From Isosphaeraceae bacterium (lineage in GTDB: Bacteria; Planctomycetota; Planctomycetia; Isosphaerales; Isosphaeraceae), in NCBI GenBank assembly GCA_025356475.1, contig JANXSX010000150.1, positions 124,001-188,000 on the forward strand: a stretch of DNA of 64,000 bases. Reading direction: 5' to 3'. Shown piece after piece: positions 1-64,000 of the stretch. Position numbers and translations under genes: made by a program. Position 1 is the first letter of the stretch, and each line of letters starts with the position of its first letter. The notes below the pieces were generated by a model. That model searched no databases and was not told where the DNA came from. It saw only the letters and a list, made by a program, of their open reading frames with translations.

Positions 1-2
1 TC

Positions 3-950
3 GGCCTGGCGGAACGAAGGCTCGACCCTACCAAGGGGTCTGGGAGTCGTCGAAATCGTTGGGTGATCGGTGCGCTCGTGATTGCCCTATTTGCGTTGGT
101 CTTGGGCGAGAACCTGAGCTCGCGGACGGGGCCAGGCAAGATCGTGATCGGGTCCAAAGATGGGACCGAGATGATCCTGATTGGCCAGATGCTCGCGGAA
201 CTCGTCGAAGCGCGGACGGACCTGAAGGTCGATCGGAAGTTCAACCTCGGTGGTTCCCTCGTCTGCTATAACGCACTCAAGGATGGGGGACTCGATGCCT
301 ATGTCGAATACACAGGCACCGCCCTCGCGGCGATCCTCAAAGAACCCCCGCAGAACGATCCCAAGGCCGTCTATGATCGAGTCAAAGCCGAATGCGAGCG
401 ACGTGATGGAGTCGCCGTGCTCGACCCACTCGGATTCGAGAATACGTTTGCGATTGTGATGCGAGCCAAGCAAGCTCGGGACCTCGGGCTCAAGAAGATC
501 AGCGATTTGCAGAGACATCAAGGGCGATTACGGACAGGCTTCGGGCCTGAGTTCATGAGTAGAGCTGATGGTTACGACGGATTGATGAAGGCCTATGGCT
601 TAAGCTTCACCGAGCGTCCACGCGAGCTCGATAGAAACCTGCTTTATCAAGCCGTCGCCCAAGAAACCCTCGACGTCGCCGCTGGTGACTCAACAGACGG
701 GAGGATCGCATCATTAGACCTCGTTGTCCTCGACGACGATCGACACTATTTTCCACCTTACGAGGCACTGGTCTTCGCGAACCTGGCGAGCCTTAATCGA
801 CATCCTGCGCTGCGAGAAGCCTTGAGCCTACTCTCCGGTAAGATCGATGCCGATAAAATGCGCTTGCTGAACTACGAGGTTGACGGCAAGCGTCGCGAAC
901 CCGCCGAGGTCGCGCATGAGTTCTTGCTCCTCAATAAGTTTCTTGAGTGA
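3..950 (+). CDS. Glycine betaine/choline-type ABC transporter, substrate-binding half of a probable permease-SBP fusion (5' truncated)
   Basis: Periplasmic-type substrate-binding domain of the OpuAC/ProX/OsmF family, which binds compatible solutes such as glycine betaine or choline. Family signs are the KIVIGSK start of the domain, the EMILIGQML segment and the GGLDAYVEYTGT segment. A GTG at 63 could serve as a start, but the frame stays open to base 3. The residues before it, including an LAERRLDP stretch, look like the cytoplasmic end of an ABC permease, followed by a transmembrane helix (VIGALVIALFALVLG). I therefore read this as the C-terminal part of a fused permease plus binding protein, as in OpuABC-type transporters, cut by the left window edge. 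No adjacent ATPase gene is visible downstream. The family is confident; the fusion is an inference from the open frame. Confidence 0.85.
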   Translation, partial: GLAERRLDPTKGSGSRRNRWVIGALVIALFALVLGENLSSRTGPGKIVIGSKDGTEMILIGQMLAELVEARTDLKVDRKFNLGGSLVCYNALKDGGLDAYVEYTGTALAAILKEPPQNDPKAVYDRVKAECERRDGVAVLDPLGFENTFAIVMRAKQARDLGLKKISDLQRHQGRLRTGFGPEFMSRADGYDGLMKAYGLSFTERPRELDRNLLYQAVAQETLDVAAGDSTDGRIASLDLVVLDDDRHYFPPYEALVFANLASLNRHPALREALSLLSGKIDADKMRLLNYEVDGKRREPAEVAHEFLLLNKFLE

Positions 951-1141
951 CCAAAAGTTTCCCTTCCATTGGGGACGGCGTTTGTCACAACCTGTTGATG
1001 AGAGCAGTAATGCATGGAGACCCTCCCTCAAAGTAGTCTGCACCCATGCTTGGCTCACCACATCCTTGGCGGAATTGGTTGGCGGAAGTAGGGGCGATCG
1101 TGTAGCTTAATAGAAACAGGTATCGACCTGCCGGAAGTGAG

Positions 1142-1159
1142 CCCTACGATTCCGTAGGG
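1142..1159 (+). other. Short perfect hairpin in the leader of the DUF1549 gene
   Basis: A 7-bp perfect stem (CCCTACG / CGTAGGG) with loop ATTC ends 38 bases before the ATG at 1198. It could be a leader hairpin or a protein-binding palindrome; no T-tract follows, so a terminator is unlikely. The rest of 951-1197 holds no gene that I can support, only a short direct repeat (TTGGCGGAA twice, around 1072-1090). Confidence 0.3.
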
Positions 1160-1197
1160 TGTGATCTGAACGATCGAATTCGATCAGGAGCTGGGCG

Positions 1198-2823
1198 ATG
1201 CTCATGGATCGTGCTCATTGGGGCATGGTAGCGGTTCTCGCTGCAGGGGTTTTTCTCTCTGGTGCGGGGGCGAGCGCGGTCGACCGTGATGCCAAAACCG
1301 GGGCGACCACCAAGTCGGAAGACTTCGTGGATCGAATGATCAAAGAAGGCTGGGATGAGGCCAAGATCAAACCTTCCAAGGTTGCTCCTGAGCCGGAGTT
1401 TATGCGTCGTGCTTACCTTGATGTCTTGGGACGCGTGCCCAACATTCAAGAAGCGACCGCCTACCTAGAAAGTCGCGATGCTGGCAAACGAGCCAAGCTA
1501 GTCGAATATTTGCTAGCCCATCCCGACTATGCCAAGAATTTCGGCAACATCTGGACAGTGAGCCTGATTGGTCGGCAACGCCAGGAGCGACAGGTCGATC
1601 GTCCTGCCCTCTCTGCTTGGCTGCGACGCCAATTCGCCGATAACCGACCGTGGGACAAGGTTGCTTACGAGCTCATCACCGCGAAAGGGTCGAACAAAGA
1701 CAACGGGGCCGTGAACTTCACACTCGCTCACATGGAGAGCGGAGCGGTGCCTTTGACCTCGACGACGACCCGAGTCTTCCTCGGTCAACAAATTCAATGC
1801 ACCCAGTGCCACGACCACCCCTCGAACGATTGGAAGCAGGCTGATTTCTGGGGAGTGAACGCCTTTTTCAAGGGCCTGACCCAGAAAACAGTTCGCAAGG
1901 AGAATGCCGCCGGCTTGGAGGTCGATGATTACACCGAACTCTCCCAGCGCATTCCCGAAGATCCGTTCGTCTACTTCGATAAACGCAACGCCGTGAGAGG
2001 CGCAGTCCCTCCTACGTTCCTGGACGGTCGCAAGATCAATCTCAACTCCGAAGCCGATCGCCGGGTCGAGTTTGCCAAGTTTGTGACCGAGCCCACCAAC
2101 GCCAACTTTCCCAAATCGATAGTCAACCGAATGTGGGCGCACTTCTTGGGCAGAGGGTTCGTCAGCCCAGTCGATGACTTTGGTCCGCATAACCCCCCTT
2201 CCCACCCGGAACTGCTCGACAAACTCGCCGAGGAATTTCAGGCCAGCGGCTATGACATCAAGAAGCTGGTCCGTCGGATCATGGAAACGCAGGCCTATAA
2301 CCAGACGAGCGTGACCACCCCCAACAACGAAAAGGATGACACCCTTTTCAGCCATGTGGGTTTGAAGCCAATGAGTCCCGAACAGCTTTTCGATTCGTTA
2401 TTGACTGCCACGTCCGCCCACAAAGCTGGCGGTGGGGCCGACTCCGAAAAGCGTCGCGACGCCTGGCTAGGCCAGTTTATCTTTGCATTTGCGAACGATG
2501 AAGGGGAGGAATCCTCGAGTTTTCAGGGAACAATCCCGCAGGCGTTGATGATGATGAACGGGGAGCTGATGGAGAAGGCGGTCGGTGGCAAGCCAGGCAG
2601 TTTCTTGGCCGATTTGCTCGAAAAAGCCCAACTCCAGTCGCGAACCGCTCCCGAGATCTATGTGATTAACCACATGTATCTCGCGGCGCTCGCCCGTCCG
2701 CCATCCGCTCGCGAGCTGACCATGGCCCGAAACTTCCTGAACTCCAGCCCGGACACCATTCGGATCATGGAGGACCTGTTCTGGGCCTTACTGAACTCTA
2801 ATGAATTCGTGCTCAATCGTTGA
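1198..2823 (+). CDS. DUF1549/DUF1553 secreted protein with a cytochrome c-like CxxCH motif
   Basis: A 541-aa protein of the planctomycete PSCyt2/PSD1 type. It has an N-terminal signal peptide or anchor (residues about 8-27), a DUF1549 region (about 40-215) holding one CTQCH motif at residues 201-205, and a DUF1553 region (about 285-530) with a conserved NRMWAHFLGRGFV segment. ATG 1198 follows an AGGAG at 1186-1190. The next gene is a DUF1501 protein 72 bases downstream, the usual partner in planctomycetes, where the pair is very often co-located. The CxxCH motif suggests covalent haem or another redox role, but the biochemical function of the family is not established. It is shorter than many family members because it lacks the extra N-terminal cytochrome and concanavalin-like domains. 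Confidence 0.93.
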   Translation: MLMDRAHWGMVAVLAAGVFLSGAGASAVDRDAKTGATTKSEDFVDRMIKEGWDEAKIKPSKVAPEPEFMRRAYLDVLGRVPNIQEATAYLESRDAGKRAKLVEYLLAHPDYAKNFGNIWTVSLIGRQRQERQVDRPALSAWLRRQFADNRPWDKVAYELITAKGSNKDNGAVNFTLAHMESGAVPLTSTTTRVFLGQQIQCTQCHDHPSNDWKQADFWGVNAFFKGLTQKTVRKENAAGLEVDDYTELSQRIPEDPFVYFDKRNAVRGAVPPTFLDGRKINLNSEADRRVEFAKFVTEPTNANFPKSIVNRMWAHFLGRGFVSPVDDFGPHNPPSHPELLDKLAEEFQASGYDIKKLVRRIMETQAYNQTSVTTPNNEKDDTLFSHVGLKPMSPEQLFDSLLTATSAHKAGGGADSEKRRDAWLGQFIFAFANDEGEESSSFQGTIPQALMMMNGELMEKAVGGKPGSFLADLLEKAQLQSRTAPEIYVINHMYLAALARPPSARELTMARNFLNSSPDTIRIMEDLFWALLNSNEFVLNR

Positions 2824-2895
2824 TGGTTTATCGGTGCAGCGTTTCTTCCTATTCCTGATCCGACCGGCCCTTTAGGCCGAAGGGGTATCGAGACC

Positions 2896-4179
2896 ATGAG
2901 CGACAGCCTGATCGTTCCCAGTGGCATGAGCCGCCGCCACTTCATGGGCCACATGGCCAGCACAACACTTGCCTTACCGGCGATGCAGTTCATGTCGTCG
3001 ATGACAGCCAACGCGGCTGCCCTTCGTAAGGCGAACAAGAGCTGTATCCTTTTATGGATGAGTGGTGGCCCCAGCCACATGGATATCTGGGACCTGAAGC
3101 CCGATAGTTCCAAAAATGGTGGCCCGTTCAAGCCAATCACTACCTCGGCAGACGGGGTGATGATCAGCGAGCACATGCCCAACGTCGCCAAGCAAATGCA
3201 GCACATGAACATTGTCCGGTCGTTGAACTCGAAAGAGGGCAACCACGACCGGGGTACTTATATGATGCATACTGGATACGCGCCCAACCCGACGGTTGTC
3301 CACCCTGGTTGGGGGTCGGTTTGCTCGTATGAGCTGGGACAGAAGCTTGAGAACTTCGACCTGCCGCACTGTATTGCGATCAACACTCCCGGTCAACCGG
3401 CAGGCTTCCTGGGGATGACTCATTCGCCGTTCATGGTCCAGAATCCCAACGCCCCCGTGGCTAATCTGAAGCCCCCTGCAGGGGTGGATGCTGACCGCAT
3501 GGGACGTCGGTTACAAATGCTCGGCATGGTGGAAGATCAGTTCGTCTCCCAACGTCGTGGTCAGGCCCCAATCGACCACAAGGCGGTCTACAATAAGACC
3601 GTCCGGATGATGAATTCGCGTTATACCCAGGCTCTCTCACTCGATAAAGAGCCGGCTGCAGTCCGTGACGCCTACGGGCGAGGTTCGTTCGGCTCGGGCT
3701 GCTTGATGGCGAGGAAACTCGTTGAGACCGGTGTCACCTTCGTAGAAGTCGGACTCGGCGGCTGGGACACGCATCAAAATGCGTTTGAAACCTTGTCACA
3801 ACGACTCATGCCCGAACTCGATAAGGGGATGGGGGCGTTGATCGCCGACCTTGCCCAGCGCAACTTGCTCGACAACACCATGGTTGTCTGGATGGGCGAG
3901 TTCGGTCGCACACCCAGAATCAACCAGGATGGTGGTCGTGACCATTGGCCGGTTTCATGGTCGATCGCCATGGGTGGTGGCGGCATGAAGGGGGGCCAGG
4001 CCGTAGGTTCGACCGACAGAGATGGTGTCGAGATCACCGATCGGCCCGTTGGAGTCATGGACGTGATCGCGACCATGACAAAGACCATGGGTATCAATGT
4101 TGAGACTCAATATACGACCCCACGAGGTCGGCCGATGAAGGTCGTCGATGCGGGCAAGCCGATCGCCGAACTGATCTGA
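2896..4179 (+). CDS. DUF1501 family, Tat-exported sulfatase-like protein
   Basis: A 427-aa protein whose N-terminus carries a twin-arginine signal (SRRHFMG, Arg13-Arg14) followed by a hydrophobic stretch ending near residue 37, so it is probably exported folded. The body belongs to DUF1501, which is structurally related to the alkaline phosphatase/sulfatase superfamily. Typical segments are LWMSGGPSHMDIWDLKP near the start, WDTHQNAFE in the middle and GEFGRTPRINQDGGRDHWP near the end. It follows the DUF1549/DUF1553 gene by 72 bases and is very likely in the same operon. The strong inverted repeat at 4205-4244 ends the unit. The substrate is unknown. The ribosome-binding site is weak; ATG at 2926 inside the gene is a less likely start because it would shorten the region ahead of the Tat motif. 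Confidence 0.93.
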   Translation: MSDSLIVPSGMSRRHFMGHMASTTLALPAMQFMSSMTANAAALRKANKSCILLWMSGGPSHMDIWDLKPDSSKNGGPFKPITTSADGVMISEHMPNVAKQMQHMNIVRSLNSKEGNHDRGTYMMHTGYAPNPTVVHPGWGSVCSYELGQKLENFDLPHCIAINTPGQPAGFLGMTHSPFMVQNPNAPVANLKPPAGVDADRMGRRLQMLGMVEDQFVSQRRGQAPIDHKAVYNKTVRMMNSRYTQALSLDKEPAAVRDAYGRGSFGSGCLMARKLVETGVTFVEVGLGGWDTHQNAFETLSQRLMPELDKGMGALIADLAQRNLLDNTMVVWMGEFGRTPRINQDGGRDHWPVSWSIAMGGGGMKGGQAVGSTDRDGVEITDRPVGVMDVIATMTKTMGINVETQYTTPRGRPMKVVDAGKPIAELI

Positions 4180-4204
4180 TTCTCAGTCCGCAATCAACAT
4201 GCAC

Positions 4205-4244
4205 ATCAAGGCGTGCCCTGAATTGATTCAGGGCACGCCTTGAT
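4205..4244. terminator. Bidirectional terminator, perfect 18-bp inverted repeat
   Basis: Arms 4205-4222 and 4227-4244 pair perfectly over 18 bp around a TTGA loop. The repeat lies between the convergent DUF1501 gene (stop 4179, plus) and the giant-protein gene (stop 4257, minus). A short T-rich stretch (TTGCTTT) follows on the plus strand. Position and symmetry fit a terminator shared by both strands. Confidence 0.85.
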
Positions 4245-4256
4245 TGCTTTAACCCA

Positions 4257-7200
4257 TCAATCTCGCGCGAGCCGACCCGTCAGCCAGAGCGCCCCGCCCA
4301 CAACTGCCAAGCCCGCATTCTGGCCGGTCGACGCAAGCCCGATGCTTGCGATCAGTAGGATCACGATGACCGTAACTCCGCTCATGGGCTGAGCCGCAGT
4401 CCAGAGACGGATGCCAACCGCAACGAGTATAACCAGCCCCAAGCCCCACCAACGGCTCATCGTATCGGACCACTCGGGCGTTGTCGCGTGGCCTCGTTCA
4501 AGACGAGGCGGGGTCGCATCGGGAGGTACAATGGTTGAGGACTTCAGACCGAAATGAGCGAAGTATTCGCTAGGATCGGACCGAACGCGAGCCATGGCAG
4601 CGACACGACTCGCAGCGCTACTTTGGTTCATCTCAAGAAGGTCAGACAGTTCGTCCCAGCCTCCGAGCTTGAGGGCCTTCTTCGCGTCATTGAGCTTTGC
4701 AGCCAGGTCGCTCTCAGACGTCCAGGGGCGAAGCAGGCCGAGCCGTAGCCGTGCGACAGCGTTGTCTAAGAGGTGTACAACGTCCAGGTCGCGGCGAGGG
4801 CGGCTCGCGAGTTCGATCACTCGGTCTGCAAGCGTGCGGATCTGTTCATCTGTCACAAGGTGCGGCTTGTTCGTGTCCAGAGCAGGGGTCATCCGGACCT
4901 GACTGGGATGAAACACGATGTAAGTCTGGGACACCGAGCGTCCATTTGCCAGATCTGGTGCCTTGAGAGGCCCATTCGAGCCCGAGGTCCCGTCCCACAT
5001 CATGGCCAAGCGAGTGATGCGGGGGCTGGGGATCTCGATCAATAAGGAATCGCCATCCCCGCTCCAAATTGGGGTTGGTTCGCCTTCGATCAAAGCTGTC
5101 GTCGGCATGACCCCTGTGGGGAATTTGACGCGTAGCCATCCCTTAGAGCCAGGTTTGAGCCAACATGTGGAGACGCCGCGAATGTGATCAAAATGGTCCG
5201 ATACTGCGGTCACGTCGACATGACTGACTTCGGGTACGACCGGTGCCAGTGGAGTTGGCTCCGTCGATAGCTCTAGGCTCCAGGACGCGAGTGGCTGAAC
5301 AGCCCACACGAGGTCGACTCGGTCGAAGGGCGTTGTTTCCTCGATACCGAATTTCGTCGCCTCCAGGGCTTGCAAACCCCGCGTTTCCGGAGTGGCGAGG
5401 GTCTCTCCAGAGACGTTCGCGACTCCCACCAAGGCTCGGAGTTCGCCGGTGCCCAAGGGGGTCAGTTCGGGAACAAACATGGGCTCACCCGCCGATCGAG
5501 GACGTCGACCTCGGACGACCACACGAGCGTGAGACCAGAGTGGTCGGACAGGCCGTAGTACCTTGACGGACTGAGCGGCGTCACGAAAGGGCTCAAGAGA
5601 AATCGCAACGCCATCAAGTTCTGCCCGGACTTCGTTCGCCCAAATCGCGGGCAGTTGGATCGGGATCGAGTCTGCTGGGCCATCAAGAAAGGTATAATCA
5701 AGGACGCTGATCCATTCCTGCGTTTGTGGCTCGATCCGAAGGACCGAACGGGCGAGGACGTCAAAGCGAGTTGAGGGAATGTCAAACCGGAGTCGAATCG
5801 GCTCATCAAAATAGGTGAGTTGATAAACATCCTTGGACTCGCGTTTGAGTCCCGTCCCTTCGACGTTGACTGGGAAACCCGCCACGATCGAGAGATGGCC
5901 AGGCTCATCCGCTGCAGTGTCGAACCGGGGCCAGCGGATAGTGAGCTCGGGGCCATCGACCGGCAACCATCCTGAGAGCCGGACCGTGGGCGCAAGCACA
6001 GTCGCAGCGTCGAATCTAAGCCTAAGTCTGTCTGGCCGAGGTCGCGACCAGTGGGTTAAGCCTGGAGCCTCGACCTCGAAGAGATGGAGTTTGGGATCAA
6101 TTGTGATGTCGGACTCGACACCCGAGCCCGAAACCGTCGTGAGCTTGGTTTCGAGACGCCAGTCGGCCCTACCTCGCGAGAGGATGATCTGGAGTTCGGA
6201 ACGCGCAAGATGTCGACTCGGCGTCGGGCCCAGCGTTGCCGCGACATCCGCGCGGATCTTGAATCGAACGACACCGGCGAGTGTTAATGGTTCCGAGGGA
6301 AGCTCGCCCCAGGCACGAACGAATTCGAAATCTGGGGCAATCCCGAACGGGCTTGGACCCGTGAGCCTGCCCGTCCAGTCGCTTGGTCGCCGCAGCGCGA
6401 GCATGCCGCTCAGATTTCCGCCCCCTCGCAGTTCTAGGCCAGGTCCGCGCCGGGGACCGGTTCCGCTTGTGATTGGACGCCAGAACTCCAGCTCGATCGG
6501 CTTGGAAACTCCAGGATCTGTCGATGAGTGTTCGAAGTGTCCGATCCACTCATTCCCATCGGCTCCAAGTTTGATCGAATCGGAGACCAGCTTCCCTGGA
6601 TGCTGGAGCGAGCGGAGTATCACTCCCGCCTCGATTCCAAGGCGGAGCTCAGTGACAGGCTGGCCATCGACCGCTCGCAGTCGAACGCGGAGGCGATCAC
6701 CTGCCGGTTCTGCATCCCAGAGCATCAAGCCTTGGTAGTCGCGTACGGAACGGATTGGAGCAGAACCCCAGGTCATATCAAAATGATCCACAGGACCGAG
6801 GTGCGGCAGTCCCGGCAGTGGGTCATCCTGTGCGACCGTCATAATCGCGAACGAAGAGGGAACCAGAAGGACTCGGGCAAGCCGCCCCTGGGATCCGTTT
6901 GGCTTTGTTTCAACCTGGCGCTTAAGTCGGACTTGGAACGTCCCACTTGATTCAAACCAAACCCGACCCGTTGCCCCCCCTGGATCAATTTCCACCGAGG
7001 CGGGCTTGCCATTGATCGTCATGGTCAGATCGTGGGAGCCGACGATCGGAAACGACCAGGAACCGGGTGAGACGACTCGCAGCGCCCAATCTGTGACGAA
7101 TTCGAGAGATGTCCCATCGGGAACGCCGGCGGAGTGCTCAACACGAGTCGCAACCACTGCGGGAAATGTAGATTCGATCGTCCCGCTGGATATCGATTGG

Positions 7201-10200
7201 AGCCGTTCAAAGTCGGCGAGCTTGAGGATTGCGCGGGTTGGCGTCTCGCGGGCGAGAGGAACCTCATCGTATGGGAACAGGACCCAGATGGGGGCGACTG
7301 GTCCCACTAGCTCGGCCCCCAGGATTAACGGAAGGAGACTCAGCCCGATCAACGACCCTGGGGTAACCCTGGGCCGACGGTGGGTGGAGGAAGACTCGCT
7401 TGGTCTCGCGGGGAGACTCCGTGCCCGAGCCATTCCCGCCCAGAGCAAGCCAACACCGAGCCCCCCCCAGACCAGGCCACTTGAGATCGGCGACTCAACA
7501 TCCAGGAACAGGCTTGACAGAGAAGCTAATAGGACAACAGCGAGACCCAGAATTCGGGGCTTCCGGCGGGATCGGCGGAGCAAGACTCCCCCGGTCAGGA
7601 CCATGATTCCCGCATAGAGTCGCCTGAACTCGTCGATCCGAGGGTCGACTAAGGTGATCACTGCCGGGGCATCTCCGGTCGACGTCGCAGGAACGAATCG
7701 GACGACTCGCCAGCCAGGACCAGGCCTTGGATCGACGCCCGAAGTCCCAGACGCGAGTTCGGCCAACGACGGAGTTGAAACCCAGCGATCGACGGTTTGG
7801 AGTCGGTCCAGCGCGTCAGATCCCTTCGAGATCGCGGTTCGAATTGCCGGCTCCCAACCGACTGCGGTCGGTTCAAGCGTCGTTGTGACAAGAACGGCTT
7901 TGCCGAACCCACGCAGTTCCAAACCCGAGTCGCGGAGTCGGCCGATGACGTCCCTTGTGCTGGACGGTTTGAGGCGACTGCTGGGCGACCAACCGGCTGA
8001 GGCAAGTGCGAGGCGGTCGATCACGAACGGAAACGACTCCTGATCCCACTCGGTAAAGAGTTCCCCTAAGGGTCGATCGAGTAGGTCGTTTGCAGCGATC
8101 GACGGAACATAGGTGGGCTCACGTTGTGGGAAGAAGGAAACAAGTCGTTCCCACACGCCAAGTTGGCCAACTTCGGCCTCAACCCATCGTGAGTCGTTCG
8201 GGACTGCGTTCCAAGGTTCTGGGAGAACCAGCTCCCAGCGCCTGGTGAGGATCGGTAACGTTGAGATCGGCCAGGGAGCGATGCGTGTGTGCCCGTTAGA
8301 CTTCTCTGTGAACTCCAGAGTGACGAGTCGCGTGACGGGCTTATCCACACTGCCGAGAGGCAGCGTCAATCCTCGACCTTTGAGCACCGGTGTGACTGGT
8401 CGACCATCGACCGAAACGGACTCGAGCATCACTCCTTCGGGAAGAGTCAGATTGAGCGTCCCAGAGAGCACCGCCAAGCGGAGCCGATGTCGGCTCGTCG
8501 GACCTGAGGGGTCGACTGTCGTGGTGAGCACCGCCTCGTTGATGATCCCCTGCGGCGTGATCGCGGTTAGCGGCTTGATCTGGAGGGTCAGTTGGTCGTT
8601 CGGAGAGTCGTACCCCAAAAAAGTCGATGTGGTCGTTGCCTCGGCCTCAATGCCTTCGGATCGAGGGTCGAGTGGTACCATCCCTTGGCCTCCACTCGAC
8701 ATCAAAATATCGGGGTCCACGTGGATGTGGACACGCCCCTGAGTCAGTCGCCCATTGCCGGGAAAGAGGAGCGGCAACGAACCGGAGGTGCTCGGCTGAC
8801 TCCAGCGACCGATGAGCCGAACCGATCCCTGCCTGGGCTGGGGTAAGGTGAGAATCCATCCGCTGGCTGTTGGTTCGGAGATTACACTAGGCCCATTCGG
8901 GACCTCCTCAAGACGCCATGTGACTTCGTTCTCGACCCGGACATTCGAGATAATCGGGAGTTTCGTCACCTCGATCTTTCCAAGATCCGCGATCAGCTCG
9001 ACCTCAATCGTAGTTGACTCCCTGGCAACATGGGCATCGATCTTAGTTGTCCACGTTGGGGAGCTGAGGACCCGCGCCAAGGCGATTTCAAGGTCGCCGA
9101 AATCATCGAGCCAGCGCCAGGCTAGAGCGTCATTGGGTCTGGGCTCGCCGAGTTGTTTGGGATCAATCCAAGTCAGGCCGCGGGCTCGGTTGGGGCTGCA
9201 TTTCAGGCCTTCCGCAAGTCCGAGAACCCATCGTTCATCGGCGATTCGGACTTCTGAAGGCCTGATCCGAGGAGGGGACCAGCGCTCTTGATTCACGTCC
9301 CGGTCTGCGGTTGCGATGATGACGAGTTCGATCTTGCCTTGTTTGATCAAGTCTGGAGGGGGTGTGACTTCAAGCCTGAATCCTCCCGCCTCGGTCGAGG
9401 TGGTCTTCCAATCGGCTAGTCGCGTCCCATCGATCCGTTCGACGTGTTCCGGAGTCCAACCCGTCGGTAGGTCAACCGATAGGACCAACGGAACGCCTCG
9501 GGTCAGTGTCCATTGAATCGTGGTTGTGGCTCGGTCTCGACCGCTGCCGACCTGGACCCGCCCCCGGATGTCGGCCCAGGCATCAGCGACCGGTGAACCG
9601 AACGTCAATGTTGCGACCGACCCGAGGGCGTTGGACTCGAGTACCACGAGAGGGGTCGCCCCTCGCTCCTGCCTGGTTGTGAGTCGCCGTCCTGCCAACT
9701 CGCGGCATTCGAGTAGAGTCCGTCCGGCGTCGAGTCTCACGGTCGTCTGGCCGCCGGTCCAGATGGAATCTAACGGTCGCGCGGTCGGAATCGTCCAATC
9801 ACCCGTGACTGGTACTTGCGCCATCCCTTGAAGCGTCAGGCTCGTGGGGCCTCGAGTCTCGGGGTCGAACCGGATAACGAGGCGTGAGCGGCCCTCGACA
9901 CGTTCGATGCGGCTGGAGACGACTCGTGGGCCGGTGGCGCTGAGAAGTTCCAGTCCGGGGTCGAGTTCAATGGCAAGGCGTCGGGGACCTGACTCGCGTC
10001 GCTCAACGACCCAATCGGCTTTCCATGTCGCGCTAGCTCGACCGAAGGTCCAGAGGCTCGGGCCGCCAATTAAGAGCGGGGCGGCTGACGACGTTGGCCT
10101 CAACTTCAAGTCCAGTTGCCCCAAGCTGCCTTCAATAATCCAGTTGCGGCGACCGGGAAGGGACGCGGGGGCGGGCGTTGCGAGCGTTCCTGGAAGATCC

Positions 10201-10754
10201 TCGGGGGTGAGGGACTCGGGGAGGTCGAGCGTCAACCGTGCTAATCCCTCGCCGGGTAAACCAAGCGCAAACGACTGCCCGGAGCTTTCAGGGCGAGCTC
10301 GCTGGCTCCAGTCAAGGGTCACTGTGGTTGTCCCCGAGACATCGGGGACCAGTAGGAGGGCTGTCCGACCGTCGTTCAGGCTTACGACTTCAGGAGGACG
10401 AGTCAGCAAACTCGGTGACCAGGGACTCAAGGGGATCAAGCTCGGGCCGGACTGGGCGAGTTCGACCGTCAACTCAGATCCACCGAGAAGGACCCCATCA
10501 ACCCAGCGAATCTTGTGATTCGCCGCCACAACACGGCCTAATCGTTCCACCCCCTTCGGCTTGTTTCGAGTCGTGTCGAGGAGTGACTCAAACTCGGTGT
10601 AGCTGAGACCTCGGAGGGGAGTTCCGGTGGGAAACCAATCCTTAACTCGCGCTGCTGGGACGCGGATTGGCACGATCTTAGGGGTGGGAACATCGGCCCC
10701 GGTGAGGGCGCTCAGCAAGAATCCGATCGCCCCCAGTGACCACAAGCGACTCAT
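4257..10754 (-). CDS. Giant (2165 aa) membrane-anchored beta-rich protein of unknown function, internally duplicated
   Basis: I do not recognise a named family. The protein starts with a signal peptide (residues about 5-20). A long beta-strand-rich region follows to about 1045, then a cluster of hydrophobic helices (about 1048-1165), a second beta-rich region, and C-terminal helices (about 2085-2165). The segment after the central helices restarts like the N-terminus: a VPIRVP-type strand, then a short F-E-S/R-L helix. This suggests a tandem duplication. A segment around 265-320 (LDPGLELLSATGP, then SRL and LQGMAQVP) matches the upstream neighbour, and a weaker echo lies near 1560. ATG 10754 overlaps the stop of that neighbour (ATGA), so the two are translationally coupled. 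I see no catalytic motif. It may be a secreted or envelope structural or adhesion protein. It is certainly coding: one uninterrupted 6.5-kb frame. Confidence 0.85.
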   Translation of the reverse strand: MSRLWSLGAIGFLLSALTGADVPTPKIVPIRVPAARVKDWFPTGTPLRGLSYTEFESLLDTTRNKPKGVERLGRVVAANHKIRWVDGVLLGGSELTVELAQSGPSLIPLSPWSPSLLTRPPEVVSLNDGRTALLLVPDVSGTTTVTLDWSQRARPESSGQSFALGLPGEGLARLTLDLPESLTPEDLPGTLATPAPASLPGRRNWIIEGSLGQLDLKLRPTSSAAPLLIGGPSLWTFGRASATWKADWVVERRESGPRRLAIELDPGLELLSATGPRVVSSRIERVEGRSRLVIRFDPETRGPTSLTLQGMAQVPVTGDWTIPTARPLDSIWTGGQTTVRLDAGRTLLECRELAGRRLTTRQERGATPLVVLESNALGSVATLTFGSPVADAWADIRGRVQVGSGRDRATTTIQWTLTRGVPLVLSVDLPTGWTPEHVERIDGTRLADWKTTSTEAGGFRLEVTPPPDLIKQGKIELVIIATADRDVNQERWSPPRIRPSEVRIADERWVLGLAEGLKCSPNRARGLTWIDPKQLGEPRPNDALAWRWLDDFGDLEIALARVLSSPTWTTKIDAHVARESTTIEVELIADLGKIEVTKLPIISNVRVENEVTWRLEEVPNGPSVISEPTASGWILTLPQPRQGSVRLIGRWSQPSTSGSLPLLFPGNGRLTQGRVHIHVDPDILMSSGGQGMVPLDPRSEGIEAEATTTSTFLGYDSPNDQLTLQIKPLTAITPQGIINEAVLTTTVDPSGPTSRHRLRLAVLSGTLNLTLPEGVMLESVSVDGRPVTPVLKGRGLTLPLGSVDKPVTRLVTLEFTEKSNGHTRIAPWPISTLPILTRRWELVLPEPWNAVPNDSRWVEAEVGQLGVWERLVSFFPQREPTYVPSIAANDLLDRPLGELFTEWDQESFPFVIDRLALASAGWSPSSRLKPSSTRDVIGRLRDSGLELRGFGKAVLVTTTLEPTAVGWEPAIRTAISKGSDALDRLQTVDRWVSTPSLAELASGTSGVDPRPGPGWRVVRFVPATSTGDAPAVITLVDPRIDEFRRLYAGIMVLTGGVLLRRSRRKPRILGLAVVLLASLSSLFLDVESPISSGLVWGGLGVGLLWAGMARARSLPARPSESSSTHRRPRVTPGSLIGLSLLPLILGAELVGPVAPIWVLFPYDEVPLARETPTRAILKLADFERLQSISSGTIESTFPAVVATRVEHSAGVPDGTSLEFVTDWALRVVSPGSWSFPIVGSHDLTMTINGKPASVEIDPGGATGRVWFESSGTFQVRLKRQVETKPNGSQGRLARVLLVPSSFAIMTVAQDDPLPGLPHLGPVDHFDMTWGSAPIRSVRDYQGLMLWDAEPAGDRLRVRLRAVDGQPVTELRLGIEAGVILRSLQHPGKLVSDSIKLGADGNEWIGHFEHSSTDPGVSKPIELEFWRPITSGTGPRRGPGLELRGGGNLSGMLALRRPSDWTGRLTGPSPFGIAPDFEFVRAWGELPSEPLTLAGVVRFKIRADVAATLGPTPSRHLARSELQIILSRGRADWRLETKLTTVSGSGVESDITIDPKLHLFEVEAPGLTHWSRPRPDRLRLRFDAATVLAPTVRLSGWLPVDGPELTIRWPRFDTAADEPGHLSIVAGFPVNVEGTGLKRESKDVYQLTYFDEPIRLRFDIPSTRFDVLARSVLRIEPQTQEWISVLDYTFLDGPADSIPIQLPAIWANEVRAELDGVAISLEPFRDAAQSVKVLRPVRPLWSHARVVVRGRRPRSAGEPMFVPELTPLGTGELRALVGVANVSGETLATPETRGLQALEATKFGIEETTPFDRVDLVWAVQPLASWSLELSTEPTPLAPVVPEVSHVDVTAVSDHFDHIRGVSTCWLKPGSKGWLRVKFPTGVMPTTALIEGEPTPIWSGDGDSLLIEIPSPRITRLAMMWDGTSGSNGPLKAPDLANGRSVSQTYIVFHPSQVRMTPALDTNKPHLVTDEQIRTLADRVIELASRPRRDLDVVHLLDNAVARLRLGLLRPWTSESDLAAKLNDAKKALKLGGWDELSDLLEMNQSSAASRVAAMARVRSDPSEYFAHFGLKSSTIVPPDATPPRLERGHATTPEWSDTMSRWWGLGLVILVAVGIRLWTAAQPMSGVTVIVILLIASIGLASTGQNAGLAVVGGALWLTGRLARD

Positions 10755-13700
10755 GGCAAGTCACCCGGACTTGGAGTGGTTGCGCTCGGCTCACTCGGAC
10801 TCACCACGTGCTTCCCCCGGGAGGAACCAGGCCTTGTACGAATGGCGGTCGAGTCGTCCGAACCAACAGGAACGTACTCCGCAGTCGACGTTGCTGGGAG
10901 TAACGGAGCATGGTTGGTCGAGATCTCGGGGTAACTTGGGCCTCGGCGTCGCTCGACAATGCGTTGAGTCGCGAACGCAACGATCCCGAGCACCAGTCCG
11001 ACGAGTGACGATTCAACAATCAACACCAGAAGCCTGGCGTCGAGCGTGACGCTCAAGAGGAACCCAACACCGGTAATCAGCCATGCAACGATCCATGGTC
11101 GGAAACGACCGATCAGCGAGGCGAGGCTGATCGCCAACGCCAGGGCGGATGCCACCAACACAAGCAAGGTGTGGGGCACGATGAAGAGCCGCAGCGGGCT
11201 AGGAGCGTCGAGTCGGCTGAAAATAAGGCGCTGAGCACTCCGGCGGTTACGAAAATCCGATGGCGAGCTTCCACCAAACCAGTCTCGGATCGCCCGATCA
11301 TCGCGAGCCGCCCGTCCCACGAGTCCCTGGAAAACGCCCCAATCGATGGGGCTCTCATCGGTCCAGCCAGTTGGCTGGCCGACCGCAACATTACTTCGCG
11401 CGAGGTCGATCTCCCAGACCGACTGCTGCACAGTGGTCTCGATCAGTTCAGGGGCAACCCAGTCGAGGCTCGTATCGGCGGGGAGGAGTCTATAGTCGAT
11501 CTCGACCAAAATCGGACCACGACCGAGGAGTTCGGTTGGCAGGTCGAGTCGGTAGCTTGGGGGGCGAGCGGTGAGGAGCGTCAGTTGTGTAACTACCTGT
11601 CCCCCAACGGTCACCGCCAAGTTCTTGGCTCTGTCCGGCATTCGGAAGCTCAGCGTCGGACGCTTGGAGAGTAACTGATAGCGAGCGATTGTTCGCCAGA
11701 TGTCTTTGTTCGCTTCGGTTTGAAACCAGGCACGAGAGGCAACCGCACTCGGGAGACTGGCCAAAGTAGGAGCCGCAACATTAATTCTTAGGCTGGGTGC
11801 GGTCCCGGAGGGGCGAAGGATGATGAGATGATCTCCACTCCACTGGGGGCCAACCCTTCCTTGATCGGCTCGTCTCAGCGAGTCATTCTCGGTCGATTCA
11901 ACGACAAGACCGTCAGCGATGTTGACATCGAACTCGGTTGCGGACTCGACCGCGTTCGTCACGACCACTCGGGGAATCACCAGATCGAGCCCCGGACTCC
12001 CCCGCGCGAGGGGTGAGATGGAGATCCGATACCGGAGTGAGAGGGTTGCGGAACCATCTTCACCCCCGATGATGTTTACCGAGTATCGAGGGGATTTAGC
12101 TCCCGGATCGGCTACCAGACTTGGTGGGTCTCCTGCTTCGTTCGTCCAAGTCGCGCTAATCTGTGGGTCGGCGGAGAGATCCAGACGTCGAATCTCACCG
12201 AAATCTGACGAGACTTCGATCTGTTGGGCGACCTCGATCCACTCGGAACGGAGAGCCACTTCGATCTTTGAACGCGCTTTCAGCTTCTGGGGGATCGGAG
12301 TGAAAACAAGCTCGATTCGATCGGTAGGCTTCTTCGCCCTCCCGAGAATCGGAGGCTGTCCATCCTCGAATCCGACCCCGCGTGGCCAATCGGAGGGCTC
12401 GAAGCTCAGAAAGGGGTCGAACTCGAACGTTGAGTTGGGGGCGAGTGTGACCTGTTGCTCGGGACCACAAACCACGGCAATTCGATGTTCCCGACCCAGA
12501 GGTTGAACCGCTCGAAACAGGCCGATGGCCGCCTCACCTTCGAGTGGTACCGCAGCCTCTCCTTCGATGGTTAGACGTGTGGTTCCCGCCTCATGGCCGA
12601 GCGGTGTCAATTGGAGGAAGAGCCGTGAACCCCCCCCTTCCAATGGTGCCAATCGGCTTGATCGGATCAGCTCGGCGGGGCCGACCTTGACGAAGTCAAG
12701 TCCAGGGCCAAGATCGAAGACCGCGTCAAACAGACGCCCTTGTGTTATAGTTGTATTCGCATATGAACTAACGCGTGCAAGTCCGTCTTTAATATCGACA
12801 CGGGTCGATTGAGCGACCAACGCAACAGCGGAAGGAGACTCGACTTGGAGCTTTAGCTCGAACGGTTGGTCGGTGAATACGAAGCCCAGTAGCTTACCAG
12901 GCTGGTTTCGAAGTTCGTCCGGTAGTTCAGAACGAGGATCGATCTGGCGGATCAATGGCCCGAGAGTGGTGCTGACCCACAAGTCGTCACCCGGTTGGAC
13001 CGCGAGCAGGCCGGTCTGCGTTCGAGCCTGCAGAAGAGCGTGGCCATGAAAATCGATGGTTGCCGGTAAGGTCGGCAGCCGCCTTCGAGTCGTAAGGTTG
13101 AGCTTTAGCGGACGGACGGGATTCAGAGGCTTCGTCAGTTCTATAGTGAGTACGCCGTCTTGGCCGTTGGTCGCATCTCGTTTCTGGCCATCGACTTCCA
13201 GACTAATCAACTCTTCCTTGGGGTCGAGCTGGAGTTGGATCACTGCGACTTCGCCGCGAAGGGCCTGGAGTTCCCAACTCGACCGGGTCGTGATACTTCC
13301 GACCGAGATTCCCAAGGCGATCTGCCCCTGGGCTGCCAGAAGCGGCGGGCCTTTGGCCTCGGCCCGATCATCAATTTTCCAGTCGAGAACCAGGCGAGAT
13401 CGCGGAGAAACCCTCGCATTTAACCGCCGGCGGCGTCCTCCCTCGATCGATTCGATCGTTGCAGGCTCGCCCTCGCCAACGGTCGCTGAGGCGACTCGAC
13501 CCTCAACATCGAGTCGAACACCCGCCGAGGCGACCTCGGGAATCACCCAATCCAGGCGGCGACCTTCGCTCGTGGCTCGGACCGACGAGGCGAATACGAC
13601 GATGATCCGGTGCTTTCCTTCTCCACGGACTTCAATCTCCCATCCTGTTCCAGGGATGAATTGGATCGGTAGGTTGCGTATCCCGTCTCGGGCGGAGCCT

Positions 13701-14161
13701 AGCGCGATGCCGTCAAGTCGGATCGGGATCCAGCGAGGCTTGGAATCGGCGAGATTCACGTCGATTTGCATTGTCATGGCCGCGCGATCGTCGACGACTT
13801 CGCCACTCAGTTCAACCGCATCGACGACCGCGTCAGCGGGATCCCGAGGGGGCCGTTTCGATCTCTTGGTCAATTCCCTATACGTCTTGCCATCGAGCAG
13901 AACAAAGTCGGGATCTACCAATCGCGACCAGAGCGAGGTCAGATCGCCTGGAGCCTCAACTACGATCGGGATGCTCACGGGCGGTGCGGGCTCCTGTCCT
14001 ATCGCTAGACCACAAGGGTCAATGATCGCCCAGAAGGCAGCCCAAACCAGGATTAAGGTCGGTACGCGGAATCGCACGAGTTCTATTGCCTCAGGCCCGC
14101 AAACTCCAGTCAAACCGCCTAAGTCTACCACAGGGAAAGGTCGATGGTGAGGAACGAGCAT
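10751..14161 (-). CDS. Large (1136 aa) membrane-anchored beta-rich protein, paralogue of the downstream giant protein
   Basis: Unrecognised family. ATG 14161 gives a long N-terminal extension; a GTG at 14077 (VRFRVPTLILVWAAF) would start directly at the signal peptide and is a good alternative. A mature N-terminus with a VSIPIVVEAP strand and a GKTYRELTKR segment is followed by about 850 residues of predicted beta-sandwich. Around residue 490 the pattern LGPGLDFVKVGPAELIRSSRL, then SRL and IEGEAAVP, parallels the giant protein. Three or four transmembrane helices lie at about 985-1075 (LFIVPHTLLVLVASALALAI onward). The C-terminal tail is Ser/Pro/Thr-rich and probably cytoplasmic. The stop overlaps the next start by ATGA. 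It is divergent from the FIST gene with a 95-base gap, which should hold promoters for both. Confidence 0.82.
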   Translation of the reverse strand: MLVPHHRPFPVVDLGGLTGVCGPEAIELVRFRVPTLILVWAAFWAIIDPCGLAIGQEPAPPVSIPIVVEAPGDLTSLWSRLVDPDFVLLDGKTYRELTKRSKRPPRDPADAVVDAVELSGEVVDDRAAMTMQIDVNLADSKPRWIPIRLDGIALGSARDGIRNLPIQFIPGTGWEIEVRGEGKHRIIVVFASSVRATSEGRRLDWVIPEVASAGVRLDVEGRVASATVGEGEPATIESIEGGRRRRLNARVSPRSRLVLDWKIDDRAEAKGPPLLAAQGQIALGISVGSITTRSSWELQALRGEVAVIQLQLDPKEELISLEVDGQKRDATNGQDGVLTIELTKPLNPVRPLKLNLTTRRRLPTLPATIDFHGHALLQARTQTGLLAVQPGDDLWVSTTLGPLIRQIDPRSELPDELRNQPGKLLGFVFTDQPFELKLQVESPSAVALVAQSTRVDIKDGLARVSSYANTTITQGRLFDAVFDLGPGLDFVKVGPAELIRSSRLAPLEGGGSRLFLQLTPLGHEAGTTRLTIEGEAAVPLEGEAAIGLFRAVQPLGREHRIAVVCGPEQQVTLAPNSTFEFDPFLSFEPSDWPRGVGFEDGQPPILGRAKKPTDRIELVFTPIPQKLKARSKIEVALRSEWIEVAQQIEVSSDFGEIRRLDLSADPQISATWTNEAGDPPSLVADPGAKSPRYSVNIIGGEDGSATLSLRYRISISPLARGSPGLDLVIPRVVVTNAVESATEFDVNIADGLVVESTENDSLRRADQGRVGPQWSGDHLIILRPSGTAPSLRINVAAPTLASLPSAVASRAWFQTEANKDIWRTIARYQLLSKRPTLSFRMPDRAKNLAVTVGGQVVTQLTLLTARPPSYRLDLPTELLGRGPILVEIDYRLLPADTSLDWVAPELIETTVQQSVWEIDLARSNVAVGQPTGWTDESPIDWGVFQGLVGRAARDDRAIRDWFGGSSPSDFRNRRSAQRLIFSRLDAPSPLRLFIVPHTLLVLVASALALAISLASLIGRFRPWIVAWLITGVGFLLSVTLDARLLVLIVESSLVGLVLGIVAFATQRIVERRRGPSYPEISTNHAPLLPATSTAEYVPVGSDDSTAIRTRPGSSRGKHVVSPSEPSATTPSPGDLP

Positions 14162-14256
14162 GAGACGCTATCTAGCCGGGTCGGTTCGGGATTAGAATCA
14201 GGGGGTATTCCCAGGTTGGCGAAGTTCTCCCAGCCAGATTCGCGGAGTGTGCCATC

Positions 14257-15411
14257 ATGAAGTGTGCATCAGCCCTCTCAACCCTCAGAAATACCGAAGC
14301 GGCGACCGCTGAGGTCCTCGAGCGTGTGAAAGCAGGGCTTAGTGGGGATCCCGCAGACCTCGCTTTCCTGTTCGTAAGCCCTCACCATGCGGAGGATCTC
14401 GGCAAGATTGGCCGGAAGGTTATTGATGCGGGTTTGGCTCAACATACGATCGGTTGTTCCGGCGAATCGATCATCGGTGATGGGCAAGAAGTCGAGGGTT
14501 CGTCGGCCCTCTCGCTCTGGACGATCTCATTGCCCGAGACTAGCCTTACACCTGTACGACTTGAACAGGGGACGTCCGGGTTTCGCGGTTGGGAACCGGA
14601 CTGGGACCGTCCGACACCCGATGCTCGGACCCTGTTTCTGATGGGCGACCCGTTCCGGTTTCCCATGGACGACTTTTTCAAGAGCCTAGCGAAGTCAAGT
14701 CCAGGGCTCAAAGTCTGCGGTGGGATGGCGAGTGGTGGAACAACGCCAGGCCAGATCCGGATCATGCTCGATGGTGTGGCGTTTGCCGAGGGGGCGGTGG
14801 GGATGCTCGTTGACGGGCCTGCACGGATCAGTCCGATTGTGAGTCAAGGCTGTCGACCGATTGGTCGGCACCTGATCGTGACCAGTGCCGAACAGAACGT
14901 GATCCGTGAGCTGGGGCGTCGTCCTGCTGTTGATGTCCTGCGCGAGATTTACGAGAGTCTGAGCGAAGAGGAACAGAGTAAAGTTCGCGATGGGTTGCAT
15001 CTGGGAATCGTGATTAACGAGTATCAAGACACCTTTGAGCGAGGCGATTTCCTGGTTCGTAATGTGTTGGGGACAGATCAAGCCGGGGGGATCGCGATCA
15101 CCGATCTCGCCCGGGTCGGCCAGACGGTCCAGTTCCATATCCGCGACGCCGAGACGGCTCATGAGGACCTTGTGTCACTATTGAGCCGGGACCGGGGCGA
15201 TGCGCAGGCCGCTGGCGTTTTGGTTTTCAGTTGCAACGGGCGGGGTACTCGCCTCTTCGGCGAGCCTGACCACGATGCCACCGCAATCACTCAAGCGTTC
15301 GGACCAATTCCAACGGCAGGGTTCTTCGCTATGGGCGAGCTCGGCCCGGTCGGGGGGCGCAACTTCGTGCATGGGTTTACGGCAAGTGTCGTCCTTTTTG
15401 AGGAGTCATAA
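14257..15411 (+). CDS. FIST N- and C-domain protein (putative small-ligand sensor)
   Basis: A 384-aa soluble protein with a FIST N domain (about 20-200, with the TIGCSGESIIGDG segment) and a FIST C domain (about 215-365, with LGIVINEY, FLVRNVLG and the FSCNGRG signature, ending GFFAMGELGPVGG). FIST modules are found in signal transduction proteins and are proposed to bind small ligands such as amino acids. This stand-alone form has no kinase or cyclase output domain. The ATG at 14257 has a GGAG about 11 bases upstream. The next gene starts 3 bases after the stop, so the two probably share an mRNA. Confidence 0.92.
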   Translation: MKCASALSTLRNTEAATAEVLERVKAGLSGDPADLAFLFVSPHHAEDLGKIGRKVIDAGLAQHTIGCSGESIIGDGQEVEGSSALSLWTISLPETSLTPVRLEQGTSGFRGWEPDWDRPTPDARTLFLMGDPFRFPMDDFFKSLAKSSPGLKVCGGMASGGTTPGQIRIMLDGVAFAEGAVGMLVDGPARISPIVSQGCRPIGRHLIVTSAEQNVIRELGRRPAVDVLREIYESLSEEEQSKVRDGLHLGIVINEYQDTFERGDFLVRNVLGTDQAGGIAITDLARVGQTVQFHIRDAETAHEDLVSLLSRDRGDAQAAGVLVFSCNGRGTRLFGEPDHDATAITQAFGPIPTAGFFAMGELGPVGGRNFVHGFTASVVLFEES

Positions 15412-15414
15412 ATA

Positions 15415-16386
15415 ATGATGTCTTGCATATTCATTTCACTGGCTCTGTTCGCTCAGACCAAGCCGGCCCCCGCCTCTAGCTCGAAGCCGATCGCCTTCAA
15501 TACTCCTGAAGCGGACCGGGTTCTGGAGCGACTGCAAGTCTTCCCTAAAGACAACCCGTGGAATCAGGATGTATCGAAATGGCCAGTGAGCCGAAACTCG
15601 CGGGCGATCGTGGAATCGGTTGGGGCTGCCAAGCCACTACGTTACAACCCTGATATGAACTTCATCCTGATCCCGCCCAATCAGCCCAAGCTCGATATGA
15701 AGGTGGGATACCCCTACGAGTCCGATAAGGGACCGTTTCCCGTCCCCGACGAATTGCCAATTGAGGGTTGGGCGGGTGGCGAACGCAATGGGGGAATCAC
15801 GCTCGATCAGTATCAGCGCAACGTCTCGAACGATGACTCAGATCGCCATGCGATTATTGTTGATCCCCAGGCTGGGCTGCTCTATGAGTTCTACCAGATG
15901 AAGAAAACCAAAAGTGGATGGGTCGCGGCCCAAGCCTCAATGTTCAACCTCAATTCCAATAAACTTCGGCCCCAGGGTTGGACGTCAAGCGATGCCGCAG
16001 GCCTACCGATTTTCCCGGCGATCGTGCGGTATGATGAACTCGCCCGCGGCGAGATTCGCCACGCTCTTAGGGTTACAGTTCGGAAGTCGCGAAAGGCATA
16101 TGTCGCTCCAGCCACACACTTCGCCAGCCCGCATACCGATCCCAATCTGCCGAGGATGGGGGAGCGGTTCCGACTCCGCTCCGACTTTGAGATCAATGGC
16201 TTTACTCCCGAAGTGAAGGTGATCCTTCAAGCCCTCAAGACTTATGGGATGTTCGTCGCGGACAATGGAATCGAGTGGGCGATCTCGGTTTCGCCGGACT
16301 CTCGAATTCCGGTTCTGCACCATGAACTTCGGGCGGTCAAGGGTTCGGACTTCGAGGTTGTCGTGTCACACGATACGGGGCGGTGA
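15415..16386 (+). CDS. Conserved secreted protein of unknown function
   Basis: A 323-aa protein with a short hydrophobic leader (residues 1-13, cleavage probably near Ala13) and an Ala/Pro/Ser linker. The body contains segments I recognise from a widely distributed but uncharacterised secreted family: FPKDNPWNQDVS, DRHAIIVDP, LYEFYQ, AAGLPIFPAIVRYDE, IRHALRVTV, ATHFAS, ALKTYGMFVADNG and a final VKGSDFEVV. The conserved Asp/His residues hint at an enzyme or binding site, but I cannot assign a reaction. ATG 15415 is preceded by AGGAG at 15401-15405 and lies 3 bases after the FIST stop. Its last 50 bases overlap the 3' end of the convergent zinc-ribbon gene. Confidence 0.85.
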   Translation: MMSCIFISLALFAQTKPAPASSSKPIAFNTPEADRVLERLQVFPKDNPWNQDVSKWPVSRNSRAIVESVGAAKPLRYNPDMNFILIPPNQPKLDMKVGYPYESDKGPFPVPDELPIEGWAGGERNGGITLDQYQRNVSNDDSDRHAIIVDPQAGLLYEFYQMKKTKSGWVAAQASMFNLNSNKLRPQGWTSSDAAGLPIFPAIVRYDELARGEIRHALRVTVRKSRKAYVAPATHFASPHTDPNLPRMGERFRLRSDFEINGFTPEVKVILQALKTYGMFVADNGIEWAISVSPDSRIPVLHHELRAVKGSDFEVVVSHDTGR

Positions 16387-16978
16387 CCCTGGGAACGACC
16401 TGGCGAGTCGCGGCGACACTCCAGGTTGAGAGAGCTGCAAGGATTACAGCGACCGAGAAGAACGCCGCCCGTGCCGGCCAAGGGGCGGCGGGGAATGTCC
16501 ACAGGGCCACAAAACTCAACCCGACCGAGACCGATCCTGTGAGCGTGGCGGCCAGGTAACCCAGGACCTGACCCCGTCGCGAACTTGACCAGGTCGAGGC
16601 ATAAAGTCCCAAGCCGAGGATCCCCAGACTGAGTGCCCCCACGAGGAATAAGACCGCACCTCCATTCCCAAATGGGCTGGGGTTCGCAGCGAACCCGGGC
16701 TCGAATAACCTCCAGAGTCCGGCCAGGAGTAAAATTCCGCTCCAGGTGGCAATGCCTCCTGCCACCCCACGGAGCATCTTGGCGTTGGGACTGATGACAT
16801 GCGGCCTCTCTGTGAGGATAACGCGGGTCGATTTGCGTCGATCCACTTTGTTGGTTGTCACGAAGGTGCAACCCACTTCGGTCATACAGGGGAGACACCA
16901 ACCAAAGACGACTTCGCCGTCGGGGTTGACCCCTGTCGCCTGGCGGAGGATGAGTTGGTCGCATCGGGCACAACGCAT
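16337..16978 (-). CDS. Zinc-ribbon membrane protein, third gene of a two-component operon
   Basis: A 213-aa protein with an N-terminal zinc-ribbon pattern (Cys3-x2-Cys6 and Cys28-x2-Cys31), a linker, then about four transmembrane helices (roughly 75-92, 103-125, 133-155 and 162-182) and a basic tail. It has no recognised family. ATG 16978 lies 9 bases after the stop of the sigma-54 response regulator, with a GAGG just upstream of the start, so it is probably co-transcribed with the kinase and regulator. Its 3' end overlaps the convergent secreted-protein gene by 50 bases, which is unusual but does not break either frame. It may be a membrane partner or target of the system; this is inferred from position only. 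Confidence 0.75.
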   Translation of the reverse strand: MRCARCDQLILRQATGVNPDGEVVFGWCLPCMTEVGCTFVTTNKVDRRKSTRVILTERPHVISPNAKMLRGVAGGIATWSGILLLAGLWRLFEPGFAANPSPFGNGGAVLFLVGALSLGILGLGLYASTWSSSRRGQVLGYLAATLTGSVSVGLSFVALWTFPAAPWPARAAFFSVAVILAALSTWSVAATRQVVPRVTAPYRVTRQPRSPNP

Positions 16979-16987
16979 AGACGAACC

Positions 16988-18370
16988 TCAGATTTCCCGC
17001 AAACCTAACTCTTCGAGCTTTCGGTAAAGCGAGGACAGCCCCAACCCCAGGCGCCTAGCGGCCTCTTTCTTATCCTGTTCGCAGCGGTCGAGGATCCGTC
17101 CAATGTGCAACCGCTCATAATGGCGAAGGGCGGCCCTCAAGTCATCCCCTGCATCGCCGAACTCGGCTGAGAGGTCACCGGAGATCGCGGGCCCGAAGTC
17201 TTCAGGGCTCAGAATCGGCCCGTCGCTCAAGATCACCGCGCGTTCGAGGGCATTGTCCAACTCACGGACGTTCCCTTTCCAGGGTGCCGACATTAAGGCC
17301 CGCATCGCTGCATTATCGACCCCCGCCAATCGTTTGCCGAGCCGGCGACCCTGTCTGGCCAAGAGGACTTCGACCAGTTCAGGAATATCGTCGCGGCGAT
17401 CACGCAATGGTGGTATGTGAATGCTGACCACGTTAAGGCGGTAATACAAGTCAGCGCGGAAGCGGCCAGCTTCGGCCTCTGTTGCCAAATCTTTATTGGT
17501 GGCTGCGACGACTCGGGCTCGGATCGTCTGCGGTCGGTTTGCACCAACCGGCAACACCTCTTTGTTTTCGATCGCGCGGAGTAGCTTCGCCTGCGTTGGC
17601 AAGGCGAGTTCGCCGATCTCGTCAAGAAAGACCGTTCCCCGGCCTGCCTCGGTGAAGATCCCAGCGTGATCTCGGTCCGCTCCAGTGAACGCCCCTCGGA
17701 CGTGACCGAAGAGTTGATTCTCGAGCAGATCGTTGGGGATCGCCGCGCAATTCACGGCCAGGAACGGTGCCTCTGGAGCCGAACCCTGAGTATGGACCGC
17801 TCTTGCAACCAGCTCCTTACCCGTCCCGCTCTCCCCCGTGATCAGGACGTTGCTGGGTGTTGGGCCAACCTTGGAGATCAGAGTTTTGATCGACTTCATC
17901 CCAACGCTTCGACCGACCAGGGTCTCGTCCCCAACCGTGGCGTGCAGTTGTCTCCTTAGAGCCTGATTCTCCAGCAAGAGTCGGCGCATCCCTAACAGTC
18001 GGTCGATCTTGGCGAGCAGTTCATCGAAGATCACCGGCTTCATCAGGTAATCTTGGGCACCACGCTGAAAAGCGGCCACTGCGTTCTCTACCGTCGCATA
18101 AGCTGTGATCATAAGTACAAGAGTTTCTGGGCGGATCTGGAGCAGTCGACCAAGGAGTTCCAGGCCGTCGAGGCCCGGCAGTTGAATATCGCACAGTGCA
18201 ACTTCTGGCTCGAACCGCTCGACGAGTCCGAGGGCGGACTCCGCCGTGAAGGCGACCGCGACTTCGAAGCCCTCCCCTTGGAGGAACTCCTGAAGGGTGG
18301 CGGCGAGGACCTCTTCATCATCTACGATGAGAACTCGCCCCCTGGGTTCAGCGCTGCGTGCTGATGTCAT
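16988..18370 (-). CDS. Sigma-54-dependent response regulator (NtrC family)
   Basis: A 460-aa regulator with three parts. The receiver domain (about 12-125) has its phosphoacceptor in the ALCDIQLPG segment near residue 60 and the YLMKP lysine. The AAA+ domain (about 150-385) has Walker A GESGTGKE and an intact GAFTGA loop that contacts sigma-54, then FLDEIGEL as Walker B. The C-terminal Fis-type helix-turn-helix lies at about 415-458 (KKEAARRLGLGLSSLYRKL). All functional motifs look intact, so it should activate sigma-54 promoters. It overlaps the upstream kinase stop by 4 bases (ATGA), so the pair is cognate. I found no clear sigma-54 promoter near the operon, so the targets are unknown. Confidence 0.96.
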   Translation of the reverse strand: MTSARSAEPRGRVLIVDDEEVLAATLQEFLQGEGFEVAVAFTAESALGLVERFEPEVALCDIQLPGLDGLELLGRLLQIRPETLVLMITAYATVENAVAAFQRGAQDYLMKPVIFDELLAKIDRLLGMRRLLLENQALRRQLHATVGDETLVGRSVGMKSIKTLISKVGPTPSNVLITGESGTGKELVARAVHTQGSAPEAPFLAVNCAAIPNDLLENQLFGHVRGAFTGADRDHAGIFTEAGRGTVFLDEIGELALPTQAKLLRAIENKEVLPVGANRPQTIRARVVAATNKDLATEAEAGRFRADLYYRLNVVSIHIPPLRDRRDDIPELVEVLLARQGRRLGKRLAGVDNAAMRALMSAPWKGNVRELDNALERAVILSDGPILSPEDFGPAISGDLSAEFGDAGDDLRAALRHYERLHIGRILDRCEQDKKEAARRLGLGLSSLYRKLEELGLREI

Positions 18371-19764
18371 GCACCTGCTCCTTGATGGAGTAATCCGGGA
18401 GAGGTTGGGAGGTGGGAACCGTGGTCAGCAGGGAGCTGGATTGTAAAGATCGCGCCCTGGCCCAGCTCGGATCGATGGGTCAAGGTCCCCCCTGATTCTT
18501 CAACCATTTGTCGGCTGACGAACAGGCCCAGACCGGTTCCCTGAGCTTTGGTGGTGAAGTATGGCTGGAAGAGTCGGGCTTGGTCTGGGCCTTTGATTCC
18601 AGGTCCATCGTCGGCGATTTCGATGAGGACCGACTTCGCCTCCGAACGAGCCGAAAGATGGACAAGCCCTCCCTTCTTGGTCGCGTCTAGAGCGTTCAGA
18701 ACCAGGTTGAGGACGACCTGGGTCAGGTGGTCACGGACTGCGCGGACGGGAGGTAGGTCGGTGGAGAATTCTGTGGTGATGACGCGATCTTTGGTCCGGT
18801 GGTAGTACTTGGCGATACCCAGGGCCTCGTCGATCACTTCGGCGGGCTTGAAGCGGGTGACGGCTTTCGAGGCAGGGCGTGCGAAGTCGACAAGTTCTCG
18901 AAGCGTGCGCTGGATCCGCGTAAGTTGGCTGCCAGCGAGGTCGAGTTTCTCGGAGGTGTACTCATCCGGGTTTCTGCGTTGGAGGATCTGGATCAGAGAG
19001 CTGAGTGCGGCCAGCGGGTTGCCAACCTCGTGGGCGATCCCAGCCGCGAGTAGGCCGAATGCTGCCATCTTCTCTTGCTGGATTGAGCGAGCCTCGCTCG
19101 CGCGCAATGCGGCGGTTCGCTCGGCGACTCGGCGTTCGAGTTCGCCGGCGTTCCGTTCAAGGGCATTGTTCAGTTGGGCGAGCCGTTGACCGGTCGCTCG
19201 GAGGATTGTCGCCAGCGCGGAGGCAGCCCAGGTTAACCAGACCAGGATCGCCAGGGTCAGCGCGACCCCTGCGAGCCCTTCCCGATTCGCCCCCACGGTT
19301 CGGGCCAAAACGAGGAAGCTCAAGGCGTGGAATCCGCATGTGATCCAGGCAAGTTCGCGACGGTAACGCATCGCACAGCAGAGCACGGAGAGTAAGTAAT
19401 ACCAGCGGAACGGGCTGTCGAGACCCGTATCGTGGTAGCACAATAAGCCGATGAACAGCGATTCCATCAGCGAGACGAACAGTGGGAAGCGTTTGAGAAA
19501 CACCTCTCCGAGTCGGTAAAAAACGGTGTCAAGAGCGGCGTAGCCTGCTCCAAGGGCTAGGAAGGCCCGGACCGCAGAGGGGTCGTGCAAGCCAGTTCGG
19601 GTCTGGACCAAGACGTAGCCCATGGCGATCCCGAACCAGCGGATGCGGACGACGATCGACTCGGTAGCCAGCTCCCAACTTTGCTCCGAGTGTGACACGG
19701 ACGGCTTCTCGTAAGTTGATGTGGTGGAGAGTCGCAGGGTTGTCTGACTTATCGTATCATCCAT
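18367..19764 (-). CDS. Membrane sensor histidine kinase, cognate to the sigma-54 regulator
   Basis: The frame extends to 19836, but ATG 19764 (MDDTISQ) is the likely start because the divergent peptidase gene begins at 19818. The 465-aa product has an N-terminal multi-helix membrane domain (about 35-200) with little periplasmic loop, a short coiled segment, a HisKA box ([14 protein letters not shown], His at about 244) and an ATPase domain with [16 protein letters not shown] and GTGLGL boxes. All kinase motifs are present. There is no PAS or HAMP domain, so sensing probably occurs within the membrane. It overlaps the regulator gene by 4 bases. The 53-base gap to the divergent peptidase gene must hold both promoters. 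Confidence 0.93.
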
Positions 19765-19817
19765 CGTCAAGAAAGCCCGCCCAGAACCGAATTGCTGCCC
19801 CAGCTCCGGAGGAATCG

Positions 19818-21476
19818 ATGAGCCGACCTCTGCCATTGTACGCTCTACTTACGCTCTTGCTGGCCGGAGCCGACAGCCCAAAGACCAACTCTGCCGCCGA
19901 ATCGTCCCTACTCAAGCATATTCAGGTTCTGGCCAGCGACGAGTTCGAAGGGCGCGGACCGGGAACACCCGGCGAGGAGAAAGCGGTCGGCTACATTGCG
20001 ACTCAGCTCAAGGCGATAGGGCTCAAGCCGGGCAACCCCAATGGCACGTACATTCAGGAAGCCCCGCTCGTCGGTTTCAAGACCGAGGCCGAAGGCTTGA
20101 TTCGCGTTGGAGATATTGCGTTTCCACTCAAGTCGCTTGATGACTGGGTCGCGGTCTCTCGTCGTCAGACCAAAAGCGTTGCGATTAAAACGACCGATAT
20201 CGTTTTCGTCGGCTATGGAGTGGTAGCCCCGGAGTATGGATGGGACGACTACAAAGGCGTGGATGTCAAGAATAAAACAATCATCATGCTAGTCGGCGAC
20301 CCCCAGGTTCCCGATCCGGCCAACCCGTCGAAGCTTGACGAAACGATGTTCAAAGGCAAGGCGATGACCTACTACGGTCGTTGGACATACAAGTACGAGA
20401 TCGCTGCCGAGAAGGGAGCTGCCGCAGCCCTGATCGTCCATGAGACCGGGCCCGCAGGGTATCCCTTCTCTGTCGTTCAGGGAAGTTGGAGCCGGGAGAA
20501 TTTTGACCTTCCCGCCCCTGATAAGAATGTCGGTCGAGCCGCGATCGAAGGCTGGTTGCCCCTGGATAAGGCGAAGGCCGTTCTCAAGGCCGCGAACCTT
20601 GACTTCGATACACTCAAGGCCAGCGCCGCCAAAAAGAACTTCCGACCGGTCGTAATTCCAGGAGGTCACGCAGGGTTCGAGGCAGAGAATTCCCTCCGCC
20701 AGGTTAAATCAAAAAACGTTGTTGGCCTACTCGAAGGGTCTGATCCCAAGCTCAAAGACGAATATGTCGTTTATACCGCGCACTGGGATCACCTCGGCGT
20801 CGATCCCAAGCTACCTGGCGATCAGATCTTCAACGGAGCGGCGGATAATGCTTCGGGCGTCGCAGCGGTTCTCGAAGCGGCCAAACTTTTTTCAGCCGGC
20901 GAGCGACCCAAGCGATCAATTCTCTTCCTGCTCGTAACCGCCGAAGAGAAGGGGCTCCTTGGCGCGAAATACTATGCGACACACCCGCTCTATCCGTTGG
21001 ACCGAACCTTGGCAGATATCAACCTCGACGTGATCAACCTCTGGGGGCGGACGTCCGATATCAGCAGTGTGGGTATGGGTCAGACAACGCTTGATGATTT
21101 GTTGGGAGTTGTCGCATCGGCACATGGCCGGACGATCGGTTCGGATACCGAGCCGGAGAAGGGTTTGTATTATCGTTCCGACCACTTCGAATTCGCCAAG
21201 AATGGTGTGCCCGCCTTGAACCTCAAAGGGGGCGACAAATATCTCGGCAAAGGGGACGACTACGGCGCGAAGGTTCGGGATGGGTACACCCAGAACGATT
21301 ACCACAAACCGAGCGACGAGGTGAAGGCTGATTGGGATCTCTCAGGGGCGGTCGAGGACGTTGGGATCGCTGTTGAAGTCGGCCGGATCGTAGCGAATGG
21401 TAGTAAGTATCCCGAGTGGAAGCCGACCAGCGAGTTCCGAGCAAAGCGTGAAGCGATGCTCAAGGACAAGAAGTAA
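19818..21476 (+). CDS. Secreted M28-family zinc aminopeptidase with PA domain
   Basis: ATG 19818 follows a GGAGGA at 19808-19813 and starts a signal peptide ([20 protein letters not shown]), so this start is preferred over one 126 bases upstream. The mature protein has a protease-associated domain insert (about 130-250) and an M28 catalytic core. Likely zinc and catalytic residues sit in AHWDHLG (about 321), NGAADNASG (344), TAEEKGLLG (375), NLDVIN (402) and SDHFEF (455), all in the order expected for di-zinc aminopeptidases. The length of 552 aa is normal for PA-containing members. It should act in the periplasm or outside the cell on peptide N-termini. The next gene follows after 16 bases. 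Confidence 0.94.
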
Positions 21477-21492
21477 GCGGAGTGCCTGGGCG

Positions 21493-22701
21493 ATGAGTCG
21501 AACCGGTTCGATTGTGGGGTTGATCCTTATCTTGATCTTTGCGGTCTGGTGGAGATGCCACACGATCGGACCTACCGTCCGTGATCAACTTGGGGTCGGG
21601 GTTTATCCGACAATCGAAGCTCAGGTCACGCCCCAAGATCCTCTCATTTGGGCAGACCCTGCCGAGTATCAACCGCCCGGAGTTCAGCGGCTGGTTTCGC
21701 TTACTGGTGGGCTGAACGAGTTGAGCATTAAGCTTCTGCCCGTCCCATTCGTGCTCGCAACAATCTTAATTGTCTGGTGGATCGGAAATCGCCTGGGAGG
21801 ACCCCTACCCGCCATCGTCTCTTCGTTGACATATGCGATCCTGTCGAGTTCCCCTGCTCTGTTTGGGCATATCCCTCAAGTCGAGCATGTCGCCAATCTG
21901 TTTGCGGTCGCCTCGCTTGCCTTGATGATCTATTCGTGGACCGACCGAGATGGACCTTGGTGGGCTCTGGAATTAGTGGGATTGGCTCTCGGGCTGGCAA
22001 CCCTACTCAAGCCGGTCACGTTCGTACTTGAAATCGTTTACTGCCTTGCACTTCGAGTCCGCAACGGTCGGTCACCACGAGGGAGGCGGAAGGATCTAGG
22101 CGACCTACTGGTCGGTTTTGGAGCGGTCTGGTTCTTTGTGGGATTGGCGATGGGGGTGAACGGGACACTCGAAACTGGTCTTCGGGACTTCTCCACCTAC
22201 TGTGTTTTCTCCACCGTTGAGGTCCCAGTCGATCCCGATGGTCCACACGCATTCGTGCGATGGCTCGCAGGAAACGGGGATGCGGACGGGCTTCTGCCTC
22301 CGCCTTTTGGCAAGTCGACGGACCTCAACTGGTGGGCGAGTGGCACATGGCCCGTCTGGTTGGCGAGTGTCGTGGCCATCTATGTACTGCTGGGAAGCAG
22401 GCAGCCGACCACACGTAAACTCGTCGCATTATGGACCCTGGCGTCATTCGTTGCCGTTGCGCTCCCTCGCCTGTTCTTACCGCACTATTACTTGTTGGCG
22501 ACGCCAGGAGTCTCGCTCGCAATGGGGCTCTTGCTTGAGGCTGCGAATGAGGCACGAGTGAATCAACGGCGCGTCATGGGTTCGATTGGGATCATGATCG
22601 TGGTCTTATCGATGTTTGGGCTGATGGTCCTACAAGTGCGTGACTACTTGATGATTCCACCATCGCAGTTATCACGAAGTCAGCCACGCTCAATTCATTG
22701 A
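21493..22701 (+). CDS. Polytopic membrane protein, diverged GT-C/GT39-like glycosyltransferase
   Basis: A 402-aa protein starting at ATG 21493, 16 bases after the peptidase stop. The first helix (residues about 5-20) is followed by a loop with an EYQPPG segment that recalls the K/H-PP motif of ArnT/PMT-type enzymes, then about nine more helices. The acidic pair normally seen in the first outer loop of GT39/GT83 enzymes is not obvious (only TIEAQ and WADPAEY), so this member may be diverged or use another residue. Neighbours with clear DD or DE motifs support a lipid-phosphosugar-dependent role. Its stop overlaps the convergent neighbour by 7 bases. The fold is fairly sure; the activity is uncertain. 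Confidence 0.78.
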   Translation: MSRTGSIVGLILILIFAVWWRCHTIGPTVRDQLGVGVYPTIEAQVTPQDPLIWADPAEYQPPGVQRLVSLTGGLNELSIKLLPVPFVLATILIVWWIGNRLGGPLPAIVSSLTYAILSSSPALFGHIPQVEHVANLFAVASLALMIYSWTDRDGPWWALELVGLALGLATLLKPVTFVLEIVYCLALRVRNGRSPRGRRKDLGDLLVGFGAVWFFVGLAMGVNGTLETGLRDFSTYCVFSTVEVPVDPDGPHAFVRWLAGNGDADGLLPPPFGKSTDLNWWASGTWPVWLASVVAIYVLLGSRQPTTRKLVALWTLASFVAVALPRLFLPHYYLLATPGVSLAMGLLLEAANEARVNQRRVMGSIGIMIVVLSMFGLMVLQVRDYLMIPPSQLSRSQPRSIH

Positions 22702-24329
22702 CTGATATTTGATCCTGTTCCAGAGACGACTTCGTAGATCGTGAACAGCTCGGTTGGCTCCGAGGAGAAACCCCAAGGTAACTGGCCGAAGTCGCCGCCA
22801 TAGAATCGAAACCCTGAGTTGCGATTCCAGGTCGTGAGACGGACCGGGTTGGCTGGAATCACAATCTGGTCGAGCCGGTGAAGCTGATTGAAAACGGCAG
22901 GCTGGATGAATTGCTTGTCGGCTCGGACCGGGATGACGACGATCGTGCCGGCTGGAGCGGACCGGCGACGGGCATCCCACGCCTGGAACCCCTCACGCTG
23001 GGCGTAGAACTGCCAACCCCAATGGCCCAGGAACAAAATCGACCGATTCGAGTCCTGGTAACGCCTACTGATCTGTTGGGCTGCCTCAGAGTAACAATTC
23101 GCCCATCGGATGTCGGTCCAAGCCAGCAATGCGCTCAGCAGGAGCGTGAACATCACGGAAATCCTCACCGCGCCCCGCCGAGGTTGGCCGGGCTCTTGAC
23201 TCCCGAGCAGCCAGATCACAAGTGGTGGATGGATCGGCAGAAAACTTCGGACAGCAACAAACGGCCCGAACAGGATGACCACGGCTGCTCCCGAGGCGAT
23301 CCACGTGGTCAGCAAGAGCCTTGGATCCCACCCGCCAGTCGGCCAGTTGCGTGTCGGCCAGAGGATCGCGATCATGCTGAACGTTCCCAAGAACACGGCA
23401 ACCAGGAAGGCAGGTGTGACCATCGGCAAACGGTTCATGGGAGTGCTCCGGAGTAACCAGGCCGCAACGGCTGTCGCCAGACCAGCGAGGAGATATTGTC
23501 CCACCGAGCGTCGCCGTTTCCAGGGCACCGCCAACCAGAGGGGAAGTGTACTCCCGAGGATCGCCATCATCGTCAAGGTCCGTTGGATCGACTGCGAGAG
23601 TAACGATGTCTGTAGCTTGGATAGGAAGGACATACCCGCATCAATTTGTGAGACTCCATAGAGCGATCGACTGATCGTTTGCCAGCCGATCAGGGTCGCG
23701 ATCGGCCCAACCGCAGCGATGGCCATGCCCCACCGGCGTTTGGTGAGTCCTGCCACCAGGAACACAGGCACAATCGCTAGCCCCGCAAACTTGATCCCGA
23801 CTCCCACCGAAGCGAACAGGGCTGCCAACAGAAGCGAACGCCTTGGCCACTGACCTGACTCAACCTGTGTCAGGCATTCCATGCTCATGCACATGCAAGC
23901 GAGGAGCGGGACGTCGAGCATCAGGTTCATCCCAACAACGACCGCCGGTCCGCCGACCACCAGTAAAACGGTCGTTAGCCCCGCGCTGGCCCATCGTTCT
24001 CCTAGCTGGAATAAGGCCCAGCATGCCATCAGCAGCCACGGGATCATAGACATATGGAGCAGGGGAATATTCTCGCCGGCGACCAAAATGACACCGGCAA
24101 ACCAATAGCTCAGCAAGGGAGGGCTGATACTGACGTTATACGTAAGTTCGGGGACTTGCTGCCAGTTGAGCGTACCGCCGTAGGGGTCTCCCGGATGGGT
24201 GGTGATCCTCCTGGCAACTTCAAGATAGAGTGTATCGTCGATATGAACATTTTTTCCAACATTGGCGAGCCCGATCAATAAACCAAATCCGAGCGCCAGG
24301 CCGAGTTTCCAAGTGGAGGGAATTGTCAT
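22695..24329 (-). CDS. GT39/GT83-like polytopic glycosyltransferase
   Basis: A 544-aa integral membrane protein. ATG 24329 has AGGTGA about 8 bases upstream and is preferred over a TTG 18 bases earlier. The first helix is followed by HIDDTLYLEVARRI, the paired acidic motif that binds metal or the acceptor in GT-C enzymes of the ArnT/PMT class, and then an ISPPLLSYWFAG segment. About ten further helices follow, and the C-terminal soluble part is about 130 residues. It probably transfers a sugar from a polyprenyl-phosphate donor at the outer face of the membrane. It lies 65 bases downstream of another GT39-like gene on the same strand and is probably co-transcribed with it. Confidence 0.85.
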   Translation of the reverse strand: MTIPSTWKLGLALGFGLLIGLANVGKNVHIDDTLYLEVARRITTHPGDPYGGTLNWQQVPELTYNVSISPPLLSYWFAGVILVAGENIPLLHMSMIPWLLMACWALFQLGERWASAGLTTVLLVVGGPAVVVGMNLMLDVPLLACMCMSMECLTQVESGQWPRRSLLLAALFASVGVGIKFAGLAIVPVFLVAGLTKRRWGMAIAAVGPIATLIGWQTISRSLYGVSQIDAGMSFLSKLQTSLLSQSIQRTLTMMAILGSTLPLWLAVPWKRRRSVGQYLLAGLATAVAAWLLRSTPMNRLPMVTPAFLVAVFLGTFSMIAILWPTRNWPTGGWDPRLLLTTWIASGAAVVILFGPFVAVRSFLPIHPPLVIWLLGSQEPGQPRRGAVRISVMFTLLLSALLAWTDIRWANCYSEAAQQISRRYQDSNRSILFLGHWGWQFYAQREGFQAWDARRRSAPAGTIVVIPVRADKQFIQPAVFNQLHRLDQIVIPANPVRLTTWNRNSGFRFYGGDFGQLPWGFSSEPTELFTIYEVVSGTGSNISQ

Positions 24330-24394
24330 CACAGAATTCACCTGCAAACTTGCAGCCAGTAGGGGGTGGGGCTCGTTCGTTCGAGGCGAGGTGC

Positions 24395-25954
24395 TCAGTC
24401 GAGTAATCCGTTCCGACGCGCAAACTCATAACGATCGGGCCGGAGTGAGACCAAGGCCGGCCCGACGCGAACAGCTCGATACCCATTCTGAAGTGTATAT
24501 TCTTCGATGATCGCCCGTTGGGCGGTGGGGTAAGTGACTTCGAACAGTGGACTCCTGATCACAACTAATGCTGGGGGGTGTGCCTTAAGCTCGGCCCGAT
24601 AATGGTCGGCCGTCACGAACGTTTGCAGTCCTGGCAACTCGGCGAGGATTCGCTCGGAGTCGAATCCCTTGGGATCGGACGTGTTGAAGGAGAGGAAAAA
24701 GGTGTCGAGTCGATCGATGGGGTGGAATGGGTGCGAGCCCACAACCCGATCCCCCGGGCTCGTCACCTTGTTCATCCAGCGGATGAAGTTGTCTTCCGAC
24801 GTGGATACCTGGGATCGTCCCCAGAATTGACCGATCTGTGCCGAGCCTTGGACCGTTAAGAGGCATGCAGTGAGGTAGATCAGGATTCGACCGTGCTTCA
24901 AGACTCCCGTCACTGTCCGCCCGAGCGGGATAAGGAAACTGGTCGCGAACAAGAACCACGGGGCGTAGTACTGTTTGTAGGGGTAAGTGACCAGCAACAT
25001 CTGCATCACCAGCCAGATCGCCAGCCCGGGCTCATAGGTGGTGGAGATCCGCCGTTGTCGCAAGCAATCCACTCCCCATACGAGCGCTCCTGCGACGATC
25101 GGGAATAACAGAATCCGCAACGTGCTGATCTGGCCGAGTAGACCATAGTGGAAGCCCGCATGGGTGTTGCTAATCGCGTGGTATCGTCCCAACAAAAGGG
25201 AAGTTCGCTCGATGCCGATGCCGTTTGCGAGTAAGTAGACCAGGAAGGCCGATGTCGCCATGGCAATGCCAGCGGAGTAAACGAGGCCGGTTCGGAGGAA
25301 TCCTCGCCAGGTATCAAATCTGGTGATCATATCAAACAGCATGATCATCGGTGGTAGCAGTACCATTTTGGGACAAAATAAAGCCGATCCCAGCGCGGTC
25401 ACGAACCCGAATTCGAGCACGCGGAGGTTCTTGCGGTCGCTGCGGAGATAATGGAACAGGCTCCAGGCGACGATCGCATAACCCCAACCGTCCACCCGGA
25501 ACTCAACGAGAAAATCGAGGATGTACGGGTTGAAGGCGACGAACGCAACTGAGAGCCAGGACCAACTCTTACCGAAACCCTTGGGCAAGCCGGCCTGTCC
25601 GATCGCGACTAAGCCACCGAGGAAGAATAGGTTTCCCATTCCTGCGACGATCCGCAGTGCTTTCAACGCATCAACTGGATCGGCTAAAGAACGCAGAACG
25701 GGCGAGAGCAGGATGAAATACGGGGGGTGGCACTCGAAGAAATCGGAGTAAGGCCGAAGTCCTTGAGTGGTGAGCCAGATCGAATGTGCGCGGAGGACCT
25801 CGTCATAGTCGTAACCACGATGCACGATGCCGACATACCACGCTGTCAGCCCAACGCCGATCATCGCCAGGATGGCGATGACCTCAATGATGGCCATTGC
25901 AAAGGCAAGAGGATCTCGCCCCTCGCGAGGTTCACCGAAAGTGATTTTGGTCAT
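24395..25954 (-). CDS. GT39/GT83-like polytopic glycosyltransferase
   Basis: A 519-aa membrane protein. ATG 25954 is chosen over a TTG two codons upstream. The first helix is followed by a loop with GYDYDEVLRAH and, further on, LRPYSDFFECHPPYF. These are the acidic DE motif and the HPP motif typical of dolichyl/undecaprenyl-phosphosugar-dependent GT-C enzymes. About nine to ten further helices follow, and the C-terminal 130 residues are soluble and probably periplasmic. It starts 34 bases after the GT2 gene, which makes a lipid-linked sugar donor plausible. Acceptor and sugar are unknown. Confidence 0.86.
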   Translation of the reverse strand: MTKITFGEPREGRDPLAFAMAIIEVIAILAMIGVGLTAWYVGIVHRGYDYDEVLRAHSIWLTTQGLRPYSDFFECHPPYFILLSPVLRSLADPVDALKALRIVAGMGNLFFLGGLVAIGQAGLPKGFGKSWSWLSVAFVAFNPYILDFLVEFRVDGWGYAIVAWSLFHYLRSDRKNLRVLEFGFVTALGSALFCPKMVLLPPMIMLFDMITRFDTWRGFLRTGLVYSAGIAMATSAFLVYLLANGIGIERTSLLLGRYHAISNTHAGFHYGLLGQISTLRILLFPIVAGALVWGVDCLRQRRISTTYEPGLAIWLVMQMLLVTYPYKQYYAPWFLFATSFLIPLGRTVTGVLKHGRILIYLTACLLTVQGSAQIGQFWGRSQVSTSEDNFIRWMNKVTSPGDRVVGSHPFHPIDRLDTFFLSFNTSDPKGFDSERILAELPGLQTFVTADHYRAELKAHPPALVVIRSPLFEVTYPTAQRAIIEEYTLQNGYRAVRVGPALVSLRPDRYEFARRNGLLD

Positions 25955-25988
25955 GTGCAAACCAGGCTCGACACGGTTCGGTTTCCGT

Positions 25989-26789
25989 TCATGGCGAGGT
26001 CTTGATCGGGGTCATTGCTACGAAACTGGAAGTGCTCAACCGCCGGCCATCGGGATCAAAGAGCCGGTCGCGCCTCATTCCCCACCGATGAAGCCGGTAC
26101 TTGAGGCCTGTTCCCAGGACTCCAAAGCCGTAAATCACGGAACGGCGAAAGTTGATCGAGGAGGCTTCCGGAAAGTAACGAGTCGGACAAGAAATCTCGC
26201 CGATTCGAAAGCCGAACGCAACCGCCTGGGCGATCATCTCATTGTCGAATACAAAGTCGTCCGAGCCTTCTTCCAAAGGGAGCCGGTCGAGGACCTCGCG
26301 AGAGAATGCACGATAACCTGTGTGGAATTCGGAGATCTTCACACCTAAGAGCAGGTTCTCAACAAGAGTGAGGAATCGGTTTGCGACGTATTTGTACAGG
26401 GGCATCCCCCCTTCCAATGCGCCCGAACCCAAGATCCGCGAGCCGAGCGTCACGTCATATTCACCTGAAGCCACCAGCCACGCCATCGCACCAATCAGCC
26501 GAGGTGAATACTGGTAGTCGGGGTGGAGCATGATCACGATATCCGCGCCCCTTCTGAGGGCCTCGGTATAGCAAGTCTTTTGGTTCCCGCCGTAGCCCCG
26601 ATTTTTGGGGTGGACCACGCAGGGAATCCCCAATCGTTTCGCCAGTTGAACAGTCTCGTCACCGGAAGCATCGTCAACGAGGAGCAGCTCGTCGACAAGA
26701 TCCGGCGGAATTTCGGAGAGCGTCCGCTCTAGCGTCTTGGCAGCGTTATACGCGGGCAACACAACCATCACTCGTTTGCCGTTGACCAC
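25989..26789 (-). CDS. Family 2 glycosyltransferase (dolichyl-phosphate mannose synthase-like)
   Basis: A 266-aa soluble GT2 enzyme. The N-terminus [14 protein letters not shown], the nucleotide-binding [11 protein letters not shown], the ENRGYGG-like KNRGYGGNQ and the [10 protein letters not shown] segment (HPD in place of the common DxD) match the polyprenyl-phosphate hexose synthase group. [10 protein letters not shown] and a C-terminal RYFPEASS segment also fit. There are no membrane helices, so it acts at the cytoplasmic face. The start is GTG 26789; ATG 26768 is an alternative. It sits directly upstream of two GT-C genes and may supply their polyprenyl-phosphosugar donor. That link is an inference from order and family. 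Confidence 0.92.
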
Positions 26790-26956
26790 GCCGCAGGTTC
26801 TCGATTGGGACAGAATGAATTTACGACAACATTGATCGACTTTATCCTAGCCCACCAGATGAAGTGCTGCAACGGAGGCAGCCTTCGAAGCGAGGGCTTC
26901 AGGTCGAGATGTCGGTGCTGGACTTTATTTTAGTTCACGAGTGATGAGAAACTCAG

Positions 26957-26971
26957 ATCTTATAATAAGAT
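26957..26971. other. Short AT-rich inverted repeat between GT4 and GT2 genes
   Basis: ATCTTA (26957-26962) and TAAGAT (26966-26971) form a 6-bp inverted repeat just after the GT4 stop at 26978. It is too AT-rich for a strong terminator and may be a weak one or part of the GT2 promoter. The remaining 188-base gap holds no gene that I can see. Confidence 0.25.
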
Positions 26972-26977
26972 GATGTG

Positions 26978-28108
26978 TTACCTCTCTAGACCAAGTACCG
27001 ATCGATAACGATTACGAAGCCCGGCCATGATCGTGTCCCAGCTTTGGCCGAGGGCGTACTCGCGGGCGTTTTTCGCCATTGCTTGTCGTAAATTGCTATC
27101 ATCCACGAGTGCGATCAACGCTTCAGCGAGTTTTGAGGCATGGTCCGTTGGTTCGACAAGAAGGCCGGTCCTCCCTGCCTGAACCGTGTCGCCCACCCCG
27201 CCTGCTCGGACCGCGACGACCGGCAGGCCGCTGGCCATCGCTTCAAGCACGACGTTCCCGAACGTCTCAGTAAGGCTTGAGAATGCAAATAGGTCGCAAG
27301 CGGAGTAGTGGTCTGCCAGGTCGTCGCCAGATCGGTAACCGGCGAAGACCGCCACCTTGCCAAGCGACCTTTCGAGCGAGGCGCGGGAGGGGCCGTCGCC
27401 TACGAACAAGATCTTCACATTGGGTCTCTGGCTTGCGACCTGCTTGAGAGCCTCGCCGAGCAGCCCGACATTCTTCTCCGGGGCAAGCCGGCTGATGTGG
27501 CCAATCACCACGTCTTCGGGCTTGAACCCATACTGAGCCCGTAGCGACTCACGACCGGGTCGGTCGGGTCGGAAGACGTCGGCATGAACCCCCCGTTGCC
27601 AGAGGACCAATCGCTCGAACCCTCGTGCTTCCAGCTCGGCGATCGTTGCCAGAGAGGGGACGTAGGTTTCGAGTGTGCGGTTATGGAACCAGCGTAAGTA
27701 CCGCCAGACCGAGCTATTGAGGAACCCGACCTTGTACGATCGGGTGTACTGATCGAAGTTGGTGTGAAAGCTCGAGACGACCGGGATTTGCCGCTTCCGG
27801 ACGTATCGCAAGGCGCTCAGGCCCATGGTCGCTTCGGTAGCGATATGAACGAGGTCGGGGCTGAAATCCTTGATCGCCTGATGAACGTGGCCGAAGGGCG
27901 GGATCGGCATCACGACTTCTTTATAGAACGGAATTGCCTTGGACCACACCAAAAGGTCATGGGAATTCTTGGGAGCTTCACCATAGTCTGGATGAATGAG
28001 CTGGACCGTATCTCCCGCCTCAGTCATGTGTCGGACGAGCTGTCCCAAGGTCCGCGAGACCCCGTTGACCTGGGGAAAGTACGTCTCAGTGACCAGGGTG
28101 ATCCGCAT
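26978..28108 (-). CDS. Family 4 glycosyltransferase
   Basis: A 376-aa GT-B fold enzyme. The N-terminus MRITLVTETYFPQVNGVSRT is typical of GT4 members related to bacterial mannosyltransferases such as MgtA/PimB-like enzymes. The donor-binding half has GHISRLAPEKNVGLL, ILFVGDGPSRASLE and the catalytic-region motif FGNVVLEAMASGLPVVA. It is complete and of usual length. ATG 28108. It stands apart from the other glycosyltransferase genes by 188 bases and probably has its own promoter. The sugar donor is probably a nucleotide-hexose; the acceptor is unknown. Confidence 0.92.
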   Translation of the reverse strand: MRITLVTETYFPQVNGVSRTLGQLVRHMTEAGDTVQLIHPDYGEAPKNSHDLLVWSKAIPFYKEVVMPIPPFGHVHQAIKDFSPDLVHIATEATMGLSALRYVRKRQIPVVSSFHTNFDQYTRSYKVGFLNSSVWRYLRWFHNRTLETYVPSLATIAELEARGFERLVLWQRGVHADVFRPDRPGRESLRAQYGFKPEDVVIGHISRLAPEKNVGLLGEALKQVASQRPNVKILFVGDGPSRASLERSLGKVAVFAGYRSGDDLADHYSACDLFAFSSLTETFGNVVLEAMASGLPVVAVRAGGVGDTVQAGRTGLLVEPTDHASKLAEALIALVDDSNLRQAMAKNAREYALGQSWDTIMAGLRNRYRSVLGLER

Positions 28109-28207
28109 TGGCGATGGCCTCGGGCCTAGATTGGGTTGGCGTTGAAATCATTTCCAGGCGCAAATCGTCCCTTCGCCTTGACTGATTCTGGCTAGGGACG
28201 GCTCAGA

Positions 28208-31200
28208 TCACGATCGAACGTAGGTACCATCCCCAATGTCGCGGGCATGACCGAGCGAGACAAGAGTGTCGAGTAGCTCTGCAACACGGGAAGCTTGGCC
28301 GCGTTTGAAGCTCTTCGCAATCAGGGCTGGAGTCAAGGCGGAGGGGCTGGCGGCCAAGAGGGCTCGAACGGCTTGGGCCTGTTCCGGAAGGGTCGTGGGC
28401 CAGGGTTGTTTCTTTGTGGGGTCCAAGGTGTTGTCGGCGGCCTCAGGCCCGTCGGGCAGGAGCTTGCCTTGATGGGAGAAAGGGAGCTTAGGGCTGCCGG
28501 GGTTCTGGAACTCGGGCCTAAGCCAGCGAATCAGTCCTCCTTCCTCTTCCTCGGCACGTTCGTGATTCAGTGTCACCAGCCGGACGAGGATTTCGTCGTC
28601 CGGCAAGTCGTGTGGCCAACCGTAAGCGTCCAAGACGGCTGAGTCGAGTTCCTCGTGAATTTGTTTGAGGACCGACACTAGCCCCTGGTCGTGGATCACG
28701 CGATCTTTATCCGTCAGGCTTTCTCCTGAGTGGAGCTTAGCTAGGATGTTGTACATTCCGGTGAGAGTCAGTGTCGGATGCTGGGCTTGGCAGGACTTGC
28801 GGTGTGCGTCGAGCCGCTCGGCAATTTGGCGGATTGTTGTTTTAGGTTTGTCCTTCAGTATTGGAAATGGAAAAGGTTCGAAACATCGGGACTTGTTATA
28901 GCGTGGATCATTACCGACACCTAACCGCCCTCCCGCAGCGAGTGACCAGGCGAGATGAACTCGTGACGAGAGAACACCTAAAACATAAGCATCTTCGACT
29001 GCGATATTAATGAGCATGTTATCTGGCAAAATGGATTTATCCAAAAAGCTGAAGAACCGATGCTTCGAAGTCTCGGTTGTCGCAATGAAGCGTGTTACAC
29101 TCGCCAGAGCGGGCCGGAACGTGCTGATGGGTTCGCCGAACAGCCACCAATTCAGGCGCCTCCCTTCACGTTTGTTTTGATCGCGTTCTGGTTTTACACG
29201 ATTTAGGACCCATTGAAAAACTGCCGGGAATCGCCGGATTAACTCCGCTTCCGTCAAGCCGTGCAGATCGATTACCATGACGCCGCGTGAGACCTGATTA
29301 AGATCACGGCCATTAATATACTTGCGGATGTGTCTCTCAAGACCGGCGATTGATCCCAAGCCGAGCGAATGCGCTTGCTCGGGTGTGACCAGGAATCCCG
29401 ACCCATGCAACACAACACCCCGACAACTGAGGCCCTCGTTCGCCCGTAGAATTGCACAGGAGCTTACATCCGCCCCGATCGTCAGGTTCGCGAGGATCGG
29501 ACCGACGCGATAGGCCAACTCAACTTGATACTCACCTTGGTCAGTCGCGTTCTCGAAATTGACATGTCCGAGGAGTCCGTCTTCCTTTCCCGCCTCAGCC
29601 ACTGTCATTGAAATCCGCACTGCGGCGCCGTCCGCAGAATCCACCCAGGGATGATCAGGAATTGCGAAGCGTAGAGACAAAGGATCTTGTGCTTGCAGAT
29701 GAGTCTGAATCACACGGCGGTTGAAGGTCTGCCGCAAGCTATTCGTCGTAATCAAACCGAATCGTTTTATCAATCCCTTGCGAACTAGACTCGCAGCATG
29801 GTTCCACCAATAGAGAACGAAATCGACCGATTCGGGAAGATCATCCTGAGTTGAACGAAGAGCTTCGGCATATCCATCGCCTACAGCAGCACGGAGTGGC
29901 CCGGCACCGATAAAGGGCGGGTTCCCGACGACGTAATCCGCCTTGGGCCATTCGGCCTTGCGAGGTTTCAGATACCTCAGGATAGGAACGTGGGCCGAGT
30001 CGTCAGGCACTTTCTCTCCGGGGATCGGATGGACCTTCATTGTTCGTCCATCCCAACGCGTTGCCACGTTTCCGTTCTTGTCCAATTGGAATTCGGTGCC
30101 ATCGAAGTCCAAGACGGCATCTCGGCATTCGATGTTGTGATAGGCCCGGATGATCGGCTCGGCGGGCATCTTGTCGTCGTACGTTCGGAAATGCCACTGG
30201 AGATAGCCGATCCAAAGGACGAGATCAGCAATCGCGGCGGCGCGGGGATTGATTTCGATGCCGAGGAACTGGTGGGGATCGACGGTCATGCCGAAGCCTT
30301 CGAACGACTGGGTTTCGCCGAGCTGCTTGAGGACGTCCCAGACCTCGCCCTCAAGACGCTTCATATGCTCCAGTGTCACATACAAAAAATTCGCGGTCCC
30401 GCAGGCGGGGTCAAGGACCTTGATCGAACAAAGCATCTTCAAAAATTCATGGATGATCGACCTGGCCGCGCGGAGGGCCGCGTCTCGCTTGGCGGCAGCG
30501 ACCCGGTCGCTTTTCACTTTCCGCTTGGCCGTGGCCATCGCATATTCGTCGTCGGCTTCCTTGATGAGCGTAACGGCGGCGGTCAGGACATCGGACCACT
30601 GCTCGCGTAACGGGTCAATGATCGTGGGCATCACCAGCCGTTCGACGTAAGCCCGAGGCGTGTGGTGGGCACCGAGCTTGTGACGTTCCACGGGGTTCAA
30701 GGCCCGTTCCAAGAGTGTACCGAAGATTGCGGGTTCCACGTCACGCCATTGCATCTCACCGGCCTCGACCATCAGGGCAAGTTGAGCGGCGTTGAGGGCC
30801 AGGGCATCGGCAGATTCAAAGAGGCCGCCATTGAAGTGTAGAAGGTGAATATCCAGAATGGGCGAGAACCCGCCAGTTCTCATCGTCTCCCACAGTGAAC
30901 GTGTCTTCTCGCGAAAGATTGACGACTTCCGCCCCTCCTGAAGCTCGCGGAGCATATTCGTGAAGCCATCTTTGGGCAAGAGCCCCACGTCTTCGGCGAA
31001 GAACGTGAATAGGCAGCGCATCAGGAATTGGGCCACAACATCGGCGGCATGGCCCGACACTTCTAGACTTTTTGCGAGTTTTGCCAGTCGATCCGCGACC
31101 TCCTTGGTGACCTTGGCCGATCGTCGGGTCGGGTCCAATTCGAGAGGGTCCGTCCAGACGAGGCGTAACCGTTCGCGGAGTTCGGGCCGGGCCAGGTCGC

Positions 31201-31735
31201 GAAATGGAATTCGATGTGTCAACGCGTCGGGAAACGGGATGAATGTTCGGCCTTGGCGTGTGAAGTCCGAATAGACTTCGATAGTGTGGCCGACGTCCAC
31301 CACAAGAATGAATGGCGGGTTCGGCTCGGACGATGGCAAGGCGCGAACGTATTGATCGGCCTGGCCCTTGGCCGCCCGCATGGCTTCGTCCCACCCACCG
31401 GTGCCCCGGATCGCAGTGCCGCGTCGAATCCGTTTGGGTGAGGCAAAGAGTTCCGAGCCCTCCGTCCGGTCGGTCCCCTGCTTTGCCTCTAGGACGAACG
31501 CGTCCCGTTTGTAGAGGTCGATCCGTCCAGGACTGGTAGAACCGTCAGGATTCTGGAACGTGACAGCGCGTTCAAAGACATAACTGTTCTCGGAGTCATC
31601 CGGTCGAGTCGGCTCAGGCCGGGGTACGCCAAGTACGTCGCAGAGGTCGGACAGAAACAGTTGATAGTTCGCACGTTCCGCCCCGCCCGAGGCTTCCCAA
31701 CGGGCTAAGAAAGCATCGATATCAGCGTTTGGCAT
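28208..31735 (-). CDS. MmeI-like (type IIL) restriction-modification enzyme, single polypeptide
   Basis: A 1175-aa protein combining nuclease and methyltransferase. The N-terminal PD-(D/E)xK site is Asp73, Glu83 and Lys85 ([15 protein letters not shown]), with the same D-x9-E-x-K spacing described for MmeI. A helical linker (about 210-330) leads to the adenine-N6 methyltransferase with GAHHTP (355-360), motif [10 protein letters not shown] (442-450) and motif IV NPPF (605-608). A target-recognition region follows (about 700-950), then a C-terminal helical part and a winged-helix-like end. Motif I reads GTA where GSG or GTG is usual, so a conserved glycine is replaced. No separate methylase, specificity or nuclease gene is adjacent, in line with type IIL enzymes. 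ATG 31735. The sequence specificity cannot be read from the protein by eye. Confidence 0.88.
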
Positions 31736-31941
31736 CAGGATAAGGTCCCCCGCTCATCGTGAACGGAAGCACAGACTAACGTGATGGGGCTTGGTAACGC
31801 AACTCAGCAAACGCCTTGGTTCAGACTTACTCCCGGGTGGGTGGATCCAACAAATTCTTGACGTTGCGAACAACATCGCTCCTGCGAGCACTTTCGCCTC
31901 TTGCCGACTTGGGTGGCAAACGACTCGTCTTGGACGAACTC

Positions 31942-31966
31942 GAGCCCTCCCCTTGTCGGGGGGCTC
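31942..31966 (+). other. GC-rich hairpin in the leader of the aldolase gene
   Basis: GAGCCC (31942-31947) pairs with GGGCTC (31961-31966), and the pairing continues inward over three more G-C pairs after a bulged T. It lies 57 bases before the aldolase ATG. No T-tract follows. It may be a leader structure. The remainder of the 287-base divergent gap (31736-32022) should carry both promoters; I see no small gene I can support there. Confidence 0.3.
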
Positions 31967-32022
31967 CCCTCATGGCAAACTCGGCGAACGTGTGGCCCTG
32001 CCCCGAATTAAGGTGAGTACTG

Positions 32023-32820
32023 ATGAAGTCCAACCCTGTTAAACGCGCCCTCCAAGCTGGTGAACCCCAGGTCGGAACTTGGCTTTCACTGGGCAGCGTT
32101 GTCGCCGCCCGCTTCCTGGCCCGGACCGGCATCCCGTGGCTGACCGTGGATATCGAACACACGCACACCGACATCCAGACTGCGGCCATGATGTTTGGCG
32201 CGATTGCCGACGCTGGTTGCGTGCCAATCGCGCGAGTTCCCTCTGGAAGTCACGACCACATCAAGCGTGTTCTCGACTGTGGGGCGATGGGGATCGTCGC
32301 ACCGATGGTAATGGACGCGGCTGAGGCTCGCCGGATCGTTGCCGCTTGCAAATACGCTCCTAAGGGGAACCGATCCGTCGGTGGCGGGCTCCACGCTATG
32401 AACTATGGCGCGACTGCATCCGAATACTACCTCAAAGCCGACGACGAGATCCTGGTCATTCTCCAGACTGAACACATCAACGCAGTCGATATCGCTGATG
32501 AAATTTACGCCGTTCCCGGCATTGATGCCATCTTCGTCGGCCCTAATGACCTGGCCGCGACCATGCGAGCCCCGGATGGTACGCCCCCGAGCAAGGAGCT
32601 GATGGAATCGACCCTCCAGCGCATCCTCGCGGCGGCCAAACGCAACAAGGTCCCGTGCGGTCTGCACGTCACCTCGATCGCGGACGCCAAACGACGCGTG
32701 GCCGAGGGCTGGCAGTTTATCGCCATGGGAAGCGAGTTGAAGATGATGCTCGAAGGGGCAGCAGCACTCGCGATGGCCTTTAATCCCGACGGTGCTGCAG
32801 GTGAGTTGGCCAAGTATTGA
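32023..32820 (+). CDS. HpcH/HpaI family aldolase
   Basis: A 265-aa class II, metal-dependent aldolase of the HpcH/HpaI family, which cleaves 2-oxo acids such as 2-keto-3-deoxyglucarate or 4-hydroxy-2-oxo-heptanedioate into pyruvate and an aldehyde. Family segments are [48 protein letters not shown] and [11 protein letters not shown]. The metal-binding Glu and Asp lie in the latter two. ATG 32023 has AAGGTGAG shortly upstream. The convergent operon downstream encodes an SDR and a TIM-barrel isomerase, which fits sugar acid metabolism. The exact substrate is not determined by the sequence. Confidence 0.92.
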
Positions 32821-32827
32821 TCTCAGC

Positions 32828-32854
32828 GAGGGCGGGTGCGACTCCCCCGCCCTC
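32828..32854. terminator. Bidirectional terminator-like hairpin
   Basis: GAGGGCGGG (32828-32836) and CCCGCCCTC (32846-32854) form a perfect 9-bp GC-rich stem around a 9-base loop. It lies between the convergent aldolase (stop 32820) and isomerase (stop 32865) genes. There is no strong T-tract on either side, so it may act weakly or with help from Rho. Confidence 0.6.
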
Positions 32855-32864
32855 TCAACTTGGC

Positions 32865-33677
32865 TTATCCTTCGACCAGGGCTCTCATCCGCATGATCCC
32901 CTTCTTGACCACTTCCAGAGGGTCCTGATTCCACAACTCGCGGTTGAACAGTTCGAGGGAAAGGGGGCCGGAGTAGCCGATCTTGCGGAAGATTGCGATG
33001 ACGCGTTGGAGGTCAACGATGCCATCGCCTGGGAGAACCCGGTCGGCATCGGTCTGGGTGAGAGGATCAGGCTTGGGTGGAACGTCGTTGATGTGAAAGA
33101 TCGACATTTGCTTGCCGTTGATTGTTAGGAGGTCTTCGATCGAGCCTCCACCGCGTACCAGATGAAAGATGTCAGGGACAACAGTGGCGTTGGGAACGCC
33201 GCTTGCAGTGGCGATATCGACCGCAGTCTTGAGGGTATGCACCCCCTCGACGAAACCGAGGAACTCCATTGAGGGCCTCACCCCGGCGAGCTTCCCGATC
33301 TTGTGGAGTTCCGCAAATCGCGCCCCTGCCTTGGCAATATCGACCTTGCCCCGGGGCGGGCTCGCGACGATCGTTGGGCTACCAAGGGCAGCGGCTTGGT
33401 CCATTCGGCGGCGAGCTTCCTCAAGAACTTTGGGCAAGCCAGCGTCATCGGTGTCCACCCAGCTATGCAGAGCGATCATGCTGACGACGGAGAGTCCGGC
33501 GTCATCAATCGCCTTGCGGATCTCGGCCAGGGTCCCACCTTTGGCAAGATGTCCATCGACCTCGTCGTTCCAGGGCTCAAGTGCTTTGAAGCCTGCCTTT
33601 CCAGCGATCTTGATCTTCTCAAGCAGGGGAGTTGGTCGGATCGTGGCGGTGTTCAGGCACGGGATAAACTCAATCAT
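32865..33677 (-). CDS. Xylose isomerase-like TIM-barrel protein (sugar isomerase/epimerase)
   Basis: A 270-aa protein starting at ATG 33677 (MIEFIPCLNTATI), with AGGGAG upstream. A longer frame running 105 bases into the SDR gene is not needed. It belongs to the AP endonuclease 2-like TIM-barrel group that includes hydroxypyruvate isomerase and IolI/IolE-type enzymes. Signs are FKALEPWND near the start, SMEFLGF with a likely metal-ligand Glu, VVPDIFHL with likely Asp and His ligands, IFHINDVPP and a final LSLELFNRELW. It should bind a divalent metal and act on a sugar or keto acid. It is the last gene of a four-gene operon, 22 bases after the SDR stop. Confidence 0.9.
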   Translation of the reverse strand: MIEFIPCLNTATIRPTPLLEKIKIAGKAGFKALEPWNDEVDGHLAKGGTLAEIRKAIDDAGLSVVSMIALHSWVDTDDAGLPKVLEEARRRMDQAAALGSPTIVASPPRGKVDIAKAGARFAELHKIGKLAGVRPSMEFLGFVEGVHTLKTAVDIATASGVPNATVVPDIFHLVRGGGSIEDLLTINGKQMSIFHINDVPPKPDPLTQTDADRVLPGDGIVDLQRVIAIFRKIGYSGPLSLELFNRELWNQDPLEVVKKGIMRMRALVEG

Positions 33678-33699
33678 GGATGCACGCTCCCTGGGAGAG

Positions 33700-34515
33700 T
33701 CAGGATTCGGGTTCAGGACGATTCTGGGGCTGATGATAGCGGTGCCGAGCGACGTCGGGCAGGTAAACCATGCCCGCATCATCCGCTGCGTGAAGCCCGG
33801 AGTCGAGATAGAGGACGACTCCGTTGACTTTCTTTCCGGAAGGAGTCACGAGATACGCGACCGCCTCACCCACATCTTCGCTGGTCGTCAGGTTTTGCAC
33901 ACCGATCGGAAAGTCGGGGCGCCCATAGTTGGCCTGGATGACGCGTTCACCCGGCGTATCAACCCAGCCCGGGGCGACCATGTTGCAAGTCACGCCGTCT
34001 TCCAGATGTTCGACTGCGACCTGTCGAGTCAGGCCGAGTAGCCCGGCCTTGCTGACTCCATAGACGAACAGTCCACGCATCGGTCGCGTTGCCCGAGTGG
34101 ACCCAATGTTAATGATCGAGCCTCGTGATTGCTTGAGCCAAGGCATGCACGCGCGGACTCCAAGCCAAGGGCCCTTGAGGTTGATCCCCATGGTTCGATC
34201 CCAGAGGGCTTCCTCGGTGGATTCGGGCGTACTTCGAGGGCTGACTCCCGCGTTGTTGACGAGGACGTCGATCCGTCCCCATCGCTCGATGATCCGCGCG
34301 ACTGCATTCGCCCAGGCCTCCGCGTTCGAGACCTCGAGGGTGACCCCCATTGCCCGATCCGCAGGATCGAAGGTCGAGGCGGTCGCTGCGGCTCCTTCAA
34401 TATCGGCGATGGCGACCCGAAAGCCGGCGCGGAAGAGAGAGAGTGCGATTCCCAAGCCGATCCCACGCGCGGCCCCTGTCACGACTGCGACGCGGTCGTC
34501 GAGCTTTCCATCCAT
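33700..34515 (-). CDS. Short-chain dehydrogenase/reductase
   Basis: A 271-aa classical SDR. The Rossmann motif TGAARGIG is at residues 13-20, the NNAG motif at about 90, and the catalytic Tyr and Lys lie in VYGVSKAG (about 153), with a Ser in the preceding INIGSTRA strand. Asp at the end of strand 2 (IADIEG) favours NAD(H). An MVAPGWVDTPG segment follows the active site as usual. ATG 34515. It lies 33 bases after the small acidic gene and 22 before the isomerase. Together with these it suggests oxidation of a sugar or sugar-acid hydroxyl, though SDR substrates cannot be read from sequence. Confidence 0.94.
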   Translation of the reverse strand: MDGKLDDRVAVVTGAARGIGLGIALSLFRAGFRVAIADIEGAAATASTFDPADRAMGVTLEVSNAEAWANAVARIIERWGRIDVLVNNAGVSPRSTPESTEEALWDRTMGINLKGPWLGVRACMPWLKQSRGSIINIGSTRATRPMRGLFVYGVSKAGLLGLTRQVAVEHLEDGVTCNMVAPGWVDTPGERVIQANYGRPDFPIGVQNLTTSEDVGEAVAYLVTPSGKKVNGVVLYLDSGLHAADDAGMVYLPDVARHRYHQPQNRPEPES

Positions 34516-34548
34516 CTGGGGTTCACTCCGTGGGGCGAAGAATCGGTA

Positions 34549-34761
34549 TCAGGCGGGCTCGTTGCCCAGATCTTCGTCGAACTCGTCCCACCACTCAATA
34601 TCCTCGGTGTCCGGGTCACCATCCTCCGCGAACACAACTCGTTCGTTGGCACCGCCCGTTCGGATAGCAACGGTAGCAAGACCTGCCGGCCAATCGCGCG
34701 GCAGTTGCAACGAGATGTAGCCATCCTCTGGGACGACAACTTCGGTCCGATAGGGATTCAC
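34549..34761 (-). CDS. Small acidic protein, antitoxin-like N-terminus
   Basis: A 70-aa product from GTG 34761. The N-terminal half reads as a small beta unit (YRTEVVVPEDGYISLQLP) similar in style to short antitoxin-like proteins common in planctomycetes and cyanobacteria. The C-terminal third is very acidic with two Trp residues (DIEWWDEFDEDL). No toxin gene is adjacent; it sits with 33-base gaps between the MaoC and SDR genes, so it is probably part of that operon. No strong ribosome-binding site is visible. The gene is likely real from its placement and composition, but the function is unknown. Confidence 0.6.
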   Translation of the reverse strand: MNPYRTEVVVPEDGYISLQLPRDWPAGLATVAIRTGGANERVVFAEDGDPDTEDIEWWDEFDEDLGNEPA

Positions 34762-34794
34762 AGAGAAGGTCTCAGGGTGTTCGTGCCGATCGAC

Positions 34795-35289
34795 TTAAGA
34801 CGAGGAGTTCAACTCTTCAGGGTCCAGCATTGATCCAGCACCACGAACCATGGTCTGGAGTCGACCGCTCTGGACGATTCTGCCATGCTGGTTGATCAGA
34901 CGTCGATCCCAGACCACTAACCCACGACGCCCCCGAGACTTCGGTTCGAGCGACTCGACCCGTGAAACGAGCCGAATTGTGTCGCCGAACAGGATCGGGT
35001 GGTGGAAATGCCACTCCAGAATGGCCAGGAACGCCATTGTGTCAACTCTTGGGGCGTGGCTTGCCAGTCCCGAGGCGATCGTCAGGCCAAGAAGCCCGTG
35101 CGCAACAGGCTGAGCGAACGTTGAATTCTTCGAGTATTCGTAATCTATATGAAGGGGGTTGAAGTCGCCAGACAATCCGGCAAAATGAGAGACGTCGGAC
35201 TCTGTGATCGTCCGCCCTTGGCTCTCCCATTCGTCGCCGACAGTAAGTTCTTGGAAATTAAGGATCGCCACGACACGGCGACGTGACAT
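34795..35289 (-). CDS. MaoC-like (R)-hydratase/dehydratase
   Basis: A 164-aa single hot-dog domain protein. It carries the hydratase-2 signature GDFNPLH with the catalytic pair Asp42 and His47, followed by VAHGLLGLTIASGL, which forms part of the acyl-binding cavity. ATG 35289 has AGGAGA about 9 bases upstream. Family members hydrate enoyl-CoA to (R)-3-hydroxyacyl-CoA or act on related thioesters or acids. It heads an operon with a small acidic protein, an SDR and a TIM-barrel isomerase. This order could mean a catabolic pathway for a branched or aromatic acid, but that is a guess. Confidence 0.93.
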   Translation of the reverse strand: MSRRRVVAILNFQELTVGDEWESQGRTITESDVSHFAGLSGDFNPLHIDYEYSKNSTFAQPVAHGLLGLTIASGLASHAPRVDTMAFLAILEWHFHHPILFGDTIRLVSRVESLEPKSRGRRGLVVWDRRLINQHGRIVQSGRLQTMVRGAGSMLDPEELNSSS

Positions 35290-35546
35290 CTAAGTAGTCT
35301 CCTAACGGTCGTGTTGTTTTCGAATGAACGACCCTGAACCGATGAAACTCGACGAAGAGAAAGCCCCCCCGAAAAAAGATTCTGATGACAGGTCGGTGGA
35401 GCGTCAAGTCACAATCCATCGATTCTCGTCAATCATCAGTAGCAACGCCGAATGTTGAGTCGAAGGACTGACTCGTCCCAGGAATACCAGTCGGCGAGAG
35501 CGAGAAATTTACTTGATTGCCTAGGTTGTGGCAGGAGGATAGGACA

Positions 35547-36149
35547 ATGAATCGCCCTTATAAAGTCTTGGTTGCTGACGACGAGAAACCGGTCGCTGCA
35601 GCGTTGCAGGGCCACCTCGAGGCTCTTGGCTACGATGTCATCGGTTCGGTCGAGGATGGCCAGCGCGCGATTGAAGTCTGTCGGCGCACCTTGCCCGACG
35701 TTGTCTTAATGGACATAGAGATGCCCCATCTCGACGGTTTGTCGGCTGCCCGGCAGATCGCTCGCGACCCTGGGACGCCGGTCGTCATCATCACCGCCCA
35801 CGGTCATCCCAACCTGATCGATCAGGCTGTCGACGACGGAGTCCTCCACTACTTGCTTAAACCCGTGACGAGTTCAAGCCTTCACGCTGCGATCCAGATG
35901 GGCGTTGCTCGGGCTCGGGAAATCAAAGCGTTGCGTGAGAGTGTGACCAACCTCGAAGAGACTCTACGCGATCGCAAGCTGATCGAACGCGCAAAAGGGA
36001 TCCTGATGACAAGTCGCGGGCTCTCCGAGCCAGAGGCGTTCCGGCTTCTGCAGCGTCAGAGCCAGGACCGCAGAATGGCCATGGCCAAGCTTGCGGAATC
36101 GATCATCCAGGCCTTTGAACTCCTCGAACCCCAATCGCCTGGGAATTGA
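35547..36149 (+). CDS. Response regulator with ANTAR RNA-binding output domain (AmiR/NasT type)
   Basis: ATG 35547 follows AGGAGG at 35533-35538; an earlier in-frame start 30 bases upstream is not favoured. The 200-aa product has a receiver domain (about 5-120; acidic pocket Asp11-Asp12, phosphoacceptor Asp56, Thr83, Lys105), a coiled linker (about 125-145) and an ANTAR domain (about 145-198) with the hallmark ERAKGILM and a following EAFRLL segment. ANTAR proteins bind tandem hairpins in mRNA leaders and prevent transcription termination. No kinase is directly fused or upstream; the nearest kinase is convergent at 37562-38299. The 257-base region upstream (35290-35546) has no gene, only a weak 6-bp inverted repeat near 35307-35333. 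Confidence 0.95.
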   Translation: MNRPYKVLVADDEKPVAAALQGHLEALGYDVIGSVEDGQRAIEVCRRTLPDVVLMDIEMPHLDGLSAARQIARDPGTPVVIITAHGHPNLIDQAVDDGVLHYLLKPVTSSSLHAAIQMGVARAREIKALRESVTNLEETLRDRKLIERAKGILMTSRGLSEPEAFRLLQRQSQDRRMAMAKLAESIIQAFELLEPQSPGN

Positions 36150-36484
36150 CTGTAGAGCCGGCCGAGCCCGATAGAATTGCACAATGTCGAATTCGGAAAA
36201 CCAGGGGTTTGACTTGTTTCTGAGTGATCGGTACGTTAGAGAATACTTCATAGTTTGGACTAACCGCTGAGGGATTATAGCGGTAAGCCCTCCCAGGTAT
36301 CTTGGGTGGGGAATGGGATGGTGCCCAGCTCTTCGGCGAGTGGATTCGGCTTGGATAGTCTCTGTCCGCAATGAACCGCTCGTTCAGTACTGGTCACCTT
36401 GCGACCCCACCCACGCCTCTCGCTCATGGATAAGTCGGACAACGGATGGTTGATCGCCGACGCCGATCCTAGGGAGTTTGTTTG
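36150..36484 (+). other. 335-base non-coding region with tandem hairpins, upstream of the BON-like gene
   Basis: No convincing gene lies here. Two adjacent hairpins stand out. One is 36263-36284 (6-bp stem ACCGCT/AGCGGT, 10-base loop containing AGGGAT). The other is 36288-36310 (CCC-T-CCCA / TGGG-T-GGG, 7-base loop). They are 3 bases apart and follow the ANTAR regulator gene, so an ANTAR-type RNA target is possible. The loops do not cleanly match the known hexaloop pattern (A at 1, G at 4), and no T-tract follows the second stem. Confidence 0.35.
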
Positions 36485-36745
36485 ATGATATCGCACGACA
36501 CCGGGATGGAGTTGCTGCATTTCCACGCGCCCGACGAGGTGATCCAACTCGCCGAGCGGCTGGAAGGACAAATTGAACAGCGAGCCTGCGGACGTATCCG
36601 CGACCTCCACGTTCTCTGTCTCAATGATCTGATCATCCTTCAAGGACGATCTCGCACGTATCACGCCAAGCAGATCGCCCAGGAGGCGGTGCTTGCGCTC
36701 ATGTCGCCCCACTTTGTGCTCGCCAACCAAATCGTGGTGAGCTAG
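36485..36745 (+). CDS. Small BON-like domain protein
   Basis: An 86-aa protein from ATG 36485, preceded by AGGGAG with normal spacing. The central part (GRIRDLHVLCLNDLIILQGRS, then a helix with KQIAQEAVLALM and an ANQIVV strand) follows the beta-beta-alpha-beta pattern of BON domains. These bind lipids or small molecules and often occur in periplasmic or sensory proteins. Here there is no signal peptide, so it is cytoplasmic. Its stop codon touches the GTG of the following kinase-like gene with no gap, so translation is probably coupled. Confidence 0.8.
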   Translation: MISHDTGMELLHFHAPDEVIQLAERLEGQIEQRACGRIRDLHVLCLNDLIILQGRSRTYHAKQIAQEAVLALMSPHFVLANQIVVS

Positions 36746-37522
36746 GTGATTCCGGAAGAGACGCTCGCCGTCGCAAACCGTCAGGTCCGTTCTGCCCCGG
36801 CCCTTGCCCCGTTCAGTCCGTCCACCGGACCGCCGGACCGGAAGCCTTCAAGCGTCGTCAAAAATCCCGTTCGCGGCGATATGGTCAAGATTGTCGCGGC
36901 GCTAGCGCGTGAGATCTCACGTCCTCTCGCGTCGCTACGATCGGGATTTTACTACGCATGCAATCCCGAGATTATGGGCCAATCTGAGAGCGAAATCGAA
37001 GTCACTTCGACAAATGCCATGGCTGTGCTTTGTGATCAAATGTTAATCGAAGCCAGAACGATGCTGGATTCTGTGGCAGTCTTCGATCGTTCGACACGTT
37101 CTGCGCAAGGGACCTTTCAAACGACCGGTCTCCTCCTCGCCGTCGCACAGGAATTCGAATCCATTGCCAGCGCGAGACGAGTTCAACTCATCATCGACTG
37201 GAATGGGGTTGGAACTCAACTGCCACTTGATCCCGAGATGTGTCAACGAGCATTAAGTGGACTGGTCCGAGACGCAATCAACATGACCCCTCCAGGTGGT
37301 CTCGTTACCTTGCGGATATGCACAAATTTTGGGGGTTTGACGTTTGAAGTGATCGCGGAACGATCTGGACCGACCGATCAATCTTGCCTACGCCAGGTTG
37401 AGGAGTCCTCGTGGGGACCCGGGTTGATCCTGGCGCGTGCCCTGGTCGAGAGCCTGGGCGGGAGAATCGATCTCGTTATGGATCATCGGCAAAGCCAAAT
37501 TGCAATTGTGTTCAGCTCGTGA
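36746..37522 (+). CDS. Histidine-kinase-like protein lacking catalytic residues (probable pseudokinase)
   Basis: A 258-aa product from GTG 36746, directly after the BON-like stop; ATG 36881 is a possible shorter start. The first helix (LAREISRPLASLRSGF) aligns with a HisKA box, but Arg occupies the phosphoacceptor His position. The ATPase region keeps the shape of the fold (DPEMCQRALSGLVRDAINMT, then TPPGGLVTLRI). The N-box Asn residues are replaced (GLVRDA in place of NLLxNA), the DxGxG box is missing (AERSGP), and only a remnant of the last glycine box remains (WGPGLILARALVESLGG). It therefore looks like a non-catalytic kinase fold, perhaps a binding partner or phosphatase-type regulator of the ANTAR protein. 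The frame is intact, so it is not a pseudogene. Confidence 0.8.
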   Translation: MIPEETLAVANRQVRSAPALAPFSPSTGPPDRKPSSVVKNPVRGDMVKIVAALAREISRPLASLRSGFYYACNPEIMGQSESEIEVTSTNAMAVLCDQMLIEARTMLDSVAVFDRSTRSAQGTFQTTGLLLAVAQEFESIASARRVQLIIDWNGVGTQLPLDPEMCQRALSGLVRDAINMTPPGGLVTLRICTNFGGLTFEVIAERSGPTDQSCLRQVEESSWGPGLILARALVESLGGRIDLVMDHRQSQIAIVFSS

Positions 37523-37561
37523 CGATGCCTTGGACCATTCCCGATCCGAGGTCGACCCTCT

Positions 37562-38299
37562 TCAGACCACGACCGACCCCGGACGCCCGGCTCGGGGGGG
37601 TTCGACACAGAGGCGGATGGTCGTTCCGACTCCAACTGCACTTTGGATCGACATTGTCCCACGATGCCGCCGCCAGATTCCGTTGGCAATGCTCAATCCA
37701 ACACCCGGTCGGCCAGGCTTAGTCGTATAGAATGGTTCGATTGCATGTTTGAGAACGTCCTGGGTCATGCCGGGCCCATCATCGATCACCTCAAGGACGT
37801 ACCACCCTCGATGGTCGATTCGTGTCTTCAAGGTGATAACCATCTCCGGACTGGTCCGTGACTCAATGGAGTTAATCACCAAGTTTTCGATCATGTTGAC
37901 CAGATGGTTGACCTGGGCAGGAAAATGGATGGGGCCCGCTTCGAGTTCCACATGGAAGTGGATGCCCTCAGGAAGCGTGGCTCTGCGGGCTTCCGCAAAG
38001 ATTGTAACGACTTCGTTAAGACGGACGGTGCATGAATCTGGGGTCGTCAACGGACGTGTATAGTCGATCAATCGCCGGGCAACGCCCGAGGCTGCGACCG
38101 AAGTCCCCACGATATCGTCGATGAGACCATAGAGTTCCTCAATGGTCAGTGGCGCTGGGCGTAGTCGAAGCATCTCGACATTGCTCACGATCGCCGTGAA
38201 CGCATTGATCACATGATGGCCGACTGCGGACCCGAGATGACCAACATCGGTGAGATGGGTACTTGGGGACACCGAGTCGTTCGGCTCGTGAGGTGTCAT
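37562..38299 (-). CDS. Soluble histidine kinase
   Basis: A 245-aa cytoplasmic kinase with no sensor domain or membrane helix. The dimerisation box is GHHVINAFTAIVSNVEML with phosphoacceptor His28 or His29. The ATPase domain has MIENLVINSIES (N box), IDDGPGM (G1), EPFYTTKPGRPGVGLSIANGI (F and G2) and a GVGTTIRL end. It is compact and complete. The start overlaps the stop of the NPCBM gene by 4 bases (ATGA). It faces the ANTAR/BON/pseudokinase genes across a 39-base gap and could phosphorylate the ANTAR regulator, but this is only inferred from proximity. Confidence 0.9.
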   Translation of the reverse strand: MTPHEPNDSVSPSTHLTDVGHLGSAVGHHVINAFTAIVSNVEMLRLRPAPLTIEELYGLIDDIVGTSVAASGVARRLIDYTRPLTTPDSCTVRLNEVVTIFAEARRATLPEGIHFHVELEAGPIHFPAQVNHLVNMIENLVINSIESRTSPEMVITLKTRIDHRGWYVLEVIDDGPGMTQDVLKHAIEPFYTTKPGRPGVGLSIANGIWRRHRGTMSIQSAVGVGTTIRLCVEPPRAGRPGSVVV

Positions 38300-39522
38300 T
38301 CGGTTGGGCCTGTTCCCAACTCCCGGATCAGTCGAGCGTCTGCCCAGTCGGCAATATCGCGCACATTACCCCGCGCCCCGAAGTCCGTCTCCAAGATCAG
38401 GACCTTGGCGTCACCGAGTTCCACGTCGATCTGAAGTGGGGGATCACCCGCCGCCATCAGCTCCGAAGTCACGACCGCAGTCCGGTCGAGCCAGACTCGG
38501 AACTTCACACTGCCCAGGGCTCCCCCTCGATCATCAACTCCGACGCTCGCCTGGAAGCGACGATCCCCCGGATTCAACCGATAAGCGAGCAGCGTTTGGC
38601 TCTGGGTACCGATGCCCCGGTCGAAGGGCTGACCCCCCATTCGCATCATGGCACCATCGACGGTTTGATTGCGTGCGTAAGGGCGAACCGGGCCGACATA
38701 AGGTTTGTATTGAACTCGACTCGCCTCCCGATCCGAGAGCCAAACGATGGCCTCGTCAGCAGCGGTGAGACGAAAGATCTCGGCCTGGGAGACGCGAATC
38801 GGGACTCCGAAGCGAGTGTCCGCGACGAGCTGCCCTTGTTCGATTCGTGGCAGAGTGACACCCAATCGGGAGCCATCGGTCAGACATAACTCCCAGTAGG
38901 CGGCCTTAGGCCTGGGATAGCTCACAACGGTCGGGTCGAAGCCGACCGCGAGCACGCCTGGCCGATCAAGATTGAGCCGTTTGCCGTTAATCTGCATTGC
39001 GATGACGGTCTCTTCCACTCCGAGCAAACCGCCCGACTGTCGGTCTCCGTTACTCAACCAAGCAACTTCACCAATTCGCGGCTCGGTGCGGGCTCGACGG
39101 ATGAGGCTATCCCACCGGTCGAGATCCGAGGGGGGGTTGAGAATCATCCCCAGGCATGCGTCGGTAGGAAGTGTCAACGCCCCGAATGCGAGCGAGTTGA
39201 GCTGGATTCCAGCTTCGGTCATTTTGCCCACGGACGCTCGATAGAGGATATCTCCATCAGGGAAGACGATGACCCCCCCCTCAGGTCGGATCGGCACGAC
39301 GGTCGGATCCGCCCGTCCAACCTTGTAAACGCTTTCGATCGGGCGCGTGAATTCCGTACCATCACTGGCAACCAGCCGTAAATCGCCCTTCGGCCCAAAC
39401 CCTCGAATTCGCCCACGCACCGATTTTCCATCGAGACCAACCACAACAAAGAGTGGGTCGGAAGGGGATGGTGAATCGAGCGGCACAAGGCTGAGGCTTA
39501 AGAAGCAAAGGGTGGCGAACAC
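38296..39522 (-). CDS. Secreted NPCBM-domain protein
   Basis: A 408-aa protein from GTG 39522 (GAGG about 9 bases upstream) with a short N-terminal signal peptide (FATLCFLSLSLVPLDSP). The middle part is beta-rich with repeated GxV or SNGD-type strands. The C-terminal 145 residues match an NPCBM (novel putative carbohydrate-binding module) domain: YARNQTVDG, FDRGIGTQSQTLLAYRL, FQASVGVDD, VKFRVWLD and VLILETDFG. It may bind glycans in the periplasm or at the cell surface. It is probably downstream in the same operon as the prenyltransferase-repeat gene (46-base gap) and is coupled to the following kinase gene. Confidence 0.88.
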   Translation of the reverse strand: MFATLCFLSLSLVPLDSPSPSDPLFVVVGLDGKSVRGRIRGFGPKGDLRLVASDGTEFTRPIESVYKVGRADPTVVPIRPEGGVIVFPDGDILYRASVGKMTEAGIQLNSLAFGALTLPTDACLGMILNPPSDLDRWDSLIRRARTEPRIGEVAWLSNGDRQSGGLLGVEETVIAMQINGKRLNLDRPGVLAVGFDPTVVSYPRPKAAYWELCLTDGSRLGVTLPRIEQGQLVADTRFGVPIRVSQAEIFRLTAADEAIVWLSDREASRVQYKPYVGPVRPYARNQTVDGAMMRMGGQPFDRGIGTQSQTLLAYRLNPGDRRFQASVGVDDRGGALGSVKFRVWLDRTAVVTSELMAAGDPPLQIDVELGDAKVLILETDFGARGNVRDIADWADARLIRELGTGPTE

Positions 39523-39568
39523 AACCGGTGCCTCATGTATTAAAGAAAAATCATCACCGCATCTTCAC

Positions 39569-40654
39569 TCATCGTTGGAAGATGGGCAAGTAACTATTGG
39601 GGATCTGAAGAATAATTAGCGCCATGGCCGTACCATATTCCTGGCAGATGGAATCTTGCCAGAAGCCTTGCGGCATCTGAGTACGGATCAACTCCTCGCG
39701 AATTGGCGGAAACCAGCTCGCCCAGTCGTCTCCCCCACGGATCCACATCGCCTGGGCTGCGTAGTAGTGCCCATAGAACTTGTGGCTATAGCGCTGGCCG
39801 AACTTGATCTCGGGAACAAACTGTTTGAGGTAAGCGATCCCGGAGTCGATCTCCTTCGACTCATAGACACCTGTACTTTGCAAAGCAACGATACCGGCCG
39901 CAGACCGAGGGAATGCGCTTGCCCCCCCCTGGAGCATATAGCGAAAGCCACCGTCGGTATTTTGGGCATTCTTGACATACTTCAGGCAGGCGTCGACGGT
40001 CTCCTTGGGGACAAAGAGGCCTGCGTTCCTGGCTGCGCGTAAGGCGTTGATCTGGCAAATTGTCACCGAGATGTCCGCGTCCTTCCGAGCTGGCTGGTAA
40101 CGCCAACCTCCCTCGTCGTTCTGCGTGTCAATGATCAGCCGGACGGCCTTCTGAAGCTTCTCACGAATGTCCGCGCGATGAGTCATCCCGTAGGCTTCGG
40201 CCAAGAACAGGCAGCCGAATCCGTGCGAGTACATCGGCCCATGGGTGGCCGCCGAGGGGACGGCGATAAATCCTGCCGGGGAGGTATTGTCCATCACATA
40301 AAGCAAAGCCTTGTCAATCTGAGCTCCGAATGGGCCCCGTCCCGGGCTTGATCCATTCGACATGAAGGCGAGGCCAGCGAGGCTGGTCACCGCGATATTA
40401 CCCCGATACGTACCGGTCCCATAGGAACCGTCGGCATTCTGTTGTTTCGAAAGCCAGGCCAGGCCGGTCTCGATTGCCCGATCGGTATTGGGAGTCATCA
40501 TTTCCAAGGTGCCTTCGGGCAGATCACCGCGCTGACCTTCGACGAAGCCCCCCTCTCCCTTAACCGCTTTCTGCTGGGCGAGGGATGGAGAGATCAATAC
40601 CGCTAGGGCAAAGCTTGCGATTATCAGAGATCGCCAGGCGAATGTGATGGACAT
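39569..40654 (-). CDS. Prenyltransferase/squalene oxidase repeat-containing secreted protein
   Basis: A 361-aa protein. ATG 40654 has GGGAGGA 9 bases upstream and is preferred over a TTG three codons earlier. A signal peptide (about 1-28) is followed by an alpha/alpha barrel of repeats with QW-like motifs: KQQNADGSYGTGTYRG, TQNDEGGWRYQP, KNAQNTDGGFRYM. The catalytic DxDD motif of squalene-hopene cyclases is not evident, so a non-cyclase, structural or binding role is likely. Such proteins commonly end MoxR/Bat-type operons in planctomycetes. It lies 5 bases after the preceding charged protein gene. Confidence 0.92.
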   Translation of the reverse strand: MSITFAWRSLIIASFALAVLISPSLAQQKAVKGEGGFVEGQRGDLPEGTLEMMTPNTDRAIETGLAWLSKQQNADGSYGTGTYRGNIAVTSLAGLAFMSNGSSPGRGPFGAQIDKALLYVMDNTSPAGFIAVPSAATHGPMYSHGFGCLFLAEAYGMTHRADIREKLQKAVRLIIDTQNDEGGWRYQPARKDADISVTICQINALRAARNAGLFVPKETVDACLKYVKNAQNTDGGFRYMLQGGASAFPRSAAGIVALQSTGVYESKEIDSGIAYLKQFVPEIKFGQRYSHKFYGHYYAAQAMWIRGGDDWASWFPPIREELIRTQMPQGFWQDSICQEYGTAMALIILQIPNSYLPIFQR

Positions 40655-40659
40655 CAGTA

Positions 40660-41595
40660 TCAATCCTCCCGGGAAAGGCTCTTCTTAGAAACCGCCAGGT
40701 AGTAACGCTTGATCAGTTCATCCTTCGCAGGGAGCGGCTCTTCCTTGAAGATGTTTGCCATATCCTCACGAAGCTTGGAATCGAGGTGCCCCCAAATATC
40801 CTTGCTCTGATTCATGACCGTCCGCGCGGTCGGCTTCTGTGGCTTCGTGGCCTGAGTCCCGTTCGCCATCGCTCCCGGTTGCTGGCCCGGATCATTACCA
40901 GGCTTCATTGGGCCGGGCTTTTCACCAGGCTTGGGCTTCTTACTCTTCTGTTGCATCTGGGTCTGACGCATCTGTTCAATCATTTGATCAACATTTTTGA
41001 CGATCTGTACTTGCCGTTGACGCGTCTGTTCACCGGTATCGGTCTCTTTGAGACGCTGCTCAACGTCACGCATCTGCTTGACAAGTTCGGCCATCGGTCC
41101 CTTACCGCCCCCCTCCCCGTCGTCCCCTTTTTTCTTCTTCTGACGCCCGGTCAGCTCTTCGAGCCGCTCGTCGATTGGCTTATCTTTGGCGTCAGGCTGG
41201 TTCGGATCGGTTGCACCTGGCTTGGGCGGGGGCATAGGAGCATCTTGGGGCGGACCCTTCTTTTTATCGTCGGGAGCGGGCTTCTCTTTGGTCTCTCCCA
41301 GAGTTCCTAAAAGGTCGTCGATATCTTTATCTTTGGTATCCACTTGCCCTTTGGAGCGGTCCCCCTTTGCCTTGGAGGGATCGAGTTTGGGCTTGGCGTC
41401 AGTTTTTAGTTTGGGGGCAGGAGTGTCCTTGACGGACGAGCCGCCTCCCGCAGCTTCGAGGAGCTTATCGATCTCGTCATCTGGTTTCGCCGCAGGCTTG
41501 GGATCCTGCGCCGAGGCCACGAAGATGACGAAGGGTGCGACCAGTGTCGCCAGTGAGGCCGCGACGAGGCGGCGGAATCGCGTCGACATGGTCAT
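40660..41595 (-). CDS. Secreted or anchored low-complexity charged protein
   Basis: A 311-aa product starting at ATG 41595, which overlaps the upstream stop by 4 bases. A signal peptide or anchor (about 8-30) is followed by about 150 residues rich in Lys, Asp and Pro, with repeated DDLL/DKLL acidic-hydrophobic patches (DEIDKLLEAAGG, DKDIDDLLGTLG) and a predicted helical region with MRDVEQRLKETD and MIEQMRQTQMQQ. The C-terminus (IWGHLDSKLREDM, then LIKRYYLAVSKKSL) is a conserved-looking helix pair. I do not recognise a named domain. Strong coupling to the DUF4175-like gene suggests a common complex. Confidence 0.8.
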   Translation of the reverse strand: MTMSTRFRRLVAASLATLVAPFVIFVASAQDPKPAAKPDDEIDKLLEAAGGGSSVKDTPAPKLKTDAKPKLDPSKAKGDRSKGQVDTKDKDIDDLLGTLGETKEKPAPDDKKKGPPQDAPMPPPKPGATDPNQPDAKDKPIDERLEELTGRQKKKKGDDGEGGGKGPMAELVKQMRDVEQRLKETDTGEQTRQRQVQIVKNVDQMIEQMRQTQMQQKSKKPKPGEKPGPMKPGNDPGQQPGAMANGTQATKPQKPTARTVMNQSKDIWGHLDSKLREDMANIFKEEPLPAKDELIKRYYLAVSKKSLSRED

Positions 41596-44500
41596 TGCTC
41601 CGCATCGCTTTTCTTGGGCTTGGACATGTCGCGGACGAGGTCGGCGAGTGTCCCCTGGTCGGTTTGTAGCTTGGCGATCTCATCGTCTTGTTCAGGAGTG
41701 AACGCCTTGTTCCGGCGCTTCAACTCATCGAAGAATTCCGTCCGGTCATTGATCTCTTGCTGGAGTGTCCTGAGCATCCTCAGTTGAGCCGCCGCCGGGA
41801 TTCCGTCTCCTTGTGAGCCACCGCCAGGCTGATCTCCTCCAGGCGGGCTATCCCCCTGCTGCTGTCCGCCGTTCTTGGGCGGGTCGGGCTTGAGCGAGGC
41901 AACGAGCTGCTTGAAGCGGTCGGCTGAAGATTGAGCGATCCGCTGAGTATCCTCATCCGTCTTGCGGGCCTGGAGCCGCTTCGTCGCATCGTCCATCGTT
42001 GCAGCGACCCGCTTGAGGATCAGGGAGAAGATCGGGGCACCGTCGAGTTTCTCGGTAAGCTCGTCGGTCTCGTCTTTCATGGCCCGCTCGACTCTTGACA
42101 GGTCGAGGACGCCGGCGCGTTGGGCATCAGTGAGTTTGCCCCCCGCATCCGTTCGGGATTTCTCATAACCTTTAATCTCATCGACGAGCTTCTGTTGACG
42201 TTCGGAGAGGGATTTCAGGCTGTCGCCCATCTTGGCGATCTGTTCGTTGGCGAGTTGCTCCTCAGCCTCCTTACGAGTCTGTTCGAGCTCTTCCTTCGCC
42301 TCTTCCAGGTCTTTCAGAGCCTCTTCCTGATCCTTCTCCGCCTGCTCGCCCTGTTCACCTTGGTCGTCGTCGAGTTCCTGTCCCGCCTTTGCCATCTTTG
42401 CCGCCGCTTTCTCGCCGGCAGCGGCAGCGCTATCGGCACGAAGCTTCTTGAGCTTCTGGAGCTGTTTCTTGGCTTCTGCCTCGATCTTCTTCTGCTCTTT
42501 ACCGAGCTTCTGAAGTTCCTCCGTCCGCTTCTGCTTATCGGGGATCGCCTTTGCCTCTTTGGTTTTCTTGAGGTTCTCGGTCTGACGAGCCTTGAGCTTA
42601 TCCAGCTCTTTCTCCGCCTCTTTAAGTTCCTTGACGAGCCGTTCGAGTTCTTTATCGCGACGGTTCTGAACCTGGTCGAGCAAGTCTTTCAACTCTTGCT
42701 TGGCCTGGTCCTGATTCTTCTGTGCGTTACCAACCTGATTCTTCGCGAGTTGGTCGGCCGCCTCCCCCATCTTGCCAGCGGTATTCTTATCCTTACTCTC
42801 TTCGGCTGCCCCCTTGAGCGCACCCGCCGCCAGGGGGTCTTCCGACTCCATCCGACCCGCCATCTCTTTCATCTTCTCCTGGATTGCCTGAAGGGCTCGG
42901 GCAACTTCGTTTTGCCGACCCCCCAGATTCTCGAGCGCTGCCTTTTGTTCGTTGGTCAGGTCTTTGAGTTCTTTGCCCTGAAGTTCCTTGCCTTGCGAAT
43001 CCTTCTGCTCACCAGCGGCAGCGGTCTCTTTCATCACTTGTTCTTGGGATTTAATCGCTTGCTGGATATCACGAACGACTTGAGTCTGGGTGTCGAATCG
43101 GCTCAAAGAATCGAGCATTTTTTGAAGTTCGTCGGCGATCGCCTTTTGGTTCTTATCAGCCTGGCCAAGAGCCTCCTTGGCTCGTTCGACCGGCTTGCCC
43201 GCCTCCGGGCTTGAGGGCTTTGGATCGCCGGGTTTGCCTGGATTTTGGTCTGTTGGAGTCTGAGCTTTGGCCGGGTCAGAGTTCTGCTTCGCGGCGTCCT
43301 TGGCCTGATCACCAAGCCCCTTGTTGGCGCGGGTAAGGTTCTGCTCTGCGTTTGCGAGGCTTTGCTCCTTGATGCGATCGATGGCCTGTTGCATGCTGGC
43401 AAGTTGTTCTTCGGTCTCTTTGTCGTTGATTTTGAAATTCTTGAGGTCATCGCCGAGGCGCTGGATCTTTTCTTCGAGCCCATCGGACTTGCTCGTGATC
43501 CGTCCTGACACCTGACGCTGGATCATTTCGGCGTTCGCAAGTTGCTCTCGATCTTTAGGGGCGATCTCATTGGTGCGGTCGAGGGTTCGGATCGCCTCTT
43601 CGACTGGTCGCCGGGCTTGTTTCTGCATCTCGTTGATGCGTTGCGCTTCATCGCGAATCGCACGCTGCTGTTCGTCGAGCTGTTGCTTGGCGTCGTCATC
43701 GGAGATGATTCGCAAGCGAAGCTCTCGGCTCTTTCCAAGATTGGGACCGTTGGGATCGAGGTAATCACGCGCATCTGCGTAGTAATAGATGATCGAGTTT
43801 GGTTCCAGACCGAGCGGGGCCAGATCCCAGTTGAAGCTGATCTCGTGATGGGTGACGGGTCCCCCCTCTTCACGGGTCGGCCCCTCCCAGAGATTCATGA
43901 CAACCTCTTGGCTCGGCTCCGAGTTGCCGACCGAGATCTTGTAAACAATTCGGGCATTGTGAAGGCCAAAATCATCATCAAGCATGATCTTGATCGGGAC
44001 CGTAGCGATCGCCGGTACATCCCGATCGTTCGATGGTTGAGTGATCGTTACCCGAGGTGCCTCGTCCTTCTGGGCGCGAACGTCGTACCGGGTCGCCTCC
44101 TGGCTCTTGAATCCCTCGGTATCCACCAGTGCGAGATAGAAGGCTTGGGTCGTCGTGACGTCAAAAGCTGCGGCGATCCTGCTGGTATTGCCGGGCACCA
44201 AAGTGGCCACCGACTCCTCAGCCTTATCGCCCTGGAACATCGTCACTTTATTCAGTGGCTTGTTGGCTCGACCGGTCAACTCGATACGCGAGCCGACGAC
44301 GGCCTTGACCTGGGTGTTGCCGGGCGCAAGCGTGCTAGGCTCAAGGCCCGTATAGACAGGAGGGGTGATCTTCACGATAAGTTCTTCAAGAACTGGGGGA
44401 GGCACGACGGCGACATCGAACCAGCTCGTTGAATCGTCCCCCGCCGCGACCATGAACTCGAAGGGTCGTGTCACGGTCTCGATCCGACCACGGAAGGTTC

Positions 44501-45233
44501 CGCCTTCAACGGGACGGAGCGACTCAACCACCTTTTCGCCATCGGCAAACTTATAAGTCACTTTTGCTGATGACGGCATCCGTTCACCAGAGGCGATGGC
44601 GACGGCCAGGTTGAACGCTTCCCCTCGGGCGACCCTCTTCGGTGCCTCGGTCAAGGTGAGATGGGTCTGTTGAGGCCATCGGGCGGAGCTATACGGGGCG
44701 AAGAAGCGAACGAGGCCTATCCGCGACAGCTCAGGCTCGGCGACGACGAATATCCCGGCGATGCCAAGCGCCCCCAGCCCAGCGAGCATCGCTTTACGCG
44801 CGGGACTAGGGTCGATCACTTCGCCAAAATCGATGGTCTCAGTCTCTTTGAGCGTCTGGTTGATCGTTGCTTGCCGGAGTGCAGCAGACCCCGGAGCGGT
44901 GTCGCTCTCGCGAAGAAACTGGACCGTACTCGCGAGCCGGTCGTTCAGACCTGGCCAGCGTTCCTCAATCCGAAGCGCGATATCCAAGTCGCGGAACCGA
45001 ACGACCAGCGGTCGGACCACATGCCGGACTGCCAAGGTCGCACCGAGTCCAATCACAGCAATCAGCGCAGCGACACGGACTTCGGGAACGAGGTGAACAA
45101 ACCAGTCGGAGAGGCAAGCGACGAGGATGGCTGGAACGACACTCGCGATGACAAGGCTCATCCCATGGAGGGCGAGCAGGCGGCGGACCCGACTTCGGAG
45201 CAAGCCGAGGCGTGATTCCAGGTGGCGTTGCAT
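41592..45233 (-). CDS. DUF4175-like membrane protein with very long coiled coil
   Basis: A 1213-aa protein from ATG 45233. It has two N-terminal membrane helices (about 24-75), a third near 165-185, then a beta-rich region (about 200-520) with a YYADARDYLDPNGPN segment and EAPRVTITQP strands typical of the DUF4175-like proteins of MoxR/Bat operons. From about 530 to 1080 there is an extended Lys/Glu/Gln/Ala-rich coiled coil. The C-terminal part is Gly/Gln-rich, then helical (LRTLQQEINDRTEFFDELKRR). It probably spans the periplasm as a structural or scaffolding partner. Translation is coupled to the downstream gene, and 58 bases separate it from the VWA gene upstream. The antisense strand shows long open frames because of the repetitive codons; these are not genes. 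Confidence 0.9.
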   Translation of the reverse strand: MQRHLESRLGLLRSRVRRLLALHGMSLVIASVVPAILVACLSDWFVHLVPEVRVAALIAVIGLGATLAVRHVVRPLVVRFRDLDIALRIEERWPGLNDRLASTVQFLRESDTAPGSAALRQATINQTLKETETIDFGEVIDPSPARKAMLAGLGALGIAGIFVVAEPELSRIGLVRFFAPYSSARWPQQTHLTLTEAPKRVARGEAFNLAVAIASGERMPSSAKVTYKFADGEKVVESLRPVEGGTFRGRIETVTRPFEFMVAAGDDSTSWFDVAVVPPPVLEELIVKITPPVYTGLEPSTLAPGNTQVKAVVGSRIELTGRANKPLNKVTMFQGDKAEESVATLVPGNTSRIAAAFDVTTTQAFYLALVDTEGFKSQEATRYDVRAQKDEAPRVTITQPSNDRDVPAIATVPIKIMLDDDFGLHNARIVYKISVGNSEPSQEVVMNLWEGPTREEGGPVTHHEISFNWDLAPLGLEPNSIIYYYADARDYLDPNGPNLGKSRELRLRIISDDDAKQQLDEQQRAIRDEAQRINEMQKQARRPVEEAIRTLDRTNEIAPKDREQLANAEMIQRQVSGRITSKSDGLEEKIQRLGDDLKNFKINDKETEEQLASMQQAIDRIKEQSLANAEQNLTRANKGLGDQAKDAAKQNSDPAKAQTPTDQNPGKPGDPKPSSPEAGKPVERAKEALGQADKNQKAIADELQKMLDSLSRFDTQTQVVRDIQQAIKSQEQVMKETAAAGEQKDSQGKELQGKELKDLTNEQKAALENLGGRQNEVARALQAIQEKMKEMAGRMESEDPLAAGALKGAAEESKDKNTAGKMGEAADQLAKNQVGNAQKNQDQAKQELKDLLDQVQNRRDKELERLVKELKEAEKELDKLKARQTENLKKTKEAKAIPDKQKRTEELQKLGKEQKKIEAEAKKQLQKLKKLRADSAAAAGEKAAAKMAKAGQELDDDQGEQGEQAEKDQEEALKDLEEAKEELEQTRKEAEEQLANEQIAKMGDSLKSLSERQQKLVDEIKGYEKSRTDAGGKLTDAQRAGVLDLSRVERAMKDETDELTEKLDGAPIFSLILKRVAATMDDATKRLQARKTDEDTQRIAQSSADRFKQLVASLKPDPPKNGGQQQGDSPPGGDQPGGGSQGDGIPAAAQLRMLRTLQQEINDRTEFFDELKRRNKAFTPEQDDEIAKLQTDQGTLADLVRDMSKPKKSDAEQ

Positions 45234-45291
45234 CTCGAACGGCCTCCTGCCCAGGGGAGCTGGGCCGAGTCTTAGGGATATGTAACTTAAA

Positions 45292-47697
45292 TTATACCAT
45301 TTGCTTGCGTTTTCTCAACACCCACTCCAGCGTCAGAATCCCTAGGAACAGCGCCAAAAGCGGCCAGGTGTTCCAGAGGGGGATCGGTGGGTCGGTATCG
45401 AGCGGAACCTTCTGAGGCTTGGGCAGGTCGGCAAGCAGCGTCGACAGGTCGGTCGGGGTATAGAACTTGCCCCCGGTGATACTGGCAGCACGCTGGAGCT
45501 CGGCCTGGTTCATTGTGAGCTGTTCTTTCTCTCCCGCAGGAGGCTCGACGCGGAACCCATAGCTGGGGATCGCCCCATCGAGTACCGGGGGCGGGAGCAG
45601 ACGAATCTCATAGTCCCCCTCTGAGAGTTGCGGCAGAGCCGCTTCGAACAGCCCTCGATTGTTCGGCGAACTCTTGAGCGTGATCTTGCGAGGTCCTTGT
45701 CCCTTGCGGTCAAGATCCACAACAACCTCGCCCGAGGTCGGTGCCAGTGCAGGGTTGGGGAAGCGAACCTTGAGGAGAATCGACTGGCCACGCTGGTAGC
45801 GTCGTCGGTCGGTGCTAATCTCCGCTTGGCGTTGGCCCAGGAGCTTGGAACGAGCTAGGAAACGGATCGTCTGGATCCAGTAGCGACCAAAGTACTTATC
45901 CCCTGCTCGGTAGCGCCACCGCCAGGTATCATCGACCGCGTTGAACATCGACTTGCCGACACCGACAAACTGGTAAAGCATCAACGGCAGGCGGCCATTC
46001 GAGCCGGTCAAGGTGGGGTGTTCGGCCAGCACCATGGCGGCGGGCTTCTTCCGAGGCGCTTCGAGTAGCCAGAAGAGTTCGGGCAAGGATTTCCAGATCA
46101 AGTTGCTCGTTGCTTCATCATCACCAAACCGGAAGATCGGGTTACTCCGTCCTTCAGGAGTCAGCTCGGGCCTGAAGCTTGTCAGTGCGTTACCGACCGC
46201 CGTTGGGTTGCGTGCGTCGCCTAGCTCGATCGGCAGCAGGATTTCCAGGGGTGTGCCACGATAGGAGAGGGGGTTGAAATTCTCTCCCGCGATGAACAGC
46301 AGCCCGCCCCCCTTCTCCGTGACAAACTCCACGAGGTTCGCCATCTGAACCGACGACATGAAGCTGGGGTCTGCGTCTCCGATCAGAACAACATCATACG
46401 CGAAGAGTTCGTCCTTAGACGCTGGAAAGGTTGGCAATGCGGACCGGTCTTGCTCGCTAAACTCGGTGTCGGACGAGAGCAGGACGACACCAAGGTCGAT
46501 CGTCTCCTCCCGTTCGAGGAAGTTCTTGAGGTAGCGGTACTCGTAACGGGGCTCGCTATCGACCAAGAGGACTTTGAGCTTTTCCTTGCGGACGTTGACG
46601 ACTCGGGTCAGGAAGTTATTCTCATATTGGAGCTCGCGAGGGCGGCTTTCGACCTCGACTACGAAGGTCTTCTCGCCCGTCTCGCGGGGTCGGTGACCAA
46701 TCTCCACTTTGGTCGAGCCACCATCGCTGGGAGCCTTGACCTTGACCGTCTCCAGGATCTTGTCGTACGACGGATTGACTGCTCCGGTCGGCCTTTCCTT
46801 GAGTGTGATGGTAATCTCTTCGCCAGCGAACCCCCTGCTCGACAGCTTGGCCTGGAACCGGACCAAGTCGTCGATAAATACGATGTCGTCGACAAGGAGC
46901 TCACTCAGTTCCAGGTCGCGAGCGGGCTCGGCATCGCCCAGGCCAATCGTGTAGATTGGCACCCCTTTTTTGGCAGAGAACTCAGCAGCCTTATCGAGGC
47001 TCTCGCCATCGGTGGTCTGGCCGTCAGTGAGGAGCAAAATCGCCGAAGGGGGGACCCCTCGAAGCTCGCCTAGGACCTTGCGGATCCCTGCTGCCAGGCG
47101 GGTCTGACTGCCGTTCGCTTCAACGGCGTTGAGTTTGGCCAAGGCTGGATTCACATCTTCCGGGCTATCGATTGATGCAAGCGGTCGCGAGTCATTGGCG
47201 ACAAGGTAAAGGCGAACCTTGTGCTGCAACTGAAGTTCCCTGAGTATCTTTGCGTCGCCATCACTAAGAATTCCTTGGGCAACCGCCAGCCGATCGACCT
47301 TGGTCTTGGACGCCTTGGTGGCGAGTTCTGTCGTAGCGGTCATCACTTTGGGATCGGCATATTGATCGACGGTATCTTGGCTTGCCGAGTCATCGACCAT
47401 GATCGCAAAGTAGGGTAATCCCGTCCGTTCGACCGAGAGGACAGCCTCGGAGAGCATGAAGACAGTAAGAACCACAAGACTGAATCTGAGGAAGGCGAGG
47501 AACATTTTGTAGAGAGTTGAGGCGGTCCCTTCGCGACGATAGAGCCAGACGATCAGTGCGGCTGAGCCGATGAGTACCAGCACAGTGACGGCTTGCGGCC
47601 ACGGTTGCTCGAAGCGAATCTGGGGCGTGATCGCTTCACCCGCTCGCGCGGGCTCGACCCCTAACCGTGCCGCTAGCCTTTGCAACAACCAATCCAT
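45292..47697 (-). CDS. VWA and glutamine amidotransferase-like domain membrane protein
   Basis: An 801-aa protein from ATG 47697. It has two N-terminal helices (about 37-55 and 65-90), then a VWA domain with a MIDAS-like DDSAS motif at about 105 and LLLTDGQTTDGES around 235. A beta-rich segment follows. A class I glutamine amidotransferase-like domain (about 410-620) contains YDVVLIGDADP and GGGLLFIAGE, and the C-terminal helix is at about 775-797. The amidotransferase-like fold lacks an evident catalytic Cys in the usual nucleophile position, so it is probably structural. It lies 40 bases after the BatA-like gene and belongs to the MoxR-associated group of membrane VWA proteins. Confidence 0.92.
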   Translation of the reverse strand: MDWLLQRLAARLGVEPARAGEAITPQIRFEQPWPQAVTVLVLIGSAALIVWLYRREGTASTLYKMFLAFLRFSLVVLTVFMLSEAVLSVERTGLPYFAIMVDDSASQDTVDQYADPKVMTATTELATKASKTKVDRLAVAQGILSDGDAKILRELQLQHKVRLYLVANDSRPLASIDSPEDVNPALAKLNAVEANGSQTRLAAGIRKVLGELRGVPPSAILLLTDGQTTDGESLDKAAEFSAKKGVPIYTIGLGDAEPARDLELSELLVDDIVFIDDLVRFQAKLSSRGFAGEEITITLKERPTGAVNPSYDKILETVKVKAPSDGGSTKVEIGHRPRETGEKTFVVEVESRPRELQYENNFLTRVVNVRKEKLKVLLVDSEPRYEYRYLKNFLEREETIDLGVVLLSSDTEFSEQDRSALPTFPASKDELFAYDVVLIGDADPSFMSSVQMANLVEFVTEKGGGLLFIAGENFNPLSYRGTPLEILLPIELGDARNPTAVGNALTSFRPELTPEGRSNPIFRFGDDEATSNLIWKSLPELFWLLEAPRKKPAAMVLAEHPTLTGSNGRLPLMLYQFVGVGKSMFNAVDDTWRWRYRAGDKYFGRYWIQTIRFLARSKLLGQRQAEISTDRRRYQRGQSILLKVRFPNPALAPTSGEVVVDLDRKGQGPRKITLKSSPNNRGLFEAALPQLSEGDYEIRLLPPPVLDGAIPSYGFRVEPPAGEKEQLTMNQAELQRAASITGGKFYTPTDLSTLLADLPKPQKVPLDTDPPIPLWNTWPLLALFLGILTLEWVLRKRKQMV

Positions 47698-47737
47698 TCG
47701 TCACGTCTCGATGCTGAAGATATGGTCTGACAACGGA

Positions 47738-49933
47738 TCAAGAATGATGCCCGAACTTCCAGGCGAGGATCGACTCGGTCGCAAGTAGGGCGAGGACCAA
47801 GTAGAGCAAGGGGCGATGCAGGTCACCACGCCGACTGACCGAGGTTGCGTCATTGGTCAATCCCTGCCAATCCGTCAGGTAGGCAAAGGACCAACCGGGA
47901 ACGGCGTCAGAGAGCGTGGCCTTATCAAGCTTGGACAGGTCACTCTCGGCAGGATCGGGGTTGACCGAGAACGTCGAGTCCCTGGCGATGGGGGGGCCGA
48001 TCTTAACCTGATAGATCCCTGAAATCTCAGTATCCTCATATTTGAGCACAGCGACATCTCCCGCGAGAGTCAACTTGGTCGGCGTCGATTTCTCGTTAGG
48101 GTCGAGGACATTCGCACTCGCCGACGCTGCGGTAGCGGGCAAGGCTTGGTCGAGTGGTTGGCCCACGCGGACGTTGCGTTCCGTCGTTCGCCCGGAAGCC
48201 GCGAACATGATGATCTGTTCCATGACCGGCGGATAACTCGGATGGACCGGCCAGGTCGTCCACCCGGTGTCTGCCGAGGTTGCAACCTGAACCACAACCC
48301 CTCGGTGGTGGTGGACCTCAACAATGGCCGGGTCACCGTTCTCAAATGCAAGTGCGACTTTGGCCGACGATTCTTTGGGGATCGACAGCTTCTCAAATTG
48401 CCAGGTCTTGACCGAGGTCAGGCCGGCCTGAACTTCATCGCTCTCGCCGTTGAACATCGCCACGATCGGGTGGCGGAAGCCGAGCGGGTTGAAGCTGAAC
48501 GGGGCACCCCCCTGCTTGGACGAGTCGCCCACACTCGGGCCGATCATCGCAGGAAGTAGTCCTTTGCCGTCCGCAAAGAGTAGGCGGTTCGCGTTTTCGG
48601 GGACGACCATATCGCCACCGAAGTAGACGACCCCTCCCCCCTGTTTGAGGTAGGCCTCAAGCGCCGAGACTTCCGCTTCAGTCACCTGGGCGATGTTGCA
48701 GAGGACAACCGCGTCATAGGCGGCGAGCTCGCGTCTGGAGAGTTGAGACTCGGCCACAACCGTTGTCTTGACCGGAGTCGGGCTCCCTGGTGAGTCACTC
48801 GAAGGGCTGAGTGCCTGTGCGAGATAATCGGTCTCCGCCTGAAAGGGCTCTGTCTTGAAATCGCCATCGACCAGAAGGACCTCAATATGCTCATGGACCA
48901 AGACTGCAAGGACCCGATGATTATCGATGCTGAGCAAATCGTCGTCGATCTTGACCTCAAGAACATGATCTCCAGGCGAGTTGAAGACATGACTGAACGC
49001 GACCGGTACGTCTTCGCCAACGGGGAGGTCGAGTGTCTTCTCGGGGCCGACGGAACCGTCGATGATGAGCCGGACGCGAGTGCTCGACGAGGTTGTTCCG
49101 AAGCTTCGAACCGTGGCGTTGACGATCACGGTCGAGCCGACCGTTGCGATCGGATTGTTGAGGCCTAACGAGGTGACAGCGCGATTCTCCGTCCCTGTCT
49201 TGCCCAGGTCAATCACGACCGATCGCGCCTTCCGCGTCGAGAGCTTCGCGGTCGCTCGCTTAAGGGCGTCAGTCCCGACACCGGGACGGGGTGCCCAACT
49301 GGCGACTTGTAGATCAGTGAGAACGATCACTTCTTTCTGTGCGATATCCGAGGCTGCAAGGACGCGGTCGATAGCCTCGAAACTCGCCGTCAGATCGGTT
49401 GAACCGTGGGTCTGGACAATCTCTTTGAGTTCTTTTTCGACTTCGCTTGGGCTGGGCGAGGGGTTGCCGATCACGACCCGAGGGGGATCACCGATAATGA
49501 CGATACTGAAGGTATCGCCCCGGTGAGCGTCGGTTACGAGCCGGAGTGCGACTGCCTTCGCCTGGTCGAACCGTGACGTTCCGGCAGACGCATAACCCAT
49601 GCTCAAGCTACCATCGATTGCCAGCACTCGGTGAGTCCGTTGCCCAGGCAGAACCGTCCCCAAACTCTCCATGAAGGGTTTGGCCATGGCACAGACAACA
49701 AAGAGAATCAGTAGGGTGCGAATTGCGAGCAGTAACCACTGTTCGATCTTGATTCTTCGCGAGTTCTTGCGCATCGCGGCCATGAGAAATCGCATCGCTG
49801 CGAACCGGACCTCGCGAAACTTGCGTCGGTTCAAGAGGTGAATGATGATCGGTAGGGACGCTGCACCGAGCCCGTAGAGCAACGGCAAGTTGCCAAACCC
49901 GAGTGCCCAGATCACCGGCACAGAGACCATCAT
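47738..49933 (-). CDS. BatA-type membrane protein with VWA domain
   Basis: About 731 aa. ATG 49933 has GGGAAGG upstream and gives a normal BatA N-terminus; ATG 49966 would add 11 residues. The N-terminus (LLYGLGAASLPIIIHLLNRRKF) is the BatA/aerotolerance-regulator signature, followed by a second helix near residue 60. The VWA domain carries a DGSLS MIDAS motif at about 100 and VLTDLQVASW around 205. A beta-rich part and a glutamine amidotransferase-like fold follow (YDAVVLCNIAQ, GGGVVYFGGDMV), then a C-terminal helix (LLYLVLALLATESILAW). Together with MoxR and DUF58 this is the standard Bat-like set. Confidence 0.93.
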   Translation of the reverse strand: MMVSVPVIWALGFGNLPLLYGLGAASLPIIIHLLNRRKFREVRFAAMRFLMAAMRKNSRRIKIEQWLLLAIRTLLILFVVCAMAKPFMESLGTVLPGQRTHRVLAIDGSLSMGYASAGTSRFDQAKAVALRLVTDAHRGDTFSIVIIGDPPRVVIGNPSPSPSEVEKELKEIVQTHGSTDLTASFEAIDRVLAASDIAQKEVIVLTDLQVASWAPRPGVGTDALKRATAKLSTRKARSVVIDLGKTGTENRAVTSLGLNNPIATVGSTVIVNATVRSFGTTSSSTRVRLIIDGSVGPEKTLDLPVGEDVPVAFSHVFNSPGDHVLEVKIDDDLLSIDNHRVLAVLVHEHIEVLLVDGDFKTEPFQAETDYLAQALSPSSDSPGSPTPVKTTVVAESQLSRRELAAYDAVVLCNIAQVTEAEVSALEAYLKQGGGVVYFGGDMVVPENANRLLFADGKGLLPAMIGPSVGDSSKQGGAPFSFNPLGFRHPIVAMFNGESDEVQAGLTSVKTWQFEKLSIPKESSAKVALAFENGDPAIVEVHHHRGVVVQVATSADTGWTTWPVHPSYPPVMEQIIMFAASGRTTERNVRVGQPLDQALPATAASASANVLDPNEKSTPTKLTLAGDVAVLKYEDTEISGIYQVKIGPPIARDSTFSVNPDPAESDLSKLDKATLSDAVPGWSFAYLTDWQGLTNDATSVSRRGDLHRPLLYLVLALLATESILAWKFGHHS

Positions 49934-49987
49934 CGACCTTCCCGGCCAGAGTAGAGCGAATGTCATCAAACAAGAACGTGAACGGAT

Positions 49988-50893
49988 TTACTTGCGTGCG
50001 AACCGGGTGGCTCGCGAGGCAAGATAACTGGAAAGGGAGACATCGAGCTGAGTGTCAGTTCGCATCGGTACGTAGTCGATATCGATCATGCGACATCCCT
50101 TCTTGAGCGTATCGAGGTAGGCACCGATCTCCGCTTGGTAGGCCTTGCGAAGGGATTGCGGCTCGGTCAGTACGTCGGCGAGCCCTTCCATCCCCTTGAA
50201 CAGCGTCGTATCCCGGAACGGGAAATCGACTTCGGCCGGGTCGAGGATGTGGAAGATGATGACCTCGTGGCGCCGATGTCGCAGGTGTTTCAGACCAGCG
50301 AGGATTTTCGCGGGATCATCGAGCAAGTCGGAGAGAATGACAACGACCCCACGCTTCTTGAACCGTTCGGCCAGATCGTCGAGGATCGGCCCAACGTCGG
50401 ACTTCTCACGCGCGGGCGAGACGTCCATCAGGTGGAACAGTTCTTTGAGGTGGGACGGTTGCCCGCCTGGCCGCAAGTAGCGCCGGACCGCACTATCGAA
50501 GATGGCCAGGCCGACCGAGTCTTGCTGCTGCAAAATCATGTAGGCAAGTGCCGCAGCAACAAACTGGGCGTATTGAAGCTTCGTGACGTTCCCCTCGGAG
50601 GCGTAGGACATCGACTCGCTGGTATCGAGAAGCAAGTAGGTGAGGAGATTGGTTTCTTCCTCATACTGCTTCAGATAAAACTTGTCGGTCTTACTCCAGA
50701 CCTTCCAATCGACGTGGCGAATGTCATCACCGGGCACGTACTCCTTATGCTCGGCAAACTCGACAGAGAACCCATGATAGGGACTCTTGTGCAAGCCGGA
50801 GACGTACCCTTCGACGACTAGCCGGGCCTGGAGGTCCAGGCCCTCAATGCTAGCCAGCGTGAGCGGATTTAAATATTTTTGGGAGTTTTCCAC
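49988..50893 (-). CDS. DUF58 domain protein (MoxR partner)
   Basis: A 301-aa cytoplasmic protein. The frame opens at TTG 50917, but GTG 50893 with a GGAG just upstream is more plausible and still overlaps the MoxR gene by 44 bases. The DUF58 signature is complete: [44 protein letters not shown], then a VWA-like strand with LLLDTSESM. These proteins work with MoxR AAA+ ATPases in maturation of membrane or periplasmic complexes. The overlap of genes suggests translational coupling to MoxR. Confidence 0.93.
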
Positions 50894-51932
50894 TCTGCTC
50901 CGCCTCGCGCTCGTCAACTGGGATATGCTTAATCAACCGCTTGACGATATCGTCGGGCTTGAGGCCTTCGGCCTCGGCATTGAAGTTGGTGACGATCCGG
51001 TGTCGCAGGACAGGTCCCGCCACCGCGCGGATGTCTTCGGTCGCAACGTACGAGCGACCGTACAACACCGCCCGCGCCTTCGACGCGAGCACGAGATACT
51101 GGCTCGCTCTGGGACCAGCCCCCCAGCTCACGTAATCGCGGATGAAGTCGGGGACATCCCCCTTCTCGCGCCTGGTCGCTCGGGTGAGACGCAAGGCATA
51201 GCGAATCACATGATCCGCGATCGGAACTTTGCGGACGATTTCTTGGAGTTCCAGGATATCGTTACCGGCGAGGATCTTGGTCACGGAGTGTTTGAGGTTT
51301 GCGGTTGTGAGTCGAACGATTTCGAACTCTTCTTCCTCGTCGGGGTAATCGACCAGGATGTTGAGCATGAATCGGTCGAGCTGAGCTTCGGGCAAGGGAT
51401 ATGTCCCTTCCTGCTCGATCGGATTCTGGGTCGCGAGGACGAAGAAGGGGTCGGGCAGTCGATGCCGCTCACCACCGACGGTGACCTGCCGTTCCTGCAT
51501 GGCTTCGAGCAGGGCGGCCTGGGTCTTGGGTGGGGTCCGGTTGATCTCATCCGCGAGCACAATATTGGCGAAGACGGGTCCACGGAGGAACTTGAACTGC
51601 CGAACCCCAGTCGCCTTGTCCTCCTGAATCACCTCGGTCCCGGTGATGTCGGAAGGCATCAAGTCGGGGGTAAACTGGATTCGGTTATAAGAGAGATTCA
51701 ACGCATCGCCGAGCGTATGAATCATCAGGGTCTTGGCGAGCCCGGGTACGCCGATCAGCAGGCAGTGCCCTCGTGCGAAGATTGCAATCAGCAATTCTTC
51801 GAGCACATTCTGCTGACCCACAATAACCTTCGACATTTCGGCCTTGAGGTTATCGAACGCCGATTTGAGGCGTTCGACAGCCACGAGATCCTCGTGTGGA
51901 AGGGACTGTGCGGGAGTTGCATCATCGACCAC
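50850..51932 (-). CDS. MoxR-family AAA+ ATPase
   Basis: A 360-aa AAA+ protein starting at GTG 51932 with GAGGAGC 8 bases upstream. Walker A is GVPGLAKT, followed by [15 protein letters not shown], Walker B with [23 protein letters not shown], and sensor 1 [23 protein letters not shown]. All are typical of the MoxR group. The lid has an [14 protein letters not shown] segment. It probably acts as a chaperone-like motor with the DUF58 and VWA proteins encoded next. It follows the TPR/PQQ gene by 49 bases and overlaps the DUF58 gene. Confidence 0.96.
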
Positions 51933-51981
51933 GCGGCACGCTCCTCACTCGGACAACTCGGAGTTGCAGTCAAAAGTCAGA

Positions 51982-54900
51982 CTAACGCGAGATAGGCCCC
52001 ACGTCTATTGCCCGTCGCTCACCCAACGCCCAGAGTCCCTGGTCGGTCGCGACCATGACACCGCGTGGGGTCAAAATCGTTTCAAGAGGTGGCGACCCCG
52101 CTGGAAACAAGAATCGTTGGACCAGCCCGCCATCGCTTCGGCGAACCAGAGCCACCGGCAGACCCTCGGCGGGGTCCATCTCAGAAAGAGTACTCGGATA
52201 CGCCAGAATCGAGGTCTCGGTCACGGTCAATGACCACCCACGCGTCGGGCCACTCAGGGGTCGCTCCCATGCGAGTAGACCTTTGTCGAGATTGATCGCC
52301 TTGAGGATCTCTCCCCCTTCGTTCACGGTCGCACAGTAGACTTTTGTCCCATCAATCGCTAACGCCTCGGGCCGTCGCGAGAGGTCCTCCGAGCCGAGCA
52401 AGGCTCGCCAGATCAAACGACCGTTCTTGGAGTCAATGCGCACGAGAGTGACACCGTCATGCAAGACGAGTAGGCGGTCCCCATCAACAAAAGCGCGAGG
52501 ATGGCCATATTTGGGCAGGCTGTCCGACTCTCGAAAGCTCCAAGAATCGCTCGCAGTTGCAACGTCGAACGAGACCACGGTCAACGCATCGACAACTAAG
52601 ATCACATGATCATCATCGATGGAGACTGGGGCGCGTTGCCAAGCCGCTTTCTCGGATCTCTCGGTCGACATGACCTTGCGACCGGTCTCGGTTTCGAGCA
52701 CGAGCAGCCCTAGTTTGTCCCCCACAGTCTGAGCGACAATGCGTCGAGGGCTAACACCAATCAGGGGATTCAGGGCCATTCCTGAGACCGAGTAACTCCA
52801 CTCAACCTGTCCGAGTTCTCCGTCAATCGCCAGGATCGACGAGTCCCCCTTCAGACAGATCAATCGATCACCAACGAGCCGGAACCCGTGAAACCGATTC
52901 AGCTTAGGACCAAGGCCCGCCTCGGCCTCGTTGGCAGCGCCGACCCCTGCGCCCGGGTTGGCCGCAGCGAAGGGGTTCAAGCCCGCTGGTGCAGCCGGTC
53001 CGGCTTCACCCAGTCGGTGATCCCAATCCAGGTTCCCCTGGGTCAGACTGAGGCCGACAATTCGGTTGGCGGTTGCAGCCAGGACCCGGTCTGCAAGATA
53101 GCCGATCCAGATCGGTTCGCCGCCGAGGTCGGCGGTCCAGCCGACCTGCCCAGTCAGAGGATTCACCGGGCGAATCGTCCCCCCCTGCACCAGGAACATC
53201 CGGCCCGACTCGGTGGAAGGAGGCACCCCTTCCGCGCTCATGACCCGGGTTCCCCCGGCCCAGCGCACGTTCCAAAGCCGGGAAAGGGGGAGGCTAAGCG
53301 TGAGATCATCGTGGTCGCTGGCCAGTCGGTCAAATGGCGCTGAGGCCAGTCGAAGTTTGGCGAGGGCGGCGACATCCTGCTGGTCGACCATCACCTTTGT
53401 GTAACGGTTGGCGAGCCGCCCGTAGGCTTCGCGGGCGAGCGACCAGAGGCGTTGAGACTCATAGGCGCGCGCCATTCCCAGCAGTGCTCGACCTTGATCT
53501 TCGGGGGTTGCCGACGCCGCGAACAATCGCTTGTAGGCACGAGCCGACTCGGCAGGTTGGTTCCGTTCAAGATGGAGCTTTGCTAGGGCGAGCCAGGCTT
53601 GGGGAACTGCGCGGGCTACTGGATACCCATGAGCGACATCCTCCAGCAGCCGGACCGACTTCTCACGAAGCCCCTGGTTCAGGAGGGCCGACGCTTTCTG
53701 GTCGTACTTGGCGTAGAATTCTGCCCCTTTGCCTACTGTCAGACCTTCGAGTCGTCCCGCAATTAGGAGGTCGGCCCGAACGGTCCGCTGGCCGTCCCCG
53801 GCCAAGACCCCTACGCTCCTGAGCGGCTCCTCCGCCAGCAGTGCTTGCAGACAGTCGACTCCGGCTTGCACGTTGCCGAAGGCGACAAAGGCATCGGCCA
53901 GTTCGAGCCGGGCGGCGACCCGATCTTTTGAGGATCGCGCGACTTCGGCCGCTTGGGTAAACCGATCAACGGCACCTTGATATTCTTTGATCTTCCGATC
54001 CTGGCGCGCCAATTTCATGAGCAGTCGGTGCTGATGATCACGCGTGGCATCGAGCAGCGAGGCTCCATCCAACAGATCCGAAGGTTTGGAACGGCTCGCG
54101 GTCTCGGCAAAGCTCTGAAGCGCGAGATCATCTTGGCCTGTCGCTTCGGCGGCTCGTGCGAGCCGGTAGTAGTTGGCGGGCTGTTCAGGAGCACGGGCGA
54201 TATCATCTCGGTAGCGTTGAATCAGGCGACTATTCTGGCAGAAAACGACCATCGCCTCGGCCTGAGCGACGATCAGGTAGCCATCCCCCGCGACGAGGTT
54301 TCCCCCTGTGGTTCCGAAGGTCTCTTGAAGTTTGATCGGCGGGTCGGTTCGCAGACCAGTCGCCTGGTCGAGGATATGGATCTCGCCCCGGGTTGGCCAG
54401 TAGACGCGATCGCCTGCGAGTAAGCCACGTCCGAACCCTTCAAAGGGCCGACCGCCATCGGGCCAGGCGCGGGTGAGCTTGCCGGTCTTGACGTCAAACC
54501 AGAGGACGCGGTCGCCGGTGGCGATCAACTTACCTTGGGCGACACCAAGAACATGCGTCAGTTTGACCTCATCGGGAATCGGATCACTCCGCCAGGCGAG
54601 TTTGCCGCTATTGGCGTCGAAGGCAAAAATGGCATTGGCGTCGTCAGGCGCGACAATGACGAGTCCGTCGTTAACGATTGCCGGATTCAGGTCGCGCTGG
54701 GGACCGGAGCCGAAGCTGTTCCGTTCTACGCGTGGATAAGTGGCCACCCAGCGAATTGTTCCTGTCTCGGCATCGAGCGAGGTCACCGCCCCCATATTCG
54801 TCTGGTAATAGAGGGTGGGTCCGTCAAGAGTAAGAAGTCGGGTCCCGACGTCCGGCGAGGTGATTCCACCCATCCCGCCGCCACCCGCCACTTGAGCCGC

Positions 54901-56472
54901 ATCGACGCTGGCACCTGCCCCGAGGTAACGGACCCATCGTGGGGTCCCCTTTTCGGCGTCGAGGCAGGCAACATACATCTGCGTCAGGGCTTCGGATTCG
55001 GTCAAGCCGATGTAGACGTTCCGAGCGTCGGCCAGCGGCGAACCCTCAAAACTTGCTGCCCGACGGGCGGCTTCGCCTCCCTTTCGTGGCAGCGGGATCT
55101 CGATGGCGGGCTTCTTCCAGAGTTCCTTGCCCATGGTTGACCGGTCGAGCGCGACGACGAAGCTCTGGGTCGGTGCCATCCGAGCGCTACTCGATCCGCC
55201 GGTCTGACCCATCCGTGCGTAGATCCGATCGCCGAAGGCTGTCAACGTAAATCGTGGGACAATCGCGATCCCACGCGATGCATTCGGGGGATAGCTGAGG
55301 GGGTCGCGATGCTCCCAAACTTCGGGGACCGTGTCACTTGTGGTGTTCAAGGTCGAAAGGGGGCGATCATTTAGGTTGTAAGCGATGACCCGGTCTTCGG
55401 CACCGACGATCACCTGGTCACCCATGATGATCGGGTGGTACGCGAGGAGTCGTTCTTCGGTCGGTCGAGGAGTGTTGCTATAGCCATTGTTGAACCGACC
55501 ACCCCCCATCCCGCCGCCATAAATATTGTTAGGGCGGTAGGTGTAAGCTGGCTTCAGCTTGACCTGCCATTGGAACGAGCCGACATCGATCGGACCAGCC
55601 ACGATTCGCGAACGGGTAGGAGCACCCGCAAAGGTGGGCCAACGGGCGTCGAAATGGCTCGAGGGCGAGAGTTGGTCCTCACGAATCGCCTGCGAAAGGA
55701 TCGTGACCAGATCCCCTTTGCGACCGGCCAGCTCCCCCTTGGCGTTAGGGAATACGGCGGCAAACGTCCGCAGATCGGCCTCCCCGGTCCCATTCTCGCC
55801 CGCTGCTGTCCGACTCAGAATGGCCTTGGCGGCAATGATCGCGAGTTCGACGTCGGGGTCGGGATAGAGCCGGCCTCGGTCGGGCTGGGCTCCCTCGCTG
55901 ACGAGCTGGCGGTAGTAGGAGAGCGCCTCGGAGAATCGACCGTCTTGGAATGCCAGATCGCCAAGCAGCTCAATCGCGTTATCACCCCAGGTGCTGCAAT
56001 ACGCCTGATCGACCACCTTCTGGAGGGATGCTCGATCGCGATTCAGTTCACCTTCGCGGAACCAGCGCTCCGCCTGACTATCGACTCGGGCTCGATAAAT
56101 CGCCAGTCCCTCGGGTGGAAGGGCTGCGATCTTTCGTTGGCAGTAGAGGCGAAGGTCGATAGCGAGGGGCATCTCTCCGGTCGGATCCCCGGCGGGGTCA
56201 TCCTTCGAGAGTTCGGCGACTTTATCGGCAAACTGAGAGATCACTTTTTGGTAGATCTCGATCGCCTCAGTCCACTGGCGATCACGAACGTGAGCTGCCG
56301 CGTTTCGCAGGAGAGCGTCTGCGGTATGGCTTGTGTCGGGTGTGAACCGAGGCCCCGGACGTCGTCCTGAGAACTGGGCTATGGACGAGGACAAGCCAAT
56401 AAAAAGAGCCGGCACGAGCGTCGCGATGACGAGTGCAGTTCGCCCCCAGCCTCCCGATCGGACAGTCCTCAT
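51982..56472 (-). CDS. Large secreted TPR plus PQQ-type beta-propeller protein
   Basis: A 1496-aa protein from ATG 56472, with AGGG upstream. Signal peptide at about 12-32. TPR-like helices near 50-75 (RNAAAHVRDRQWTEAIEIYQKVI) and 120-200 are followed by a first set of PQQ-type propeller blades (about 280-720; TGTIRWVATYP, SGKLAWRSDP, TGKLTRAWP). A second TPR array (about 770-1060; YYRLARAAEATGQDDLALQ) leads to a second propeller (about 1100-1490; LTGQVGWTADLGG, LGQVEWSYSV, NGRLIWRALLG). The two-propeller, two-TPR layout is large even for planctomycetes. It heads the operon with MoxR 49 bases downstream and could be a periplasmic scaffold for that system. No enzyme motif is seen. Confidence 0.9.
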   Translation of the reverse strand: MRTVRSGGWGRTALVIATLVPALFIGLSSSIAQFSGRRPGPRFTPDTSHTADALLRNAAAHVRDRQWTEAIEIYQKVISQFADKVAELSKDDPAGDPTGEMPLAIDLRLYCQRKIAALPPEGLAIYRARVDSQAERWFREGELNRDRASLQKVVDQAYCSTWGDNAIELLGDLAFQDGRFSEALSYYRQLVSEGAQPDRGRLYPDPDVELAIIAAKAILSRTAAGENGTGEADLRTFAAVFPNAKGELAGRKGDLVTILSQAIREDQLSPSSHFDARWPTFAGAPTRSRIVAGPIDVGSFQWQVKLKPAYTYRPNNIYGGGMGGGRFNNGYSNTPRPTEERLLAYHPIIMGDQVIVGAEDRVIAYNLNDRPLSTLNTTSDTVPEVWEHRDPLSYPPNASRGIAIVPRFTLTAFGDRIYARMGQTGGSSSARMAPTQSFVVALDRSTMGKELWKKPAIEIPLPRKGGEAARRAASFEGSPLADARNVYIGLTESEALTQMYVACLDAEKGTPRWVRYLGAGASVDAAQVAGGGGMGGITSPDVGTRLLTLDGPTLYYQTNMGAVTSLDAETGTIRWVATYPRVERNSFGSGPQRDLNPAIVNDGLVIVAPDDANAIFAFDANSGKLAWRSDPIPDEVKLTHVLGVAQGKLIATGDRVLWFDVKTGKLTRAWPDGGRPFEGFGRGLLAGDRVYWPTRGEIHILDQATGLRTDPPIKLQETFGTTGGNLVAGDGYLIVAQAEAMVVFCQNSRLIQRYRDDIARAPEQPANYYRLARAAEATGQDDLALQSFAETASRSKPSDLLDGASLLDATRDHQHRLLMKLARQDRKIKEYQGAVDRFTQAAEVARSSKDRVAARLELADAFVAFGNVQAGVDCLQALLAEEPLRSVGVLAGDGQRTVRADLLIAGRLEGLTVGKGAEFYAKYDQKASALLNQGLREKSVRLLEDVAHGYPVARAVPQAWLALAKLHLERNQPAESARAYKRLFAASATPEDQGRALLGMARAYESQRLWSLAREAYGRLANRYTKVMVDQQDVAALAKLRLASAPFDRLASDHDDLTLSLPLSRLWNVRWAGGTRVMSAEGVPPSTESGRMFLVQGGTIRPVNPLTGQVGWTADLGGEPIWIGYLADRVLAATANRIVGLSLTQGNLDWDHRLGEAGPAAPAGLNPFAAANPGAGVGAANEAEAGLGPKLNRFHGFRLVGDRLICLKGDSSILAIDGELGQVEWSYSVSGMALNPLIGVSPRRIVAQTVGDKLGLLVLETETGRKVMSTERSEKAAWQRAPVSIDDDHVILVVDALTVVSFDVATASDSWSFRESDSLPKYGHPRAFVDGDRLLVLHDGVTLVRIDSKNGRLIWRALLGSEDLSRRPEALAIDGTKVYCATVNEGGEILKAINLDKGLLAWERPLSGPTRGWSLTVTETSILAYPSTLSEMDPAEGLPVALVRRSDGGLVQRFLFPAGSPPLETILTPRGVMVATDQGLWALGERRAIDVGPISR

Positions 56473-56768
56473 GAACAGAGCCCTCCGGGCGGATACATCC
56501 CATCAGTTCACAAGAGGCGGGGGGAGGCTTCGCGTTAGGTCGCCTGGAAAAGTCGAAGTCGCCGGTTCCTGGGGATCTCAGCTATCAAGCAAGTAGGCGA
56601 CCTCTCTGACCGACCCACTCCATACAATTGTAGAAGCCCATGGTGCAGGTGCAAATGAGGTACCACTTCGAATCTTCAACAATTCCTCAGCAAAACGACT
56701 CATCGAAGACTGGCAACTGCCACATTCGCGGGCATTCTCGCCGCATCGTGGTGCGATCGAGAGATCGA
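56473..56768. promoter_or_regulatory. Upstream region of the 17-kb TPR/PQQ-MoxR operon
   Basis: This 296-base gap has no gene that I can support. It should hold the promoter for the minus-strand operon. A perfect 10-bp palindrome (TACAATTGTA, 56623-56632) is the most notable element, about 150 bases before the ATG, and could be an operator. A GGAGGG lies just before the start codon at 56472. I see no clear -35/-10 pair. Confidence 0.35.
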
Positions 56769-56942
56769 TCACGATGGGCGGGGCTGGAGGATATATCCAA
56801 TGTAGAACACCAGACAGCCCCCAGCCGAGATCAGCATCGACTTGCCAAGACCGACGGCGTTACTCAACTCGCTAGCAATGCCGAATGGCAGAATGAGCAG
56901 ACCGATTAGCTGAAGCGTGCGTCCAAGGGCGTAGCGACTCAT
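56769..56942 (-). CDS. Small (57 aa) two-helix membrane protein
   Basis: An ATG at 56942 opens a 58-codon frame to TGA at 56769. The peptide begins MSRYALGRTLQLIGLLILP and has two hydrophobic helices (about 8-25 and 33-51) separated by a SELSNAVGLGKS turn, ending in a short basic/proline tail. I recognise this pattern as a small conserved membrane protein that recurs in planctomycete genomes; its function is unknown. It begins 23 bases after the terminator hairpin of the cupredoxin gene, so it either has its own promoter or is reached by read-through. No strong ribosome-binding site is seen (only GATGAGC). Confidence 0.7.
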   Translation of the reverse strand: MSRYALGRTLQLIGLLILPFGIASELSNAVGLGKSMLISAGGCLVFYIGYILQPRPS

Positions 56943-56965
56943 GGCAGCTCATCAATAGAAGCGTC

Positions 56966-56997
56966 AAAACGCCCACCCCTGGCCATCAGAAGTGGGC
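56966..56997 (-). terminator. Rho-independent terminator after the cupredoxin gene
   Basis: On the minus strand, GCCCAC (56997-56992) pairs with GTGGGC (56976-56971) around a 15-base loop, followed directly by GTTTT (56970-56966). It begins 8 bases after the stop of the cupredoxin-like gene at 57005. Confidence 0.75.
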
Positions 56998-57004
56998 ATT
57001 GCGA

Positions 57005-57844
57005 CTAGTTCTTGACCTTGGTTGGGTCGAGTTTGATATCACCGACGTCGGTGGTCTTCCCGGCTGAGACTTCGACCGGCATCCCTTTGGTGCCGCCGAT
57101 GCTGATGTAGCCCACTTTTTCCTGCCAGATAATCAGGTTTTGGGCTCCCGCAGGAACGCCAGTGATCTCGAACGAGCCATCGGCCTTGGTCACGGCGAAG
57201 AAGGGGTGATTCAACACCAAGATATTACCGGACATCCATGTGTGAATATCACAAACCAGCGGCATGCTCCGCTTCTCAGCGACCAGCTTGGCCTCGAGTT
57301 TGCCACCGGTAGCGACGGCCTGATTGATACCGGGGTTAGAAAAGCCGCTGATGTGGACGTTATGCCCCACGGCGTCACTTGACGTGAAGACGAGCGTCTG
57401 TTTGTCCAGAAGTGCCACGCTATGCGGAATGAACTCGCAGTCCTTCTGATCCACACTAACGGTGGGGGACTTGGCGACGAGATCCTCAATCGCCTTAGGG
57501 TTAGCCCCCTTGGGTGCGACAAGGTAGGCGAAGCCAAACTCGATGCCAAGGTTCTTGGGATCGACCTTCAGTCTCTGGTCGAAGAGCTGTTTCTTGCCAC
57601 AGACTTCGGGGTTCTGGGCCTTATTGTCGAGCTTCTTCGGCTCAGGAGCAGTCGCTCCTCCATAGACCAGCCGGCCCTTAATGGTCCCGAAGTCCGCCTG
57701 GCCAACGACCGCAGAACCGATAAATCCGGCTGGGGTTGAAGCGGTTGCACTGGGAACGAAGCTGACACCGACAACTGTCGCACCCACGCTGAGGCAGGCG
57801 ACGAGCGAACGAAGAACCGGGCGTGTCATCAGGGAGAGGATCAT
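57005..57844 (-). CDS. Secreted cupredoxin-like protein with type 1 copper ligand pattern
   Basis: A 279-aa protein from ATG 57844 with a signal peptide (about 1-35). The N-terminal beta domain begins GTIKGRLVYGG. A cupredoxin-like domain follows with VGHNVH (His at about 160) and CDIHTWM (about 196). Cys-x2-His-x2-Met plus the upstream His is the amicyanin-type arrangement of type 1 copper ligands, so an electron-transfer or copper-binding role is likely. A C-terminal carboxypeptidase-regulatory-like beta domain follows (FEITGVPAGAQNLIIWQEK). It is a paralogue of the lipoprotein encoded just upstream. A longer frame to 57913 would run past the signal peptide start and across an intergenic hairpin. 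Confidence 0.85.
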   Translation of the reverse strand: MILSLMTRPVLRSLVACLSVGATVVGVSFVPSATASTPAGFIGSAVVGQADFGTIKGRLVYGGATAPEPKKLDNKAQNPEVCGKKQLFDQRLKVDPKNLGIEFGFAYLVAPKGANPKAIEDLVAKSPTVSVDQKDCEFIPHSVALLDKQTLVFTSSDAVGHNVHISGFSNPGINQAVATGGKLEAKLVAEKRSMPLVCDIHTWMSGNILVLNHPFFAVTKADGSFEITGVPAGAQNLIIWQEKVGYISIGGTKGMPVEVSAGKTTDVGDIKLDPTKVKN

Positions 57845-57900
57845 GGTCGGTTTGCCCTGTCGAGGAGGAAGCGAGGGTGAGGTAATGGGATTGATTCGAT

Positions 57901-57922
57901 GCCCCAGGGCCATCCCTGGGGC
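57901..57922. other. Perfect hairpin between the two cupredoxin genes
   Basis: GCCCCAGGG (57901-57909) and CCCTGGGGC (57914-57922) form a 9-bp GC stem with loop CCAT. It lies in the gap between the lipoprotein stop (57992) and the downstream start (57844). There is no T-tract on the minus strand, so it may slow RNA decay or processing, or attenuate transcription rather than end it. Confidence 0.5.
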
Positions 57923-57991
57923 TGATCGATCAAATCCCCTAGCGGGACGTATGGCTGAGGTCGCGAGGTTGGGCAGCCTGCCGATACCGAC

Positions 57992-58903
57992 TTACTTTTT
58001 GACCTTGGCGGCATCGACGCTGAAGTCCTGCGTGGTCTCGCCGTTGGCGGCAACGACGATATCCTGCCCGGAGGTTGGGGTGACGAATGTGACCCCTTCC
58101 TGCCAGACCACCACCTTCTGAGTTCCCGCAGGAACGTTCTTGATCTCGTAGTTCCCCTTCTCGTCGGTTACGGCGAAATAGGGGTTATCGAGAATCAACC
58201 AATACGCGGTCATCCAGCTATGGATGTCGCAGATCACTAGGCCAGGCCTGCGAGCTGCAGAGGTGAGCGGGACATCGATCTCTTGGCCGGAGCCGATGGC
58301 GCTATTCATCGAGTTATTCTCGACTTTGGAATCGACGTTATGGCCGACGGCGTCACTGGAACGAATCTTGATCTTTGCACCCGTCATCGCGGCGAGCACG
58401 TGGGGTTTGAAGACACATTTGTCCTGGTCGAAGACGACGGTCGCCGTCTGTGCGGCCTTCTTGGCGTCCTCGTTGACCTTGGTCGGCTTGGGAATGTACA
58501 CAATCGCGTATTTGATTCCGTTGTCCGCCCCGACGACGAGCTTCTCGTTGGGGATCGGTTGGGTGGTACAAACTGGAGAAGGATTCTCGCCGAGTCCGAG
58601 TGCAGGGAATTTGGGGTCGGTTCCTTTAAGGCTCACTCGCCCCTTGAGTGTTCCCCAACCTTCGGCAGTGACGGCGGCAGTCGATGCCGCAGGGGTCGTA
58701 GCGGCTGGGGTGGCTCCAGCCGAAGGAGCCGCTGGGGTGGTGGCATCTGGGGCGGACTTGGTGGCCGTCGTGGCATCGGGCGCTGAGACGATGATCGCCT
58801 CATCGACATTTGGGCCCTCGCCGCCGCAGCCGGAGAGTGTGACTACAAGTGCGAGCGGAGTAACGCTCAGGATCAACGAGTTGCGAAACCAAGCGAACGT
58901 CAT
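57992..58903 (-). CDS. Cupredoxin-like lipoprotein with type 1 copper ligand pattern
   Basis: A 303-aa protein from ATG 58903 (GGAG upstream). The N-terminus has a lipoprotein signal ending VVTLSGC, so Cys is probably lipidated. An Ala/Thr/Pro-rich linker (about 45-90) is followed by a GTLKGRVSL beta domain, then DKCVFKPH, VGHNVD (His at about 187) and CDIHSWM (about 224). The His, Cys, His and Met set matches a type 1 copper site of amicyanin type. A C-terminal domain similar to carboxypeptidase-regulatory repeats (YEIKNVPAGTQKVVVWQEG) completes it. It is a paralogue of the next gene. Location next to cytochrome genes favours electron transfer, though a terminator separates them. Confidence 0.87.
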   Translation of the reverse strand: MTFAWFRNSLILSVTPLALVVTLSGCGGEGPNVDEAIIVSAPDATTATKSAPDATTPAAPSAGATPAATTPAASTAAVTAEGWGTLKGRVSLKGTDPKFPALGLGENPSPVCTTQPIPNEKLVVGADNGIKYAIVYIPKPTKVNEDAKKAAQTATVVFDQDKCVFKPHVLAAMTGAKIKIRSSDAVGHNVDSKVENNSMNSAIGSGQEIDVPLTSAARRPGLVICDIHSWMTAYWLILDNPYFAVTDEKGNYEIKNVPAGTQKVVVWQEGVTFVTPTSGQDIVVAANGETTQDFSVDAAKVKK

Positions 58904-59013
58904 CGGCGAATCACTCCAGTGGGAGGCTTGCGGCCGTTGAAATCTCACGATTGCGGCCAGACCTTCGGGTTTAGTGTAGGCGTTTTTGGTCACAAGGAAA
59001 ACCGCCTACTCAC

Positions 59014-59049
59014 CAAAGCAAACGCCCCAACGCAGTTGCGTCGGGGCGT
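59014..59049 (-). terminator. Rho-independent terminator after the eight-haem cytochrome gene
   Basis: On the minus strand an 11-bp stem (7 bp ACGCCCC/GGGGCGT, one A-C mismatch, then 4 bp ACGC/GCGT, loop 4) is followed by TTTGCTTT. It lies 26 bases after the stop at 59075 and separates the cytochrome unit from the cupredoxin genes. Confidence 0.85.
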
Positions 59050-59074
59050 AATTCAGACAAGGTGCCACACCAAA

Positions 59075-62000
59075 TCAACGGTCCCCGCCATCACCGCCAT
59101 CACCGCCAGCCCCTGCGCCTGGAGTCTTGGGGGCTTCAGGGGGTTTAGGAGTAGCGGTTGGCTCAGCTTTGGCCACACCCGCCGCCATTTGCGACTCGAT
59201 CGTCTGAACGTAGTTTAGCAAGGTATCGCGGATCGCCTTGACCTGAACCAGGGGTTGAGCCGTCATCGACTTCGGGGCCCCCGGAGCCTCGGGACCCGAG
59301 GGAATTACGTTCTGAGGCATGGCTGTATACGGAATCAACCGCTTGGGGTTGGCCAACCATTCCGCGAGGTATTCAGGACGGAATCGGTTGGCGACCTGTC
59401 GGAGGTTGGGTCCATTGACGACTGCGGCACCGCCAGTCGGCATGTACTGACCGATCGCATGACACTGAATGCAGGCACCCTTGGTCATCAAAGACCAACC
59501 CCCATTGAGGTAGCCAGGATGGTCGGATTCCTGCTTAGCAAGATAGCCCTGTTCCCGCTCAGGGATCGACTGATAGGGGAACTCAGCGCGATCCTTGGCA
59601 GCGAAATAATTCGCTAGCCCCGCCGCTTCGATCTCGGCAGGATACTTGTCGTCCTTGCCAAGGTGGAATTTGGGCATCCTCAGGTTGGTCGCGGGTCGAA
59701 CGACATAGGGATCTTTGAAGAAGGCAGTCAGCCAGGGGGTCTGAACCTTCTTACCTTCCCGTAACAACGGAGGGGGCAATCGGTTCCAGAGGGCTCCGAA
59801 GTCTCCACCCGACTGTTCCGCGACCATAGTCGCATAGAGCCAGGCGAAGTCCCCACCGACCGCCGGGACCTTGATCACATTCTTGGCATTTAAGGTCAGG
59901 GTATCGGAGGGGTTAAAGGTATGTCCCCTGATGGTGACTTGCTTCCAAAGTTGAACGGTCAGGTCATCTTCGAACTGACCGATCGGCATCCCTTCGATCG
60001 TGATCGCCTCGCCCATGTACTCGGCGACGACTGGTTCCGCCTTGGGGTCGTACTTGAGCTTGGGATAAAACGTGCTCAAGTAGTCCGAGGCTCTCGCGTT
60101 GTACGAGACCTTGACGTTGGTCGCGAAGTCCGTGAAAACTTCCTCGAAGTTCGTCCCCTTCGCGAGCGAGAACTTGGGCATTTCGAGGACGTGGCAGCCG
60201 GTACAGTTGTGCCGGTTCAGCAGTTTCGCTCCATCGGCGACCGCAAATTTAGCCGGGGTTGAATACGATTTGGGGAGATACTTGGCCGCGATCTTTTCGC
60301 CCGTGAGTCCCAGAACGAACGTCATGACTTCTTCGACCGCCTTAGGGTCATCGGCGAACGTGAACTGAGGCATCCGCAGCCGTTCATCCCAGGCTTTCAG
60401 ATCCTCGTCGGTCTTCTTGTAGTCGTAGGACCGGGGCCGATGCAGCTTCTGGTAGAGGAAGCCCGAACGTGTGTGTTCGACGAGCTTCTCCTGGTAGTAC
60501 TCATCGGTCCCGTCCCGAGTCTCGTCGTCGGACAGCTTCTGGTCTGAGAGATATTCCGTGATATGCCCGTAGTCGAGCTTGGTAGGACTCTTCGCGCCCC
60601 AAGCATTGAGCGGGGTGCCGATAGGTTTATAGCTCTCAAAGCCCGCAATGTTATGGCAGCCAAAACAACCGAGCCGACCAATGGTCTTCTCGCCGACGAA
60701 GAGCAACTTCTCGTCGTGGGTCATCGCCGCAACCGCACCATCGAGCTCGGACAGGGAGACGAGTTTGCTCTTGTAGAGTCGAGTCAGTTCGTCGAGCCCC
60801 TTCTTAGTCTCAGGATCATTCTCGCCGGCCAACTTGACCTCTTTGGGCCACTCACCAGGGATGGTGAGGATCCAAGCGGCGATGTCGACCGAGTCTTGCC
60901 AAGAGAGCTGAAGGTTGGGCATCAAGCTCTTGGCGTGATACGCCTCGGGAGCTTTGATCCAGTTGGCAAGCCACTTCTGACCGTTCTCTTTCGAGGCGAA
61001 TTTGGCAGAGATATTTGAGAGGTTGGGGCCGAAATTTGCTTTGGCGAACTCGCGAACGCTCTCGGGGAACGACTCAGGAGCCGTTTCTTTATGGGCGTGG
61101 CAGGCGAGACACCCCTTCTGGAGGAAGAGTTCCTTCCCTTTATCCGTGCCAGACTCCTTGACAGGAGGCTCGACGAATTCGACGGGAGGTGTGCTCTTGG
61201 CGAACAGGTAATGCGCCATCGAGTGAACTTCGGCGGCGACCTTGGGCTGGTCGGCCTCTTTGTTATTGTTGGTCACATCATAGAAGCGTGGCATCCGAGT
61301 GTCGGGGCGGAACGCATGGGGATTCTTGATCCACTTGGCGGTCCACTCCTTGGAAACCTTCGAGCCGATGTGTTTCAAGTTGGGACCAACCTGGCGTTCG
61401 TCGGTCAGGTCAGGCCCGAACGAGCCTTCGCCACCAATCGTATGACACCCGGTGCAGCCGAACTTGACGATCCGCTCGAAACCAGCCTGAAGTTTCGTGG
61501 CCTGGGGAACGTCGGTCACCTGATGGTGACACTTGATGCAGCTCGACTCCAGGAATCGGGTCGGCAGCATCGGTTCATCCCAGTGATGCATCTCACGCCA
61601 ACTATATTCTTTCTCCCACTCGTGCTTTTCGTGAGGATCATTCGGCTCGTGAGAGCTATACGTGAAGTCGGTCCCTGAGCCATTGCCGCCGTGGCAGATC
61701 GTACAGCCGATTCGGTTGAGACCATGCGGCCCGTTGGAGTCGACATACAGACCGGCCTCCACTTCTTTCCCAGAGGGATCGATGGTAATCGCCCCGGTGG
61801 TCAAGAAAGGGTGAGCGGCGTAGACCGATTTCATGGGCTGGCCGCCGGGGGCCTTGTCGTAGCCGATCCGATCGATGCCCTGATGGCAGGTCATACAACG
61901 ATCGTAGCGAGGGACATCTTTGAAGTTGTAGTTGATCGTCAGCTCGGGGAGGCTGATCTGTTGAATCTTGGTCGGTGGGGCGGCCAAGTCGAGGCCGGGA

Positions 62001-62671
62001 AGCCCTCGGATCAAAGCTCCGATGCCGTAGTACTGCTTATCTTTCTGAACGATGACACGTTCGACGCGGTCGGCTTCACGCGTGAGCCGATCCTTTTCTT
62101 TGCGAAGGTCGTCAATGTTCCCCTTGAGGCCGTTGATTTCCTTCCGCGCCGATCCTAAGCTGGCGGCGGCCAATTCGTACTTGCGGGTTAGCTCGCCGAG
62201 CTTCACCTCGGAGGCAACGATCACGGAATCGGTGTATCGACGTGCTTCGCGTTCTTCGCCGCGATCGATCATGCCGTCATAAAGGCTTCGCTGACTGTCC
62301 AGTTCCGCTTTCTGGAACTTCTTCTCGGTGTCGAGCCGGACCATGGCCCCATCAAGCTTCTTGAGTTCGCTTTCCTTCTGACGAATCGCCCGAGAGTTGT
62401 CGATCGCGAGCTGTTCCGCCGCTGCGATCTTTGCCTCGACTTCAGTGATACTCGACTGGTTCTTCGTCTTTTGCTCGGCGAGCTTCTCGGTCTTGGACTC
62501 TTCGAGCTTCTCGTGTTCGATCGCGTGAAACTCGCGCTGGACTTGTTTCCAGGGCCGAAGGTGATCGGCCATGATCATCCAGACGATCGCCAGAGTCATC
62601 GCGATCGAGGAGATCGCGAAGACGACATGGAGCGTCGTTTGACTGCGATATGTTTCCTCGTTTGCCGGCAT
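59075..62671 (-). CDS. Eight-haem c-type cytochrome with N-terminal helix and coiled coil
   Basis: A 1198-aa protein from ATG 62671. One membrane helix (about 15-35) anchors it, and a coiled coil rich in Lys/Glu/Arg follows (about 45-215). Eight CxxCH motifs then occur at about residues 260 (CMTCH), 323 (CTICH), 377 (CIKCH), 405 (CTGCH), 520 (CLACH), 670 (CFGCH), 822 (CTGCH) and 1067 (CIQCH). Most lie in mono-haem cytochrome c-like modules with a distal Met in MP or LMP contexts. The C-terminal tail is Pro/Gly/Asp-rich. The gene follows the cytochrome b subunit by 84 bases, so it is probably the cytochrome c part of a quinol:acceptor oxidoreductase. Exact acceptors cannot be told. Confidence 0.92.
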   Translation of the reverse strand: MPANEETYRSQTTLHVVFAISSIAMTLAIVWMIMADHLRPWKQVQREFHAIEHEKLEESKTEKLAEQKTKNQSSITEVEAKIAAAEQLAIDNSRAIRQKESELKKLDGAMVRLDTEKKFQKAELDSQRSLYDGMIDRGEEREARRYTDSVIVASEVKLGELTRKYELAAASLGSARKEINGLKGNIDDLRKEKDRLTREADRVERVIVQKDKQYYGIGALIRGLPGLDLAAPPTKIQQISLPELTINYNFKDVPRYDRCMTCHQGIDRIGYDKAPGGQPMKSVYAAHPFLTTGAITIDPSGKEVEAGLYVDSNGPHGLNRIGCTICHGGNGSGTDFTYSSHEPNDPHEKHEWEKEYSWREMHHWDEPMLPTRFLESSCIKCHHQVTDVPQATKLQAGFERIVKFGCTGCHTIGGEGSFGPDLTDERQVGPNLKHIGSKVSKEWTAKWIKNPHAFRPDTRMPRFYDVTNNNKEADQPKVAAEVHSMAHYLFAKSTPPVEFVEPPVKESGTDKGKELFLQKGCLACHAHKETAPESFPESVREFAKANFGPNLSNISAKFASKENGQKWLANWIKAPEAYHAKSLMPNLQLSWQDSVDIAAWILTIPGEWPKEVKLAGENDPETKKGLDELTRLYKSKLVSLSELDGAVAAMTHDEKLLFVGEKTIGRLGCFGCHNIAGFESYKPIGTPLNAWGAKSPTKLDYGHITEYLSDQKLSDDETRDGTDEYYQEKLVEHTRSGFLYQKLHRPRSYDYKKTDEDLKAWDERLRMPQFTFADDPKAVEEVMTFVLGLTGEKIAAKYLPKSYSTPAKFAVADGAKLLNRHNCTGCHVLEMPKFSLAKGTNFEEVFTDFATNVKVSYNARASDYLSTFYPKLKYDPKAEPVVAEYMGEAITIEGMPIGQFEDDLTVQLWKQVTIRGHTFNPSDTLTLNAKNVIKVPAVGGDFAWLYATMVAEQSGGDFGALWNRLPPPLLREGKKVQTPWLTAFFKDPYVVRPATNLRMPKFHLGKDDKYPAEIEAAGLANYFAAKDRAEFPYQSIPEREQGYLAKQESDHPGYLNGGWSLMTKGACIQCHAIGQYMPTGGAAVVNGPNLRQVANRFRPEYLAEWLANPKRLIPYTAMPQNVIPSGPEAPGAPKSMTAQPLVQVKAIRDTLLNYVQTIESQMAAGVAKAEPTATPKPPEAPKTPGAGAGGDGGDGGDR

Positions 62672-62755
62672 GACGGGCTTTCTCCGTGCACAAGGGGCGG
62701 TGATCGGTGGGCGAAAGAATCAAGACCGATCCCGGACCGAGGCATTAGTATGATC

Positions 62756-64000
62756 TTAGATGTTGAAGAAAAATTCGGGAATGTAGACAAGGTACTTCAG
62801 GTTGATCGTCCAGCGCAGGACCATCTTGATCGGCAGGCTGGCCATGAACAACAGAAGCATCGCCAGCACGCTGAACCGGATGAACCCCGCTTCCGCTGTA
62901 TATTTGCGGAAACAGTAACGGTAGAGCAACGCAGGCAAGACCGTGAAATAGCCGAGTACGATGAGAATTCCCGGCAATTCACGGAGTAAGAAGTTCGTCG
63001 GGCGGCTCGTCCCCAACAACTGTACCCAGAAAATGTCCGAGAGGTTCACGTTGTTAAGAGGAATCAGCTTGTGAACATCCCAGTACTCATAAGGTCCGAA
63101 GAAGTTCCAGTTCGGGCCTCGCAGGAAGGTTCCCAGGATGATGAGCACGACCCAGAGGACAAGGTAGCCGTACTGGAACGTGAGCCATGCAAACTTGCGC
63201 TGGGAGATCGTGTAGTAACCGTTTCCAGCCTTGTTTGTGTCGATGTAGGGGACGGCCATCAGGCCTACGACGATCATGGAGGGGAGCACGACGCCAGCCA
63301 TCCAGGGGTCGAAGTAAACGAGCATTTCTTGGAGACCGAGGAAGTACCAAGGGGCCTTCGACGGGTTGGGGGCGACGGTCGAAGAGGCTGGCTGCTCTAG
63401 TGGAGCTTGGAGGACAATCGCCCAGATCGTCAGGAAGATCGTTTGTCCCACCATGGCGATCAGTTCGGTATAGACGAGGTCCGGCCAGGTGAGGGTCTTC
63501 TCGGGTTCGAGCTCCTCGAGATTCGGCAGCCCTTTGGCCATCCGGGAATCATTGATCACCGCCCGTCGAAGACCGATCCAAGTGAAGAACGCGACGAGCA
63601 CGATTAGACCGATAATGGGCACATTGTCGGGCTTGACGACGATATCGCGGAAGTCGAAGTCGGTGAGGCTGAGCCCGAAGAAGAGCAATGTCGCGTTCAT
63701 CAAGCACCAGGCGACCAGTGCGTTTGCCACATACTTGCGGTAGGCATAGAGGGCAACAAACGCGAGTGTCGCGCCAGTGAAGAAGGTCGTCGGACCGGAG
63801 ACATAATCGATGGCGTCACGGAACAGCGACGGCATCGTGAATCCGCCGCCCAGGATGTAGGAAACTCCCATCGCCTGGAACATCACCGAGATCATGCCCC
63901 AGATCAACGTCCACAGGGTGCGGTTAACCGGTCCCCCTAATCCGACGGCGGGGATATGGTCATCAAGGGTCGGTTTGTGGTCATCCGCGCCAACTCCATG
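62756..64000 (-). CDS. Cytochrome b C-terminal/subunit IV-like protein (5' end off the window)
   Basis: A TTG at 63907 could start a 383-aa product, but the frame continues open without a stop to base 64000, with residues such as ADDHKPTLDDHIP and PVNRTLWTL. I read this as the 3' part of a gene starting beyond the right edge. The protein has about nine membrane helices. The segment NPSKAPWYFLGLQEMLVYFDPW is the quinol-site signature of cytochrome b C-terminal domains (subunit IV of b6f, C-terminal half of cytochrome b). The haem-ligand histidines of the N-terminal half are not in this piece, so a separate cytochrome b6-type gene is expected upstream. It should be a subunit of a menaquinol-cytochrome c reductase. 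Confidence 0.87.
   Translation of the reverse strand, partial: HGVGADDHKPTLDDHIPAVGLGGPVNRTLWTLIWGMISVMFQAMGVSYILGGGFTMPSLFRDAIDYVSGPTTFFTGATLAFVALYAYRKYVANALVAWCLMNATLLFFGLSLTDFDFRDIVVKPDNVPIIGLIVLVAFFTWIGLRRAVINDSRMAKGLPNLEELEPEKTLTWPDLVYTELIAMVGQTIFLTIWAIVLQAPLEQPASSTVAPNPSKAPWYFLGLQEMLVYFDPWMAGVVLPSMIVVGLMAVPYIDTNKAGNGYYTISQRKFAWLTFQYGYLVLWVVLIILGTFLRGPNWNFFGPYEYWDVHKLIPLNNVNLSDIFWVQLLGTSRPTNFLLRELPGILIVLGYFTVLPALLYRYCFRKYTAEAGFIRFSVLAMLLLFMASLPIKMVLRWTINLKYLVYIPEFFFNI

Follow-up and report, generated by a model that had tools for sequence, protein, structure and literature searches.

Overlapping genes of an Isosphaeraceae bacterium encode three homologous, membrane-anchored β-domain units of a family widespread in planctomycetes

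The window, a 64,000-nucleotide stretch of an Isosphaeraceae genome, carries two large genes, A and B, on its minus strand. The first-pass annotation described them as two genes of 1136 and 2165 aa overlapping by ATGA, and their coordinates, sizes and junction are confirmed. The B protein consists of two units, BN and BC, joined in one chain. A single-protein search finds one copy each of A and B in the genome. The parts mapped onto the two genes are as follows.

10751..14161, minus strand: gene A, 1136 aa
4257..10754, minus strand: gene B, 2165 aa, two units (BN and BC)
10751..10754, minus strand: ATGA overlap between the A stop and the B start; the junction reads ccATGAgtc
13997..14065, minus strand: signal-peptide helix of A, residues ~33-55 (hydropathy)
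13859..13978, minus strand: entry segment of A, PIVV ... YREL, residues 62-101 (sequence; model helices 71-82 and 91-101)
11327..13843, minus strand: β array of A, ~5 domains starting near residues 112, 274, 446, 627 and 806 (AF2 strands, self-profile repeats, fold search)
10946..11173, minus strand: three transmembrane helices of A, residues 997-1017, 1022-1039 and 1042-1072 (model; hydropathy)
10838..10861, minus strand: tail motif of A, SDDSTAIR, residues 1101-1108 (sequence)
10695..10754, minus strand: signal peptide of B, residues 1-20 (sequence, read by eye)
8172..10508, minus strand: β array of BN, residues ~83-861 (mapped from A by hhalign; first start extrapolated)
7410..7634, minus strand: three transmembrane helices of BN, residues ~1041-1115 (alignment read by eye; hydropathy)
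7296..7352, minus strand: fourth central transmembrane helix of B, residues 1135-1153 (hydropathy; 3+1 pattern in relatives)
4905..7166, minus strand: β array of BC, domains starting near residues 1200, 1340, 1514, 1664 and 1843 (AF2 model)
4554..4850, minus strand: helical segment of BC, residues ~1969-2067, not seen in the A model (model, low pLDDT)
4263..4469, minus strand: three transmembrane helices of BC, residues ~2096-2164 (model; hydropathy)

There is little doubt about the common plan: each unit consists of an entry helix, about five tandem β domains of ~170 aa and three transmembrane helices, the entry helix being a signal peptide or, in BC, the internal fourth transmembrane helix. 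The signal-like N-termini and C-terminal membrane helices reported earlier for both proteins appear in the hydropathy profiles (the B signal peptide by eye), and the PIxV strand followed by a short helix corresponds in A to the entry segment at residues 62-101. The signal helix of A lies at residues 33-55, so translation may actually start at a codon downstream of the ATG listed. In the middle of B, several relatives display three helices and then a fourth just before a PY-type start motif. This fourth central helix occupies the expected site of the BC signal peptide and reads as a former signal peptide.

The homology of the three units is revealed by profile-profile comparison. Family alignments of 26 A relatives and 17 B relatives, with full-length rows picked from the loci found, were compared by hhalign. 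A aligns with BN at a probability of 99.8% over 784 columns, A with BC at 99.7% over 829 columns and BN with BC at 99.0% over 813 columns, each collinearly, while three reversed and 30 column-permuted control comparisons reach a maximum of 0.8%. The match between BN and BC substantiates the earlier claim that B repeats its layout after the central helices, which here comprise three transmembrane helices and the fourth. The pairwise comparison of A and the two parts of B, set earlier as a check, thus yields profile homology at 99.0-99.8 for the sequences and a like fold for the A and BC models. Plain BLASTP and phmmer were also tried for comparing units and were rejected, the signal being too weak to decide: BN and BC are barely detected (E 0.01) and A and BC remain undetected (best E 0.09). 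One pairwise BLASTP comparison aligns A 482-546 with B 262-322 (37.9% identity, E 4.9e-4), recovering the segment previously noticed in both proteins, though one domain out of register, with domain 3 of A against domain 2 of BN; in the collinear profile alignment of A and BN, domain 3 pairs with domain 3. A single-protein scan of the genome contigs with B returns no relative, and alignment A1 returns 18 named loci.

Scoring with unit-type profiles, built from 10 fused loci outside Planctomycetia, places each unit of the window in its own type, the top scores of A, BN and BC being 152, 78 and 40 bits. Most other units also score best on their own-type profile, with cross-type scores often amounting to hundreds of bits. 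Among the 34 units tested, L062_BC and L107_BN score higher with the other B profile, and mixed scores are obtained for the halves of L119 and L120 and for L116_g1.

At two loci, L109 (G355) and L111 (G307), three genes in a row stand in place of two, encoding 1128/1237/1138 aa and 1202/1419/1470 aa, respectively, and every one of these genes has its own signal-like N-terminus. In gene order, the three L109 products score 963/515/461 bits on the A profile, 492/658/423 on BN and 457/418/665 on BC; the L111 products score 869/405/404, 388/498/356 and 402/384/526. The top profiles thus run A, BN, BC at both loci, lending independent support to the duplicated units. On a tree built from 82 of the 139 units, the labels A, BN and BC change 3, 2 and 1 times, a level reached by none of 500 shuffles, and the units of the window group with same-type units of Isosphaeraceae. 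Since the labels fit the tree and the window's units fall among their own type, the three units seem to predate the sampled families. The tree is unrooted, carries SH-aLRT support only and has its long branches flagged. It is compatible with either direction of change: B may have arisen by fusion, or the L109 and L111 arrangements by fission. The type-I BN group adjoins the type-I A group (SH-aLRT 99); owing to the flagged long branches, no order of duplication is claimed. The proposal that an ancestral membrane-anchored β unit was duplicated, with two copies now in one polypeptide, is supported by the profiles, the tree, the repeats and the domain map.

Each unit is built in turn from about five ~170-aa domains in tandem, an observation that goes beyond the first-pass annotation. 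Self-comparison of A gives a match at an offset of ~176 columns (98.2%). With profiles from other classes, repeats at one and two periods are found at 99.9/99.1% in A, 99.3/98.4% in BN and 99.5/97.2% in BC, the self-match being weaker in the Isosphaeraceae profiles (BN 63%, BC 73%). In the AF2 model of A, five long hairpins begin at residues 112, 274, 446, 627 and 806. Carried onto B by the profile alignment, these starts fall at 1202, 1337, 1513, 1665 and 1840; the BC model, predicted separately, places them at 1200, 1340, 1514, 1664 and 1843 (model residue + 1140), within 3 residues for all five domains. Both models end in three helices. Model confidence is modest, with pLDDT of 73 and 70 and pTM of 0.34 and 0.37 for A and BC, respectively.

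The family is widely distributed. The A profile matches 242 of 297 Planctomycetia genomes. A sample of the phylum gives 65 matches among 246, comprising 16 of the window's genome and class and 49 others; for the B profile the count is 114 of 148. Given the homology of the units, all these figures describe the family as a whole. The family is not indispensable, as some near-complete genomes (e.g. G020, G001) contain no match. Gene order was followed in 67 regions, chosen mostly for A hits and not all independent; two have no A call and two have A at a contig end, leaving 63 testable. In 56 of the 63, a large same-strand B-like gene directly follows A, a positive answer to the earlier question of whether planctomycetes keep the order of the pair. 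Profiles identify 54 of these B-like genes (L066 included; L093 weakly, at 22 bits), and L104 and L138 are assigned by size alone. The exact 4-base overlap occurs in 16 regions. A lacks an adjacent B in L074, L076, L077 and L108, the gene order differs in L116, L118 and L127, and B is located elsewhere in the genomes G016, G003 and G019. In L119 and L120, a two-unit gene follows a VWA gene, with no separate A. For one family (f2), four genomes (G115, G042, G050, G088) were sampled at two sites each; all of them carry a second, paralogous pair, one of the two pairs having a longer B of 2658-2698 aa.

No characterised sequence family accounts for these proteins, in line with the earlier expectation. 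Pfam and NCBIfam give no above-cut-off match for A or B of the window, and Pfam gives none for four distant family members. Against PDB sequences, profile A1 matches two de novo designed proteins only (E 0.012 and 7.5) and profile A2 matches none. Searches of the literature, judged by title and the opening of the abstract, return no description of the A-B pair, and the passages covered of a P. limnophila essential-gene paper (PMC10632474) do not name it.

In fold searches with the A and BC models (Foldseek, VIA), Ost1/ribophorin I and the N-domains of M1 aminopeptidases rank at or near the top, the VIA matches covering mainly A 100-349 and BC 372-522, with the other domains barely probed. The predicted A residues 100-263 resemble the M1 N-terminal domain (PF17900) with Z 14.2 and rmsd 3.0 over 155 residues, and residues 373-518 of the BC model do so with Z 12.0 and rmsd 3.0 over 138 residues. 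Ost1 matches residues 107-442 of the A model (Z 14.1, 313 residues, rmsd 13.9 Å) and residues 56-522 of the BC model (Z 13.2, rmsd 23.9 Å). These large rmsd values, from matches spanning at least two domains, suggest an arrangement of domains other than that of Ost1. Both resemblances, as modelled, are of fold only and carry no demonstration of function. Ost1 and A/B alike have β domains on a membrane anchor; Ost1 is a subunit of the eukaryotic oligosaccharyltransferase, whereas A and B are bacterial, with about five domains per unit, fifteen per pair and a three-helix anchor. In contrast to M1 peptidases, A and B form a tandem array lacking both HExxH and profile similarity. An active-site motif common to the whole class was also sought and rejected: with the pattern applied, the GWxDENxWxW stretch fits 9 of 10 Isosphaeraceae A proteins, the window's A departing from it, and the full pattern is found in none of the remaining A proteins (16 of type I, 5 of type II and 12 others).

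The gene neighbourhood was surveyed in 58 regions: 18 (L061-L078), 20 (L089-L108) and 20 from outside Planctomycetia. An IMPase-family gene, whose closest NCBIfam model is HisN at a score below cut-off, occurs in 9/18, 13/20 and 0/20 of these sets, respectively; it looks metabolic and gives no pointer to a scaffold. A zf-HC2/HEAT protein is found in nine regions of L061-L078 and in none of the other 40. Upstream of the pair, a PMT-family (PMT_2) gene is present in 8 of the 18 L061-L078 regions, those of Isosphaeraceae type, and likewise in 0/40 others. In the window's genome, these usual neighbours (PMT, zf-HC2/HEAT and IMPase) lie together on one contig (C57), and A and B, parted from them, are still paired on another (C163), a point in favour of the A:B association. 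Outside Planctomycetia, a VWA protein of zf-HC2/VWA/YfbK type is encoded directly upstream in 5 of the 20 regions (L117, L119, L120, L121, L128), four of them with an ECF sigma gene. Region L126 has a sigma gene and no VWA gene, as does L106, where the sigma gene is on the opposite strand. Among the four VWA proteins scanned, the zf-HC2 domain is detected in those of L117 and L128 and not, at the thresholds used, in those of L120 and L121. These zf-HC2/VWA/YfbK and ECF sigma clusters share a context with the A-B genes without being homologous to them. As none of the 38 Planctomycetia regions has a VWA gene beside A-B, this link may not apply to the window. Among the eight proteins scanned next to type-II loci, no gene recurs.

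The first-pass annotation suggested surface-type proteins. The signal peptide, the C-terminal three-helix anchor and the tail beyond it fit a location in the inner membrane, with the β arrays predicted to be periplasmic. Provided this topology is right, the tail motif SDDSTAIR of A is cytoplasmic. The pattern T.[ILV]R recurs in all 10 Isosphaeraceae A tails tested, in 6 of 16 other type-I tails and in 0 of 17 others, against a background of 87 in 860 windows. A different location would follow if A and B were independent cell-surface adhesins or S-layer-type structural proteins exposed outside the cell, as the long β-domain chains among the Foldseek matches (integrin alpha legs, PrgB Ig domains and a biofilm protein domain) might suggest. 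This is unlikely, however: TM-scores to the integrins and PrgB are near 0.1, the three-helix bundle and the tail motif conserved in Isosphaeraceae fit an inner-membrane anchor, and conservation of the pair speaks against independence. Less likely again is a bridge-like carrier of lipid or polysaccharide across the periplasm in the manner of AsmA/TamB. Its appeal lies in the membrane-anchored, repetitive β architecture and the very wide occurrence, but AsmA/TamB proteins are anchored at the N-terminus, unlike A and BC with their C-terminal helices. The fold-search matches listed for the two models include no such carrier, an absence that carries no weight against this reading.

The top-ranking Ost1 matches of both models, together with the PMT_2 gene upstream in Isosphaeraceae-type regions, raise the idea of an accessory scaffold in a protein-glycosylation or maturation machine working with that nearby GT-C enzyme. 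We consider it very improbable, given the rmsd of 13.9 Å, the position of PMT apart from A-B in the window's own genome and beside A-B in none of the 40 other regions, and the lack of any Ribophorin_I (PF04597) match, both in the Pfam scan of the window pair and, with E values of up to 10 allowed, among 30 genomes. The M1 N-domain fold (Z 13-14 and rmsd about 3 in A, Z 12 in BC) could in turn mark degenerate M1-type peptidases, reduced to the N-terminal domain and still acting on peptides. Several searches make this a highly implausible reading: PF17900 matches neither A nor B at E up to 1; its matches in 19 of 30 genomes are other genes, in G000 only at C223; an M1 N-domain profile of 19 segments reaches a probability of at most 11% against A, BN and BC; and HExxH, the zinc motif of M1 peptidases, is absent from the window's A, BN and BC and from 42 of 43 A units, occurring scattered in 4 of 139 units overall. 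That the units resemble one another through β-rich composition and not homology, as the weak BLASTP signal between them might be taken to imply, can be practically dismissed in view of the permuted and reversed controls, the cross-type scores of hundreds of bits and the natural three-gene versions.

The reading we favour, at somewhat better than even odds, is that A and B constitute a non-catalytic, inner-membrane-anchored periplasmic hetero-complex acting as a scaffold or sensor. Formation of an A:B complex, inferred from gene order, is probable. In the proposed arrangement, A and B would assemble 1:1 in the inner membrane, and about fifteen β domains would project into the periplasm from a base of ~10 helices, serving as non-catalytic binding or spacer modules. 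The complex would tie the inner membrane to either the periplasm or the outer envelope. Since its domains, predicted to fold like the M1 N-terminal domain and Ost1, would be such modules, it may work as a scaffold or as a load or integrity sensor; this role is the weakest step and is put forward tentatively. In some lineages, a putative anti-sigma protein of zf-HC2/VWA type and an ECF sigma factor could read out the state of the complex.

In conclusion, a gene pair of ~10 kb lacks a Pfam or NCBIfam entry, and profiles place its family in most Planctomycetia sampled and in further classes of the phylum. The envelopes of planctomycetes are unusual and many of their conserved proteins are nameless; the recurrence of the pair points to a widespread, undescribed part of their cell envelope. 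Its repeat hierarchy (domain ×5, unit ×3), the natural splits and the paralogous second pair make it a concrete experimental target. More speculatively, and with a low likelihood, A and B may form an undescribed, near-universal pseudo-trimeric inner-membrane machine of Planctomycetia, in which ~15 Ost1/M1-N-fold domains sense or set the distance and state between the inner membrane and the remaining envelope and, within part of the phylum, feed an ECF sigma pathway. If so, this machine would perhaps account for part of the envelope organisation specific to planctomycetes.

Around A and B, adjacent genes for giant membrane-anchored proteins (1136 and 2165 aa), the window carries the following genes.

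1198-4179, plus strand: PSCyt2/PSD1 and DUF1501 genes, convergent with the 3' end of B
14257-15411, plus strand: FIST-domain protein (PF08495, PF10442), divergent from A
28208-31735, minus strand: MmeI-type restriction-modification protein, 1175 aa
41592-47697, minus strand: DUF4175-type protein, 1213 aa, and adjoining VWA protein, 801 aa

Downstream, a DUF1501 gene converging on B is also seen in the Planctomycetia regions L062, L066, L071, L072 and L073. Upstream, the FIST-domain gene starts 95 bases from A, occupying the place of the IMPase gene found beside A in many relatives. In L077 (13331-21934), another Planctomycetia region, A has no neighbouring B; two large genes for Ser/Thr kinases come after it instead, one bearing AAA and the other TPR domains. 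Outside Planctomycetia, the giant genes of loci L117, L119, L120, L121 and L128 are adjoined by genes for proteins that combine VWA and YfbK_C, two of which also contain zf-HC2, and in four of these five loci by ECF sigma genes.
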